Under the pieces are notes generated by a model. The model saw only the letters and a list, made by a program, of their open reading frames with translations, was not told the origin of the DNA and ran no database searches. The translations under genes and the position numbers were made by a program. This document shows, in pieces, positions 1-64,000 of a stretch of DNA of 64,000 bases. Numbering within the stretch: position 1 is the stretch's first letter; the number at the start of each line of letters is the position of its first letter. This stretch comes from Chlorella sorokiniana (Eukaryota > Chlorophyta > Trebouxiophyceae > Chlorellales > Chlorellaceae): NCBI GenBank assembly GCA_025917655.1, contig CP084612.1:1116001-1180000 (forward strand), in the 5' to 3' direction.

Positions 1-70
1 TGCACTCGCGCCTGGCCTGGGGCATCTGCATGAGCATCGGGCGCCACCGGCCGTCCCGCGCTCCCCGCAG

Positions 71-982
71 GCGCGTGCCTGGGCACGGGCATAGAGCGGG
101 GCCGGGTGGGCGACATCCTGGTGACCGGGGAGGATGGGGCGCAGATACTGGTGGCGCCAAACCTGGTGGAGCACCTGGAGGGGGCGCTGACGCAGGTGCG
201 AGCGCGTGGGGTGGTGCGTGTGGGAGGAGCTGGGGCTGCGCGTGAGCTCGGGGCACGTGTGTAATGAGGTGCTGTTCTGTCCTGGTCTACTTGACGTCTG
301 TGCTCTTCTGCCATCAACAAATGGATGTGATGGACATGCTCTTGTGTATGCTCGGGCGGTGCACGAGATGCTCCGCGTGTGCTGGGCGACTCCAAAGGCG
401 CAAGCCTTGCAGAGCCCGCGTTGGAGGCAAGCTGTGCGCCTGCCCCCTGCGCAGGTGCGCACGGTGCCGGTGCAGGCGCGGGCGTCCCGCTGAGCGAGCT
501 GCGAGTGCGGGCGCCGCGGGTGGAGGAGCTGTCCAGCGTGGAGGCCAGCCTGCGGCTGGATGCGGTGGCCAGCGCCGGTTTCCGCGTCAGCCGCAGCAAG
601 ATGATGGACCTGATCAAGTCTGGTGGGTGGGGCAGGGAGGGGCCAGCGGCGCACGTTCCGTGTTTGCACGCTGTGGGCACTTCTTCACCTCGGCCCCCTC
701 GAGACCCAACAATGTGCGAGAAAGGCCTACTCTGCCTTGGCTGCCCAAACGCTCATCATGAGCGTTCCAGGGTGTTCCAAGCCAATTGCTGGTGAGGCAC
801 CTGTTCTGCCTACGTGCTCTGCAGGCGACGTGCGCGTCAACTGGCGGTCGGGCGCCAAGCCGAGCGTGGTGGTCAAAGCAGGCGACATGATCAGCTGCGC
901 GGGCAAGGGGCGGCTGGAGGTGAAGGCAGCCACACTGACCAAGAAGGGCAAATGGAGCGTGCAAATGGTGCGCTTCTTGTGA
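71..982 (+). CDS. S4-domain RNA-binding protein, photosystem II S4 type (3' part)
   Basis: Three exons are visible (about 71-195, 455-622, 825-982); the gene starts before the window, and bases 1-70 are intron ending in an AG acceptor. The product is the C-terminal part of the YlmH-like 'photosystem II S4 domain' family of cyanobacteria and plastids, a presumed RNA-binding chloroplast protein. Exon 1 gives GRVGDILVTGEDG and a stretch ending in EGALTQ. Exon 2 begins VRTVP and carries RVSRSKMMDLIKSG, and exon 3 gives DVRVNWRSGAK, which together are the S4 RNA-binding fold (R-x-S-K...I-x-x-G-x-V-x-V-N). Both inner junctions keep the reading frame. Around 485-495 the frame slips by one base between VRTVPVQARA and PLSELRV; because both sides match the family, a consensus error is likelier than a real break. 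Family assignment is from remembered motifs, so function is inferred. Confidence 0.78.
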
Positions 983-991
983 TCGCTTGCC

Positions 992-996
992 TGTAA
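992..996 (+). terminator. TGTAA polyadenylation signal
   Basis: TGTAA lies 10 bases after the stop codon of the S4-domain gene. TGTAA is the usual poly-A signal of green algae and is one of the reasons for placing this window in the chlorophytes. Confidence 0.6.
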
Positions 997-1247
997 CGTA
1001 GAGGCGCCTTGCTTGGGCGGCGGCGGCTCACAGGCGCAAGCCGCACAATTGAGAGCAGGGCCGGCCTATTCGGTCTTAGCGACGATCTGTGCAAGTCACT
1101 TTACGTGCCATCAGCGTTTGTCGGTTGTCGTGGGTGTCCTGCTGGCGGGCACGTCTTCACCTCGGATAACAGGCAGGCGACAGGCGGAGATCATCGCCCC
1201 TTTCTGGCTTCATACAGCACTGTGATTAGAAATTTTAGGCGTGAACA

Positions 1248-3435
1248 ATGTTAGCAGCATCGCAAACCTTCCCGGTCCAATGCAACACCTTGTCGAGGGC
1301 CCAGAAGCGATATAGCAAGGGACGCATCCCATTCCGTGCCCAGGCTGCAGCACAGACAAGCGGTCAGGCGACCCAACCCAAATGGGCAGGTGCGGCATGA
1401 GGGGATGGAGGTGCTTCTCGCTCCTCTGCCGCCGCCTGCAGCTCCGCACCCCAGGCCTGATGCCGCCCAACACCCCACGCACTGACCTGCCACGTCAGGC
1501 GATGACGTCTTGTCCAAGCTCATGAACCTGCTCATCGCCTCGCCGCTGTTTGGCGTGCTGAAGGAGGGCGCGGCGCCGCATCCGCGGCGTGGCGGAGGGC
1601 CGCGGCGTGCCGTGGCAGGCGCGCGTCGCCGAGCTGGAGCGCTCTGCCGTGTTCCAGATCAAGGAGGAGCTGGAGGACAAGGGCCTGCGCTACCCCGCCT
1701 ACTACACTCGCGCCTTCCACGGTGGGCTGCCGCACGCCTGGGCGGCTGGGCGTGGTTGTGCGTGAGCGGCGTTGGGATGGCGTGGGTGCCTGGGAGACGG
1801 CGTCCTGCTGGAGGCAGGCCTGAATCCAGCACCTCCCTGAGGATCCAGCCCCACCCTCCCCCCCCACACACACACAATTATCCTAACTTGTTCCAGCCAA
1901 CATTCCCGGCCCCTCCAGGCTACGACCAGGGCAACCTGAGCTGGCTGGCGGCGCTGGAGGCTGAGCCCGCCTCCGACGTCATGGCGCTGCTGCCGTGGGC
2001 GCGCGGCGAGGCGCGGCTGACGGGCCCCGCGGCGCAGGCCCGCCTGCGCGGCGCCACCATGAGGGCGCTGCGCAAGTACGCGGCGGATCACGGCCTGCGA
2101 GAGCCTCGGGACATCCTGGATGCTGGCTGCTCCGGTGAGCTGCGTGCACCGCCCGGCTGCACTGCGGTGCCCGACCAGCAGGGCTGGCTGACAAGCCTCA
2201 CCACGAGCTGCGCCTGCAGCGGTGCAGCGCCCGGGCCAGCCATGCCGTAGGGCATGTCGCTGCTGGCTCTGACGGCCTCCCGTTCTGCCCTTCCCTTGGC
2301 ATCCGCCGCGGGAGCGCAGTGGGCATCTGCACCCGCTGGCTGGCGGGCGAGTACCCTGAAGCCGCCGTGACAGGCATCGACCTCTCCCCCACATGCTGGC
2401 CGTGGCGGAGCTGCGGGAGCGGCAGTGGGAGGAGGCGCGCGAACAGGCCCGAAGCGCTGCCCGGCCACGCCCCCGCCAGCGGCCGTGGGTGCCGACGCGG
2501 CGCCGGGTGCGCAACTGCGCCGCCGAATCCGCTACCTGCACGGCATGCTGGAGCGCAGCAGGCTGCCGCCCGCCAGCCTGGACCTGGTGGCTGTGCAGTT
2601 CCTGATCCACGAGTGCCCCGCCGCCATCATCTCGCAGCAGGCGCGCCGCCGTTCTGCGAGAAAGGAAGCGCCTGAGCTGCCGTGTGAAGCGCCTCGTGAA
2701 AAGCGCCCCCTCCCCTGCCCGAGACACTCTCTTAGTCTCTCTCCCTCTTCCCTTTCACACACACACACACACACACATACATAATGGCTGTCATGGAGCT
2801 GCGGCACCAACCACCTCTGCTCTTGCCCACCAAACATCCCCTCTGCAGATCGTCGAGTGCCGCAGGCTGCTGCGCCGCGGCGGCGTGCTGGCCTTTGTGG
2901 ACATCAACCCCAACAGGTGGGGGCCACGCCTGCACCGGGGAGCCGCAGTGCAGCGTGGGCCCGCCTCCTCCCTCTGCTAACCTCGCCACAAGGCCCCTGC
3001 CGGTGCTTGCTGCTCGCTTGCGGCCCACCCGTTGCCCCCTTCCCCTGTGGTCGCCTGCAGCGCCGCGGGCGTCGCATGCCGCCCGTTGTGGCAGCTCTGA
3101 TGAAGGCCACCGAGCCGTGGACGGACGAGTACTATGGATACCCCCTGGAAGAAAGCATGAGGGAGGTGAGGACTGGGCAGTTGGTGCGGTGGCAGGACTG
3201 CGGGAGGGGGTGCATCCGCACAGTCGGCGCTCGGCAGCAGCGCGATGCCCCCGCAACACATGAGGGCAGGGCCCACCTCGGCCATGCTGCCCTTCCGCGG
3301 TGCACCACCGTCGGCAGGGGTGCTGCCCATAACATGCATGCTGCGACCTCCTCGCCGCCGACGCAGGCCGGCTTCCGCCACGTAGACAGCCAGGAGCTGG
3401 ACCCTCGCCACCGCATTGTGCTGGGCCATCTGTAG
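1248..3435 (+). CDS. Plastid-targeted SAM-dependent class I methyltransferase
   Basis: Exons read by eye: 1248-1389, 1499-1721, 1919-2134, 2320-about 2640, one starting near 2849, then exons to the stop at 3433-3435. The ATG at 1248 opens a basic, Ser/Gln-rich leader (MLAASQTFPVQ...) that resembles a chloroplast transit peptide and splices in frame to DDVLSKLMNLL. The Rossmann core follows: motif I is ILDAGCSVGICTRW, then TGIDLSP, then VAVQFLIHECP and RLLRRGGVLAFVDINP (post-motif-III region). The C-terminus ends in RHRIVLGHL. The order matches plant/algal Methyltransf_11/25 proteins that carry an N-terminal helical domain. The substrate cannot be told from sequence. The frame slips once near 1575 and once in the C run near 2388, each inside conserved sequence. 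The intron after ISQQ (2641) seems to begin with GC. Confidence 0.8.
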
Positions 3436-4358
3436 CCCGGAGACAGTCGGGGTGCTGTGTCGGCACAGGTCAGGGCGCCCTGACCTGGGGTGCTGTGCAA
3501 CGCAGCCCGAAGGGGGGCATGGCAGTGCCTCGGCCCCACCCAGACGCTCAACAGTGCGTCTACTGCTTTCCTTCCGCTCCTTGCGGCAGCTGATTGCCAT
3601 AAAGGATCTACTGAGCGACTCTGTAGTAATCTTATTATGTTGGAGAAGTGTGTCCATGTAACCAGTTGTAAGCAAGTGCAGGCTCATCTCCGCCCAGTTC
3701 CCCAGTTTGCCGTGGGGCGTGGCGGCAGCCCAATGCGCTGCACGCCGCCGTTGAATTGTGCGAGGCAGATGGCATGGGCAGCGTGCAGTGGGCAGAGTGC
3801 GTGAGATTGACGGCACTTTCTTTAGTGGTGAGCGCTGCTCGGCAGCGGGGCTGATGTGCATCTACTGTTAGACCGGGTGGCTGCAGGGAATGGGTGCCTG
3901 CCGGTGTTCCGGCAGGATGCCAGCAGCGGCCGCTCCGGCTGACTTGCTTGTCCTGAACTGCTCCGTCCCATGAAATTGCTGACAGGAGCATCTGGAGCGT
4001 CAGGCCTGGCATGGGGCTTGATGTTGAGGTTGAACTGTGGCGGGTACATCCAGCTTCCGCCGTCAGTCTCACGCCAGCTGGCGTGCAACCAGGGCCTCCG
4101 CCAATGCTGCCTTAATCTCGCGTGCAAGTCGCTGCATACCGTTGTCCGCGAATCATTTGACATCAACACATGTGATCAAAACCATCATATCGAGCCTTCT
4201 CTGCCTCCTTTCTGACCTTGTGGATAAACTCCTCTTTTTTCTCATGGCTTGATCGTTATCCTTCTTTACAATAACTATATCAATCGTTGATCAATTTTGG
4301 CCACATTGCCGCATCATCGATACTTTTTCTCTGGCGTAGCGTGCGTGCCACCTGCTGT
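3436..4358. other. Intergenic region
   Basis: This stretch of about 920 bp holds no supported coding exon on either strand. TGTAA occurs at 3657 and 3667 and probably ends the methyltransferase transcript. The last 200 bases before 4359 are noticeably richer in A/T than the surroundings and are the likely promoter of the invertase gene. Confidence 0.5.
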
Positions 4359-7300
4359 ATGTGGCGCCCGATCCGGGGCCTCTGCCTGCTCCTGAGCCTC
4401 GCGTCAATCATCGCAGAAGCTTTCTTAGTGCCCAGACCAGGTGCGCCACTGTGGCCCGCCCGCCGCCTCTTACCACCAGGTTGTGCCGCCGGCACCTGTG
4501 ATGAGCCGATGGCCTGCTCAAATGTAGTTCTGCCGCTGCTGTGCAGGCCACTGGCGCGCTCTGTCCGAGGAACAACAGAGTCAGCTGGATCAGTTTGCAG
4601 CGCGGGTTGCCGCCACGCCGGAGCTGTCCACCCAGCTGAAGCCTGCCTATCATGTGACGCCGCCTGGGGGCTGGATGTGAGTGGCGCAGCGCGAGGGCTT
4701 GGCCATGCCAGTCGTCCCTTTCGTCCCTTGCGCCGGCGGGCAGCCAGCCGAGGGCTCCGCAGAGGACCATGAAGAGGTCGACCGCAGTGGCCAGCCCAGA
4801 AGCATTCGCAAGGCTTCAAACTCGCAGCGTGCCGCCTCCAACCTGGGCCCCCGCCTTCCCGCAGGAACGACCCCAACGGGCCCTTGGAGCATGCCGGCAT
4901 CTTCCACCTCTTCTACCAGTACAACCCTGAGGCTCCCACGTGGGACCGGCCGCACTGGGGCCACGTGGCCTCCACCGACCTGGTGCACTGGCAGCAGCTG
5001 CCCACCGCGCTCGCCCCAGACACCGAGTTCGACCGCGACGGCGTGTTCAGCGGAAGCGCAACCATTCTGAACAACGGCACCCCCGTCATCATGTACACCG
5101 GTGAGATCTGCTCTGCATGGCTGGAGGGGGAGGGAGCTGGGGCGTGGTGGAGGTGCTGGGGGTGTTGATGTCTTTGAATCGGAGTGTGATGGGTCCGCGA
5201 TTGATGGAGCAGGGAGGATCACCACCGCGATGTGGTGGTGACGCGTGTTTGGAGCGGGCGAATTTCGGTATGCGACTAGCAGAATAGGGGGCAGCGTTGC
5301 ATGCCATGGCCTGGCCACGATGTGTCGACTCAGCATCCCCACGGCCCCGCTCAAGCAGGTGTGTCGCGGCAGAGCGAGGTCGACTACTACTACCAGGTGC
5401 AGGCGGTGGCCACGGCCGCCCCGGGCGCAGACCCGCTGCTGGTGGGGTGGACCAAGCGGGCGGAGCCGGCGGTGTCGACGGCGCCGCCCGGCGGCAACCA
5501 CGCCCAGTTCCGGGACCCCACCACGGGGTGTGGGTGGACGGCAGGGGCGGCGCCGGCGGCAGCTACTTCCTGGCGGTCGGCGCGCAGCTGGAGTGCCAGG
5601 GCGGCGCCGCGCTGTACGAGTCCGGCCGTGACTTTGCGTCGTGGGACTTCCGCGGCCCCCTCTTCTCCATCACCGCGCTGTCAAACGGCAGCAGCCACGC
5701 GTCGTGCCCGACGCCGCTGGAGGGGGCAGACCCTGCGGGGGAGGAGCAGGTGGGTGGGCTGCCAGCATGGACGGGTGCTGCCAGCTGGTTCAAGCGCGAG
5801 CCGTTGCCTGGTTGGTGCTCGGTGCCCTGGCCGGCACCTGCCCGCTGCACCAGCCAGCGTGCACCCTTGCGGCCGTGCTCACGGGTTGCCTTGTCCCATC
5901 AGCAGGAGGGCGAGGACCTGGCCACCTGCCCGGCCGACGCCCAGTTTGCGGCCTCCTGCCCCATGTGGGAGTGCCCAGACTGGTGGCCCATCGACGGCGA
6001 CGTCAGCATGTTCAAGTACAGCGACCAGGTGGGGGCGGTGGGCGGGGGGCGGGCAGGGGGTGCTCGCTGCCGTTGTGTGGGGAGCCCCAGTCGTGGGCAG
6101 GGGTTGCTCGCCGAGTGGGGAGCCCCAGTCGTGCCGCTGACGTGGGGGCCATCGGGCGGGGGTGCAGGTGGAGGGGCGCCGCCCCTTTGGCCGCGACTGG
6201 TACGTGCTGAGCGACAGGCCCGTGGACTTTGCCGCCCGGGCCGGGCAGGAGCCGCCCGACATCGCGTCGGCGCCCAACCACGGCGCGCTGCTGGTGGCCA
6301 GCGTGGGGGCGAGCGGTACCGCCCCAAGCTGCTGGACCACGGCGAGGTTTACGCCTCCAAGGCCTTCCGGGCGGCGGACGGCCGCATCATCTGGTGGGGC
6401 TGGGCGTTTGAGAGCTCCGCCGGCTGCGAGGGCATGTGCGGCAGCGGCACCCCTTCACCCAGGCGCTGGTGAGCAGGGGAAGGAAGGGGTGTCGGCATGC
6501 AGCTTGGGCAGGCGGCAAGGATGTGCAGAGCGTGCGCATGGTGTGTGTGAAATGCGCAGCGGCAGTTGTCGCTGGGAAGCATGCTGAAACTTGCCCCGGC
6601 TGTCCCGCTGCCGCCGTGCGCCAGGGCTGGCAGGGGGCGCAGACGCTGCCGCGGGAGGTGACGTACGACGCGGCCGCCGCCAGCCTGCTGCTCAACCCGG
6701 TGGCGGAGGTGGAGCGCCTGCGCCAGCGCCAGCTGTTTGACGGGCACTTCGACCTGCTCGGCTCGGACCAGGCGAGTGGGGCTGGGCCCTGCGCTGCCTG
6801 GCACCGGCAGCTGCGGCTCCCTGCCCTGCCCACCGCCTCCCAGCCCCCGGCCTGCGCCGCTGCCGAACACTGCCTGCCTTGTGCCCGCCCACCGACCTTT
6901 GCTGCTGCCTGCACTGACGCCCGCGCTGCCCATGCTGCAGAGGCGCACCCTGGTGGAGCCTGGCAGCCCGCCTGCCGCCGCATCCCAGCAGCCGCTGCGG
7001 CGCGTGGAGCTGCTGCTGCGCTTCAACCTGTCCAGCGGGGCCCACCCCTCGGAGGGGCAGCAGCGCTTCAGGTTCTCGCTGGGCGCCGCCGTGGAGCTGG
7101 GGGCGGCGCCCGCCTGCTGGCCGGCATCAACGGCAGCGCCGCCGACGACAGCGCCGCGGGCGCCGTCGTCACCGACGCGCAGCTGTGGGTGGACACGCGG
7201 GGCGTGGGCGGCGCCACGCAGGGCACCAGCTGGGGCGGCCCCGCGGAGCTGCCGCGCGGCGGCCTGCCTGCACGGGACCTGGAGCTGCGCCTCTTCCTGG

Positions 7301-7503
7301 ACGGCTCGCTGGTGGAGGCGTACGGTCTGGGCGGCCGCCAGCGCGTCACCGTGCGCGCATACCCCCTCGACGCCGCCGCCTCCTGGGGCGTCGCTCTGCT
7401 TTCGCATGCGCCGGACGGCATGCTGGCAGCGCACGCTCGCGTGTGGGAGATGGGCAGCTGCTGGGTGGACGAGCTGGACCTGCCGGCGGCAGCGGCACCC
7501 TGA
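4359..7503 (+). CDS. Glycoside hydrolase family 32 enzyme (beta-fructofuranosidase/invertase type)
   Basis: Predicted to split sucrose or fructans into hexoses, probably outside the cell or in the vacuole. Exons: 4359-4440, 4547-4676, 4865-5100, 5359-5749, 5906-6028, 6168-6468, 6625-6771, 6941-7503. The start gives a signal peptide (MWRPIRGLCLLLSLASII). The GH32 signatures appear in order: GGWMNDPNGP (catalytic nucleophile Asp, split by an intron at the Met), HWGHVASTDLVHW, FRDPTT (transition-state Asp), and MWECPDWW (acid/base Glu in WECPD). The C-terminal beta-sandwich has LFLDGSLVEAYG. The intron at 6772 begins GCGAGT, a GC-AG intron. Frame slips of one base lie near 5526, 6308, 6440 and 7100, mostly in G runs. 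All catalytic motifs remain open on their own exons, so the gene is probably functional. Substrate preference (sucrose versus fructan) is not resolved. Confidence 0.9.
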
Positions 7504-7905
7504 GCGCACATGCACCAACACTGTTCCGGCATGACCCTTCGGGCAAACAGTAACCTATTTATACTGGTGACAAGCATGCAATTCAACACTGCACTTCTTT
7601 TGTAAGCAAATGAATGAAAGTTTCTGACGAGGTTGCATGCGGCATGGCAGGTGCAGGCTTGGGAGCTCACATGTCGCCCGCTGCCCCAGCCCAGGATGCC
7701 AATGCAGACCCGACAATTTGCAAGCCGCCAACAATAGTTACACTCATTGCAATCGACAACGTCGATCTGAATCGCCATCACCCTCCAGAAGCTCCACAGC
7801 GACAAACCGGCTGCCCTTTCGCCGACCACCCTTTCCCTGCGGCAGTAGCGGGTCGAAATAATGGCGACAGTGACCCGCCTTAGGTTAACGAGCCAGCCAG
7901 CAGCC
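7504..7905. other. Intergenic region with TGTAA signal
   Basis: A 400 bp gap between the GH32 and COQ5 genes. TGTAA at 7601-7605, about 100 bases after the GH32 stop, is the probable poly-A signal. No coding exon is supported here. Confidence 0.5.
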
Positions 7906-9825
7906 ATGCAGAACGGCTTGGCGCTGCTCTGTCGCAGCCTGACCAGCAGCGCAGCCTGTTTCACTGATAACGAGGGCTCGCAGCAGCGTCAAGGCGGCAC
8001 AGTAGACTTTGGTGAGCAACAATGGGCCGGCAATTGAGCGCAACCATGCAAGCAGTGGGCACCAGTGGACGGGCACCTGAGCGTCTCTGCTGCTGCCACC
8101 GCCGCTGCGCTTGCTTGCTGCAGGCTTCCAGCATGTGCCTCGCGAGGAGAAGCAGGACCTGGTGCATCAGGTCTTCTCCTCTGTGTCCTCCAGCTATGAC
8201 ATCATGAACGACCTGATGAGCGGTGGGGGCGCCTGTGCCAGATGCCTCTGCTTGGCACAGCTGCTTGGCACAGCTGGTTGGCCGTGGGGGCAGACGCACA
8301 TGGGCATGATGCTTGGGGCTGCTGAGCTGCAGGCGGCATGCACCGGCTGTGGAAGGACCGGCTGGTGGAGAAGCTGCGGCCGCGCCGGGGCAGCGCCACC
8401 TGGACGTGGCGGGCGGCACCGGCGACGTCGCTTTCCGCGTGTGGGATGCGATGCGGGCGGCGCACCGCGCGGCGGCGGCGGCAGCTTTGCCAGCGCCGCG
8501 TGGCCGGTCTCGGCCAGCAGCGCAACAGACGCCCAGCAGCAGGAGCGGCAGCAGGAGCGGCAGCGGGAGCGGGAGCAGCAGCAGCAGCAGGTGCCCCCAG
8601 TGACTGTGTGCGACATCAACGCCAGCATGCTTGCCGAGGGGCGGCGGCGTGCGGAAGCGCGGGGATCGGGCCGGAGGGCATCGCCTGGGTGGAGGGCAAC
8701 GCAGAGGCGCTGCCCTTCGCCGACGCCACCTTTGACAGCTACACGGTCGCCTTTGGCATACGCAACGTCACCGACCGCCCCGCGGCGCTGCGCGAGGCGC
8801 TCAGGTGCGGAGCGCAGGGCTGGGGGGGCGACGAGCCCGCCTTGTTTGCTGCGCACTGCTGTAGTCTGCGCGCAGGCCGGGCCAGGGTGGGCGAGGGGCT
8901 GTGACGCTGGAGCCCCCGCGCGCTGCGGGCCACCCCCACCCCCACCATGCCCGCCCGCCGCCCTTGCCCCCGAGGCTGCAGGGTGCTGCGGCCTGGCGGG
9001 CGGCTGCTGTGCCTGGAGTTCAGCAAGGTGGCGGTGCCGGGCATGCAGCAGCTCTACGACCTCTACTCCTTCAACGTCATACCCCAGATTGGCAGGTGGG
9101 CGCAGGGCGGGGCGGGGCGGGCGGTGTGGGCGCAGAGCGGGGCGGGCGGTGTGGGCGCCGGCAGGTCGGGAAGGCCGGGGAAGGGGGCCCTGCGAGCTGC
9201 GAGTGTGGCATGGCACAGCCCTGCGGCCCCGACCTCGCCACCTGCGAGCCATGCTGCGGGCTGTGACGATTGGCGGCCATCCTGCTGCGTTTCTGTGCGT
9301 GTGTTGATAACGACAGCCGACGCCGCCGTCTGTGTCTCTCCCTCACACCCATTCGCCCATCCACCCCCAGCACCTGTCGCATGTGCCGCGTTCACACATC
9401 CACACCCACATGCACAACTTTGCCCCGCAACCACCCCGCCTGCAGGGTGGTCGCCAACGACGCCGACAGCTACCAATACCTGGTGGAAAGCATCCGCATG
9501 TTCCCGGGCCAGGAGGAGTGGGCGGCGGTGAGGGGGCGCCGGTGTCCTGGCTGGCTGGCTGGGCTGGCAGGCTGCCACATGCTTCTGGGCTTGGCTGCCG
9601 GCATTACGATTACAGGGCATGGGTTACGAGTGGGTGGCCAACGGTGTGCTCGGTAGATGCGCTGCCAGCATCATTTCGCTCATGCCAGCATCGAGCAGCG
9701 CCTGCCTGCCTCCCTGCTGCCCGGCACCATTGCAGACCATCGAGCAGGCGGGCTTTAAGGGGGTGGACTACGAGAACCTCACCTTTGGCGTGGTGGCCAT
9801 CCACTCGGGCTTCAAGCTGGCGTGA
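7906..9825 (+). CDS. COQ5: COQ5/UbiE 2-methoxy-6-polyprenyl-1,4-benzoquinol methylase, mitochondrial
   Basis: C-methyltransferase of ubiquinone synthesis, expected in the mitochondrial matrix. Six exons splice in frame: 7906-8011, 8124-8222, 8333-8804, 8982-9095, 9446-9527, 9736-9825. Exon 1 encodes a short mitochondrial-type leader. Exon 2 reads [12 protein letters not shown] and [14 protein letters not shown], typical of UbiE/COQ5. Exon 3 has HRLWKDRLV, the SAM-binding [13 protein letters not shown], and [17 protein letters not shown]. Exon 4 has [15 protein letters not shown], and the last exon ends [19 protein letters not shown] Gln-rich insertion sits between beta strands 1 and 2, longer than in most homologues. 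Single-base slips in base runs near 8400 and 8665 interrupt exon 3, yet both sides match the family, so sequence error is the best explanation. Confidence 0.93.
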
Positions 9826-9832
9826 GGCGGCG

Positions 9833-9858
9833 GCAGCAGCAGCAGCAGCAGCAGCAGC
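9833..9858 (+). repeat. (AGC)n microsatellite in COQ5 3' UTR
   Basis: Nearly nine uninterrupted AGC/GCA triplets begin about 8 bases after the COQ5 stop codon. It is non-coding if the stop is used. TGTAA follows at 9928-9932. Confidence 0.85.
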
Positions 9859-9927
9859 CCCTCACATGAGGGTGGTGCGGCACCCCGCCCCCTTCGGCGA
9901 CGCTCTGGCGGCTATCGTGTCGATGAC

Positions 9928-9932
9928 TGTAA
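9928..9932 (+). terminator. TGTAA polyadenylation signal of COQ5
   Basis: TGTAA about 100 bases downstream of the COQ5 stop. The 9860-10299 interval otherwise holds no supported gene. Confidence 0.5.
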
Positions 9933-10235
9933 GCACCAGCTTATCAGGCCGCTGCACGAAACGCCATGGGCACACGAGGCATGTGACACAAGAGAGGACG
10001 GCCCTGAATAATGTGTGCTTAGGGAGTATCCAGTGCTCCCTGCAGTTGCTGCAAGGGGCAGGCCCCACACGGGTCCCCGTTAATGGTTTACCTCTGTTAC
10101 TGCATTATACCGTGCAATATACCTCAGTCTCCGCCCCCAGGCGACGCGGAGGCCTCCGTGCAGACCCTGGTGAGCGTCCGGTCCCCCATGTTTGGCTGCG
10201 GACAGTTTGCTACTACCCAGAGTTATCGCAGCAGG

Positions 10236-10241
10236 TATATA
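10236..10241 (+). promoter_or_regulatory. TATA-box candidate
   Basis: TATATA lies 59-64 bases upstream of the ATG at 10300, in an otherwise GC-rich stretch, at a fitting distance for a TATA box with a short 5' leader. Confidence 0.4.
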
Positions 10242-10299
10242 TTCGTCAGGTATTGCTGGAGCTCGCAACAGAGAGCGGACCTCTGCCCTCTCTGCCAGG

Positions 10300-12377
10300 A
10301 TGAAGCCAAGTGTGCTCACCTTTGTCGTGCTGCTGTCGATCGCGTTTGGTACGCGCCTAAGGATGCTAGCTTAGGCTTGCAGCACCCTTGGCATGCTCGG
10401 CATATCCCCGCTTGCCACTGGTGCCCGCGCTCCGGAACCCTATCTACTCTGTCCTCTTCGCCGCACTATGCCGACTCCCTACTGCTCAGGATTGCTATGC
10501 GACACTTTCAGTTGCCAGCATGATCCCAGCGCACTGCCCACTGTGTCTCCGTACCTCAGCTGCTGGCCGAGGGGCGCCCGCCCGCCCATGTGCCCCCCGC
10601 CCCTGCTCTGGGTGACATGCAGGCGCGTCTGCTCAGCGTCTGCGTTGCAGATCTGGCGAGGGCAACTGCGCCAAGTGCAACAAGGCTCGCAGCAAGTGAG
10701 TCGCAGGAGAGAACTCTTGGCAAGCCTGGCCTGTGGCCCGTTGCCAACCCATGGCGGGGCTCATTTGCCGCAAAGGCAGCTGCCATGCCGAAATGCAAGT
10801 GACGAGAAGTCATCACGCAGGTGCCTCAAGTGCTATGACACCTACAGCCCCAACTCCAAGGGCCAGTGCGTGCAGGCAAGCAGGCGGGGCATCCTGTTGG
10901 CACTGCACCCGCGTCACGATCTGGTGCTGTGGCTGCCCCGGCGCGCTGCCCATCTCCCCTCCCTTCTTGTCACCGGCTGAATCAAGTTGTGCTTCCCTCC
11001 ATGCAGTGCAAGGTTCCAGGCCCTCTGGGTGATTTCTGCGTGGTGGTGAGTGCTGCTGCTGCTGGCCTTCCAGGGGCAGAGTGGACGGATGCGCCCTTCC
11101 TCGCCCCTGTGCTGAACTGCCTCTCAAGCTGCCCGCCGTGTAGTGCAACGGCAACAAGCCCAACGTCTGCCTGAGGTGCTCGGACTGGTAAGTAGCCGCA
11201 GGTATGGGGCAGGTGATGCCTGCTGATCAGTGCCCAGGGGCCGCGCGGTTCTCTGCTGGCAACGCCCATTCCCGGCCCCTCCCTCCCCAACCTGCAGGGA
11301 GGGCGAGAGGGTCACAGGCCTGTACGCCACCAAGGCGGGCCGCTGCCTCGACTGCCCCGACAAGAACTGCCACCGCTGCGCTTCCATTTCTGGACGCTGC
11401 CTGGAGTGCGCACGGTGGGCAGCTGCTGCAGCCAGCCCATCTCGCAGGGTCCTGCATCCAACAAGCAGCCATGCTCTGCCCTCTGCATCCATCCCTTCAC
11501 TGCTCACCCGCCTGCTGGTAGCCTTACTCCATGCCTTCCATTGTGTGCAGCGGCTACGGGCTGGTGGGCAACAAGTGTGTGAAGTGGTGAGTGGCCGCAG
11601 CTGCCCGCCGCTGGGTGCAACGGAGGCGCTGCCCACCCTGCAGGGGGTGTCTCAGGGAAGCGCCGTCAAAGAGGAATGTTTCCAAGGCACACTGCATAAC
11701 TCGCCGGAGAGACACGTGCCACGATGCTGCACGCTTACCTTGTGCTCCTCACCCCGCTGCAGCGCCGACGCCGAGTGCATCACGGTGTGCGGTGCCGCTG
11801 TGCCGCCGCCGCCGGAGCCGGATCCGCCACAGCTCTTGCTCTGCTCCCGAATTCTGTTGCTGCTTGTTGCAGCTGCTGGCATGGCCGCCGCGCGGCACCT
11901 GCGCTGCCCTTTAACAACCCTGCCTGCGCCGCTGCTGCTGTTCCCGACTGCAGTGCAACAGGAACGCCGCCGTGTGCACCTCCTGTGAGTGGCTGCTGTC
12001 CGGCTGTGTGTGCAGCAGCAAGCGATACTGCCACTGTCACTCCAACAAGCCCGCCTGGCTGCTGCAGGCTTCTCTGGCTCCGCTCCTAACCCACGTGGCG
12101 TCTGCAAACCCTGGTGAGAAGCCCAGGGCATCGCTAATGAGGAGCAGTCGATGTGCAAGTTGGAAGCTATGCGCATTTTGGTGCCATGAGGGCTCTGTGA
12201 ATGTTGCATGTGCGCTCGTGACAGCGACTGCCACGTGTGGCTCGCCATGCCACCGCGCCCGCCCCTACTGCCTGCCGCAGCCGTGACAAGAACTGCGACG
12301 TCTGCGCAACGCCCTCTCGCTGCGAGTTCTGCAGCATGGGTTACACCCTGAAGGGCGGCAAGTGCGTGAAGGCCTAG
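10300..12377 (+). CDS. Secreted cysteine-rich protein with CxxC repeats
   Basis: Exon 1 (10300-10348) encodes a clear signal peptide, MKPSVLTFVVLLSIAFG. Many very short exons follow, each carrying one or two CxxC units: NCAKCNKARSKCLKC, QCVQCKVPG, DFCVVCNGNKPN, CLDCPDKNCHRC, RCLECARGYG, KCVKCADAECITC, and finally NCDVCATPSRCEFC before the stop at 12375-12377. The pattern resembles the furin-like or growth-factor-receptor type cysteine repeats common in algal and ciliate secreted proteins, with about one disulfide knot per exon. The protein is probably extracellular or wall-associated; no enzymatic domain is seen. The intron at 10876 begins GCAAGC, a GC-AG intron. Two junctions (between exon 1 and NCAKC, and just before the last exon) could not be phased, so extra exons there are likely. 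Confidence 0.72.
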
Positions 12378-12455
12378 TCAGACGGCGGCAGCGTGCAGGC
12401 AGAGCTTCGCAGCCTGCCAAGCTTGGTGGAACTTTTGTACCCCGATTCACCACCA

Positions 12456-12460
12456 TGTAA
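12456..12460 (+). terminator. TGTAA signal of the cysteine-rich gene
   Basis: TGTAA 79 bases after the stop. The opposing signal for the minus-strand gene (TTACA on the plus strand) is at 12496-12500, so the two convergent transcripts may overlap by a few dozen bases. Confidence 0.5.
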
Positions 12461-12495
12461 GGTTGTGCACCACTTCACCCATGATGACGGGCCAA

Positions 12496-12500
12496 TTACA
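12496..12500 (-). terminator. TGTAA signal of the SPF45/DRT111 gene
   Basis: TTACA on the plus strand, which is TGTAA on the minus strand, about 245 bases beyond the stop of the minus-strand splicing-factor gene. Confidence 0.4.
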
Positions 12501-12744
12501 GTATAGCAGCAGCAGGATCTTGCAAGTGTGTGTGACATGGAGTTAGCATGCCAGACAAGTGCGGCAGCAGCAGGCACGAGGCAACAGCTTTCCTCTCAGA
12601 TCAGACTTGGCATACATCGCACAGAGCCTGAGCAGGTGCCCGGCAATCGCAAGCAGGATGTGGCACAAACAAGGCCTGCGTCCAGCAGCAGCTGAACAGG
12701 GGCAGCGTGGGGGCCGCCGCTGCGGCGCCCGCTGCGCTGTGCCG

Positions 12745-15697
12745 CTACCGCCGCACCTCCTCGGGCCGCGGCGCCAGGTCCCGCTGCTCAAAGCGCTGCT
12801 CGTCGAAGAAGCGGGCCTCCACCTCGCGGCCGCCGAAGAATCGGCCCTGCAGGTCCACCAGCGCCTGCGCCACCGGCAGGGGTGTGTGTGTGTGTGTGAG
12901 CGGTGGGCGGGGGAATGAGGGAATGATATGTTTGTGTGCATGTGTGTGTGCGTGTGTGCGCGCTTGCGTGTATGCATGCTGAGAGGGGAGGGCCACGTGG
13001 GGTTGCGCCCGAAGGCGCCTGGCCAAGGACTCGGGCCAGTGCTGCGGCTGCCTGCAGGCCCCCTCCGCGCTGCGCCGCCGCGCGCCGCGCAGCCGCCGCC
13101 GCCCGGCGGCGTTGCCCAGCCCACCTTTGTGGCGTCCTCTGTGCGCTCAAATTGCACAAAGATACGGACGGCCTGGTCCTGAGGGAAGCCGGGCTCGGTG
13201 ACCTCGAAGATCATCACGCTGCACGGGCACAGCGGGCACAGCGCGGCGTGAGCGTGGGTGGGCAAGCCACAGGCGTGGCTCGCACAGGAGTGCACGAGGC
13301 TGTGTGGCAGCCACCAAGCAGGTGCCGTGAGCGCGCCCTGCAATGCTGCATTTCCTTATTCCATTAAGCTTGGCCAAGTGGGCCGCACGGCCAAGTGGGC
13401 CGCACCGCACGCCCGCTTGAGCGCTGCCAGCACAGAGCGCCACGCAACAGGCCCCGCCGCCGCGTCCCCCCCCGGGGGCTCACTTGGCCACGGCGCCGTA
13501 GTTGGAGCACTCCTCCCCACCTCGCGGTCCAGCTCAGCATCCACCTCGCCGGGCCCAATCTGCACGCGGGAGTGTGTGTGTGTGTGGTGCGAGTGTGTGT
13601 GAGGTGGTGGAGAGCGTGGGGTGTTGTGTGTGTGTGTGTGTTGTACCGGGGTGAGGCTGAGAGGGAGCGTGTTGAAGACAAAAGGCGCAGCGAGGCGGGT
13701 GCTGCAGGGGTGACTGGGCGAGGCAGCCTCTGCCCAGCGTGCCCAGCGCAGCATGGCGCGGCGCAGCACGGCGCAGCGCAGCGCACCATGTTGGTGAGCA
13801 GGATGACGCGCGTGGGGGCCCTCGAACGTGGCCGACCGCGGCCGCTTGGCGGGCTGCTGCTCGGCGCCGCCGCCGGGCGTGGGCGCTGCGTTGACAATCA
13901 CTCCCGTGCGCACGTCCACTTTCTGCATCATGAGCGGCGTCGCCATGCCTGCAGGGACCGTGGGGGTGGTTGAGAGGAGGGAGGGGTGGCCCTGCATCGC
14001 GCAGCCGCCCGGCACGTCCGAGCGACGCCCGCAGGTGGCGAGCGGGGCAGCCACGCACCTTGCCGGTTCCTGCCCAGCCCCTCGCCCTCCTTCCATCCCA
14101 TCTTCTCCAGCATGCGCTGCGCCAGGGACATGCCCTTGGGCTGGCCGCTGGCGGACGCCGCTCCGCCGCCGCCGCCGCCGCCAAAGCCGGCAAAACCCAG
14201 GCCGCCGCCGCCGCCGGGGCGCCCAGCCCGCCGAGGCCCTGGCCGTCGCCGGGCGGCGCCGCAGGGGCCATGCCGCGCCGCTTCCAGGCCTCCTCCCCGA
14301 CAGCAGCAGCGCAGCGCGCCGCGCGTCTTCGGCCTGCTGGCCGCTCGCGGGGCGGCGGCGCCCTGCTGCGGCGCCTCGCCCTGCCGGGCCAGCTCCAGGG
14401 CCTCCAGCTCCCGCACCTCCCTGCATGGCATGCCCAGGAAGCCAGCGCTTCAGCCGGCCTGTACCCCCACCAACTTAGAAAAGAAAGTGCTCTCCTCCTT
14501 GGACTGGGAGCATGAAGAGCACTTTGGATTGGCCGCTGGGACTTGCCACGGCCTCTGTGCAAGCAGAGAAGGCGGAGGAGGGCATGCCAGCAGCGCCAAT
14601 GCTGCGCGCCAGCAGCCTGCCGGCCGCCATCGCAGTGGGCAGCATGACACCTCGCCCCCACCCCCCTGCCCCCCTTCCTTCACCCCCGGCCTCCCCACTC
14701 ACCGCAGCCGCTCCTCTTGCTCCCGCTCCCGCTGCCGCCGCCGCTCCTCCTCCTCCCGTAGCGCCTCCTGCCGCGCCGCCTCAGCCTCAGCCTCCAGCCG
14801 CTGCTGCTCGCGGGCGCGCAGCACGGCGTCGTAGTCGTTGGGCTTTGCGGGGTCGTACTCGTCCCTGCAGGGATGCAACGCAGCGGTACAGCGGTACCAG
14901 CGGGGCCAGGGGTCAGTGCAGGGAAGAGAGGCGACAGGGGGAGGGTGGGGCCTCCACACAGAGGTGAATGAGCGCAAAGGGCTGCTATGCATGACATGCT
15001 GTTACTAGGCAACTGGTACAGCGGGCACTAGCTGCAAGCCCTCTCTCTGGCAAGGCCGCTGCGAGGGAACAACGTGTGGCGAAGGCCGGCTGGCTGCAGG
15101 GATGTGCTGCGTGGCCACCCCCTGCCCCCTCCCTCCCCCTCACTTGATGTCCTCCCCAAGGCTAATCCCTGGCGTGAGTGTGGGAGGCGCGGTGGCCGTA
15201 ACCGTGATGGGGCCGTCACCGCTGCTGGCGGCTGCCAGCAGCACGCCGCCGCCGCCGCCGCCGCCGTCGGTCGAGGCAGCGCCGCCACGACCGCTGCCGC
15301 GCCCGCCGCCGCGCCCGCCGCCGCGTGCGCTGACTTCAACTGGCGGAGGTCCCTCGCGTCCTCTGCCGCGTCCGCCAGCCGCAACTCGCAGCACTGAGGG
15401 CGGTGGCCCCAGCGCGGCTGCATTACAGCGAGAGGAGGGAAGCGTCGAGCGGCGGTGGCAGTGCCCAGGTGTGGTGCACCAGACTTTTTCAACGAAGCCG
15501 TCGCTTCTTTCGACCACAATTAGCGCAAGAAACTTCGTCAGGGCTCAAGGACGCTCACCGGCTCGCTTAGCAGCAAGGTTGACGGGCGCGAAAAGCCCGC
15601 TGCCCGCCCAACCCTCCTTCTTCTTTTCTTTGTCTGCATCGTCTTTCTCTTGATCCTTGGCAGAGGGCAAGTCGCCATACAGGCCCGCGAAAGCCAT
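12745..15697 (-). CDS. SPF45/RBM17-type splicing factor (DRT111 family)
   Basis: Nuclear spliceosome protein acting at the U2AF/3' splice-site step; plant members are called DRT111 or SFPS. Exon 1 (15697-15559) reads MAFAGLYGDLPS and is followed by a Lys/Asp-rich stretch. Exon 2 begins at 15417 and carries a Gly/Arg-rich low-complexity segment ending TPGISLGEDIK, then DEYDPAKPNDYD, a signature of this family. A charged coiled coil (LREEEERRRQRERE), a G-patch (MLEKMGWKEGEGLG) and a C-terminal U2AF-homology RRM follow. The RRM includes TRVILLTNMV (RNP2), a stretch with VDAELDREVGEEC, and the end REVEARFFDE, where the RxF motif for ULM binding is expected. The stop is at 12745-12747. The G-patch plus UHM order identifies the family strongly. 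Introns contain GT and CA repeats. Confidence 0.92.
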
Positions 15698-16132
15698 CTT
15701 GCAGTCCCTAGTGGACTTCTGCAGCAGTCTTACGCCTTTTCTTCCATCTGCTGAAAACGTACGTGCTACCGATTGACTGCTTGACGCAGCAGAGTGTTGC
15801 CCGGTCGCCTGAACAGGGAAGAAGGCTGCGGAATCACCTCGCCGCCGCGCACTTTGGTCTGCATCGCTTTATTGTGCCGCAACCGTGGCGATTTATACAT
15901 GTGCAAACCCCGCCAGCCACACTCTCGGCTTTGGCTCGACTTCGATCAGTTGTTTTGCGACTGCTTGTTTTTCACTGCCCAAGCTCGCAAGTGACACATA
16001 ATAGTAGCACGATCATCCTTATTCAACAGCATCAAGCCGCTTAAGCTTGCCTCACAGGGCGGTGTCCCTGCCGCCGTCGGCGGTTCAACCCGCGCACCTG
16101 GTTTGCGAGGCATCGGCACCATTAGGGCGCTG
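15698..16132. promoter_or_regulatory. Divergent promoter region, SPF45 and E(z)
   Basis: About 435 bp between the ATG of the splicing-factor gene (minus) and the proposed ATG of the E(z) gene (plus). It is less GC-rich than the flanking exons. No single promoter motif is convincing, and the true start of the plus gene is uncertain. Confidence 0.4.
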
Positions 16133-17743
16133 ATGAGCGAAGAGGGGAAATACATCTCTTTCCTGATGAGTGCGGGGTTCACTGGCTCGCCACCTGGCGC
16201 GCAGCGACCCATGGCTCCGCCAGCCCCGGGGATCGCGTGCAGTGCTGGCGGCGCACCTTCTGCCTCCCCTTCAGAGGGTCCCCAGCGGCTCTCCCGACAG
16301 GTGTGCAGCTCTTTCGGGGCCAAGGGCGCGTTGGGGCGTCGTGCATGCGCTGCAGAGCTGAACTGTCAACAGGTTTGCCGCTGCAACTCCTCGCTCTTCT
16401 CCTGGCACGCTGCTCATGCTGGTGCACCTCTGCACGCGCTGAACCCCCCAAAACCCCCTTGTCCAGACGAGGAAATCCACAGGGGCGTAAACAAGCTGTT
16501 CGCCTCGCTGCGCAAGAGCTACGCAGCACAACAGGCGGCGGCGGCGGCCGAAGCGGCGGCCGATAATGCGCAGCGCCTGCGCGAGGTGCTGCAGCGGCAG
16601 GCCGAGGAGCGGCAGCAGCTCCTGCCGCCCGCCACGTGGGAGCAGCTGCAGCGCTGCCCGCTGCCGTGCGTGGCGGTGCGCGGGACGGGCGCTGCGGCGT
16701 GGGACGCTCCGCGCGCAGCGATCGCCGAGCGGCGGCGCCAGCCAGAGGCAGAGGTGGCTGCCTCTGTCGGTCGTGGAAAAGCCGCCGATTCGGCGAGCAA
16801 GGGCAGCTGGGACAGCGGCGCGGGTAGCAGCGGCAGCAGCGACGAAGACGAGGGAGGGGAGGGTAGGGGTCAAGGCGTGCGCAGCGTGCGGCCTCTGCCG
16901 CCGCAGCCGCTTGCCGCCACTCGGTCTGTGTTGAACCACGTGGGGGCAAGAGCGTGCCGCTGCAGGTAGGCTCGAGCAGCTGCGTCGGCCTTCGGCTGCT
17001 GCTCTTGTGCAAGCTTGCCGCAAATGTTGCCCCGTCATGCCTCCCGCCCTCCTGCTTTGCGTCGCTTGACATGTTGCACGCATCAGTTTCCTTATCACGC
17101 TGCCACACCGAAACACTTACCCTTCCCCCCCCCATGGCCCACGCGTTGCAGGCCTTTGTGCTGCCCACCTGCGAGGCGGTGCCGCCTTACAAGACGTGGA
17201 TCCACGTCACCCGCAACTGCGTCAGCCGGGAGACGGGCCAGCGCATGTTCTACACAGGTGCAGGCGCTGGCTGGGTGGCAGTGGGCCGCTGGGGCCGCTG
17301 ACGCCGCGTAGCCCGGTTGCTCAGCCCCTCGCCAGGCAGCTGCTCCGCCTCTGCTGGCCATGCCGGGCGCAGCGGCCGGGCTGGTGCACTGCTCCTCGGA
17401 TGGCCGGTCGAAAGCCCAGCCTAGCAAGCCTCCCGGCCTCTTCCGCCTGTGCTACCTGTGCTACCAACACCCCCCTCCCCGCAACCCCTCTCTACTGCGC
17501 GCGCTTCTGCGCGCCATGCAGACGACAAGGGCGAGACGGTGCCTGTGAGCGAGGACGAGGCGGACGCCGAGGCGGCGGCGGACCGGCAGGCGCTGCTGGG
17601 CACGCTGCGCCTGCGCACCGACGCGCTGCTGCGGGGGCACCCAGCGCTTTGGCACGGGTGGGCTGGGAGGATGGGTGCGAGTTGGGGCGCTTTTCGTTGT
17701 AGGAGGCGGTGGTGGTGGCAGCGGGTTGTGTGTGCGCCGGGAC

Positions 17744-17799
<56 letters not shown>

Positions 17800-18902
17800 T
17801 GGTGGGGTGTGTGTGTGTGGGGGGGGATTCACAAGAAGGCTGCAGCACCCCAGAGGCACAGACGGCTGCAGCGCCGCTCGGGCCCCCTCCCCCTGGACCC
17901 CCCCCACCACCGCCGCGCCCCCCCCCCTTCCCGGCAGGCCCTGCCGTGTTTGATGCCCTGCAGAAGCGGCTAGGGGTGTCGGCGGCGGCGCTGGAGGCGC
18001 GTGCGGCGGCGCTGGCTGCGCAAGACGCCGGGCTGGAGCCGCCGCCGGAGCCGCGCTGGGAGGACAAGGCTGAGCGGTGAGGGGGCGGTGAGGGGGCGGT
18101 GAGGGGCACAAGAGCGAGCGGTCAGTGCTGGCATGCTGGCCTGGCTGTGCTGGCTGCACTGCTCGGGCCCCAACCCGCTGCTGCTGGCCTTCTGGGCGGC
18201 GGTTGGGCTGAGGGCGGGGGCAGGCAGGGCTGCGCTGGAGCGGCGGCGACTGGTGCTTGCTGCCCGCCTGCCGCCGCCGCCTGTCGCGCAGGGTGGAGGC
18301 TCTGGAGCGCGACGTGCACAGCAGCTGGTGCCGCCGCTGCCGCGCGTTTGGCTGCCGCCTGCACCCGGGGGCCCACCTGCGCCCCGTCATCGGACCGGAG
18401 CGGGAGCAGGCTGTGCCGCAGCGGGAGGGGGAAACCCCGGTGCCGTGCGGGCCACGCTGCCACCTCGCCGTAGGCGGCGGCGGCAGCAAGGGCCGGGAAT
18501 CAGGCGGCGGGCAGCCCGGCAGCGATGCGGGCGCGTCGATGCAGGTTGATGCGGATTCAACGGGCGAGCAGGGTGGGAGCGAAGGGCAGCAGCAGCAGCA
18601 GCTGCAGCAGCCGTCGCAGCAGCTCCCGACTCTAATGGTGGGCAGCAGCAGCAGCAGCAGGGGCAGGGGCAGGAGGGGGAGGGAGACTTGCGGGAGCAGC
18701 CGTCCTTTGGGTCCTCCCCAGCCCCCTGCCAGGCCGCTGGACAGGCAGGCGTGCGCAGGCAGAGCCGCCAGCAGCAGAGCCAGCCCCCAGCTTGCCGCAT
18801 GCCTCGGAGCAGCCACGGGTGCCAGAGCAGGAGGTGACGTCGCCGCCAGCCAAGCGGCCCCGCTGGGACGAGGCGTCGTCGGCGCCGCGCTCGCTGCACG
18901 GC

Positions 18903-18933
<31 letters not shown>

Positions 18934-21852
18934 CACGTCCCCGCCCGGCGCCGGCGCGGCAGCGGCAGCGGCAGCGACGGCAGCAGCGTTGCTCCGCGTG
19001 AGGGTGCAGGTGCGGGGTGGCGGCCGCTGCCTTGGCTTGTTGCCAGCGCGTGCTCACGTTGTTGGGTGATCCCGTCAGCAGCGCACGTCATGTCAAGCAG
19101 CCAGCGGGTGGCTGCCATGCACCCACCTGCCTGGCATGCATGCAGGCGCTCCAGCTGCGCCGCTCAAGCCCGACGACGCTCCATGGACCCAGTGGGAGGA
19201 CGGCCTCCTGCAGCAGGGCATGGAGGCAAGCACGCCGCGCATGCACTGGAGGGGCGGCTGCCGGGCACCTGCCCCCTCCCCTGGGCATCCGCTGGCTTGC
19301 CTGCTTGTCTCAACCGCCGCGCTGCCTTCCCCTCCGGCCCGCGGCACGGCGCAGGTGTGGGGCCGCCAGCCGTGCAAGGTGGCCACCCTGGTGGGCAGCC
19401 GCAGCTGCGCAGCGGTGCACCAGCGCATGGAGCAGCTGGGCGACGGGGTGGGGGCTGCCGAGGCGGATGGCGGGCAGCTGGCGCAGCGCCGCGGCCGCGG
19501 CCGCAAGATGGTGCGCCTCGCCCGGGACCCCAGCTCTGGGGGCAACACGCGTGCTTCGGGTCCTCTGCCGAGGCTGCTGCCTTCCTGCGCTAGCCATCGC
19601 GCTCTCGATGATCTCGCCCCCAAGGGCGCTGCCTCCCTTGCTTTTGGTGCTGGTAGCCGCTACCCCTCATGCGCCACAGCCCACGCCTCTCTCATCCCCC
19701 CCCCCCCCCCACCCCCCACCCCCCCACCCCACCCCTCCGCCCCCCAGGCCAAGGCCCAGGTCAGGCCCCGCAAGCCGGTGGCGGTGTATGAGCGCAGCAA
19801 GAGGCCCACCAACGAGGCGGGTGGCGCTGCTGGCTGCCGCAGCTGCTGCATGCCGCGCCGTGTGGCGCGTGAGGACCCCGCCCGCTGCCAGACCACTCGT
19901 CGGGCAGCGCTTGCTGCCACCTGTCGCCACATCGGCACCAACCGACCCCAGCGCCCTCCTGCCTGCGCTTGTGGCTGCAGATGTGGCCGCAGTACACGCC
20001 CTGCGCGTGCCTGGGGCCCTGCCGCCCCGACTGCCCCTGCGCCGCCGACGCCAACTTCTGCGAGAAGTTCTGCGCCTGCGACCCAGCCAAGTGCGTCAAC
20101 CGCTTCCAGGGCTGCGCCTGCAAGTGCGGCTCGCTGGTGAGGCGGGAGGGGGGGCGGGGGCGCGCTGGCGGCGGCAGGGGGAGGCGAGGGGGCACCAGCG
20201 GGCCCGCTGTGGCACCCAGGCGCAGCGTGCCGTCCGGCAGTCTCTGCTGGCCGCGTGTGCATGGTGCAGAGTTGGTTCGCCGATGGTGCGATGCGGGGGG
20301 CTTGCAAGGGGCTGCCTGGCGGGCGCGGCCAGAGCCCAAGCCCACATTGGCCTGCCTGCCTGCTCAGGGCCCTTCCCCACCACCACCTCAACCCTACCCC
20401 TCCACACGGACCTCATCACCACCCGACACAGGCACATGCACTCACCACCACTACTGTGCCCCCTCCCCCTCCCCTAAAAACAAAACCAATGAACAATCAT
20501 GTGCAGCTGGGCGAGCGCTGCTCCACCAAGCGCTGCCCATGCCTGGCCGCGGGCGCGAGTGCGACCCAGACCTGTGCAGGGCAAGAGCCGCCGCCGCTAG
20601 CTGGCGCTGCCGCACACGTACCAACGCTGCGAGCGCGGCCGAGCGTCTCTCTGCTGGAGGCCGCACCCTGCCCTCATTCCCCTCCCCTGCTGCCCTTCCA
20701 CGCAGAGCTGCAAGCCCACGCTGACGGGATCCCACCGCGACGGCTGGCAGTGCAACAACTTCCGCCTGCGGCTGGGCCAGCGCAAGCGCGTGCTGATGGG
20801 GCTGTCGGACGTGCAGGGCTGGGGCGCCTTTGTGCAGCAGCCCGCAGCCAAGGACGAGTTCGTGGTGGGTGGCGGCGTGTGTGTGTGGGGGGGGTGGCAC
20901 GGGGCTCAGTTTCTGAGTGACGGAGCGGCGGGAGAGGAACGGCCGGTACCAGTTTCATAGTAGGGGCCTCTTGCGGTCCTGCAACACAGGGCCCCCTGGC
21001 GACCAGCGCTTGGGTCGCACGACCGGCATCCCGCCTGCCCACCACCTGCAGCAAAGGCATGACCCCCGCGTTGCGTCCCCTCCCTCCCCCTACCCCTGCA
21101 GGGCGAGTACTGCGGGGAGCTGATCAGTCACGACGAGGCGGACCGCCGCGGCATGGTGTACGACCGCGACGACAACTCCTACCTGTTCAACCTCAAGTGG
21201 GTTGCGTGGGGTGGGGGTGGGGGTGGGGGGATGGCCCGCCCGCCTGCGCGGCCCTACCGTCCAATGTCTCAGTTGGGACACTTTCTTGCCTCGCAACAGA
21301 ACGGACATGCACGCATGCACACTGCCGGTGCCACCACCAGCCCAAACCCTTCCATCCCCCACCCACTCGCCCCCCACACCCCCACCCCCACCCCACCCCC
21401 CCACACACACCACACACATACCTGCAGCCTGGAATGGGTCATCGACGCGCGCCAGCGGGGCAACACGCTGCGCTTCGCCAACCACAGCACCAGCGCCAAC
21501 TGCCGAGCAGAGTGAGGAGCCCTGCCGTGCTGCGGCGGCCCCTACCCACCCTGCCTGGCCCTGCCGTCAGCTGAGCTCGGGTTTGCGCGCACTCGCCGCG
21601 TATGCCCAGCTGCCGCTGCTGCCCCAGGAGCAGCATGAGTGGGCACACCTCCCATGGGGCACTCATACCTGTCGATCCTTCCACCGCCACCACCATCCAT
21701 CCCCCCCTTCTGCCCCTGAGCAGGATCCTGGTTGTGGACGGCGACCATCGCGTGGCCATCGTGGCCAACCGGGCGCTGGCGGCGGGGGGAGGAGCTCTTC
21801 TACAACTACAACTACGACAGACGGGTGGGGCGGGGTGGGTGTGTGCGCGCGC

Positions 21853-21890
<38 letters not shown>

Positions 21891-22299
21891 GCGGGTGTTG
21901 CTTGTAGCAGAGTGTTTAATAAGCATGAATGGGAAGCAGCTGGCAGGCGCATCGGCTGCTTGCCTGGCAACAGAAGAGAAGCGATGCGGGCGTCCTGTGG
22001 CGGACTGGTGTCTTGCGGGTGGCGCAGGCATCCCACGGCTGGCTCCGCCCGACGTGCTGCAGGTGGCGCCCGACTGGGCTGTCAACCTGCAGCAGCAGCA
22101 GCGCGAGGCGGTGCGGGGCCCCGCCAAGAAGAACGCGGCCAGGCGCGGCGGCAGGGCCGGCGCAGCCGCTGGCGCTGCCGTGGCTGCAGCCGCTGGCGGC
22201 GGCGGCGCGCCGACGGCGGCGACAGCAATCCCGACTGACCTCTGCCTTGAGTTTGCTGCATTGCCCTGCCTGCATGCTGCTCATTGCTCGCTGGTGTGA
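16133..22299 (+). CDS. E(z)/EZH-type histone-lysine N-methyltransferase (Polycomb PRC2 catalytic subunit)
   Basis: Expected to methylate histone H3 Lys27 in the nucleus. Confident coding begins at 16471 with [15 protein letters not shown]; the ATG at 16133 opens upstream in a long reading frame, but the junction around 16300-16470 cannot be phased, so the true start is unsure. Domains follow in order. An N-terminal region has [14 protein letters not shown]. An acidic segment has [11 protein letters not shown] Ser/Gln/Gly-rich low-complexity region comes next, then a SANT-like segment ([24 protein letters not shown]). The CXC domain ([45 protein letters not shown]) leads to [42 protein letters not shown] (catalytic NHS) and [12 protein letters not shown]. 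The tail APDWAVNL parallels the plant/animal ADW tail. One extra G in the run at 21784-21789 disturbs the frame before EELFYN. Introns hold long GT and C tracts. Confidence 0.9.
17746..17798 (+). repeat. (GT)n microsatellite, 53 bp
   Basis: An uninterrupted run of about 26 GT units in an intron of the E(z) gene. It could form Z-DNA and is likely length-variable between strains. Confidence 0.95.
19696..19746 (+). repeat. Poly-C tract in E(z) intron
   Basis: C-rich tract with one run of 15 C followed by several shorter C runs split by single A or T, just before an exon acceptor. It acts as an extreme pyrimidine tract but is also prone to sequencing error. Confidence 0.9.
21853..21886 (+). repeat. 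(GC)n/(GT)n microsatellite
   Basis: Mixed GC then GT alternating purine-pyrimidine tract at the 5' end of the last intron of the E(z) gene. Confidence 0.85.
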
Positions 22300-22628
22300 G
22301 TGGCATGGGCAGGCTGAGAGCCACGGCTTCCCCTTGGCAGGCGAGGCTCATGGCAGAGTTGGGGAAGGCATATGAGGCTGCTGACATGGCGCTGCCTGAG
22401 GCTACCAAACCCTTGGCCTGCGGACTGCACAGTAGCCCCGAAGTCTTACCCTCCAGCCCCTCTTGCCTTGTATTGGGTGCTGGTGCGTGGCGGACTGCCC
22501 GCGGCAAACCTTGGACTGGTTTATTAAACCCTCAGGGCCCACGCTGGCTCAGCGCCTTGCTGCAGCTCAGCAATTTGCTGCTTGGCTGGGCCTTTGCTCG
22601 TGAAGGCAGCAGCAGGGCGGGCCCCACA
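22300..22628. other. Intergenic region
   Basis: About 330 bp between the E(z) stop and the transporter ATG. Nothing coding is supported; promoter elements were not recognised. Confidence 0.4.
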
Positions 22629-25600
22629 ATGGCGCAGGCCAGCACCCCGCTCATGGGCAGCGGCCACGTGGCCGGCCCCGGCAACAACCAGCCCCCAGTG
22701 GCCGCCGCATCAGTGACGGAGACCCAGCGCACGATGGTGGGACGGTGGTGGCGGTGGCACAGATTCCAAGGCCGGGCTTTTGGCTGCCTGCTCTGTCGAG
22801 GCATGTCCTCAGGTGGCGGCGGCTTGCACTGACGCTTAGCTCTGCGCCCGGCCCTGCATGTGTCCAGTTGCCGACGCAGCAGCCTTCAATCGTGGCTGTG
22901 GGGGCGTGGCCGGGCCCAACCCCGCACTGGTGAGCTTGGGGAGGGAGGGAGGGGGTTGCGGGGCTCTCACCAGGCAGCAACCCGGGGGGTTGCTGCCGAT
23001 TCGTGCAGGCGTTGCCCATCATTGGTCTGCAGCGGCGTGAACGCACACACATGCTTCCTCTCGCTCGCCCCGCCCGGACATCCTGCAGAATACAAAGTGG
23101 TGCAGCGCGAGCAGGTGAGAGTTTGGGGGTGTGGCAGCCGGGCCGCTAAACAGCCGCTACACAGCGCCCTCCTCCTGCTGACCGCTTGTCATGCCCGCCC
23201 TACTGTGCAACTTGAGCGCACCAGGTTGCCAACCCTGCGCCGCTGGGTGGGTGTGCGAGGCCCCTGTGTGCTGCCCCTCATGCACTGTGACGCTACAGGC
23301 TGCTTGCTGCTGCGCGCGCGCACCAGCAAGCACCCCTCGGGTCTTGACCTGTCCCCTGACCCTCCCCCTGCTCCCGTAGGCCTCTTCGCCTTCGGTGAGC
23401 CTGATGGAAGCCGTTCAATTTGAAGCGAAGCGTCTGCTCACGCTGCAGTGTCAACCGCCCTGGTGCCGCCCCTGCCTTCATCCCTGCGTGCAGGCTATAC
23501 AACCGCCCTCCTGCAAGGCACCAACGCTGCCATCACCGATAGCTCGGCCACCCAGCTGGCCGCCAGGTGCGCCTGGCTGTGCGCCCTGCCTCGCCGCTCT
23601 GCGCCTGCTCTCACTCCACCCGCACCCTTGGGCCCGCCGCTCGAACTGTCGAAGCGCACGTCGTTGCCCTCATTCTGCAGCTTTGGCATGTTCTACGGCG
23701 GGCTTGCACAGCTCCTGGTGGGGTTGGACTGCGGTTGGTTGGGGCTGGCTGCTGTGCGTGCTCGGGCACCTGCCGCTGGCAGAATATAGCCTGCAACCTG
23801 TCACCTGCTGCACTGCGAATTCCTTTCAGGCTGGCATGTGGGAGTTCAAGAGGCAGAACACGTTTGGTGCGGCGGCATTCACCAGCTACGGGGCCTTCTG
23901 GATGGGGTTTGCTCTGCTGCAGATCCTGGTGGCGGTGAGTGGGCTGGGTATGCTGCGGGCAAGTTGCTTGTGGCATTGCAGCTGTGCTGCAGATCATGAT
24001 TCGCATGGCTCTGCACAGCCCCTTGTGCGCGTTCGCCCCCTTGCCCACCACCGTGCTTGTTCGCAGGCCGGCCTTTTCACAGTGGGCCGCAACGCAGACC
24101 AGATGTTCTTGTCCCTGTGAGTGGCAGGGGGCTGTCAAATGGGGTGGGGTGCATGTGTTTTGTTCTGTGGGGGTTGGGGTTGGGGGGTTGCGCACTGGAT
24201 CTGTGCATTGGGTGCAGCAGCCCGCGAAAAGCGCGCGCCAGGTGCAAAAGCGGCCTTTTGCAGCGCTGTTTGGCGCTGGCCGGCGCTGCTCCTCACCCCT
24301 GTTGCTGCCCCCGGCTGTAGGTGGGGCATCCTGACCTTCAGTGAGCAATGGACCTCAGCGATTGGCAGCTGCACGCGGAAGTTGTGTATGGGGCCCGCAT
24401 GGGGCAGCCCTGCGCGCCTGCCACTGTTCATATGCTAAATGCGGGCGCACGTGCGCGCCCGCCCGCCCTCCCCCAAATTTGCAGTCTTCATGGTCGCCAC
24501 CTTTGAGCTCAACTTCTGCCTGTGGCTGCTCTTCTTTATGCTGGCAGGTGCGACGGCAGATGAGGCCCCCAGGCCGCACGGTCCCGCGCCGTGCACAGCC
24601 CTTGCCCGCTGCGCAGCGCCCGTTCTGCGTGCCGCCACCCGTCCATGCTGCTGTCCTCCCTTGCCTCCAGCCCCTCATGCCGCCACGCCCCCGCGCCCCC
24701 TCTTCCAGTGCTCTTCTGGCTGCTGGCTGCGGGCATTGAGGCTGTGTTCTGGCAGAAGGTGCGCCCGCGCGCCTGCCGCTCACCCCGCCTGCTGCCAGCC
24801 GCGTGCATGCCTGGGCTGGCTGCCTGCATCGAGGCCCCCGCGCCCCTGCCGCAGTTTGCCGGCTGGTGGGGTCTGGTGGTGGCGGGGATTGCCTGGTACA
24901 TCGCCGCCGCGGATGTGATCAACGAGCAGTTCAAGAGGGTGGGTTGGGGGAGGCTGTGGTGGGATTCGTGTGTGACGCACACAGCTGCGCCTGCACGCCC
25001 TCGGCCAACCTATCTGCTGCTGCTTTTCGCAAGATAGAGCATGCCTCCCTGCTTAGATGGCCAACCTATCTGCTGCTGGTTGTGTAAGTGACAGCATGCC
25101 TCCCTGCTCAGGACCCGCCTCCCCTGCCTGTTTGCAGACGGTGCTGCCCATCGGCAAGTGGAACGTGGGCGTGCCCATGTCCAAGGGCCTCAAGCGCATC
25201 ATGGCCAAGGCAGGCGGCTGCACCCCGCCCCCTGTCCCCCACCCCTCCATGCCCCCTGCCCCCCACCCCTCCATGCCCCCTATCCCCACCCCTCCATGCC
25301 TCTGCTCCCTGCGCTGCCACGCCGCTGCTCCTGCTGCTGCCGCCGCTGTGTTACCCCGCCTGCTGCGCCCGTCGCTGCCGTGCAGGTGCCCGTCGTGGGC
25401 TGGGCGTACGTTAAGGGGTGCAACCGCGAGGACCGTGCCGCAGGTTGGCCAGGCACCCTCAGCCGCCCCTTGCCACGCTGGGCCTGCCGGCGCAGCCCGG
25501 CCCCCAGGCACCGCACCTGCCCCCTGCCGCTCCCTCCCTGCAGGCTGGGGCAAGTTCAAGGCCAAGGAGGAGCCGCCGGAGGGCGAGGCAGGGTACCCCC

Positions 25601-25641
25601 GCGGGAGCGGTGCGCTGCCGCCGCTGCCGCCGCCGCGCTGA
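22629..25641 (+). CDS. GPR1/FUN34/YaaH (AceTr) family acetate-type transporter
   Basis: Polytopic membrane carrier expected to move acetate, succinate or ammonium-linked substrates across the plasma or an organelle membrane. Exon 1 is 22629-22736 (MAQASTPLMGSGHV...). Next comes the family's NP motif region (GGVAGPNPAL) and then a tiny exon encoding GLFAFG near 23380. The AceTr pattern continues with YTTALLQGTNAA, FGMFYGGLAQLLAGMWEFKR, NTFGAAAFTSYGAFWM (the F-GAAF-SYG-FW signature), AGLFTVGRN, FELNFCLWLLFFML, FWLLAAGIEAVFW, and AGWWGLVVAGIAWYIAAADV. That gives six transmembrane helices. The tail is basic and Pro-rich and includes VPMSKGLKRIMAK, then ends PPLPPPR at 25639-25641. The junction between the NPAL exon and the GLFAFG exon could not be phased with certainty. 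Confidence 0.9.
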
Positions 25642-25780
25642 GGCCCCGCTTCCCCTCCTCCTACCAGCCTGCTCTGCTAGTAGCGGCGGTGGCCGCTGCT
25701 CATGTGCTGTGTGTCCATGACACCTGCCACCTACGTAGAGTATACTCTTGCCGTCGTTACCGCCTCCCCCATTCACCCCC

Positions 25781-25921
25781 ATGCAACGTTGGCTGCAGGG
25801 GCTACGTCCTTTCGTCTTGCACACCACCTACTCCACTCCGCCGGGCGCCGCCTGGGAGGGGCAGGCGGTGCGGGACGAGCAGGTGTACGCGCCGCAGGGC
25901 TCCGCAGTCGGCCCCTACTGA
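25781..25921 (+). CDS. Small coding-like open frame, orphan exon
   Basis: ATG at 25781 to TGA at 25919-25921 (46 codons). Codons end mostly in G or C, and the peptide (TPPGAAWEGQAVRDEQ...) looks more like protein than like intergenic noise. An AG acceptor at about 25799 means it could also be a terminal exon. It sits 140 bp after the transporter stop, so it may be an alternative last exon or a remnant. No family is recognised. The rest of 25642-26489 shows nothing else. Confidence 0.25.
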   Translation: MQRWLQGLRPFVLHTTYSTPPGAAWEGQAVRDEQVYAPQGSAVGPY

Positions 25922-26489
25922 GCGGCCGCACACGGCGGGCAGCAGTGGCTGCAGGCTGGCTGGGCCAGCTGGCCTTGCAGGCGCTGCCGCCGCGCTCTTC
26001 CAGCAGCCGCCGCGCCGTAGCTGGCTCGTACCAGCTGCTTCACAAACCAACCCTCCAAAAACCAAGGCATCAGGTGTGCTCATGCACCCTCTTGCATCTT
26101 GCATCAGTTGGTTGTCGTCAGCAAGAGTTCATTCCACCCTGTTTCAAAGGGCAATCATAAACACAAACCCAGCTGCTCAGCTCCAAAGTTGCTGACTCGT
26201 GCTCCTTGCACAGCCTTCCAGGCATCCGTGTCTCTGCAGTGCAGAGTACACTGGTTTCCGCACCACCTCTAGAGCGTGCATTGCCTTCTGCTTGCATGTG
26301 AAGGACTCTGAAACCAGGCAGAGAGTGTGGATAATGCGAGTCTGCAGCCAGTGAGCGCCCCACGCTGTGGTGCGGCCACCCACCGCCAGGCTGTATGCTG
26401 CCCAGCCTCATCCCCAGGGCAATCCGCACCTAAGCATTCAGGTCTACCGATTGTTTTCTTGAAGTGCACATAAGTTCGCGTTTAGGGGA

Positions 26490-28203
26490 ATGACGAGCTG
26501 TGTCGCACTTCATTCACAATCGGCGGTTCTGCAAGCAGAAAATCGCCAGCATTTCCCTGCAAACCATCGACCACAGAACAAAAGAGGCCGACAGCGCCTT
26601 GCGGTAAGCCTCGCCAGGAATGGAGTGGCGCCGCCGCTGCCGCCGCCACTGCCGCTCTGCCTCTAGCTCTGTGTCCCATCGTCCCCCTATGCAGGTGGCT
26701 GCGCGGCATGGCCCTGTGCAATCCATTCCCCCACAGGGGCCCGCCCCCCTGCTCAGCAGCCTGGACCGGTGGTGGTGGGCGCCATCATGGGCTTCCAGGT
26801 GCGTCCAGGCAGCGGCGTCAGCCCCCGAGCCCACCACAAGCGATGCGTCTCAGCCGCGCTTGCGCCCATGCTTGCCCGCCTTTTTGCAGGCGGCGGCGCT
26901 GATTGGCGCGGTGGTGACGGGTGTGCTGGCACGGCGGCGACGGGAGGAGATGCAGGGCCTCAACCGCAAGCTGCGCCACATAAATGCAGAGCTGCGGCGG
27001 CAGCGCGAGGCACAAGACTCGCTCCTGTCTGCCGTGGGTGGGCGGCGTCGCTGCGGCCCCCGGACCGACGACGCGGCGAGGCCCAGCGAGGGCGGGGAGG
27101 GGGCGAGGGGGCGGCGCCGGCATGCAGGCGGCGGCGGCGCTGGAGGCGCTGCAGCGGCGCCAGCAGGAGCTGCAGCAGGAGCGCTCGCTGCTCGAGGCAG
27201 CGCTGGCCGGCCCGCGGCGGCCCACCCCAGCGAAGGTTTCGGCGACCAGCGGCTGAGCCTGGCACGCGCGCGGCGACGCATCGCGCAGTGCATACGGTGC
27301 ATACACCTTGCAGGGCTGCTGCGAGGGGCTGCCTCCCTGCTGCTGCTGCTGCCCGTATCCGCCCATCTGTCACATTTGTCCCAGCATGCGCGCAGCCTGC
27401 TGCGCTCCGTTGCCCCTCGCCGCCTGGCCCACAGCTCCCTGACATGAGCGTTGCCCGCCCGCACCCCCTCGCCCGTTGCAGCGGCGGCAAGGAACTGGTG
27501 CGGGACGGCCGCCCGGCGAGGTGTTCCCTCTGATCGAGGAGGGCTGCGCCTGGCAGAGGAGACGTCCGACCCGCGGGCGGAGCGGGCGCTGGTGCGGGTG
27601 CGGGCGCGGGCGCTGCGCGAGTCGGGTGAGGGGCTGCAGAGGGGCGGGGAGGGTGAGGGGCAGGCGGCACGCAGGGCTGTCAGCTGCTGTGCACCAGCCG
27701 CAGCTGCTGCCACGCATGCATGCGCACGAGTGGTGCGCATGCCGCCACCGCCACCCGTCATGTGCTGCCACTGCCTGTACCCAGGCCGGTCCTCCCACCA
27801 GCCTCGTTGCACCCCTTGTTCAAGCCGTTGCGTCCCGTGCCCGCACAGGTGACCCCGCGGGCGCGCTGCGCGACCTGCGGCGCAGCATGGCGCTGTCGCA
27901 GCAGCTGGGGGAGGGGGACGGCGATGCCGACACGTTTGGCGAGATGGGGGACATCCTGACGGGTGGGGCGGCGGGAGGTGGGAGGGGAGGGAAGGCCCAG
28001 GCGTGCAAGGCGTGCCTGCTGATCTCCTCCATCGTGCCTGCCCCGCATACGGCTGCTGCGCCACCGTTGACCCCGCCGCCGTGCGCCGCGCCGCCGCAGA
28101 GCTGGGAGACTTGGAGGCGGCGGGACGGTACTACGACATGTGCATCACGGCAATACAGACAGAGGCGCAGCAGCCGCTCAGCTCCACGTGGGACATGAGC
28201 TGA
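26490..28203 (+). CDS. FLU/FLP-type tetrapyrrole regulator (TPR protein), chloroplastic
   Basis: FLU proteins bind glutamyl-tRNA reductase at plastid membranes and restrain 5-aminolevulinate synthesis; the Chlamydomonas relative is FLP. Exon 1 (26490-26603) opens with MTSCVALHSQSAV, a transit-peptide-like leader. Exon 2 (26695-26798) and exon 3 (from 26890) make one transmembrane segment, VVVGAIMGFQ joined to AAALIGAVVTGVLARRRREE. A coiled coil follows (LNRKLRHINAELRRQRE), matching FLU closely, and a second helical stretch LEALQRRQQELQQERSLLE. The TPR part has FPLIEEGLRLAEETSD, AGALRDLRRSMALSQ and ELGDLEAAGRYYDMCI, the last typical of FLU. The stop is at 28201-28203. One-base slips occur in a C run near 26747 and in G runs near 27515 and 27545. 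The FLU call rests on the order of membrane helix, coiled coil and TPRs plus local identity. Confidence 0.87.
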
Positions 28204-28845
28204 GGCGGCATGTTACAGCCCACCATTCAAACGGTTTGCAAGCGGCGGTGTTAAGCGCAAGCAAGCGTGTGGTGGTGACGGCGCGGCATGCTGTGCACAA
28301 TGCCCTCAGCCTGTAGCCACTGACAGTGATGAGGCGCCAGGATGCGCGACATGAAGGCAAGCTGGCTCAGTGACATCGCGGAGCAGGCCGTGCCGTCGCC
28401 CTGCTTGTGAGGGCCTCGAGGCCGCTCGTGTGGCCTCCAGCGGCGGCAGGACCGCTCAGGGCACAGCTCCTCCAATACGGGTTGCCGGTCTTTCGGCCCA
28501 CTGCAAGGGCTCAATTATGCTCTCGGCAGGCATTCTTGCCGTCGAATCGCGGGTTTGCAGAGTTTGTAGGCGGGAGTGTAATGGGAAGCTGAAGGGGCGG
28601 CTGGAAAGGCCCCGCTTGCATGCTGGACAACAAATTGGGGATGGTTCCCGCGTCCTTCACTGCTCCAAACACCGAAATCGTAGGACAACGTTGGTCCGGG
28701 CTCTGTGAGCGACAGGTGAGCCGTTCGCCTGCCAACAGGCACTTCAAGCCCTCTTCCTGTCTGTGAATAGCCCCGGAATTCACCAACCGCTTATGTGTGC
28801 ACGTGGTCCGCTGAAACACGCCCTGCACGCTGCTGCACCCTCGTC
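28204..28845. other. Intergenic region
   Basis: About 640 bp of moderate GC with no supported exon. TGTAA at 28577-28581 is a possible late poly-A signal for the FLU gene. The 3' part is the presumed promoter of the next gene. Confidence 0.4.
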
Positions 28846-30471
28846 ATGGCAGAACCCAACGTTCTCGGGCAGCAGACGCTTCTTGCAGCGCGTGTGCACG
28901 GGTCATGACCCCTGATGCCGCATTCCCCCTCTCAGGAAGCTATCACAAAGCCCATCATGCTCGGAGACCCGCGCAAGCCGCTCTCCCTTCGCGCGGCTAA
29001 CATCTCTTTTGGGGTGGCGCTCCTCCTGACCACCGTGGGCACCTTCTTCGCGCTTGGGGGCATCGCCACGGCTCAGGTGGTGCTGCACAGCCGCGTGTTC
29101 GGCCCTGGAGCACGCACCACTTGCCCGCTGTGCGCGGCCGCCCGTTGCTGCCTGAAGGCGAGGGCAAATCCCTGCCCAGCCTCCTCATGCCCCACCCTTC
29201 TGCTCTTCCCTACCTTCTGAATCCTGCAGTCCATCTGTCACAATGACGACATGACCGAGTACTGGAAGCCGGCCTATGCGGTGCGCGCTTTGTACAGCAT
29301 CGCCGACCTCGCTCATGCCGCCGTTTCCCCCCGCCCGGCCTTGCATCCGCTCCCGCTCCACCCGTACAACCCACGCAGCCCCCAGATCCGCCCTATCCGC
29401 AGATTTTTGTGGCGCAGTCCAACCCCGTGAAGAAATGGACCTGCACCTGGTACCAGCTGGGCGAATGTGAGGCTCTGCCGCCTCTTGCAAGCGTGCACGC
29501 TGGGCGGGCGTGCCACCCGCTGCCCGCCGACCTCCCGCGAACGACTTGGCCGCACCCCATCCTGCGACCCCTTGCCCCCTCCCACGGCTGCAGGGTGGGC
29601 GCTGGGCTGCCAGCTCAGCTTCTGGCTCTTCATCCTGCTGGCCTGGTGCCGCGGCTACCTGGAGCGACATGCGATGCAGTTCTTCTGTGAGCGCCGCACG
29701 CGGAAACACGCTCAAAACCCGGCCGCTGCTGCTGTGCTGCACGCTCTGCGCACGCGCACTTGGTCCCACCGCACCACCCAGTGTGCAAGCTGCAGACAGG
29801 GCCCGCGCCGCCTGCTGCCGCCGCCTCGCTTCCCCCGCTCACGCTCCACCTGCGCCCCCGTTGGCCCGCGCAGCCCACGGCGCGGTGGCCACTGCCCTGT
29901 CCATCAACTCCTGCTGGTTCCTGATGGACAAAGGCAACTACTACACCGGCTACGCCTACACGTGAGGGGGGGGGGGGGGCATGCCATCGCTAGTGCCATC
30001 GCGGATGGTGTGTGTGTGTGTGTGTGTGTGTGTGGGGGGGGACCTGGCTTGGTTGCTATCGCTTATAGGAGCAGCAGGACATCCCTTCGTCACGATGTGA
30101 AGTGGCATCCATTGCCGCGCGCTTCCTGCCGCAGGCTGGGCGCAATCGCCTTTTCCGGCTTCGTCATGGTCAGCGTGTTCAACGGGCTCCTGGGCGTAGC
30201 GTGAGCATCCGCCCGCCCCGCAGCATTCCATTCACATGCCACATGCAGCTATTGCTATTGCTTTTACACTGCTTCAGCCGCACCCCAACCGCCTCACCAT
30301 CTGCCCCTGCCCTGCAGCCTGGCTGAGCTCGTGTTCGCCAAGAAGGCAGCGAGGCGTGCCGCATGCACCGCCTGCCGCGACGTGGAGTCGGCACGCAGCG
30401 ACGGCGGCTCTGACGCGCCCTCCAGTGACGCCGACTTGGGCAAGCGCAGATACTCCGGCCTGGCCCAGTAA
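28846..30471 (+). CDS. Four-transmembrane-helix protein, function unknown
   Basis: The ATG at 28846 (MAEPNVLGQQ...) splices at a GT donor after 28893 to EAITKPIMLGDPRKP, keeping frame. Four hydrophobic helices follow: ISFGVALLLTTVGTFFALGG, then, after a loop with CHNDDMTEYWKPAYA and KKWTCTWYQ, GCQLSFWLFILLAWC, then HGAVATALSINSCWF, then LGAIAFSGFVMVSVF. Three Cys lie in or near the first loop. The C-terminal tail (KKAARRAACTAC, then a Ser/Asp-rich stretch ending YSGLAQ) is cytosolic-looking. The topology resembles tetraspanin or MARVEL-like small membrane proteins, but no diagnostic motif such as CCG was seen. Exons are short and all junctions I checked keep frame. It lies between FLU and another unknown membrane gene on the same strand. 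Confidence 0.7.
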
Positions 30472-31667
30472 TGCGGCGGGCTTGTGCTCGCTTGCCGCTG
30501 GAGAAGCAGCACCGCTACGCTGCAGGTGAACACACCCGGCCTACTCCGTTTTCGACGACTGTAGAGCGTGCTCAACGGCGCGTGCACCTTCTGGAGACTT
30601 TGGGGCCAAGTTTGGTTCAGCCACGCTGTCGTCTCTCTCGCACACACATACAACACACACAAGCACAGCCACCCCCAAGCAGTGTTGCATGAAGCACGCC
30701 TTTGCAACAGTTGACATGCTTCTCTGCTGCTGCTTGGCGATGCTGTATGTTGGAGACATCGTGGCTTTGGCCAGACTTGCATCCATTGCATGCCTTGCAG
30801 GCGGCAACGCCGGGTGTCACCTGAACACTCGAGAATGCCTGCCACTCAGAAATGACAAACTTCACAAGTTTGTCATTTCTGTAGCTCGACGCTTTGCTTT
30901 TTCGCTATCGGCCCTCAAATTTTTCTTCCCTTGGACCCAAGCCTGGGCTGCGCCTTGAGACTCCCACCTGACCAGCACAGGCTGCCATCCCACCACCGCT
31001 GATGCCGCCCTTTGTTGCATCTTTCGAACACTGCAGTTATGCAGGCTTTGACACCGCAACAGGGTATGCTCACACTGTTTTCATGCATATTTTCACCTAT
31101 GCCCTTTGCTTTTACCTTGTGCTCCAGGTGGTGCTAGCATGCTGGCAAGTTGCACAGCGCAATGCGCAGCGCCATTCCGCCGGCGGCCTCGGCGCATACC
31201 TGTTTAACTCCCCTTGCGTACACATGCTTGCATGACGGTTTCACACATGTCTAAGATTGCATTTGGAAAGACTCAGCACGTTGGAAAACATGGTGTCTGA
31301 CAGCAGGATACCAGCGAGACTGTTCACGTGCCATGCGCCTCCGTGCGTGCTGCAGTACTGCCTGCACTGCGACTCTGCAGAGGGCTTTCAGGGCTGGATT
31401 GCCCAACCCGCCAGGCTCATTGATCTCATTACAGGCTGGACGTGATGCATCTAGAGGCCTCAACATAGGGCGGGGGCACTGTTCGCAGCCCCTTGCAGTT
31501 CTGCCGCGGCCATGTTGCAGTTCTCGCCCCTGCCGTTTCATCCATGGCTACATCATCCTCTGGGGGTGAGGCAAACGCCCGCGAGTGCTCAAACCTGGGC
31601 AAACTGGCGGGCAGCCCTTGTGCTGAGGCCCCCGTCCTGACTTGTTGTCCCTCGGCTGCAGGCCTGG
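30472..31667. other. Long intergenic region with a hairpin
   Basis: About 1.2 kb, the longest gene-free gap outside the duplicated block, and clearly richer in A/T than the exons. It contains a perfect inverted repeat (listed separately). Short open frames here lack splice or codon support. Confidence 0.5.
30847..30881. repeat. Perfect inverted repeat, 16-bp arms, 3-base loop
   Basis: The left arm CAGAAATGACAAACTT is followed by CAC and then the exact reverse complement AAGTTTGTCATTTCTG. Sixteen matched pairs with a 3-base loop are far beyond chance in about 1 kb. It could be an RNA hairpin, a cruciform or a protein-binding palindrome. It is AT-rich (about 31% GC in the arms) inside a GC-rich genome. 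Confidence 0.95.
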
Positions 31668-33768
31668 ATGCCTCCCGCCGCCATGATGGCCTTTATCCTG
31701 CTGCTGTTACTGGTCCTTGCCGCGACAGCCTACAGGATGGACCCCATGACTTGGGTTCAGGTGTGCTTGAAGTGGTTTGCTTCAGAATTACATGCGTATT
31801 CTATGCGCTTGAGCGGGGTATAGTAGTTGAAAGCAGCGCGGCGCCCAAGCGAGACCAGCAGAGGTCCTCCACCTGTGGCTGCCGCTCGACCCCATCAAAG
31901 CTTTGTGTGTGCCTTTTACATCTTTTCAAGGGTGGGCTGCATGATTGCGACACAAAAATGTGGAGACAATGTCCCAGCAGGGTGTCGTCTGGCTTATCTT
32001 ACTGTGGCTGCACCTGGCTTGCCCCAACGCAGGCCCACAGATACCTGTGCCTGGCTCGCTGCTGCCTCACCTCGCTCCATCGCAGCCCTGTCCGCCTGCC
32101 AGCCTTCCAGGAAGCGGTGGCGCGCGAGTACGCCGCCCACGGCTTCCAGCGCACCCTGCAGCCCGCGGAGATGCTGCAGCTGGCGCTGCGTGCGGGCTTT
32201 CGCTCTCCGCCGCCGCCGCGCTCAACCGCAGCATCGGCGCTGCCGCCCAACCTCCACTCCACGCTCCGCCTGCCAGCGGCGCCTGGCCAGACCTGGCAGA
32301 CACCCTGTTTGAGGAGCACGCGCCTCGCCGCGGCGCCAGCGGTGCCACAGGCATCCCTGCCTGGCGCTTTGCCTACTTCCAGTGGTGGCTGCGCAGGTGG
32401 GAGGGAGGTTTGGGGGTGGCAGCCTGGCACGCAGCATCTTCATGCATGCCCGCCTCCCTCCCTCCCCCAGCCCCCCACACGCACACACCCGGGCTATCTG
32501 TTTCGTATCCGCTTTCAATAGCAGCACCTCGGCACCATGCAGTGCTGACCTTGTCGCTGCTTCCCTGCCTCTGTGCCCGGCCTGCAGCCAGCTGCGCACG
32601 CTGGAGCTGGTGCGGCTCGAGTGGGAGCAGCCGGCGCCGCTGCTGGTCTGCGGATTTGACGTCACTCGCTCCTCGGCCGAGGCCCTGCTCTTCCGCCGCC
32701 CAAAGGTGCTGCCGCTGAGGCCGGCTGACGCCGCTCGGCTGCCGCTGGCAGCAGAGGCGCAAGGGCTGGCTTTGAGCAGCTGTGCGGCTATTCCCCAAGC
32801 GCTTTTACGGTCCGCCCATCGCTGCCTTCATGCTGACCTCGGTGCAGGGCACATGCCTGGTTCGGCCTGGTTCGGAGGCGGGCGGCATTGTTGTCAGCCT
32901 GCGCCCGACGACGCACGCTTGCCAGGCGCGCTCTGCTGGCCCCTGCCCCGCTTGCGTGGGGCTGCTGGCAGCCCAGACATTCGCTGAATGCCGCCTGCCG
33001 CTCTCCTGGAAACCCTGGTCGATGTGGCTGCCCGGCACTCTCACCGCGCTCTCACTTGCGTGGTGTGCAGAGGCGCGGCGCACCCCGCAGAGCTACTTTG
33101 GCAGCGTGACCCCTGCGCAGCTGGCAGGCGGCGGGTACGAGGTGGCGGAGCAGCCGTGGGCGCCGGAGCGCCGCGCGTGGCGAGAGGGCGCCGTCATCCA
33201 CGTGTTTATGCCCGATGCTTCGCTGCGCCTGCACGGCGGCCTCTGGGTGAGGGCTGGAAGCGGAGGGTCGATTGGGCTTCAGCAGCGCGAAAGCAACTAG
33301 GTGTGATGGGAGGCGGGCAATGCAACGGGAGCGGTGTCAACCTCACGCCATGGCTGCCTGCGTCCCCCGGCAGGGCTGCCTGCGGCGAATGAGGCACACG
33401 CGGACGCTGCTTGACACATCGGTCGGGCGGGTGCTGCCTAGCGCCGCCGCCTTCAGCTCGCCGCCGCCCAAGCCCACCCCCGCCCAGCTGGCTGCATGGC
33501 GGCGCCGTGTGCTGCTGCAACAGCAGGAGGAGCAGCGGCAGGCACAAAGGGGCGCGCGCCGCGTGCCACGGACTGTACGGACGACAAGCGAGCTGTCGCG
33601 CCGCCGCCCCACGCGGGTGGAGCGGACGACTGCGGCTGGCAGCATGCCGAGCTGCGGCATCGTGCGCTGCACTCAATATCGCATGCGGCGGTCACGCGAG
33701 CCATGCAAGCTTCCAGCAGCGCAAGGGCTGGGCTGGCCTCTCTGCTAGAGGGCATGAAGGGCTTGTGA
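31668..33768 (+). CDS. Unrecognised protein with N-terminal membrane anchor
   Basis: Exon 1 begins after an AG acceptor, so a 5' UTR intron is likely; the ATG at 31668 gives MPPAAMMAFILLLLLVLA, one transmembrane segment, ending DPMTWVQ. Exon 2 starts at 32111 with EAVAREYAAHGFQRTLQP. Later exons give LADTLFEEHAPRRG, AYFQWWLRRSQLRTLELV, VCGFDVTRSSAEAL, GYFPKRFYGPPIAAF, SYFGSVTPAQLAGGG, VIHVFMPDASLRL and MRHTRTLLDTSVGRV, then a Gln/Arg-rich helix (LLQQQEEQRQAQ). The frame that ends ASLLEGMKGL (stop 33766-33768) looks more protein-like than the one ending at 33748. Several one-base slips (near 32215, 32765 and 33550) interrupt it. I do not recognise a family; conserved-looking aromatic and Gly-Pro motifs suggest a globular domain facing the cytosol or lumen. 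Confidence 0.55.
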
Positions 33769-34437
33769 TCAAGCCTGGCCCCAACCAACCTTGCTGTGCC
33801 TGTGCACCCTTGCAGCGGCAGCTGTCCTTCATCAGCCCAGGCTGCAGCACTGCTGCTGTGTGCCCCAATCCCAGTGTTTGCTTTTCGTTAGGCCGGGGCC
33901 TGCAACTGGCTCGGTTCTTGTTGTTCGGTCCTTGACCCTCCCTTTTGCATACATTCTCTACCAAAACTCTGCTGATGACACGTATCGCCACAACACTGCT
34001 TTCATCCCAATGTTTTATTTCTGCTGCTTGCCATACTGACGATGCTACAGAGGCTGGGCCCGCACTGGGATGTCTTGCCATTTTCAGTTTGTTTTGCGTG
34101 GCTGTACTCTGTTTGTTCCTGCACGTACCGCAACAAAGCTGCCTTCGCCTGCAAGTTTTCTTCCGCACTGGCCCTTTCCCCGTCTCTGCTGTGCTGACCA
34201 GGACCCCAATCATACTCGCAATGCCAAAACACCCAAGCCATGTTGTTGACCATTCGTCCCTTGTCCACTGATGATTGTTTAACACAAGGCATTCTTATCA
34301 ATGCCCTGCAACCCAGCACATGATGTTACACACCCAAACCCACAGGCGGCTGACCAACCGCACCACCAGTTGTTGGTGTGAACAGCTTGGAGGCTTGTGA
34401 AAGCCAAGGGTCACGGCACATTCCGTGCGGGGACCGC
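33769..34437. other. Intergenic region between convergent genes
   Basis: About 670 bp of lower GC with no supported coding. TTACA at 34326-34330 is TGTAA on the minus strand and probably ends the NDUFB9 transcript. Confidence 0.45.
34326..34330 (-). terminator. TGTAA signal of the NDUFB9 gene
   Basis: Minus-strand TGTAA about 110 bases beyond the stop codon of the complex I subunit gene. Confidence 0.5.
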
Positions 34438-35162
34438 TTAATGGCCGCCTTCACGCCCGAAGTTGAAGTGGATGTGGATGGAGGGGTCGTACGGCGGGTT
34501 GCGGGCGTACATGGAGCCGCCAGGCCGGTAGGGAACTGCATGGGCAGCAAGGCCAGCAACGTCAACTGCGCCCTTCAACACAACACTGCAGCCCTTTGCT
34601 GGCGCATGCAGGCATGGCGCCCTCTTTTCAGAACCGCTTTCTAAGCCATACCATCCAGTCCACCCCAGACTCCCGAGCTGCCTGCCAAGAAACAGGTGGG
34701 GTGCTCACCAATGTAAGGATCAGGGTGCAGGTGCTCCCGCAGCCATGCTTCACCACGCTCCAGCGCCCGATCTATCTGGATGGGATCATCCTGCAACATA
34801 GCAGCGCAGATAGATGAGCCTGGGGGACAGCAAGCCAGCCTGTGGAGGGAGCAGCAAACCGCAACAAGGCGACATCAAGCCTCACCAGGGACTTGTTCTG
34901 GTCAAACTCAGCCCGAATCTTCTCTTGCTGCAAGGCGCAAACAATGACACTGTGTACGCAAAGCCTAGACTCTGTGTTGATCAGCTGACACACCCCAACA
35001 GGAGTTGGTGGCGGTTCCTCAGCCTGCTCCACCGGGCGCCGCCTCTCAAAGAAGCCGCACCTCTACGTAGAAGACCTCCCGTCGCACAGCCCAGCTCAAC
35101 ATGTTCTTCAGGCCGTGCCTGTAGAGGTGAATGGCCCGGAGCTTCTGCACCGCGGTGGCCAT
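34438..35162 (-). CDS. NDUFB9: NADH dehydrogenase (ubiquinone) 1 beta subcomplex subunit 9 (B22, LYR protein)
   Basis: Accessory subunit of mitochondrial complex I that binds acyl carrier protein through its LYR motif. Exon 1 (35162-35061) reads MATAVQKLRAIHLYRHGL, with the LYR tripeptide in place, then SWAVRREVFYVE. A short exon gives EKIRAEFDQNKSL. The third gives DDPIQIDRALERGEAWL and HLHPDPYI, and the last gives VPYRPGGSMYARNPP and ends FNFGREGGH, stop at 34438-34440. All junctions keep frame. Plant B22 has PDPYIVPWAPGGSK at the same place, so the call is firm. The protein is about 110-115 residues, the usual length. It is head to head with the SRP receptor beta gene 398 bp away. Confidence 0.95.
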
Positions 35163-35560
35163 ATTGGCCTGACGAGAGTGGCAAGCTCCTCGGTTCCCTC
35201 CGCCGCCTCCAGACAATCCCTATCAACTGCAAAACACTGTACCCGCCCTTGACTGCAAGGGCGTCAGCTCTGCAGGCCTCCCTGAACCCTGAACAGCGGG
35301 GTGCCTGCAGCCTGTAGCGTCCCTTGATGGAAGAGGAAGGCTCTCACGCAGCAACACACGCCTCCCGATTACAGCCTGAGGAGCTCCGGGCGGCAGGAAA
35401 CCCGCTGAGGTGGCAGGCCTTCACATTTCTGCCTCATTCGCCCATCGCCCGATCTCATAGGGTACCGATCGCATGCATTGACGTTTAGAGCGCGCCTCTG
35501 CCCAACGATCGCCCCCTGAGTCTCTTGCTTATTGGGCCCTGCACAACAGGGGCGCCTGCA
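35163..35560. promoter_or_regulatory. Divergent promoter region, NDUFB9 and SRPRB
   Basis: 398 bp between two start codons on opposite strands, so it must hold both promoters and 5' leaders. No clear TATA element was seen. Confidence 0.5.
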
Positions 35561-37219
35561 ATGGCGGAGGAGGTTGCTGAAGTGCTGGCAAGCTCCAGCA
35601 CATTCATTTTGCTGCTCTTGGTGGCAGCAGCTATCTTCGCTCTTGGTGAGGTCCCACAGCCGCGCCTTCTCCCTCTTCCACTGGCGATCCTGTACTCGTT
35701 TCACACTATAGATAGGGTACTGGGGTACCTCTTGCTCGCTAGCCCCCTGCGCCCTCTCACAGTCGCCATCACCGCCGCCGTACGCCGCCGCTGCCGCCCC
35801 CTGCGCCCTTGCCTGCAGCCCTGCTCAGGGTCTGGCTGTCGGGCCCCAAGGGCAACCTCATCCTGTTGGTGGGACCTTGCGATGCTGGCAAAACCACTCT
35901 GTTCCACCAGCTGCACGAGGGCAGCACCCACCTGGGCACCGTAGCCTCGATGCAAGCCAACGAGGCGGTGGGGCCGCTTGCGTCTGAAACGGTGGGCGGA
36001 CGCCAGGGGCCGCTTCTTTGCAACGCTGCTGCTGCTTGTCTCAGGATGCCGCGCCGCACCTCATGCGGTCAGCCCAGAAGGGCGTGTTGCCAGGCGCTGG
36101 CGCTTGCTAAGGATCCATCGCCGTCCAGAGCGGTCGGCAGCCGCTCCCACGCGCGACACCCACCCAGCCCCACCCTCGCCCTTAACCCGGCCTCGCAGGC
36201 GGCAGGCGTGGCCAGCGCCCGGCCCGTGCAGCTGGTGGACGTGCCGGGCCACCCCGCGTGCGGGGCCAGGCGGAACGCTACGCGGGCGTGCGGCGGGGGT
36301 GGTGTTTGTGGTGGACTCCGTGGACTTCATGCCGCGCAAGACGGAGGCCGCAGAGTGAGAGGGGCTGCGGCGGCAGCAACAAACGGCTGCACCGCACGCG
36401 TGCCTCGCCCGTGGAGGGCGGTTGAGGGGCGCCGCTTGGTTGGGCGGCCTGCGTCCTGGTTGCCTCGTCACCCCTGCCGGCCCACTTGCCATACATCCCC
36501 CGCCCCCACCCCCACCCCGCAGGCAGCTGTACGAGGTGTTGAGCAGCCCGGCGCTAGCTCGCCGCCGCGTGCCGGTGCTGCTGGCGTGCAACAAGCAGGA
36601 CATGGGCAGCAAGGCGCACACGCTGGAGTTCATCCGCAAGCGCCTGGAGCGAGAGCTGGATCAGGTGAGGGGGTGGACGGTGTTAGCAGGGCGGTGGTGG
36701 GGTGCGTGTGTGCTCTTTGGATGACTGTTGGATGACTGGGACCAGCAGGCAACAAGCATGGAGCGCGTTGTGCAGAAGGGCAGCAGACTGACTGATCTCG
36801 ATCGGCAGGCTCCCTCCGCAACTTGAGGCCTGCCTGTCTCCACGCCGCAGCTGCGCAGCACGCGCGGCGCCCTCAGCGACGTCAGCGGCAGCGGCGGCGG
36901 CGGCGTGCAGCTGGGCATCCCCGGAAAGCCTTTCACCTTTGAGTCGCACGCCAAGGCGCGGGGCACGCGCGTCACAACTGCCTCTGTGTCAGGTGGGTGG
37001 GCCGGGGAACAGAACAAGCGCATGGGGGGTGCTGAATTGTTGATGGTGGGCGCTACATGTTGCTGCCCACAAGTGGCACTCGCTGCTCGTGCCGGTCCGC
37101 TACCCTGTGGCAGCTGATGGCAAGCCGCTGCCCTGCCCCCTTTGATTGCTGTTGCAGCGGTGGACAAGGGCGGTGTGGCCGAGGTGGAGGCGTTCATCCG
37201 CAAGTGTGTGCCCGCGTGA
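35561..37219 (+). CDS. SRPRB: Signal recognition particle receptor subunit beta
   Basis: Membrane-anchored small GTPase of the ER that holds SRP receptor alpha. Exon 1 (from 35561) reads MAEEVAEVLASSS and one transmembrane helix (FILLLLVAAAIFAL). The GTPase motifs are visible in order: G1 LVGPCDAGKTTLF, G3 LVDVPGHP, the beta strand GVVFVVDSVDF, G4 LLACNKQDM, and the C-terminal FESHAKARGTRV then EVEAFIRKCVPA. SRPRB typically has this Asp-x-Pro-Gly-His G3 and no catalytic Gln. The stop is at 37217-37219. Single-base slips near 36255 and 36290, in C and G runs between G3 and the following strand, break the frame in the given sequence; flanking conservation argues for sequence error. Confidence 0.92.
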
Positions 37220-37666
37220 GGGCCCGCTTGCAGCACGCAAGAGTCCGCTGTGGCGGTGTCAAGCCTCTGGCATCCTCTGCCGTTCTGCCTGTGTAGTGTG
37301 TTTATACATGTTCCGAACTGGATGTTGGTAACATGCCCTACCTTCGTGTGTCTCTCCAGCATCACCTGAGAGCATTTGCCCGGTGGGAGCAGGCGTGGCT
37401 GCAAGGCCGGCCTGCTTGAGGGGCTGGGACCTGACAGGCATGATGGCTGGCTTTACCACTGACTCGATCAGCAAGCAGACTGTTGGGAATGCCAGCCACC
37501 AGCTATACAATGGGCGCGCAGTCTGGACTGTATGCAGGCAAAGTCGCACGGCAACCGCTTGGTGGAATGCTGCGTGCACGACGCACCACCCACAGTGTGT
37601 GCTGTCGTGGAAGCTGCCTGCGCTTCTTGACTGTCAGTCGCGGTCCTGGCCCGCGCCTCTTGACTG
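37220..37666. other. Intergenic region between convergent genes
   Basis: About 450 bp without supported exons. Near its right edge, at 37623-37685, a segment of roughly 33 bp containing TTGACTGTCAGTC is imperfectly doubled, ending within the stop region of the transporter gene. Confidence 0.45.
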
Positions 37667-40353
37667 TCAGTCTTGGTCCCGGCAGGCCAGGCGGCGCTGC
37701 ACCAGCAGGTACCACGTCACCGCCCCCACCACCAGCACCACGCCGCCGACCTCGCACGCCCGCGGATGGGCTCCCCCAGCAGCGGGCCTGCGGCAGCAGC
37801 AGCAGGGACGACGCAAACCGCACCTGATGGGCGGCTGCTTTGAACCCAGTGGATGCTGGCCAGCTGGCTCTTGAAGCCGCGCTCACCCAGGACAATACAG
37901 AGTGCCAAGAAGGGTGCACGCATATCAACGGCCGGGCTCGCATGCAGCCGTGCGATGCAAGCTTGTCCCCAGGCCTCAGGTGCAGCCCCGCGCCCACCTG
38001 ACACCGCCACCGCCGCCACCAGACGCACCGCCAAAAAGGACGCCGCCAGCGGGGCGCCCAGCCGCCGGATGGTCAGCTGCTGCGCCAGGTTGGCGCCGTA
38101 GTAGACAGCGAGGGCCACGGCTGCCACCACTGCCCACTCCTGCGTGCTGCACACGGCAGGCAGGCCGAGTGGGGCGCCAGGGCGGCAACGCATCTTGCAC
38201 AGCAAGGGCTGGGAATCTCACTGGTGAAAACAAACCTGGCTGTTCCACACCTGCGTCCTCCCTGCCACACCTGCAGAACGCCGTTGCCGCCCCCGACCCC
38301 CACCCCAACCCACCCACTCCCCCACCTGAGCTGCCGCAGGCGGCGCCACTCCCGCGGCTCCAGCGCCAGCGCCAGTCCGGCGGACAGCACCACCTGCACG
38401 CCGTAGTTGATCCACAGGATGGCCTCCGCCGTCAGCAGCCCCACCGTGCGCTGCACCAGCACCATGTACCCCGCCAGGCTCAGCGCGGACAGCAGGGCCA
38501 GGGCGAGGCCGGCGGCGTCGCGCGCCGTCAGCCCCTCCAGCCCAAAGGACGTGCCGCCCTTGCCCAGCACCACCAGCGCGGAGCCTGGCCGGAGGATGGG
38601 CGGGCGGAGGGACGGGGAGCACATTCTGCAGCTGTCGCCGGGTGGCCCCTGTACGCCGGCATTGACAGAGCTCCCTTGCTGGAGGGCCGGCCTGCCGACA
38701 GGCACAGCGCGCCTTGGCCAAATTGAGCCCACCCGCGAGCATCACCGCCAGAGTGCGCCACAGGTAGGGCGGCAGCGGCATGGCAAACATCCAGCGGCAG
38801 ATGAAGGCCACAAAGAGGGGGCCCAGCATGAAGAGCCTGCGTCCAGGGGCGCCACGCACGCAGATGAGCGCCGGCCGACGAGGCCAATGGGGCGAGGGGG
38901 TAGCAGCAGCGCAGCAGCCGCCTCACATCTGGCACCAGTAGGCGTTGGTGAGGCGGGAGGAGAAGATGAGGGCCAGCGACAGGGTGGCCAGCGCCGCGGT
39001 GGAGCCTGCTTGGGGTTGTGGGAACAGGCGTTCAGATTGTTGGTAAGTGATGCCACCGTCCTGGTGTGCAAACGGTATGATGAGGAAGCCACAGGGGCGA
39101 AGAAGTGCGTGGCTGATCGGCTACGCCCTGTTCCGCCCTGGCAAGCAACGCACTTGCGGCCAGGGCCCACGGCGTGAACCAGCGGCGGTGCAGCGTGAAG
39201 GGCTTCAGCGTCAGCTGCACTCGCTCCTCCTCCCCTCTCCGCCGCCGCCGCCTCCCCCGCATCTTGCAGGAACGGCGAGGGCTGCCCCTCGGGAGCCTCC
39301 AAATCAGCTCCCCCATAAAGCCGCGCCCCCAGGCATTGCCTGCCTCCTGCTTCACCCCTTCAGGGCTCTCGGCGGTGGCCGACAGCAGCGGCTCGCGCAA
39401 AGCGTCGACCGCGACAGCACGCTGCCGCCTACCAAGGGGGCTGCGAGGAGTCACAGGTGGGAGGAGCTCTTGCTGCGCCGTCCAGCCCCACCGCGCTGGC
39501 CCCGCTGCGCCTACCCTGGGGCTGCTGGCGGCGGCGGCGGCGGCACCCGGCCCCCAGCCCCAGCCGCGCGTGCCGCCGCCAGCAGAGGGCCCCCAGGAGC
39601 GGGCCACACCCATGGCGGCCTCTGGCCCCAGCCCCAGCCGCGGCCGCCAAGCGCGGGGTGGCCGGGGCATAGTGGAGGCTGTCTGGGACGGTGGCGGGCG
39701 CAGGCTGTCGGAGGCTCTTGGGAGTGGCGGGGGCCGCCAGCGTGGAGCTCCTCGTCAGGCTCAAGGCCACCTGGACTGCCTGGGGCCGCGACGGAGCATC
39801 CAGGCCGCCGCTGGTGACGTCCTCAATCAGGGACGGGCGCTTCAGCAGAGCCCTGTGCCGCGCCGCCCCTTCGTCCGCCGCCCCGGCCTGCAGGGGCTGC
39901 AGCAGCGCCGCCGCCGGCTCGCCCTCCGCCTCCCGCCGCAGCAGGTGCAGCAGCGACTGCAGGCTGGCTGTGCGCCGCACCCTGCCCAGCTGGTGCTTAA
40001 GGTGCTCCAGCAGCAGCATGCCGCGCTGGGCATGCACACGCTTGCGACCGCGCTGCAGGCGGCGGGGGAGCGTGTGGAAGAGGAGGAGGCACACCGCCGC
40101 CAGCCCGTTCATCAAAAAGCTGAGCTGCAGGCCGGTCAGGGTGTGAGCTGCTCGGTTCTGCGGCAGCGCAGGCAGCAGGGCGTTCCCAGCATTTGGTCAG
40201 TGGAGAAGTGGCAAGTGGCCTTGGAGGGCCGCTATGAAACTCTCGGCCTGCCTGCAGGTAGCGGCAGATGACCGGGAAGGCGCCCCAGACAGCCTGGGTG
40301 CCCACGGCCAACAGCATCCACAGAGCCTTGGACCCAGCCTGTGCTTGTGCCAT
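37667..40353 (-). CDS. EamA/DMT-superfamily membrane transporter
   Basis: A polytopic carrier of the drug/metabolite transporter type; substrate unknown. The ATG at 40353 opens [13 protein letters not shown], then helix 1 with [16 protein letters not shown], the typical EamA start. Exon 2 continues [18 protein letters not shown] and then a very long hydrophilic insertion of about 200 residues, unusual for the family ([15 protein letters not shown], later [15 protein letters not shown]). After this come [133 protein letters not shown] and a last helix ending WYLLVQRR. Ten helices in two repeats are plausible. The stop (minus TGA) is at 37667-37669. Part of exon 2 is copied at 43.6 kb. Confidence 0.8.
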
Positions 40354-40750
40354 GCTGCCGCGAATGACTTGTTAAGAACAAGGCTTGATTTCAACACCAT
40401 GCCCGACTTGAAAGCCAGGTCAGGGAGCAAGCAAGTCAACAGGAAGAGGAGCAGGAGCAGGGAGAGGCAGGACTGGGGGAGTGGTTGAGGGCCATGACAT
40501 ATGAAAAGAGCACGGGGTAAAGCAAATAAGCTTGTGAAAGAAGGCAACCAGACAAGGAAAACATGTGAGCCCATGAGCGCCTTTCATGTGCGGTCGCTCC
40601 AACAGCAAAAGAGGTACCAACGCCGGCCCAATTTCCTCAGAGCAGTGTGTGATCAGACCAGGGACGCCTCGATGTGGCTGCTGCCTGTCCAGGCTACACA
40701 TCTCCTTTCATGTGTCTACCCCTCTTGCGCCTGCCAAGCCCGCTGTAAAA

Positions 40751-40755
40751 TTACA
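40751..40755 (-). terminator. TGTAA signal of small-gene copy 1
   Basis: Minus-strand TGTAA seven bases past the stop of copy 1. Copy 2 has the same signal three bases past its stop, which supports both as transcribed genes. Confidence 0.5.
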
Positions 40756-40761
40756 CACGCA

Positions 40762-41409
40762 TTACGGCTTGGCAGCCATGTACAGCGCTGCGGCCCCCAG
40801 GCCCATCACAATCCGGTCGAACCAACGTTCGTTGGTTGACTGTCGCAGAAAACGGTTCAGCTTCTCGTCCACACGACTGCTGAGGTCCTTAACGCTCTCC
40901 TGCGCCTGATCCACCTTCAGTTCCAGCTTGGCAAGCTTCATCCAGGACAGGATGGCGCTGCCCACCAGCGCGGTCACCCCCGCCACACTGAGCGCTGTCG
41001 CCACGGGCGCGCAGTTCCCGCAGGAAGCCCTGCACCCAGTTGGCGGTGCAGTTTGAGGCAGGCCACTTGGGCACGCCAAGACAGCACACCGAACCAGTGC
41101 ATTGGAGCGAAGCGTTCCACTCGAGTGTGCCTGGCAAGCACATTTTCGGGAATCAGAACAGAACTCGCCTGCGGGTGGCCATTGTCGCCACTGCCGCTGC
41201 CATCTCCGCCACCGCCACCGCCACCGCTTCCCCCTCGTCCACCGTCGCCGCCGCCTCGCAGGCTGCCTCCCTCCGGCTGCGGGACAGCCAGGGCAGCCGT
41301 CGGGGGCGCATCGAGGCCGCCCTGGCGCCACCGTGCGAGAGGGTTTCGTTGCGCGCCCGCGACTCGTTGAAAGAGGTGAGACACGCACCCCACGGCACGT
41401 GATATGCAT
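40762..41409 (-). CDS. Small membrane/coiled-coil protein, tandem copy 1
   Basis: An open frame of 215 codons from the ATG at 41409 to the stop at 40762-40764. The first two-thirds is Arg/Trp-rich low complexity and may be partly 5' UTR or intron. The C-terminal 80 residues look real: a hydrophobic helix (TALSVAGVTALVGSAIL), an amphipathic coiled coil (LAKLELKVDQAQESVK, then DLSSRVDEKLNRFL), then QSTNERWF and a second hydrophobic helix ending ALYMAAKP. I do not recognise the family. Relative to copy 2 it lacks 2 bases just before the first helix, so the upstream exon structure may differ. It lies downstream of the transporter's start region and upstream of copy 2, all on the minus strand. Confidence 0.5.
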   Translation of the reverse strand: MHITCRGVRVSPLSTSRGRATKPSRTVAPGRPRCAPDGCPGCPAAGGRQPARRRRRWTRGKRWRWRWRRWQRQWRQWPPAGEFCSDSRKCACQAHSSGTLRSNALVRCAVLACPSGLPQTAPPTGCRASCGNCAPVATALSVAGVTALVGSAILSWMKLAKLELKVDQAQESVKDLSSRVDEKLNRFLRQSTNERWFDRIVMGLGAAALYMAAKP

Positions 41410-42133
41410 GGCGAAGATGTGGACAATCTAGGAGGCGTGACAGAGGCGAACGAGGCTCAGGGAGAGGAGAGCTTCACAGCAGGCCTAGCACGCTGCATGG
41501 GCGTGCATGGCACCTGAGTGTCCCCTTTGGAGAGAGCTGGCATGTTTCACTTCTGTGCTTGTGGTATCTGTATCCATCGCACTTATTCCGTCCAAACCAG
41601 AGGGTCAGCGGCCAGGGCGCCAAGTGGCTTTGCGAGGATCCACCAACCTTCCCAACCCCACCTCCCCACCCTCACACCCGCCCACGGCCCCCAACATTCC
41701 AACACCCGAGCGCCGCCCCCCCCCTTCTCCCCCAAAAGCAAACACTACGCCCAAAGTGAAAGCCAAGCTCAAGCCAAAGCGTAGCTGTATTGGGGCCTGA
41801 AACCGGAGCCAGGTCAGGGAGCAGGCAAGCCAGCAGGAAGAGGAGCAGGAGCAGGGAGAGGCAGGACTGGGGGAGGGGTTGAGGGCCATGACGTATGAAA
41901 ACAGCACGGGGTCAAGCGAACCAGCTTGTGAAAGAAGGCAACCAGACAAGGAAAACATGTGAGCTTGAGCGCCTTTCATGTGCGGTGCCTTCAACAGGTA
42001 CCAACACCTGCCCAATTTCCCCAGAGCAGTGTGTGATCAGACCAGGGACGTCTTGATGTGACTGCTGCCTGTCCAGTCTGCACATCTCCTTTCATGTGTC
42101 TACCCCTCCTGCGCCTGCCAATCCCGCCATTAG

Positions 42134-42138
42134 TTACA
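42134..42138 (-). terminator. TGTAA signal of small-gene copy 2
   Basis: Minus-strand TGTAA three bases past the stop of copy 2, matching the position in copy 1 despite diverged sequence. Confidence 0.5.
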
Positions 42139-42141
42139 CGC

Positions 42142-42804
42142 TCATCGCGGCTTGGCAGCCATGTACATCAAGGTGGACCCCAGGCCCATCAAACACAAGT
42201 TGTACCAACGGTCGTTGGTCGACTGGTCCAGGAATAGGTCCAGCTTCCTGTCCAAACTACTGCTGAGGTCCTTCACGCTCGTGTGCACCTCGTCCAGCTT
42301 CGTGTGCACCTGGCCCATCTGCAGCTCTAGCTTCACCAAAATCCCCAAGTACGAGATGGCGCCGCCCACCAGCGCAGTCACCCCCGCCACACTGAGCGCT
42401 GTCGCCATCGGGTTGCGCAATTCGCGCAGGAAGCCCTGCACCCAGTTGGCGGTGGGTGCAGTTTGAAGCAGGCCACTCGGGCATGCCCAGAAAGCACACC
42501 GAACCAGTGCATTGGAGCGAAGCGTTCCACTCGAGCGTGCCTGGCAAGCACAAGAGGGGAACCAACAATCGCCTGCGGGTGGCCATTGTCGCCACTGCCG
42601 CTGCCATCTCCGCCACCGCCACCGCCACCGCTTCCCCCTCGTCCACCGTCGCCGCCGCCTCGCAGGCTGCCTTTTTCCGGCTGCGGGACAGCCAGGGCAG
42701 CCGTTGGGGGGGCGTACCGAGGCCGCCCCGACGCCGCCCTGCGAAAAGGTTTCGTTGCGCGCCCGCGACTCGTTGAAAGAGGTGAGACACGCACCCCACG
42801 GCAC
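42142..42804 (-). CDS. Small membrane/coiled-coil protein, tandem copy 2
   Basis: An open frame ending at 42142-42144 and open to about 42804 in the same frame as copy 1. The secure part is again the C-terminus: GFLRELRNPMATAL, a helix VAGVTALVGGAISYLG, a coiled coil LVKLELQMGQVHTK and LDEVHTSVKDLSSSLD, then FLDQSTNDRWYN and the end LMYMAAKPR. The coiled coil is seven residues longer than in copy 1, one full heptad. No in-frame ATG lies at the upstream end; initiation at the Met before ATALSV or splicing from an upstream exon is possible. Function unknown. The differences from copy 1 keep the reading frame, which argues for selection on the protein. Confidence 0.5.
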   Translation of the reverse strand: MPWGACLTSFNESRARNETFSQGGVGAASVRPPNGCPGCPAAGKRQPARRRRRWTRGKRWRWRWRRWQRQWRQWPPAGDCWFPSCACQARSSGTLRSNALVRCAFWACPSGLLQTAPTANWVQGFLRELRNPMATALSVAGVTALVGGAISYLGILVKLELQMGQVHTKLDEVHTSVKDLSSSLDRKLDLFLDQSTNDRWYNLCLMGLGSTLMYMAAKPR

Positions 42805-43149
42805 GTGATATGCATGGCGAAGATGTGGACAATCTAGGAGGCGTGACAGAGGCGAACGAGGCTCAGGGAGAGGAGAGCTTCACAGCAGGCCTAGCACGCT
42901 GCATGGGCGTGCATGGCACCTGAGTGTCCCCTTTGGAGAGAGCTGGCCTGCGTCACTTCTGTGCTTGTATCTTCGTCCATCTACCCGTCCAAACAAGGGG
43001 GTCAGGGCGCCAAGTGGCTTGGCGCGGATCCACCAACCTTCCCAACCCCACCTCCCCACCCTCACACCCGCCCACGCCCCCAACACCCCAACACCCCAGC
43101 GCGCCCCCTTTCAAAACAAAAACATAACCGCCGCATAATGCCCCCGGCC

Positions 43150-43572
43150 CTGCAGAAGAGCAGTGGGTGATGTCCCTGCCCTACGACTCCCCGGTGGCGC
43201 GCCAACTCAATGCAACAGCTGCTGACAGCCTGACGGGGCTGGAGCCTATGGTGGTACCTCGCCACTCCCTTTGCAATGACGGCTTTGAGCGCCGCCTGCA
43301 TGCCGCGGCATCTCGATGCATGCGTGCTGCAGGCCCCACAGCGCCGCTGCCGTGCTTGCCTCCCTGCTCAGGATGCGCAGCAGGTGCGTGGCAGGTGGGA
43401 CGACGGGCGGCCCATCTCTGCCAAGGCGCAGGCGGGGCGGCACGCGTGCGCCTGGATCGCAGGGCTGTTTGCTGGGGTGCGGCGTGCGGCACAAAGAGCC
43501 CGCGACCACCTGCTAGATTTTATTGCCATCCGGGGACGGGACCGATGCAGCCTGTGCGTTGGGCACTACTAG
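43150..43572 (+). pseudogene. Orphan coding-like segment, source unknown
   Basis: Between repeat unit B and the partial third unit lies about 420 bp absent from unit A. It has protein-like open stretches on the plus strand, such as WVMSLPYDSPVARQL and, in another frame, DDGRPISAKAQAGRH followed by CAWIAGLFAGVRRAAQ. No start, splice sites or family could be assigned. It looks like a fragment of a gene copied in with the duplications. Confidence 0.3.
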
Positions 43573-43620
43573 TGGGAGCTTGCCCCAGCCTGTGTGTGGG
43601 TGGCCCGTCCGCCCGTCTCG

Positions 43621-43960
43621 CCGCTATGCGCCGCACCCTGCCCAGCTGGTGCTCGAGGTGCTCCAGTAGCAGCATGCCGCGCTGGGTCAAGTACAAGGCA
43701 TGGTTTCATTACCACGCCCAAAGTGAAAGCCAGGCTCAAGCCAAAGCATAGCTGTATGGGGCCCAGAGCCGGAGCCAGGTCGGGGAGCAAGCAAGTTAAC
43801 AGGAAGTGGAGCAGGAGCAGGAGAGGCAGGACTGGGGGAGGGGTTATGGGCCATGAAATACGGGCACAGCAGGGGCAGCAAAAGCGCATCAGCTTGTGAA
43901 GAGAAGGCAACCAGCAAGGAAAACATGCGGGCGCTTGAGCGCCTATGCGATCGCCTCAAA
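43621..43960. repeat. Partial third unit carrying a piece of the transporter exon
   Basis: 43621-43690 copies 39967-40033, inside exon 2 of the EamA gene (shared stretch CGCCGCACCCTGCCCAGCTG). It is then joined to sequence matching 40374 onward, skipping exon 1 and intron 1 of that gene, and continues with the start of the direct repeat (AGCCAGGT at 43774) to about 43960. So the third unit contains a broken gene fragment plus repeat. Confidence 0.75.
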
Positions 43961-44050
43961 AGATACCAACGCGCTGCAAGAGCCGAGGCTGCTTTTAGTA
44001 GCTGCTACCAAGGCGTTTATTAGCATGCTGGCGAAAGCGGCGACACGGGC

Positions 44051-47000
44051 TCACGCCGCTCGCCGCATGTGCCGTCGCCGCCGCCGCACCTCCGCTGCGG
44101 CGCCGTCCTCGGGCTCTGGCTGCGTCTTGCGCCTGCTGCCCCCGTGGCCTTCGCCGCCATCGCCGCTGCCCTCAGCCAGCGTCGCTTCTGGCCGCTCGTC
44201 ATTGCCAGTCGAGGCAGCCTCGTCCAGCGCCTTGGCGGCTGCGATGGTGGCGTTCTTCAGCGGGCTGCCCGTGAACTTGACGGGGGTGGTCATGTCGATG
44301 TACAGCGGCTTGTACTTGCCCTTGTCCCGCCCCGTGGACACCCGGTGCTTGTACATGTATCGCTCGCCAAGCATGCGCTGCAGCACCTGCGGGCAACAGG
44401 CAGGCACCAGGGGGGGGCACGCCGGGTGGGAGGGCAGCCACCGAGGGTTTGATGCGCCGCTGCTGCAAGGCCACGCAGACCCCCTTCCTCCCTGAACAAG
44501 TTGAAGCGGGAGAGCCGTCGCCCTGCGGCCTCCCCCTCTCAATCCCACACACACATACATACATGCATACACACCCCACAGACGCACACACGCCGCCCCC
44601 ACCTGCAGGTTCCTGTCGTACATCTCGGCGCGCAGAGCGGCCAGCCCCACGGCCTTGGCCTCCCGCACCGCCGGCTCCAGCCCCAGCACCCACAGCATGG
44701 CCTCCACATCCGTCATGGGCTCATCCGCCAGGAACACCGCCGACTCCTCCAGGAAGCTGCGACGGTACCGGACAGCGCGCGGAATGCGTGAGGATCCCGA
44801 CAGCTTGAGGCAAAAGCGGCGGATGCGAGGAGCCGGCCGGCCTGAGAAGAAACACCCCGGGCGCTGCCAGCACCAGCGCCGCCGCCGTCTGCACCTGCCG
44901 ACCCTCCCCCGCCCCGCCCATGCCGCCGCAGCCCTGCCTCACTTGTAGCTCTTGAGCATGTAGCGGTGGGAGATGAGGGGTGTGTCGGCGATGAGGGAGG
45001 CGCCGATGGAGGAGGAGCCCTTGTTGACGTAGTAGGCGTCGGAGGCAAAGGCGGGGGCCACGGCGATGCAGCTGTGCAGTACCTCGTAATACTCCTGGCG
45101 GTACAGGGCGGCACAGCAGTGCAGGGCGGCAGCGGGAGGGTGTTAGTACTCCTGGCGGCACCGGGCAGCAAAGCAGCGCAGGGCGGCAGCGGGAGGGTGT
45201 GAGGGCAGTAACGGCCGGGGCAGGGCGCAAGGGCACGCTGCAACAGGCAGCGCAGCGGCAGGCACGCACGAGCGGCCTGGCCCAGTCAGGCTTGGCGAGC
45301 TGCGGCAAGCGTCCAGCACACCAGAGGCAGCGCATCAGGATGGAGGCACTAGCTGCCAGGGCAAGCTGCCAGAGCCCTTGACCAAATCAACCTGCCCAAC
45401 CTCTGCCCCCTCCAGCACACACCCCCGCGCACCTGGAAGGGCAGGGAGGGGTAGTGGCGCAGCAGCCCCGCCTCCACCAGGTCCTGCGGGAGCTCCAGCA
45501 GCACCTTGTTCTTGCGCCCGCCCGCCTTGCCCAGGATGGTGACCGACAGGTTGGCGGCCGCCAGCTCGGCGCGATGCGCCGCCAGCTCAGCAAAGATGGC
45601 CTCGTAGTTGCGCCGGGCCGGGTCCACCTTGCCCTGGGGGCGAACCAGGGGGCAGCGGCGGGGACGCGTGCGTTGAGACGGGTTGGCGTGGCGGTGGCCT
45701 GGCTGCGCAGGAGGCAGCACCCGCCCGCCGCCTGATGGCCGGCCAGCACGCCAGCGGCCGAGGCACCATGCCGCACTGCGCACCTGGATGCAGAAGCTGT
45801 CGCGGCTGCCGGTGAGCACAGCCCGCGGCGGCTCCGCGGTCTGCCAGCGCTGCGCGCGGTCGCAGGCGGGGTGCACCTCCTGCCAGGAGCCCGGGCGCAG
45901 TCCTCTGGGTAGATGACTGGCATCATGGGCGCAATCCAGTCCTGCTGGATCTGCAGGGGATAGGAGAGAGCGGTACGGGCCGAGCATGGAGCGCGGCGGG
46001 GTCAAGCTGCAGGCCACCTCCGCTGGCCGCGCAACCCCCCAACCGCAGCCGCAACAGCACGCCAGCGGCAGGGCAGCCCCGGGGCCCAGCGCGGCCGGCC
46101 TGCTCCCGCGGCAGCGGGCGCTCACGTCTCCCGCGCCCTGCGCTTCCAGTATCTCCCTCGCGTATGCGCCCACGTGGGGCGAGATGGTCAGCAGGCGCAC
46201 GTCGCCCGCACGCAGCAGGTCCACCACCCCCGTGGAGTTGAGGTACTCTGGGTTGTGCACCAGCGCGAGGTAGCGCTGCGGCAGGCCCAGGCTCAGCAGC
46301 TCGCGAAAGGTGGGGTCGTGGCAGGTGGGGAAGGTGGCAATCACGATGTTGTCGTACTCATGAAAGTGCTCGAAGAAACGCTCAAACTTCCTGCGCGGGG
46401 GGGGGGCGGGGCGGCGGCAAGCAGGGCTGGCGGTGGGGTTGATCGTGGCCAGCGGCAGAAAACAAGATGGAAGGGGCCAGCCAGCGGTGGGGACAGAGAA
46501 GGTGCCTTCTGTTGGCGGCACCCAGGGCAGCAGCCGCCAGGATTTCAAACATGGGCATGCCGGTGCGGCAGGCGCAGCGCAGGTTCCTGCCGGTACTCTT
46601 TGCTGGCGCCCATGCAAGCTGGCCAGCTGGCGTGGACGCCGCCGACAGGCGGAACAGCCAGGCACGGTGCTGGCCCGTGCTGCAAGCAACCGTCCCCGTC
46701 AGCCCATGTGCAGCTCCCCAACACTTTGCAGGGGGCTGCGCTGCGGGATGCGGCCACAACCGCCAGCAGCGGGCTCGCCTGAACCCTTTCCAGAAGTACG
46801 GGTTGATGACCTCGCCCATCTCAAACGGGTCGTCCCGCGTGAACACCGTCACGTTGTGGCGTAGCTTGACGAAATGGAAGACAGTCACCGCCACCACCTC
46901 TGTGTGGTACCTGCAGCAGGGCCCGAACCGTAGTCGAGCAGCGGCGGCCGCATAGTTCAGCGGCAAGCTTGGGAGGTGGCGCCAGCAATGTGCGGATTGC

Positions 47001-47538
47001 GACGTGTGCCCGTGGCATGCCTGGACCTATGCACAGTACCCTGGAGTGCTGTGCCAATTGAGCACAACAGTGGCTGCTTGACAAGGCCCGTCCAAGCTCA
47101 CCGCACAAAGTTGAGGATGGCGGTTTTGGGCTTGCGGTGCGTCGGGTTGCCCAGCTCTGGATCCAGGCCTGCTGCCACGGCTGCCTGCATGGTGGAGCAG
47201 CGAGAAATGGCAATTTAGGAGGCGCAGCTGCATGACGGGAATTAAAAGCTATGAAGCTGCTGCCGCCGCACCTGGTACGACGCCTGCATTGTTGTGGTGA
47301 GGTCCAGGATTTTCGCGGGGCAGCCCTTGAGCGACCATTCATACAGTTCGCGATCCATGGGCATCAAAGCAGCCCAGTTGTTCATCAGGAAGGCTACAAC
47401 CAGGACTCCCGAAAGGGCTACAGAGAGCCGAAAGCGGAACAGCCCCCGCCGGCGACATGTGGGGCTACCACCCGCCACGTGATTGTAGCCGGCATGTCTT
47501 GGGCTGGGCGTGAAGCCCATAAGCCAGCGGACTGGCAT
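44051..47538 (-). CDS. Type II membrane protein, glycosyltransferase-like
   Basis: Start chosen at the ATG at 47538 (MPVRWLMGFTPSP); the open frame continues upstream, but a longer start would run into the divergent gene. A signal-anchor follows, LFRFRLSVALSGVLVVAF, then MPMDRELYEWSLKGCPA. Later exons give YHTEVVAVTVFHFVKLRHN, VTVFTRDDPFEMG, NIVIATFPTCHDPTFREL, RYLALVHNPEYLNSTG and ILEAQGAGD, then, in the second half, NYEAIFAELAAHRAEL, LSVTILGKAGGRKN, YYEVLHSCIAVAPAF, YYVNKGSSSIGASLIAD, FLADEPMTDVEAML and KYKPLYIDMTTPVKF, ending in an Arg-rich tail (stop 44051-44053). A second Rossmann-like half with a Gly/Ser-rich loop and the NH-terminal anchor suggest a Golgi GT-B glycosyltransferase. The exact family is not recognised, so the function is inferred. 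Confidence 0.6.
45091..45204. repeat. 57-bp tandem duplication across a splice acceptor
   Basis: Two copies with a 57 bp offset, both beginning ACTCCTGGCGG on the plus strand. In the minus-strand gene the copy includes the intron end (CCGCCAG) and the first codons of the exon starting EYYEV; the upstream copy would run into a stop codon if its acceptor were used. Confidence 0.8.
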
Positions 47539-47791
47539 GACAGCAGCTGGTGTCAGAAGGCGCAGCAAGGAATCAAGAGTGCCACTTTTCCGATATATGG
47601 GTGCTTTGGGAGAAATACCGAGTGACAGGCGGCCAAAAATCCATCGCTCAGAGTTTGAGAGACTGCTGTGACGAAGCACAGCACGCTTGCGAAACAAGGG
47701 CTTCGGAACCCGCATCACAGCGCTCTTCAACAATTCATCGACCTGGTGATTGACCATCAAGCGTGCGGGTGAGCCGGTCTGGGGAACCAAC
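47539..47791. promoter_or_regulatory. Short divergent promoter, GT-like gene and DDX27
   Basis: About 250 bp separates the two proposed start codons. It must contain both promoters, and it is AT-richer than either first exon. Confidence 0.45.
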
Positions 47792-50700
47792 ATGGCCGAG
47801 CTCAACCCGGGCTTCTCTTTCGACTTCGGAGGAGGCGATGATGATGTACAAGCGCCTTGGGAGTTCGAAGGTGGGCACATTTGGGCTGCCGCTTGCGAAG
47901 CGCGCCCATGCATTGTGCAGCGCTGCAAGTCGCACCTTAGTGCTGTGCGCCGACCCCATAATCAATAAACAATACCCCTTTGGCGAATGAACATGCTCAA
48001 TGCGTGCGGCGACCAGCGGAGCATCTTCTGCTGCTGCCGCCGCCGCCCACGAACGCTGCTGCTGCCGCCGTTCTGCCGTCCCCTGGTTCAGGTGCTCTTG
48101 CGCAGACAGAGAAAGACGTTGGTGCCAGCAATGCTACCAGCATAGACTACAAGATCGCGCAGCAGCTTGCCCGCAGCAAGCGTCCAGGCGCCAAGGCAGG
48201 CAAGGGCCGCAACCCCGCCAAGGCCCCTGCGCCCAGCGATAGCGAGGGTGACGAGCCCGGCAACAGCAGCGAGGAGGAGGACGCCGTCAGCGACAGCAGC
48301 GAAGATGACGTACCGCTGCCCGGCGAGCTTGACGATGAATCAGAGGAGGAGGAGGAGGAGGAGGGGGCGGCAGCGACGAGGAGGCCGAGGCCAGCGAGGA
48401 GGAGGAGGAGGAGGATGCCAGCGAAGATGAAATTGCCAAGGCAGGCATGGAGTTTGACGCAGACGAGCTGGACGGCAGCTCCGAGGAGGAAGGCGAGGAG
48501 GGGGACAATGACGATGATGAGGAGGAGCAGCAGCAGCGCCAGCAGGCGGCACCCATCGGCAAGCGGAAGCGTGAGGCGCAGCAGGCGCCCTCGGAGCAGA
48601 AGCCTCGGCGCGGCGCGGCAGGCACCCCGACGGGCAGCAGCAGCAGCAGCAGGAGGGCGCGGAGGAGGCGGCGGGGAAGAAGCGCAAGGCCTTCTTTGAC
48701 GCCACGCCCAAGGACACCAAGTTCACGGCCACGGTGCGTTCCCTCCGCTGCCCTTGCCACAATGTTTTGGAAGCTTTGTTGTGCTGGAAGGGCTGCTGGG
48801 TCTGCCAGACGCTGCGCTCCGGCTGTGGATGGGCGCGGCCCCCACGTCGCTGCCCCCCACGCTTTCCACCCCACGCAGAGCTTTTCCGACCTGGGCCTCT
48901 CCCGCCCCCTGCTCAAGGCGTGCGAGGCGCTGGGCTACGCCAGCCCCACCCCCATCCAGGCCGCGTGCATCCCGCTGGCCATGGCGGGGCGCGACATCTG
49001 CGGCAGCGCCGTCACCGGCTCGGGCAAGACCGCCGCCTTTGGCCTGCCCACGCTGGAGCGGCTGCTGCACCGCGACAAGCGCGTGGCGGCCACGTACGTG
49101 CTGGTGCTGACGCCTGTGCGCGAGCTGGCGGTGCAGGTGGGGGCCAGCCCGGGACCCGCAACAGCCCTGCCCGCTCGGCGGTGGCGACTTTGACGCTCGC
49201 TCGCTCGTCCACCGCCCCACCGCCTGCTTGCCGCCCGCGCGGTGCTGACCCGCGGCGCCCGCCCGTGCGCGCGCGCAGGTGCACAGCATGATCCAGAAGC
49301 TGGCGCAGTTCACCGACATCCGGGCAGCGCTGGTGGTGGGCGGGCTGAGCCTGCAGGCGCAGGCGGCCACGCTGCGCTCCCAGCCCGAGGTGGTGGTGGC
49401 CACGCCGGTGAGCGCCGCCTTGCACCGCCCCGTCCGCGCTGCCCAGCCGGACGCTGTGTCGGCTGCCTGGCCGGCGCTTCACACAAACACACAAAACGCG
49501 GCCTTGCCGCACCCTGGAAGATTCTGTTTGCAAGCTGCGAGCGGTCCACTGGTTGGGCCACCCCCTGTGAGCTCCAGCGCCTGGCTGTTTGCTGGTGGCG
49601 TGCCCTCCCCGATGGGCCGCCGCCCTAGCCAGCCGGCGCGACAGGAATTCGCAGCCCGGACTTTCAGGCGGCCGCCCGCCTGCCACGCGAGCCGCCTTGT
49701 TCAACCCGAGCACACGCCTCCCTGCCCTGCACCCCAGCATCCCCGCCTGCTGTTGTCGCCGTTGCAGCTTCCAGCAGCAGCCCTTGACCCTGGCTTTCCC
49801 TCGCTGCACGCCGCGCATTCCCCTCCATGCCCACACACGCCACACCACCCACCACCGCCCTCGCATCCCGACTCATCCCCTCACCCTCCCCACCCCCGTG
49901 CGCTCTACAGGGGCGCATGATTGACCACCTGCGCAACACGCAGTCAGTTGGGCTGGAGGAGCTGGCGGTGCTGGTGCTGGATGAGGCCGACCGCCTGCTG
50001 GAGATGGGCTTCGCAGAAGAGGTGTGTATGGCGTCGTGTGTGGCGTCGTGCATGGCTGCCCGCCCGGGGGCGCTGCTTGCCTGCGCCCGTGCGCGCGCGT
50101 CTGCAGGCACCCATGTGCGCGTGTGCAGCTCCGCCGTGCTGCTGGCGGCTGGAAACCAGCTGCTGCAGGCCCCTGCTGGAGCCGCTGCGCGCTGGGGGGT
50201 TGTGTGTGTGGCTGCACACCCAACCGGAAGTGCACACACCCCTTGGCCGCCTGGCTGGTCCCTTGCCTCCAGTCCCTGATGGTCCTTGATAGTCCCTGAT
50301 GTCCCGTCCCCCTCCCCCCCGTCTCCCCCTTCAACCCCCTTCCCTCAAAATCCCCCCCCCCACACACACACACAAACCACACCCACACACAGATCCGCGA
50401 GGTGGTGCGCATGGCCCCCGTCAAGCGCCAGACCATGCTGTTCAGCGCCACGATGACGGAGGAGGTGCGCAAGCTGGTGGCCCTCTCCCTCAACTACCCA
50501 GTCAGGTGGGCCCACCCCCGCCGCCTCCGCCGCGGCGCGCCGTCGTCGTCACATGCAAGGCCCTGAGTCACCGCCTGCGGGCCGCCCCATCCCATGCGTG
50601 CGGGGTGGCATGCTCTGAGCCACTGCTCGCCCAGAAGCTCCTTCATTGCGGGCGGCATGCATCTCGCTTACTGTTTCTGGCGACTCGCCCGCAGGCTGGC

Positions 50701-53625
50701 GGCCGACGCGACGGCGTCCGCCCCAAGGAGCTGACGCAGGAGGTGGTGCGGCTCAAGGGCGGCGCGGCGGCGGCCAAGGAGGCCGCCCTGCTGGCCCTCT
50801 GCTCGCGCACCTTTGCAGGCGGGCGCACCATCATCTTTGCCAAAACTAAGCAGCGGGCACACAGGTGGGGGCGAGGCCGCGGTCCCCGCAGCCGGCCTTG
50901 GTTCCGCGATCGGCGGGCCGCGCTTGCGATGCACCAGCCGCTGCCGGGATACGGCCACACGCATGGGACTTGCGGCGGGAAAGGTCCCAGCGGGGAGGCT
51001 GGCCAGGTCGGGTCCCCATCCCCTCAGCCCTTCCTGCCCCCCCCGCCCATTGCCCCCGTCCGCCCCCCCGCATAGGCTCAAGATGCTGTTTGGGCTGGCC
51101 GGGCTGCCCCCGCTGTGGAGCTTCATGGCGACATGACCCAGGCCGCCCGCCTCGACTCGCTGGAGCGCTTCCGCAAGGTGGGTGTCCAGGGCGGTACCGG
51201 GTCATGGCGGTACCGGGTCATGGTGTGTACGGGAGGGGTGGGGGGAGGCGGGGAGAGGAGGGGGAGGCCTGCCTGGCCTTTCAGCACCACGCAAACCGTC
51301 CTGCGTTGATGAGTTAGCCGTCACGTTTTCCAGCATCAGCCCCTGAGCCCCTGAGGCTACAAGCCTACTCGCGCAACGCACCGGGCGCTGCTTCCTGCGG
51401 CCACTGGCAGCGTGCCCTGGCCGCCGCTGGCGCCGAACACCGCCATCTTCAGCCTCCCGTTTCTGCGTCCGGGCCCCACTTCCAGCCCACCAGAAACACC
51501 ACCACCGCACACACATACACACTCGCACCCCGCCCACTCCCTCCCACTCAGGGCGAGGCCGCCTTTCTTCTGGCCACTGAGCTGGCTGCGCGGGGGCTGG
51601 ACATCCTGGGGGTGGAGGCGGTCATCAACTACGACGCACCTGCCCAGCTGGCCTCCTACCTGCACCGCGTGGGGCGCACCGCGCGCGCTGGGGCCAAGGG
51701 CCGCGCCCTCACCTTTGCCGAGGACGACGACCGACAGCTGCTCAAGGAGGTGCGCGGCTTCGCCCCCGAGGAGCGGGCCCTGCCTCTCCGTGGCTGCTTT
51801 GCTTTACAGTTCTTGCTAGGGGAGTGGCACCGCGGTGTGAGTGTGTGTGGAGTGGGGGGCCGGCGTGGGCGGCAGGTGGTGAGCTGAGCAGATGAGTCTG
51901 GCCGCTCGCGTTTCTGGCGCAGTCGTGTGAGGCCCTCAGCACCTGCCCCTGCACCCTGGCCACGCCCGCAGATTGTCAAGAAGGCCAAGGCGGAGCTGCT
52001 GCAGCGGCAGGTGCCGGCGGCGGCCATCGCGCGTCGTGGCAGGCGCGCATCGAGGCGCTGGAGCCGCAGGTGGCGGCGATTGTGCAGGAGGAGCGGGAGG
52101 AGCGGCTGCTGCGCAAGGCGGAGATGGAGGCGCAGAAGGTGGGGCTGCAGCAAGCTGCAGGCTGGCGGCCGCTGTGCCATGGAGAACGCAGAAGGCATTT
52201 GCCTGGACTGCCAGGCCCCCGCGGCCTGCCGATTGGACGTATCACGCAGCTGTGTTGCTTTGCCGACGTTTGCTTGCTTGCGGAAGCCCTGTCCCCGCTC
52301 CCTCTCACCCGCCCATCCCCCAATTTTAACCCCACCAGGCCTCGAACATGCTGGAGCATGAGGACGAGATCTATGCGCGCCCGCCCGCACCTGGTTCCAA
52401 ACGGAGAAGCAGAAGCGGGAGCTGGCTAAGAAGGCCAAGGAGGCGGCGGCGGACGGTGGGGCCTGCTTTCCAGCCCGCGCGGCCGTCAGGGCACGCCCCG
52501 CACGCCCCCTCGCTGGCAGTGCCTTTCCTTTGTCCTCGGCCGTGCTCCACTCCGCCTTGCCGCTGGCTTTGCTTGTCAAGAAAGTCGGCGCAACGGCCGG
52601 GGCCCTGCGCGTGCGCTGCAGGTGGCGGCGGCAGCGACGACGAGGAGGATGGCGGCGAGGCGGGCATGACCAGCAAGCAGAAGAAGAACAAGGCCAAGAA
52701 CGAGAGGCGGCTGGAGATGAAGAAGCAGCGGGGCAAGGAGGCGGCGGAGGGGGGCCGCAAGAAGAACCGCCTCATGGAGGTGCGCAGCTGCCTGGGGGCG
52801 CCTGCCGTGGGCTGCTGCAGGCTTGCACTGCTGCAGGGTTGGATTGATGCAGGGTTGGACTGCTGCAGGGTTGGGCTGCACAAAAGAGTGCAGCAGCCAG
52901 GCCCAGTGGGGAGCCTGGCGGTTCGGGAGAGAGCCCAACCAGCCGTGAACGGGTCCACCTGAGCCACCCCCTGCTGCCGTCGTGTCGCCCCCACAGGAGA
53001 CCAAGGTGGCCAGCCGCTCCATCCGCGCCGTCAAGGCCCGGGAGCAGCAGCTGCGGCTGGAGGGCATGACGGGGGCAAGGCGGGCAAGGTGGCCGCCTCC
53101 CTGGTGACCGGCATCAAGCGCAAGAAGCAGAAGAAGGGCAAGAAGGTGGTGATCCAGGGCCGCGCCTTTGCACGGATCTTGCAGCACTGCTGCGGTTGGC
53201 TCAAGCCCGTGTGCCTGGGCGCCACCAACCGCTGTTCGTGGCTTCTGCTGCCGCCCCCACCCCCGCAGGACGCCCAGCAGGCCCCCAAGCGGGAGCTGTT
53301 TGACGGCGACGGCCTGACCCCCAGCAGGCCCATCGGCGGCGGCGGCAGCAAGGTGTACTCTGGCGGGGCACGCAGCGGCAAGGTCAAGGTGGGCCAGAGG
53401 GCGGTGGAGGCATGTCGCATGCCAGGCGGCAAGGGTGACTTTGTGGCAGCTCCTTCCCACGCCGCTTCAGCTGCAGCCTGAGCCGCCCCGCCCCCTCTGT
53501 GCCGCCTGTGGTTGCAGCCCCCACGCAGCGGCGGCAAGCTGGGCAAGTCGGAGCTGAACCGCGTGAAGCGCGGCGGCAAGGGCAAGCATGGCTTCAAGAG
53601 CAAGGCCAAGCACCGGCGGCGGTAG
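47792..53625 (+). CDS. DDX27: DEAD-box ATP-dependent RNA helicase, DDX27/Drs1 type
   Basis: Nucleolar helicase of 60S ribosomal subunit assembly (yeast Drs1, plant RH28). Exon 1 (47792-47870) reads [15 protein letters not shown] and joins exon 2 at 48091 ([13 protein letters not shown]). The N-terminal third is acidic (long Glu/Asp runs). Helicase motifs: Q motif [18 protein letters not shown], Ia TPVRELAVQ (Thr to Val against the usual PTREL), Ib [56 protein letters not shown]. The C-terminus is basic and matches DDX27: [31 protein letters not shown] and, at the end, [17 protein letters not shown] (stop 53623-53625). Motif-bearing exons stay open. A missing G near 48365 shifts the acidic region. 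Confidence 0.95.
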
Positions 53626-54324
53626 AGCCTAGGGCTCGGCGGCGGTAGAGCCTAGCCCCGGCGGCAGGCTCCCCCTGCACATCTCCTTGGCTGAGCTGCC
53701 GTGGCCGAGGATGGCGGGTGCCCATTGATGCATGTCACAACACAACGTTGTTGTTGGTCCAATAAACCAATGGGATGCCACATTGAGTAGGAGGTATGCA
53801 TTGGGGCAGGACCGTGCGCGCCGAGGAACCACACCTGGTTGAAAGAGGCAGACAGCCGTGTGACCGTGAATCAGAACCAACGAGTCAGATGGAACCGGGC
53901 AACAGGGAGCGAGATTGGGCTGTGTACAGTGCGCTTCAAAAGGGCACTAAACATGCTCATGTGAGCAAGTGGTGTTGCAAACCCAGCGTGAGGGGGCAGG
54001 AACAAGGGTGGGGTTGGAGTCAAGTGCAAGCATCATAGGGAAAACCGCTAACTGTACTCTACAGGGTGCGAAGCTACAAAAATAAGGCCGGTTGGGGTTG
54101 CTGACGGGGCGTATGTATCGCAGATGGCGTGATCGACCCGCTCAGGGGCCCAGTAGGGAGAATTGAAGGGAGCAGGAGCTCAGAGTGGTACAGGTAGTGC
54201 ATGGGTGGGGGGCTGGGGTGGTTGGAAAGGGCCTCATGCGCGCACAGCGCAGGCGCTCTTCGCGGCAACGAAGAGGGGTCGTCAACCGTGGGGTCCACAA
54301 GGGCGGCAGCGCTGTGCCACGGCC
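53626..54324. other. Intergenic region between convergent genes
   Basis: About 700 bp with no supported exon. Two near-identical short segments, each with GGCGGTAGAGCCTAG, sit at 53618-53655, so the last bases of the helicase gene including its stop codon are tandemly doubled. Confidence 0.5.
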
Positions 54325-57300
54325 TCAAGGCGCCGCCTCCTTGAACAGCTCCCGGCCGATCAGGGTGCGCCGGATTTCTGCAGTTGCGAGGCGGTTCTGT
54401 CAGGCGCTGTGGATGGGTATCGCGCGGGCCGGCAGTCTATTCATCACGCACCACTCCTTACACGGCAAGCCCGCCCGTGCCCAGCCCACGGCTCACCCGA
54501 GGTGCCGGCGCCTATTTCGTACAGCTTGGCATCCCGCAGCAGGCGCCCAGTGGGATACTCGTTGATGTACCTGCGGTAATAAGGGAGTGGTGTGTGTGTG
54601 TGTGTGTTGTGAGAGGGGGCGCGAGAGAGGGTTCCGACATTTGCAGCCGCGCAGAGCCTGCAGGGCTGCCAAGCCTGGCCACGACGAGCCGCCTGCCGCC
54701 CGACCCCAGCCTGCCCTGCCCGTCCCAGCCGCAGGCCGAGGCGCGGCGGTCGGGAGCCAGCGGGCGCACCCGTTGCCCCCAAAATCTGGATTGCCTCCAG
54801 CGCCATGCGGGTGGCCGCTTCTGCAGAGTGCAGGATAACGGCGGCGCAGTCCTTGCGGCTGGCGCGGCCTGCAGGGAGCGGGGTGGAGGACAGGAGGCGG
54901 GAGGGGGTTGGGGGTGAGCGCCAGCGAGAACGAGCGCTCCTGAGCCAGCGCTTCTCTACCGCATGCGGGCCCCGCCTCCTTCCTGCCGCTGCCACAGCCT
55001 CTGCACGCCCTGGCCTGCAGCTTTGCACACCCAGACCAGCACCCCCAGTCAGGGCCCCATGCCACCCCTCGCCCCCACCCCGGGCTCCCACCTGCATCGG
55101 CGTCGCGGGCGGTGGCGTAGATGAAGGCGCGTGAGGCGCGCGAGGCCGTGTACATGTCGGCCAGCTTGGCCTGGATGAGCTGCAGGCAGCGGGTGAAGCA
55201 GGGGGAAGAAGGGGAAGGGGTGGGGTCACAGCCTCGGGTGATGAGCGGCAAAGAGGCCACGGCGTTGCATGCAGTGCAGGCAGCACGGCCCAGTCCGACG
55301 ACTAGACACGGCAGGAAGGCCTGCTAAGAAGGGCACGGCATTCAACCATTAACCCAGCTGCTACCTCCCCACTGGCGTGCGGCGCGGCGCCGTGTGCCCC
55401 ACCTCACCTGGAACTCGCCGATGCGGGTGCCAAACTGCTTGCGCTCGTGCACATAGGGGAGCACGACGTCCAGGCAGGCCTGCATGAGGCCCAGGGGCCC
55501 CGCCGACAGCACCAGCCGCTCGTAATCCAGCCCGCTCATCAGCACATACACGCCCTAAGAGAAGGGGGGCGGGGGGGGGGGGGGAAAGGGGGCTTGGGGC
55601 ACAAAGCTCAGGTGCTGCAGGTGCGGGCGGCAAGGCTGCGTGGGCTGTGTGGGCGTGCATGGAGAGCCAGGGCCGCAGGCACGCTGCTGCTGCGCTCAGG
55701 TTGGGCTGCAGGCAGCGCGGCAGCGCGCCTTGCTGACATGGAACGCCCGAACGGCCCCACGCCCCACCGCCCCCTGGCCCCACCTGGTCCACCTGGCCCA
55801 GCACGTTCTCTGGCGGCACCTGGCACTCCTCAAAGTGCAGCTCGCTCGTGTCGCTGCCCCGCATGCCCATCTTGTCCAGCTTCTGGCAGGAGGCGAAGCC
55901 CTGGGACGAAGCAGAGCGGGGCAACAGGGGGAGGACCATCCAACCCGGATCACAAACCATCCTGCAACTGCCCCAGTTCGTAGCTTTGATGCTCAGCGCT
56001 GACGCATGGATGACACGTGGCTGCCGTGAGCCAGCATGCAGGCCCCCTTAACCCAACAGTTCAATCCAATCCAGAGGCTGAGCGCACCAGCATGCCTTTC
56101 TCCACAATGAAAGCGGTGATGCCGTGGGGGCCGGCCTCTGGGTTTGTCTTGGCATACACAATCACAGTATCTGGATTGGCAGTGGCAACAGTGTAGGAGT
56201 CAGCAGCTTTGCTCACAGCTGGGCGATACACTGCGGCGCTGGCCCCTGGCCAGCCTCACCAGCAATGGGGCCATTGGTGATCCACATCTTGGAGCCGTTC
56301 AGCACGTAGTTGCTGCCGCGCTTGTCTGCATGCCACAGGGTGGCGTTCAGGGTCGGAACTAGATTGGAAAATTTTGTTCATGCGCCAGAGGCCATGCCGC
56401 TGCCTGGCACACCCGGTTGCCGCCCTGAAACCCCGCATCTCCCTCCAGCCGCTGCAAGCAGCTGGCCAGCAGCCTGAGCACGCACCCGCGCGCAGGCGCA
56501 TGCTGACTACATCAGAGCCGGCATTGGGCTCTGACATGGCCAGCGCCCCCACGTGCTCCCCGCTCAGCAGCTTGGGCAGGTAGCGCGCCAGCTGGTCGGG
56601 GCTGCCGTGCCGCACAAGCTGGTTGATGCACAAGTTGCTGTGGGCGCCGTAGGACAGCCCCACTGCAGGAGCGCCGATAGGGGGAGGGCGGCGGCGGGAC
56701 CAATTCAAAAGGCAGCGGCAGAGATGGCAGAGGGAGACCCTGGGGACGAGCCGCCACATGCGCACGGAAGCAGCCACGGGACGTTATTACTGCTCGCACC
56801 CGAGCCCGAGGCGCGGCTCAGCTCCTCCATGGCGATGCAGTGCTGCAGGTAGCCCAGGCCTAGGCCGCCGTGCTCCACGGGCACCGTCACGCCTGCCGCC
56901 AATGCCACGTTGTGCAGCATGCATGCGAGGAGGGCCGCTCAGAGCCGAAACACGGTACCGGGGAAATGCAGTGCCTTTGCGCAGGATCAGTGGCGCGGCA
57001 GTGCTGAGTTACGCATGCGGCGCGCCCCGTGCTCACCGTGCAACCCGAAGTCGCCTGCCTGCCGCCAGAAGTCGAAGCCGGGCGGGTAGCCGTTGAGCCG
57101 GTCAATCTCCGTTGCGTGCGGAGCAATGTACTCCTGCGCAAACGTCCTAACTGATTCCCGGAACTCCTCCGTAATATCATCGCCATCCTGCTCTTGCGAG
57201 TGCGCAGGCTGGGCTGAGTAGCAGCGGGCGCCCTGACTGCCGCCACGCCGCCGCCGCTGCTGCTTCTGGTGGAGCGGACCGCAGCAGCAGCCCCGCCGCA

Positions 57301-57377
57301 GGAAGTTGCTGTTCCACCAGGGCCGGCACACGGCCGCTGAGCGCGACGCTCAGCGCCCTGGAGGCAGCGCGAATCAT
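54325..57377 (-). CDS. IVD: Isovaleryl-CoA dehydrogenase, mitochondrial
   Basis: FAD enzyme of leucine breakdown, passing electrons to ETF. The ATG at 57377 opens a basic mitochondrial leader ([15 protein letters not shown]...). The mature part begins [17 protein letters not shown] and [14 protein letters not shown], then [68 protein letters not shown] (acyl-CoA dehydrogenase signature 1), [34 protein letters not shown] and [17 protein letters not shown]. The Glu in YERLVL is the catalytic base specific to IVD rather than the usual C-terminal Glu. The end has [18 protein letters not shown], then [12 protein letters not shown] and [12 protein letters not shown] (stop 54325-54327). The sequon of exons runs through about ten introns. 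The substrate call rests on the Glu position and on close resemblance to plant IVD. Confidence 0.94.
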
Positions 57378-57894
57378 TAACGGAGGTTGTTGTCTTGGGC
57401 TGCGGCAGGGTCTCGTGACAACCGTTACGCAACCAATAATATTGCAGTGACCCAAGAATGCGAAGGGAGTGATGACAGGGCCCTTTTCCGCCCGGATCCC
57501 GAGGCCCCCGACACAATTTCCAGGCTGGCGCCCAACAGCTCCCCATGGGCCTTACCCCATTTCACGACGGTTATCAAGCACTCCAAGATGTCGCTGGAGG
57601 CTCCCAAGATGCACCCCTTGCACCCCGCGCCCAACAACACCGCCCGCCACCGCGGCGCCGGCGCCTGCCGCACCATAAGTCCGACGTTTCACCTGCCCTC
57701 AGCTGCCATGCTCAGCCAGCACATCGGCTCACGAAGTGCGAGTGTCTTTTTGAACAGATAAGTGCATGCATCATTGCAACAGATAGCAATATCGAAGACG
57801 CGAGACAACGCCGGCGGGTTCTATGGTGGGCTGAGGCCAAGGCTGTCAATCGCGGCTACTGCGGAGCGCGGGGGCAGCAGCTGCCAGCACAGCG
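57378..57894. other. Intergenic region
   Basis: About 515 bp. A plus-strand open frame (57588-57761, MSLEAPKMHPLHPAPN...) has partly coding-like codons but no splice or family support. The 3' end of the next minus-strand gene and the promoter of IVD must lie here. Confidence 0.35.
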
Positions 57895-59131
57895 TCAGTC
57901 GTCCCCGCTGGTGGCCTCCCTCAGCTGTTCCACCAGCCAGCCCAGGCGGTCAGGCACGAACTGGTGCACCAGCTCTGCCTTGACCAAGACGCAGTCGGCC
58001 CCCGCCTCGCGCGCCCTACGTGCCTCCTCCACGCTGCAGGCACCAGGCAAGCAGGGCTGTGAGACCGGTGGGGACCAGCCAGAACCCTGGAGCAGCGCAT
58101 CGCCAGCAAAACACATAGGTGGTTGACGTCGGACAGCTGCCGCCCTTGGTGCAAGCTGCAGGCACGCGCCAACCCACCTCTTTGCTCCCACCATGCTGAT
58201 CGAGCCAAAGGGCAGCTCCCCAGCAGCCCGCTGGCCACCTGCAGCCCGAAGCCGGCCACCGACACAGACAGCGCCACGCTCAGGTTCATGGCGTAGAACG
58301 GGATCTGGAAGGGCTCCAGTGCCTGCAGCTCCTGCATGTTGACGATCTCCACGGGGCAGTCCAGCCTGCTTGCCAGCAGCAAGACATGGGGCAGGCGAGG
58401 CGGTTGAACAGGAGCCTGTGCAATGATGAACAAGCAGTGGGTGGGTGCGAACTTGCAGGACATGCAGGACTTGCAGCGAGGAAAGGCGACAACAGGCTCT
58501 GCCAGCACGCTCACCCGACTGCCGACGCAAAGCTGCTCATGATGGGGGTGCCCCGGCTGTTCACCGAGGCGATCGTGCCGATGACGCCTGCCGCTCCCGC
58601 TTCCTTGGCTTCAGCAATCTGCAGAGCAGCAAAACTCAACAGGTGGCTGCGGGCGTTGCGTCGCGAGTCAGGCCTGCTAGCAGCGCCTACGGCGATCCAA
58701 CTGGCTACGTGCAGCCTGAAGAGGCCCACCTGCAGTGGGTGGATGAACCAGTCCCGCTGCAGCACTGGAGGCGGCACCTGTGCCGCAGCTGTGAAGGCCC
58801 CGCCAGCCGCAGACCGCCTCTTGGCTGCCGCAGTGGCTGCCTGCGTGACCGCCAGCAGGTCTTTGAGAGGCTCGGTCGTGACTTCTGCGTCTGTTTTCAC
58901 TGCCAGCGCGTCAGCACCTGCTGCCACAAGCTTGGCAGCCAGGTCGCCCAGCTGCTCAGAGGTGGCGGCATCCTGGCCGCCTCTGCTCAGCTCCAACACA
59001 AGCACGGGCCGCCCAGTTGGCACCGTGTCTGCCACAAGCTGGGTCAGCCGGTGCGCAGGCCGCGCTGGGCTTTGTGTCGCCGACTGCAAACGCTCCTCCA
59101 AGCCTTCGTCCCCAAGCTCCTTTAGCTGCAT
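57895..59131 (-). CDS. Indole-3-glycerol-phosphate-synthase-like barrel protein
   Basis: The proposed start is the ATG at 59131 (MQLKELGDEGLEERL); an upstream transit-peptide exon near 59190 (MLPSPARPP) is possible but out of frame as read. The layout follows IGPS: VLVLELSRGGQDAAT where IGPS has the E-V-K-x-A-S-P-S strand, LVAAGADALAVKTDAE, VLQRDWFIHPLQIAEA where IGPS has C-K-D-F-I-x-D-x-x-Q, GAAGVIGTIASV, and near the end ARRAREAGADCVLVKAEL, then FVPDRLGWLVEQL (stop 57895-57897). The Lys-Ala-Ser-Pro-Ser motif and the second catalytic Lys (here Arg) are not present, so tryptophan-pathway activity is doubtful. It is probably a plastid non-catalytic or repurposed TIM barrel. A hydrophobic insert follows IPFYAMNLS. 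Confidence 0.65.
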
Positions 59132-59734
59132 CGACAGCTGTTGCTGCTTGCGTCTGCAGAGGACGCGGCGGGCGGGCGGGCGACGGCAGCATTGCAATTG
59201 ACGCTCATTCTCAGACTTTCCGGTGCTTCATTTGTTGGACGCTAATATAATCTCAATCAAAACGGCCCAGCGCAAGGCAAAAGCTTGCCGTATGATAGTT
59301 GCAAGCTTGTTTGGAGCCGTGGACGGGGCCTCGTCATCTTGATTGCTTTGCCGACAGACGACCAGCCGCGATGGTGTCGACCATAAGCGATCAAGCCGAC
59401 GCCGCTTCAGGCTGGGGCGCCCCGGACTTACAGCGAACACAGAGTGGCTTGAAAGCGCGGCCATGGGACCGCGATGGATTGCTAATGAACCCAGCTTGAT
59501 ACTGACATGCATAGAGACACAGTAATGCCACGGATCAGTAGGCTGCCACGTCACCCTTGGACTCCTCTGGGGTAGCCAACAATGGTGCTTCTGCTTTCTC
59601 CTCCCTTCTATTGTTAGGTAACTTCATAACATGACATGAAACTGTCTGTTGTGTGCACCGCTGCACCCTCTGCCCGGGGCCGCCGCCCAAGCGCCATCTG
59701 CCTCCTGCCCCCAGCTGGGATCCCCACTGCATGA
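59132..59734. promoter_or_regulatory. Divergent intergenic region, IGPS-like and LCMT-like genes
   Basis: About 600 bp between two oppositely oriented starts, AT-richer in the middle. It may contain an unread first exon of the minus gene near 59190. Confidence 0.4.
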
Positions 59735-61799
59735 ATGCGTGCCAGTATGCGCTGCCGCGAGTCTTCGAGGCCTGCAGGCAAGCAGTGGGGCCGCGGCGCG
59801 CCATCCATTTGGATGCACGGTCGGCTTCAGAACCTGCGGCGGAGGTCTGCCAGCAAACTGCTGTTTGCCCTCCTCCCTGGGAAGCAGGCAGCGGGGCATG
59901 ATCACGGATCCCCTGCTGCCGGCCCTGTTCCCGCCCTCGGAGACCCCGAGCCGGCCCACATCCTCGGCCTGTGCAAAGAGGCGCTTGCCCGGCAGCAGGA
60001 GGCCATCCAGGAGGGCAGATACCAGCCCAGCCCAGGGCGGCGCCTGCAGCCCACGCCGGCCACGCCGCTGGCCATTCGCGGCGTGTCCCTGGTCAGCCTC
60101 GAGCTGCCAGAGGGCTCCAGTGCTGGTTCAGAGCGTCTCTCAGGGCTGGCGTGGCTGTACCGCCTGCCGCACACCAACCTGACCAAACAGCGATGCATTT
60201 GTACTGCCGCAGGACAAGTTTGTGGATGACGAGCTGGTGGCCCTGGTGCACGCGATGCGCAAGCACATGCTGCGCTCCAACAGCGGTGCCACAGCCGGCT
60301 GCAAGGTCCAAATCGTGGATCTAGGTCTGTCGCAGAATCTAAATTGGCTGAGGCAGTGGAATTGAGATCTGCATGCTGCCCCAAGTCCTACTAACGCAGC
60401 CCCGGCGCCAGTGCAGGCTGTGGCTACTGCACGCGCCCCTGGAGCCTGCAGCTGTCTCGTAATGTGCACTGGTTTGACGTGGACCGGCCAAACGTGCTGG
60501 CAGAGAAGGCGGCGCTGCTGGCGGCTGCTGGGGCGGCAGCGGGGGTGCCCCCTGTGCATTGCGACCTGCGGCCCGCCGCCGACGGCGAGGCTGCCTCTCC
60601 GGCTGGCGACCAGGAATGGGTGCCTCCCGAATTCCCCTGCGGGCGGGGAGTTACTCCCCGTGGTGTGCCACATGCTCAAGGGGAGTTGGCGCGGGCGTTG
60701 GAGCGCTCCGGCTGGGACCCGGCTGTACCCACCATCTGGCTGGCGTGTGAGACATGAGGGCTGGCGGGCTGGCTGCGCTGCGCTGCCCTGCGCTCCTGCC
60801 ACCCCTCGCAGCGTGTGGCTCTCCTTTGCACTCACCTGTCATGCATGCTCCTGTCACGCTCCCCCTCCCCCTGCCTGCAGTTGCCTTGCTGTACTACCTG
60901 GATGAGCGGGCGGTGGACCTGCTGATGAAAACAGTGGCGGCTGCCAGCCGCGGCATGCCCTGCGCAGCCTTTGTGGGCACTGTGATGACGGCAGGTGAGG
61001 GCGGGTCACCAGGCTGGCCTGGCCTGCCACGCCAGCGCCTGTCCACACGCAGCTGCTGCGGAGAAGGTTGGTGCCCTGGGACAATTCGTTCAACTGCCAC
61101 ACATACATCAAGCAGTGTACATCTGCCCCTCTCCCTCCTGTCCAGGCATGGTGGAACTCATCCAGGAGTCAGTGGCTGTTGCTGCCAGGCAAGCAGTGGC
61201 GGAGACGGAGTCATACGGGCAGGAGCCTGCTGGCAGCCAGGCCAGTGCCACTGTGGACCCTGAGAGCGGCGGCGCTGTGGACGTCATGGGTGGGGAAGGC
61301 TGGCTGCTGTCGGTTGGCTTCAAAAAGACTGCTCATTCCTGTGTAGGCTTTTTGCATCAATGGTGCCCCACAGCGGCTGTGCCATGCTGCAGCCCTTGCA
61401 GCACCATCTCCCTGGCCAGCACGCGCGCCGGGCCCCCCCCCCCCATCCCCCCCTTCAGATGCATTGCGCAGCTGCAAGGGCGTGCAGCAGGCGGCCACAG
61501 CCCTTAAGTTTGGCTGCCACCGCGATGCCGCCTCATTCCTGCGCTGCTTCGGCTGGGAGGACGGTGAGCCACGCGTGAGGCAGGCGGCGTGCGGGTGTGA
61601 CCGCCGGCAGGAGCTGCCACCCCACAGCTCCTCTTTCAAGCTGCCCGCAGTGGAGGAGTTCACCCCTTTTGATCTGGAATTGATGTATGATGTGCTGACG
61701 GTGGGGCTGGAGTACAGACCAGACCTGCACAGGGCGGTGCGGCAGCGGCACAAGCAAGAGCCGGTGACAAGCGTGGCGGTGGGCAGGCTGCGCTTCTGA
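59735..61799 (+). CDS. LCMT-family SAM-dependent methyltransferase
   Basis: A class I methyltransferase of the leucine-carboxyl-methyltransferase/PPM fold; substrate unknown. The ATG at 59735 opens a long basic leader (MRASMRCRESSRPAGK...) that keeps frame into PEPAHILGLCKEALARQQ, so organelle targeting is likely; the alternative ATG at 59898 is in another frame. Exons give PLAIRGVSLVSLELP, KFVDDELVALVHAMRKHM, then the SAM site KVQIVDLG joined to CGYCTRPWSLQLSR, VHWFDVDRPNVLAEKAALL (acidic loop), PTIWLAEGLLYYLDE (LCMT signature), FVGTVMT, and FLRCFGWED, ending VTSVAVGRLRF at 61797-61799. The WLAEGLL-Y-L motif marks the family. True LCMT1 acts on PP2A, but the plastid or mitochondrial leader suggests a different target. 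Confidence 0.78.
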
Positions 61800-62137
61800 C
61801 TTTTGGTTGCCGCCCCGGGTGATTTCTTGTTAGACTCTGTGCAAAGATGAGTTTCCAGAGTCTCTACGACCTGCAGCTTATGCCAGTGCCAACATACAAG
61901 GTACCAATGGCGGTGCCTGGTGCAGGAGGGGACAGAAGGAGCACTCCCACAGGCAGGAGCGGCGCACTCCCTCTGAGCACTCCTTGGAGCGCTCCGCCTT
62001 TCCATTTGTTGTGCATATTTAGCGCATGCCTTCATGCAGAGGCATATCAACCCGACTCTGCAGCTCTTGTGTCACGCTCAAGAGCCAGTTCTTCTGCTGC
62101 CAGCCATCCTGTGATCTCCGAAGCCTCTCGATCGGCC
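61800..62137. other. Intergenic region
   Basis: About 340 bp between the LCMT-like stop and the next ATG. An ATG at 61847 starts a short open frame with no support. A TATTTA element at about 62014-62019 could be a TATA-like box 120 bases upstream of the next start. Confidence 0.35.
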
Positions 62138-63559
62138 ATGTCGCCTCTACGATGCCTTCTGATGCTGACGGCAGTGTTGGCAGCCTGCGCGGCTGCCGAT
62201 GCCCGGTCGGTGAGTCTGGCATGGCGCATGCATGCGAAACTTGCGGAACCCCTTGAAACCGCCAGAGGAGGCGAAATACACATGCAAATGCATTATCTTA
62301 CAATTGTGATCCCTGCGGGGAGTGCGGCGGGCGGCATGCGCAGCTTGCCGCCAGCGCCTGGCGCACGCCTGGCGGTACAGCCCTGCCCCTGAACATAAGC
62401 ACCCAGCCACGCAAGGGCATGGATCCTAATGTGTGCTCACGGTAAACTGCCAAGTGCTGCAGGTCTTCCTGCACCAGCGAGCTCTGACGCAGGCGGCCAA
62501 CGGCGGCGACAGTGTTTACGGGCCGCTGGTCCACCCTATCACCGACGCCTCCTCCCTGACCAACATCTCGGGCATCTGGGTGGGGATTGGCGAGCAGTTC
62601 GATGCAGGCAGGTGCCATCTGCATTGCAATGGTTGCGCAAAGCTTGTCTGCCGCCGACCCTGTTGGATGCCCCGCTAACCAGCCTCGACAGCCGTCAGCA
62701 ACATGCCCTCCTCTGCCGGTCCGCTGCAGCTGCGTGGGCCGCGTACTCTGAGGAGAACACCCTGCCCGCCTGTGGCAGCGGCAACTTCACCTACAAGCAC
62801 TGGGACGAGACGATGCCCGACAGCGTGGCCATGGCGCCCGGCCCCAACGGCACTGAGCCCGGCACCGCCGTCAACGGCCACGTGTCAAGCACGAGCACCT
62901 GGAGTGACGTAAGTAACTGTATAAGTGAGGCTCGCAAAGGATGTGTTGCCCTGTTGCATGCTTGTCGCGCAGCTGGAAGCATGTTCGGCACACCTGTCCC
63001 TCAGTGTTGTGTCTGTCTCGGCCGTGCTGCCAGCTGTGGAGGTGCCGGCACAACGCTGTAAATCCAATGCTGTGGCGCTTGCTGAGTGTGCCTCACCGCC
63101 TCCCCCACACTGCCGCCCTCAGGTCACCTATGACGGCAAGCACCTGCGCTACCGTCGTGCCAGCCGCCCTGATGAGCTCGCCTGCAAGCGCTTCCTGCCG
63201 TACGTGGACCACCGCAACGGCTTTGTGTATGCCAGGTGAGCGGCACCAGCGCGGCATCCTGTATGCACCCTGGCCCTTGCTCCCAACCGGGGAAGCCTGC
63301 AACCATGCGGCGTCCAGCTGTCACGCCTTTGCCCACCTTCCCCTGCTGCAGTTCCATCTCCAAGACCGCCTGGACACAGGTCAACGGCACTGTGGAGACC
63401 ACCGACGCCTCCTGCACCATCGATGAGCCAGAGGAGGCTGGCTGCTACCCGCAGGCCGACGGTTCTGTGCACAGCGTTACGGTGATCACGTACCGCTGCA
63501 TGGGCGGTGTCTGCGGCAGCTATTCCCCTGCAGTAAAGGAAAAGGACGGGGATCATTAG
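62138..63559 (+). CDS. Secreted glycoprotein, function unknown
   Basis: Exon 1 (62138-62209) is a signal peptide, MSPLRCLLMLTAVLAACAAA then DARS. Exon 2 starts at 62463 with VFLHQRALTQAANGGD and continues GPLVHPITDASSLTNIS and GIWVGIGEQFDA. Later exons give WAAYSEENTLPACGSG, NFTYKHWDETMPDS, VTYDGKHLRYRRASRP, CKRFLPYVDHRNGFVYA, AWTQVNGTVETTDASC and VTVITYRCMGGVCGSY, ending KEKDGDH at 63557-63559. Sequons for N-glycosylation (NIS, NFT, NGT twice) and six or so Cys fit an extracellular protein. All exon junctions read keep frame and no slip was needed. No family is recognised; a wall or surface protein is the best guess. Confidence 0.7.
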
Positions 63560-64000
63560 ACGCGCGACTGATACGCTTACAACCTCAGCTGGTGCTATGT
63601 GTGTGGGTGCAGCGGGTGCTGCCATGCATTGCAGCCTCATCCGGTATTCCTGATGACACCCGCTTGCCCTGCCCATCCCGTGTGTTAGCTGGAAACCCGA
63701 TTCAATTGCTGTGCCCCCACATCCCCCACCCCCACACCCCAAACACCCGGATTCCCCCTGGCCCACTCCACCACTCACTTTCCTCCTGTGTTGTCCTCGT
63801 GTCCCTTCCCTTCTGAATCCTGTTCAGCCCTGCATTGTCCTTAGTATGAGCGAGGAGATGAAACACGATCGCACAGATTGCAGCACTGGACAGATCAGGG
63901 ATGTATGCGGTGTTGATCTGCGCCTAACACAGCGGGTGCAGTCCCTGCGGCGAGAAGAGCATGGATATGCCCTGCCTTAAATATACTGAGGCAGGCTGGG
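63560..64000. other. Downstream region at window end
   Basis: About 440 bp after the last stop, with C-rich and AT-richer patches and no supported exon. The next gene lies beyond the window. Confidence 0.4.

Follow-up and report, generated by a model that had tools for sequence, protein, structure and literature searches.

Alike flanks around a diverged core in a tandem gene pair of Chlorella sorokiniana, and the hairpin copies of its relatives

Protocadherin clusters and other tandem arrays contain both converted and distinct parts. Flanks kept alike by gene conversion around a peak of divergence are a described signature, for which the part of the review by Fawcett and Innan drawn on here gives the red and green opsin genes as an example (PMC3924837). 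As to inverted copies, in the portions of two further sources used here Drosophila hairpin-RNA loci act against Dox-type genes (PMC10317233) and young miRNA genes arise by inverted duplication (PMC5511227). We compared with these systems a tandem pair of units, A and B, that lies within a 64,000-nucleotide stretch of Chlorella sorokiniana DNA (C10:1116001-1180000, hereafter the window). The genome comprises 38.8 Mb in 15 contigs, on six of which the light-harvesting chlorophyll-binding domain gave 41 exon-wise matches; with the Piwi, RNase III and Dicer_dimer domains described below, these point to a photosynthetic eukaryote. The dip in identity between A and B mimics a racing protein; a resetting of its edges is the better account, and the adaptive reading is probably wrong.

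Layout, divergence and coding potential of units A and B

End-to-end local alignment showed units A (40413-41720) and B (41807-43110), delimited by their mutual alignment and by repeat families, to be a head-to-tail duplication with a unit length of about 1.4 kb and the gene on the minus strand. On that strand the core of A (40765-41007; 81 codons in the frame PVATALS...YMAAKP) comprises a hydrophobic helix, a coil and a tail. The core of B (42145-42447, minus strand; NWVQGFLREL...YMAAKPR) is open from a likely splice acceptor to the stop, has an extra heptad relative to A and reads MATALSVAGVTALVGGAISYLGILVKLEL... coil ...DRWYNLCLMGLGSTLMYMAAKPR. Each unit has a conserved 5' block on the minus strand, that of A (41209-41480) belonging to a set of 14 or more genome-wide and that of B (42613-42886) being its counterpart; an ATG lies within this block in all 10 aligned copies of the family described below. 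To the right, a third, truncated unit (43711-43970, minus strand) consists of the 3' flank only, and a 64-nt repeat of a piece of the left neighbour (39967-40030) recurs at the right edge (43623-43686; 94%, repeat family D12). Elsewhere in the window we noted a 57-nt tandem pair, 89% alike (45087-45200), and a plus-strand open frame (35809-36735) whose match to the signal recognition particle receptor beta subunit family scores 27.4 bits, just over the cut-off of 25.

The first-pass annotation had described a duplicated unit with a diverged core between alike flanks, and local alignment confirmed this, with the dip falling where it had been seen. Counting substitutions only and excluding gapped columns, A and B differ at 50 of 725 sites in the 5' flank (6.9%), 53 of 188 in the core (28.2%) and 32 of 341 in the 3' flank (9.4%; core versus flanks, Fisher P = 1.2e-13). 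Ungapped repeat families gave identities of 96% (41302-41562) and 94% (40413-40570) in the flanks and of 75% (40751-40940) and 80% (40901-41003) in the core. The flanks average 91-93% identity, slightly less than the value of about 95% first put on them, and the identity is spread unevenly. The 5' flank holds 200 identical bp (41342-41541 in A, 42748-42947 in B), a probable conversion tract, although the run could come from constraint instead; none of 20,000 shuffles of that flank's 41 difference events produced one as long (mean longest run 71). In the 3' flank the A-B identity of about 90% is not much above the approximately 84% that either unit shows to the third, partial one.

The cores differ in length by a single 21-nt gap, which keeps the frame. 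The earlier statement that coding differences stay in frame and insert a heptad is therefore correct for the core, but not everywhere, since in the alignment of 10 copies A is alone in lacking 2 nt shortly after the likely splice acceptor. Because of this 2-nt gap the frame of A from the acceptor ends after 46 codons, whereas that of B reaches YMAAKP. The core and the start of the exon are in different frames in A, which may therefore be decaying. Across the six pairs formed by A, B and two relatives, c3 and c5 (pairs that are not independent), 9 of 12 coding-exon indels are multiples of three, the remaining three being the 2-nt gap of A every time; in the 5' flank such multiples number 15 among 37 indels, and in the 3' flank 2 among 14.

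The sequence GTGCAG|G, which looks like a splice acceptor, is conserved upstream of the exon in 10 of 10 aligned copies, and the frame from it to YMAAKP is open in three of them (B, c3 and c5). In e1, e2 and d1 this frame stops ahead of the tail; c1, c2 and c4 carry breaks or rearrangements, with the tail frame of c4 shifted. Although the 5' part is conserved, its frame is moved from copy to copy by 1-2-nt indels. The predicted product of the small gene is a helix - coiled coil - tail protein, probably of the membrane. Both hydrophobic helices had been thought preserved: the first scores 2.0 in 19-residue hydropathy and is clear, whereas the C-terminal one is weak, at 0.7-0.9 for the same length and at most about 1.55 when 15 residues are taken. 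An AlphaFold model of B comprised two helices at a mean pLDDT of 54, too poor for a fold search, and a PDB profile search returned two weak matches (E 0.0004 and 0.004). Searches of Pfam and NCBIfam found no curated family above cut-off, sub-cut-off matches being mostly to coiled-coil or membrane families, and five loci gave no Rfam match at gathering score. Viral and prokaryotic origins were rejected: viral contigs, scanned with the single protein of c5, yielded 11 pattern matches and prokaryote genomes, scanned with that of B, 223, in neither case with a relative by tblastn. Two further observations concern the coil. In d1 (L011:4473-4823) it is longer and charged, and this copy terminates with MPGEAS ahead of the hydrophobic tail, tail-like sequence downstream staying untranslated; c1 and c5 contain 33-bp tandem repeats encoding an 11-residue coil unit, SIADLDTKVAK (L009:1683-1813, 1874-1975 and 7609-7706).

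Ages of core and flanks within a clustered family

The proposal to look for further copies in the genome was borne out. With the 301-nt 5' block as query we obtained at least 17 matches, of which 14 exceed 150 nt (12 on C10 and 2 on C4) and represent at least 14 loci, the other three being short (41-60 nt). An additional locus, C7:1732842-1733252, is a fragment with exon and coil sequence. On C10 the family forms four clusters, at about 1157, 1487-1492, 1516-1519 and 1565-1571 kb; the c cluster is, like A and B, head-to-tail, with a period of 1.3-1.5 kb. Ten of the 15 loci (A, B, c1-c5, d1, e1 and e2) were aligned and enter the trees and counts, while d0, f1, f2, f3 and the C7 locus, which are more diverged or rearranged, stand outside them. 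No title among the matches listed from the Chlorella, gene-conversion, hendecad-coil and hairpin-RNA literature describes the family.

Coil p-distances among A, B and c4 approach a star (A-B 0.29, A-c4 0.26, B-c4 0.30), whereas those of the 5' block do not (A-B 0.04, A-c4 and B-c4 both 0.26). As A and B are about as far apart in the coil as A and c4 and far closer in the 5' block, the core appears to be old and set between young flanks, the more so on the 5' side. In segment trees the A-B path is shortest in the 5' block (0.063), longer in the 3' block (0.124) and longest in the core (0.365); A and B share a stem of 0.307 in the 5' block tree, and in the core tree the A-c4 path (about 0.36) is like that of A-B. 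Support for A+B was 100/100 in the 5' block, 79/84 in the core, 97/96 in the 3' block and 86/87 in the first-helix segment. The grouping A+c4 was rejected by the 5' block (p-AU 2.7e-38) and the 3' block (0.024), and by neither the core (0.118) nor the first-helix segment (0.114). The flanks thus share a younger ancestor than the core, clearly on the 5' side and modestly on the 3' side, and gene conversion limited to the flanks, which the first-pass annotation had offered as one explanation, fits both these flank trees and the uneven identity. We also considered a swap of the c4 core into A, the two having a common coil length and a close coil start (86% over 35 sites). A recent donation by c4 is not supported, because over the whole coil the A-c4 distance of 0.26 is hardly below the 0.29 of A-B.

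Synonymous sites in the A-B core are as raised as nonsynonymous ones (dS 0.26, dN 0.25, ratio 0.94 with interval 0.49-1.99), albeit with a wide dS interval of 0.13-0.44, the low end of which is near the 3' flank divergence; in coil plus tail dS is 0.34. Among 17 pairs compared in the variable segment no dN/dS interval lay wholly above 1. Three lay below it, B-c4 (0.46, CI 0.23-0.87), B-c3 (0.51, CI 0.29-0.85) and c5-d1 (0.67, 0.38-0.99), and the other 14 included 1. Point values were below 1 in 14 pairs, 1.01 in one and above 1 in two, both with the short piece of c2 (1.46, 0.50-14.27; 1.36, 0.31-17.21). The constraint seen in B-c4 and B-c3 indicates that the family is or was coding. A ratio near 1 together with a lack of transcripts had been named beforehand as a sign of decay; A-B has such a ratio, whereas B against older relatives shows constraint instead. 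Compared with c3, c4 and c5, A gives a higher ratio than B, though not compared with d1, and the intervals overlap.

Of the 45 copy pairs, which are not independent, 40 show greater divergence in the core than in the 5' block; from c3 and c5, for example, A and B are 0.39-0.52 distant in the coil and 0.24-0.25 in the 5' block. Family-wide, the core may therefore change somewhat faster, or the 5' block may be constrained, a moderate difference in rate or constraint. Several pairs are mosaics. Between c1 and c2 there are no differences at 55 tail sites, 100 at 239 coil sites and 73 at 250 sites of the 5' block; c3 and c5 are identical at 56 tail sites and differ at 44 of 162 in the coil; and c2 and c3 differ at 19 of 276 sites in the 5' block and 77 of 162 in the coil. 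Exchange of segments thus seems to be a recurrent feature of the family.

Hairpin relatives

At 4 of the 15 family loci the coil occurs twice, in opposite directions. The f3 hairpin (L010:1039-1687, C10:1486538-1487186) is a whole palindrome with arms 91% alike; the others are those of c1 (L009:1713-1974, C10:1565212-1565473; 87%), d0 (L011:2700-3210, C10:1517199-1517709; 81%) and C7 (L013:1993-2288, C7:1732992-1733287; 80%). Predicted RNA folding energies are -635, -280, -407 and -214 kcal/mol for f3, c1, d0 and C7, respectively, with 84-93% of bases predicted to pair in the four hairpins versus 67-69% in the cores of B and c5. An inverted-repeat scan found the four hairpins in eight family stretches totalling 48,908 bases. 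The same script found none in 264,000 control bases (the window plus 20 stretches of C1, C2 and C3), nor did a second tool find any in the window. The probability that all four fall in family stretches by chance is 0.0006, a value to be read with caution: the control was picked after the hairpins had been noticed, and it lacks a match for tandem arrays, a kind of sequence that may in itself promote inverted duplication.

The hairpins of c1 and C7 are a common one, their antisense arms being 90% alike, whereas those of d0 and f3 are apparently separate, which gives at least three births; in three cases the hairpin lies behind the family's own 5' block. The C7 fragment (L013:1843-2288, C7:1732842-1733287) joins the first helix exon to the hairpin, is 87% like c1 over about 410 nt and sits in what we take, by the look of its translation, to be an oxysterol-binding-protein gene. 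The longest exact matches of hairpin arms to other copies are 42 nt for c1-c5, 24 nt for C7-c5 and C7-c3, 23 nt for d0-d1 and 17 nt for f3 to f1 and f2, the partners being mates in the cluster or c-cluster kin; no hairpin matches A or B over more than 12 nt. Mismatches in the four stems are G-U rather than A-C at 38 against 20 sites (P = 0.025; f3 11:5, c1 9:0 in an alignment with 66 gapped columns, d0 14:10, C7 4:5), an excess that is suggestive only.

Domain searches of the genome found Piwi above cut-off, RNase III above cut-off at two places, Dicer_dimer above cut-off and PAZ below it, so that the case for Argonaute and Dicer is one of domains only. At C1:1086348-1091110 a Dicer_dimer match above cut-off and a weak RNase III match share a strand and are separated by about 4.5 kb, marking a candidate Dicer gene. 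Self-silencing by the hairpin copies is possible: they might act on related members. A fuller scheme, which we put forward tentatively and regard as unlikely, is that the family regulates itself by RNA, small RNAs from the inverted coils silencing sister genes while unmatched cores persist and conversion renews the 5' part. We regard the hairpin relatives as the most promising lead of this analysis. An unnamed, clustered family whose copies break, mix and time and again turn into hairpins is of more interest than the A-B pair itself, and if small RNAs do arise from the hairpins, the family would show the birth of hairpin-RNA loci at several ages in what is probably a unicellular alga.

Explanations for the A-B pattern and comparison with known systems

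The alignments and trees suggest that the flanks of A and B were probably homogenised by gene conversion or unequal exchange that spared an old core. A and B would be tandem members of a clustered nuclear multigene family, in which conversion or unequal exchange between neighbouring units would keep the flanks nearly alike, while the coil and tail segment would escape exchange and stay at the divergence usual among members. A core swapped in from another member would leave a near-identical trace, and we count it as a form of the same process. An alternative is ordinary decay after a recent duplication, with A a drifting pseudogene and B working or also decaying. The 2-nt gap unique to A, the scarcity of copies open from acceptor to YMAAKP and the mostly higher dN/dS of A than of B agree with this, yet free drift would lift core and flanks alike rather than the core three- to fourfold, and the core of A is still 81 codons open; we consider decay unlikely as the cause of the pattern.

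Diversifying selection, by which coil and tail would be a fast-changing recognition surface set between flanks that merely record a recent duplication, seems quite improbable. The in-frame core differences, the varying coil length and the variability of the coil throughout the family speak for it. Against it, core dS, whether taken over the core or over coil plus tail, exceeds the divergence of the flanks by a factor of about 2.6 to 3.7, the A-B dN/dS is not above 1, and the coils of A and B are no more diverged from each other than either is from c4. The fast protein change under frame constraint that the first-pass annotation had also offered is likewise not supported, since core dS about equals dN and the A-B core divergence is no larger than that to other members. 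The comparison with c4 also tells against escape at the RNA level, in which coding copies would alter the coil, at synonymous and nonsynonymous sites together, to avoid small RNAs from their hairpin relatives. All four hairpins cover the coil, those of f3 and d0 also C-terminal sequence and that of f3 3' sequence, none extends to a 5' block, and the stretch diverged between A and B is the hairpin stretch; the genome moreover encodes Argonaute- and Dicer-type domains. The 12-nt limit on exact matches to A or B is compatible with escape or with irrelevance of the hairpins, and we judge escape very improbable. On present comparisons, the A-B pattern most likely arose because the flanks evolve in concert while the core between them is old, within a family that is mosaic and turns over fast.

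The pair resembles protocadherin arrays in its clustered copies and in the mosaic ancestry along the unit, and differs from them in that A and B are separate small genes with a recognition role that is conjectural, the results speaking neither for nor against it. Compared with the duplicates in the part of PMC3924837 considered here, selection that keeps A and B divergent is only putative and A is possibly broken; the likeness is that the flanks would be kept alike by conversion, with the coding segment as the peak of divergence. The family hairpins are candidate silencing loci, and any part of theirs in drive would be hypothetical, unlike the Drosophila hairpin-RNA and Dox loci as portrayed in the portion of PMC10317233 used here, and, unlike those loci and young miRNA loci, they match mates in their own cluster and not A or B. 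What they share with both, to the extent that PMC10317233 and PMC5511227 describe them in those portions, is an origin as inverted duplications of family members and the presence of Argonaute- and Dicer-type domains.
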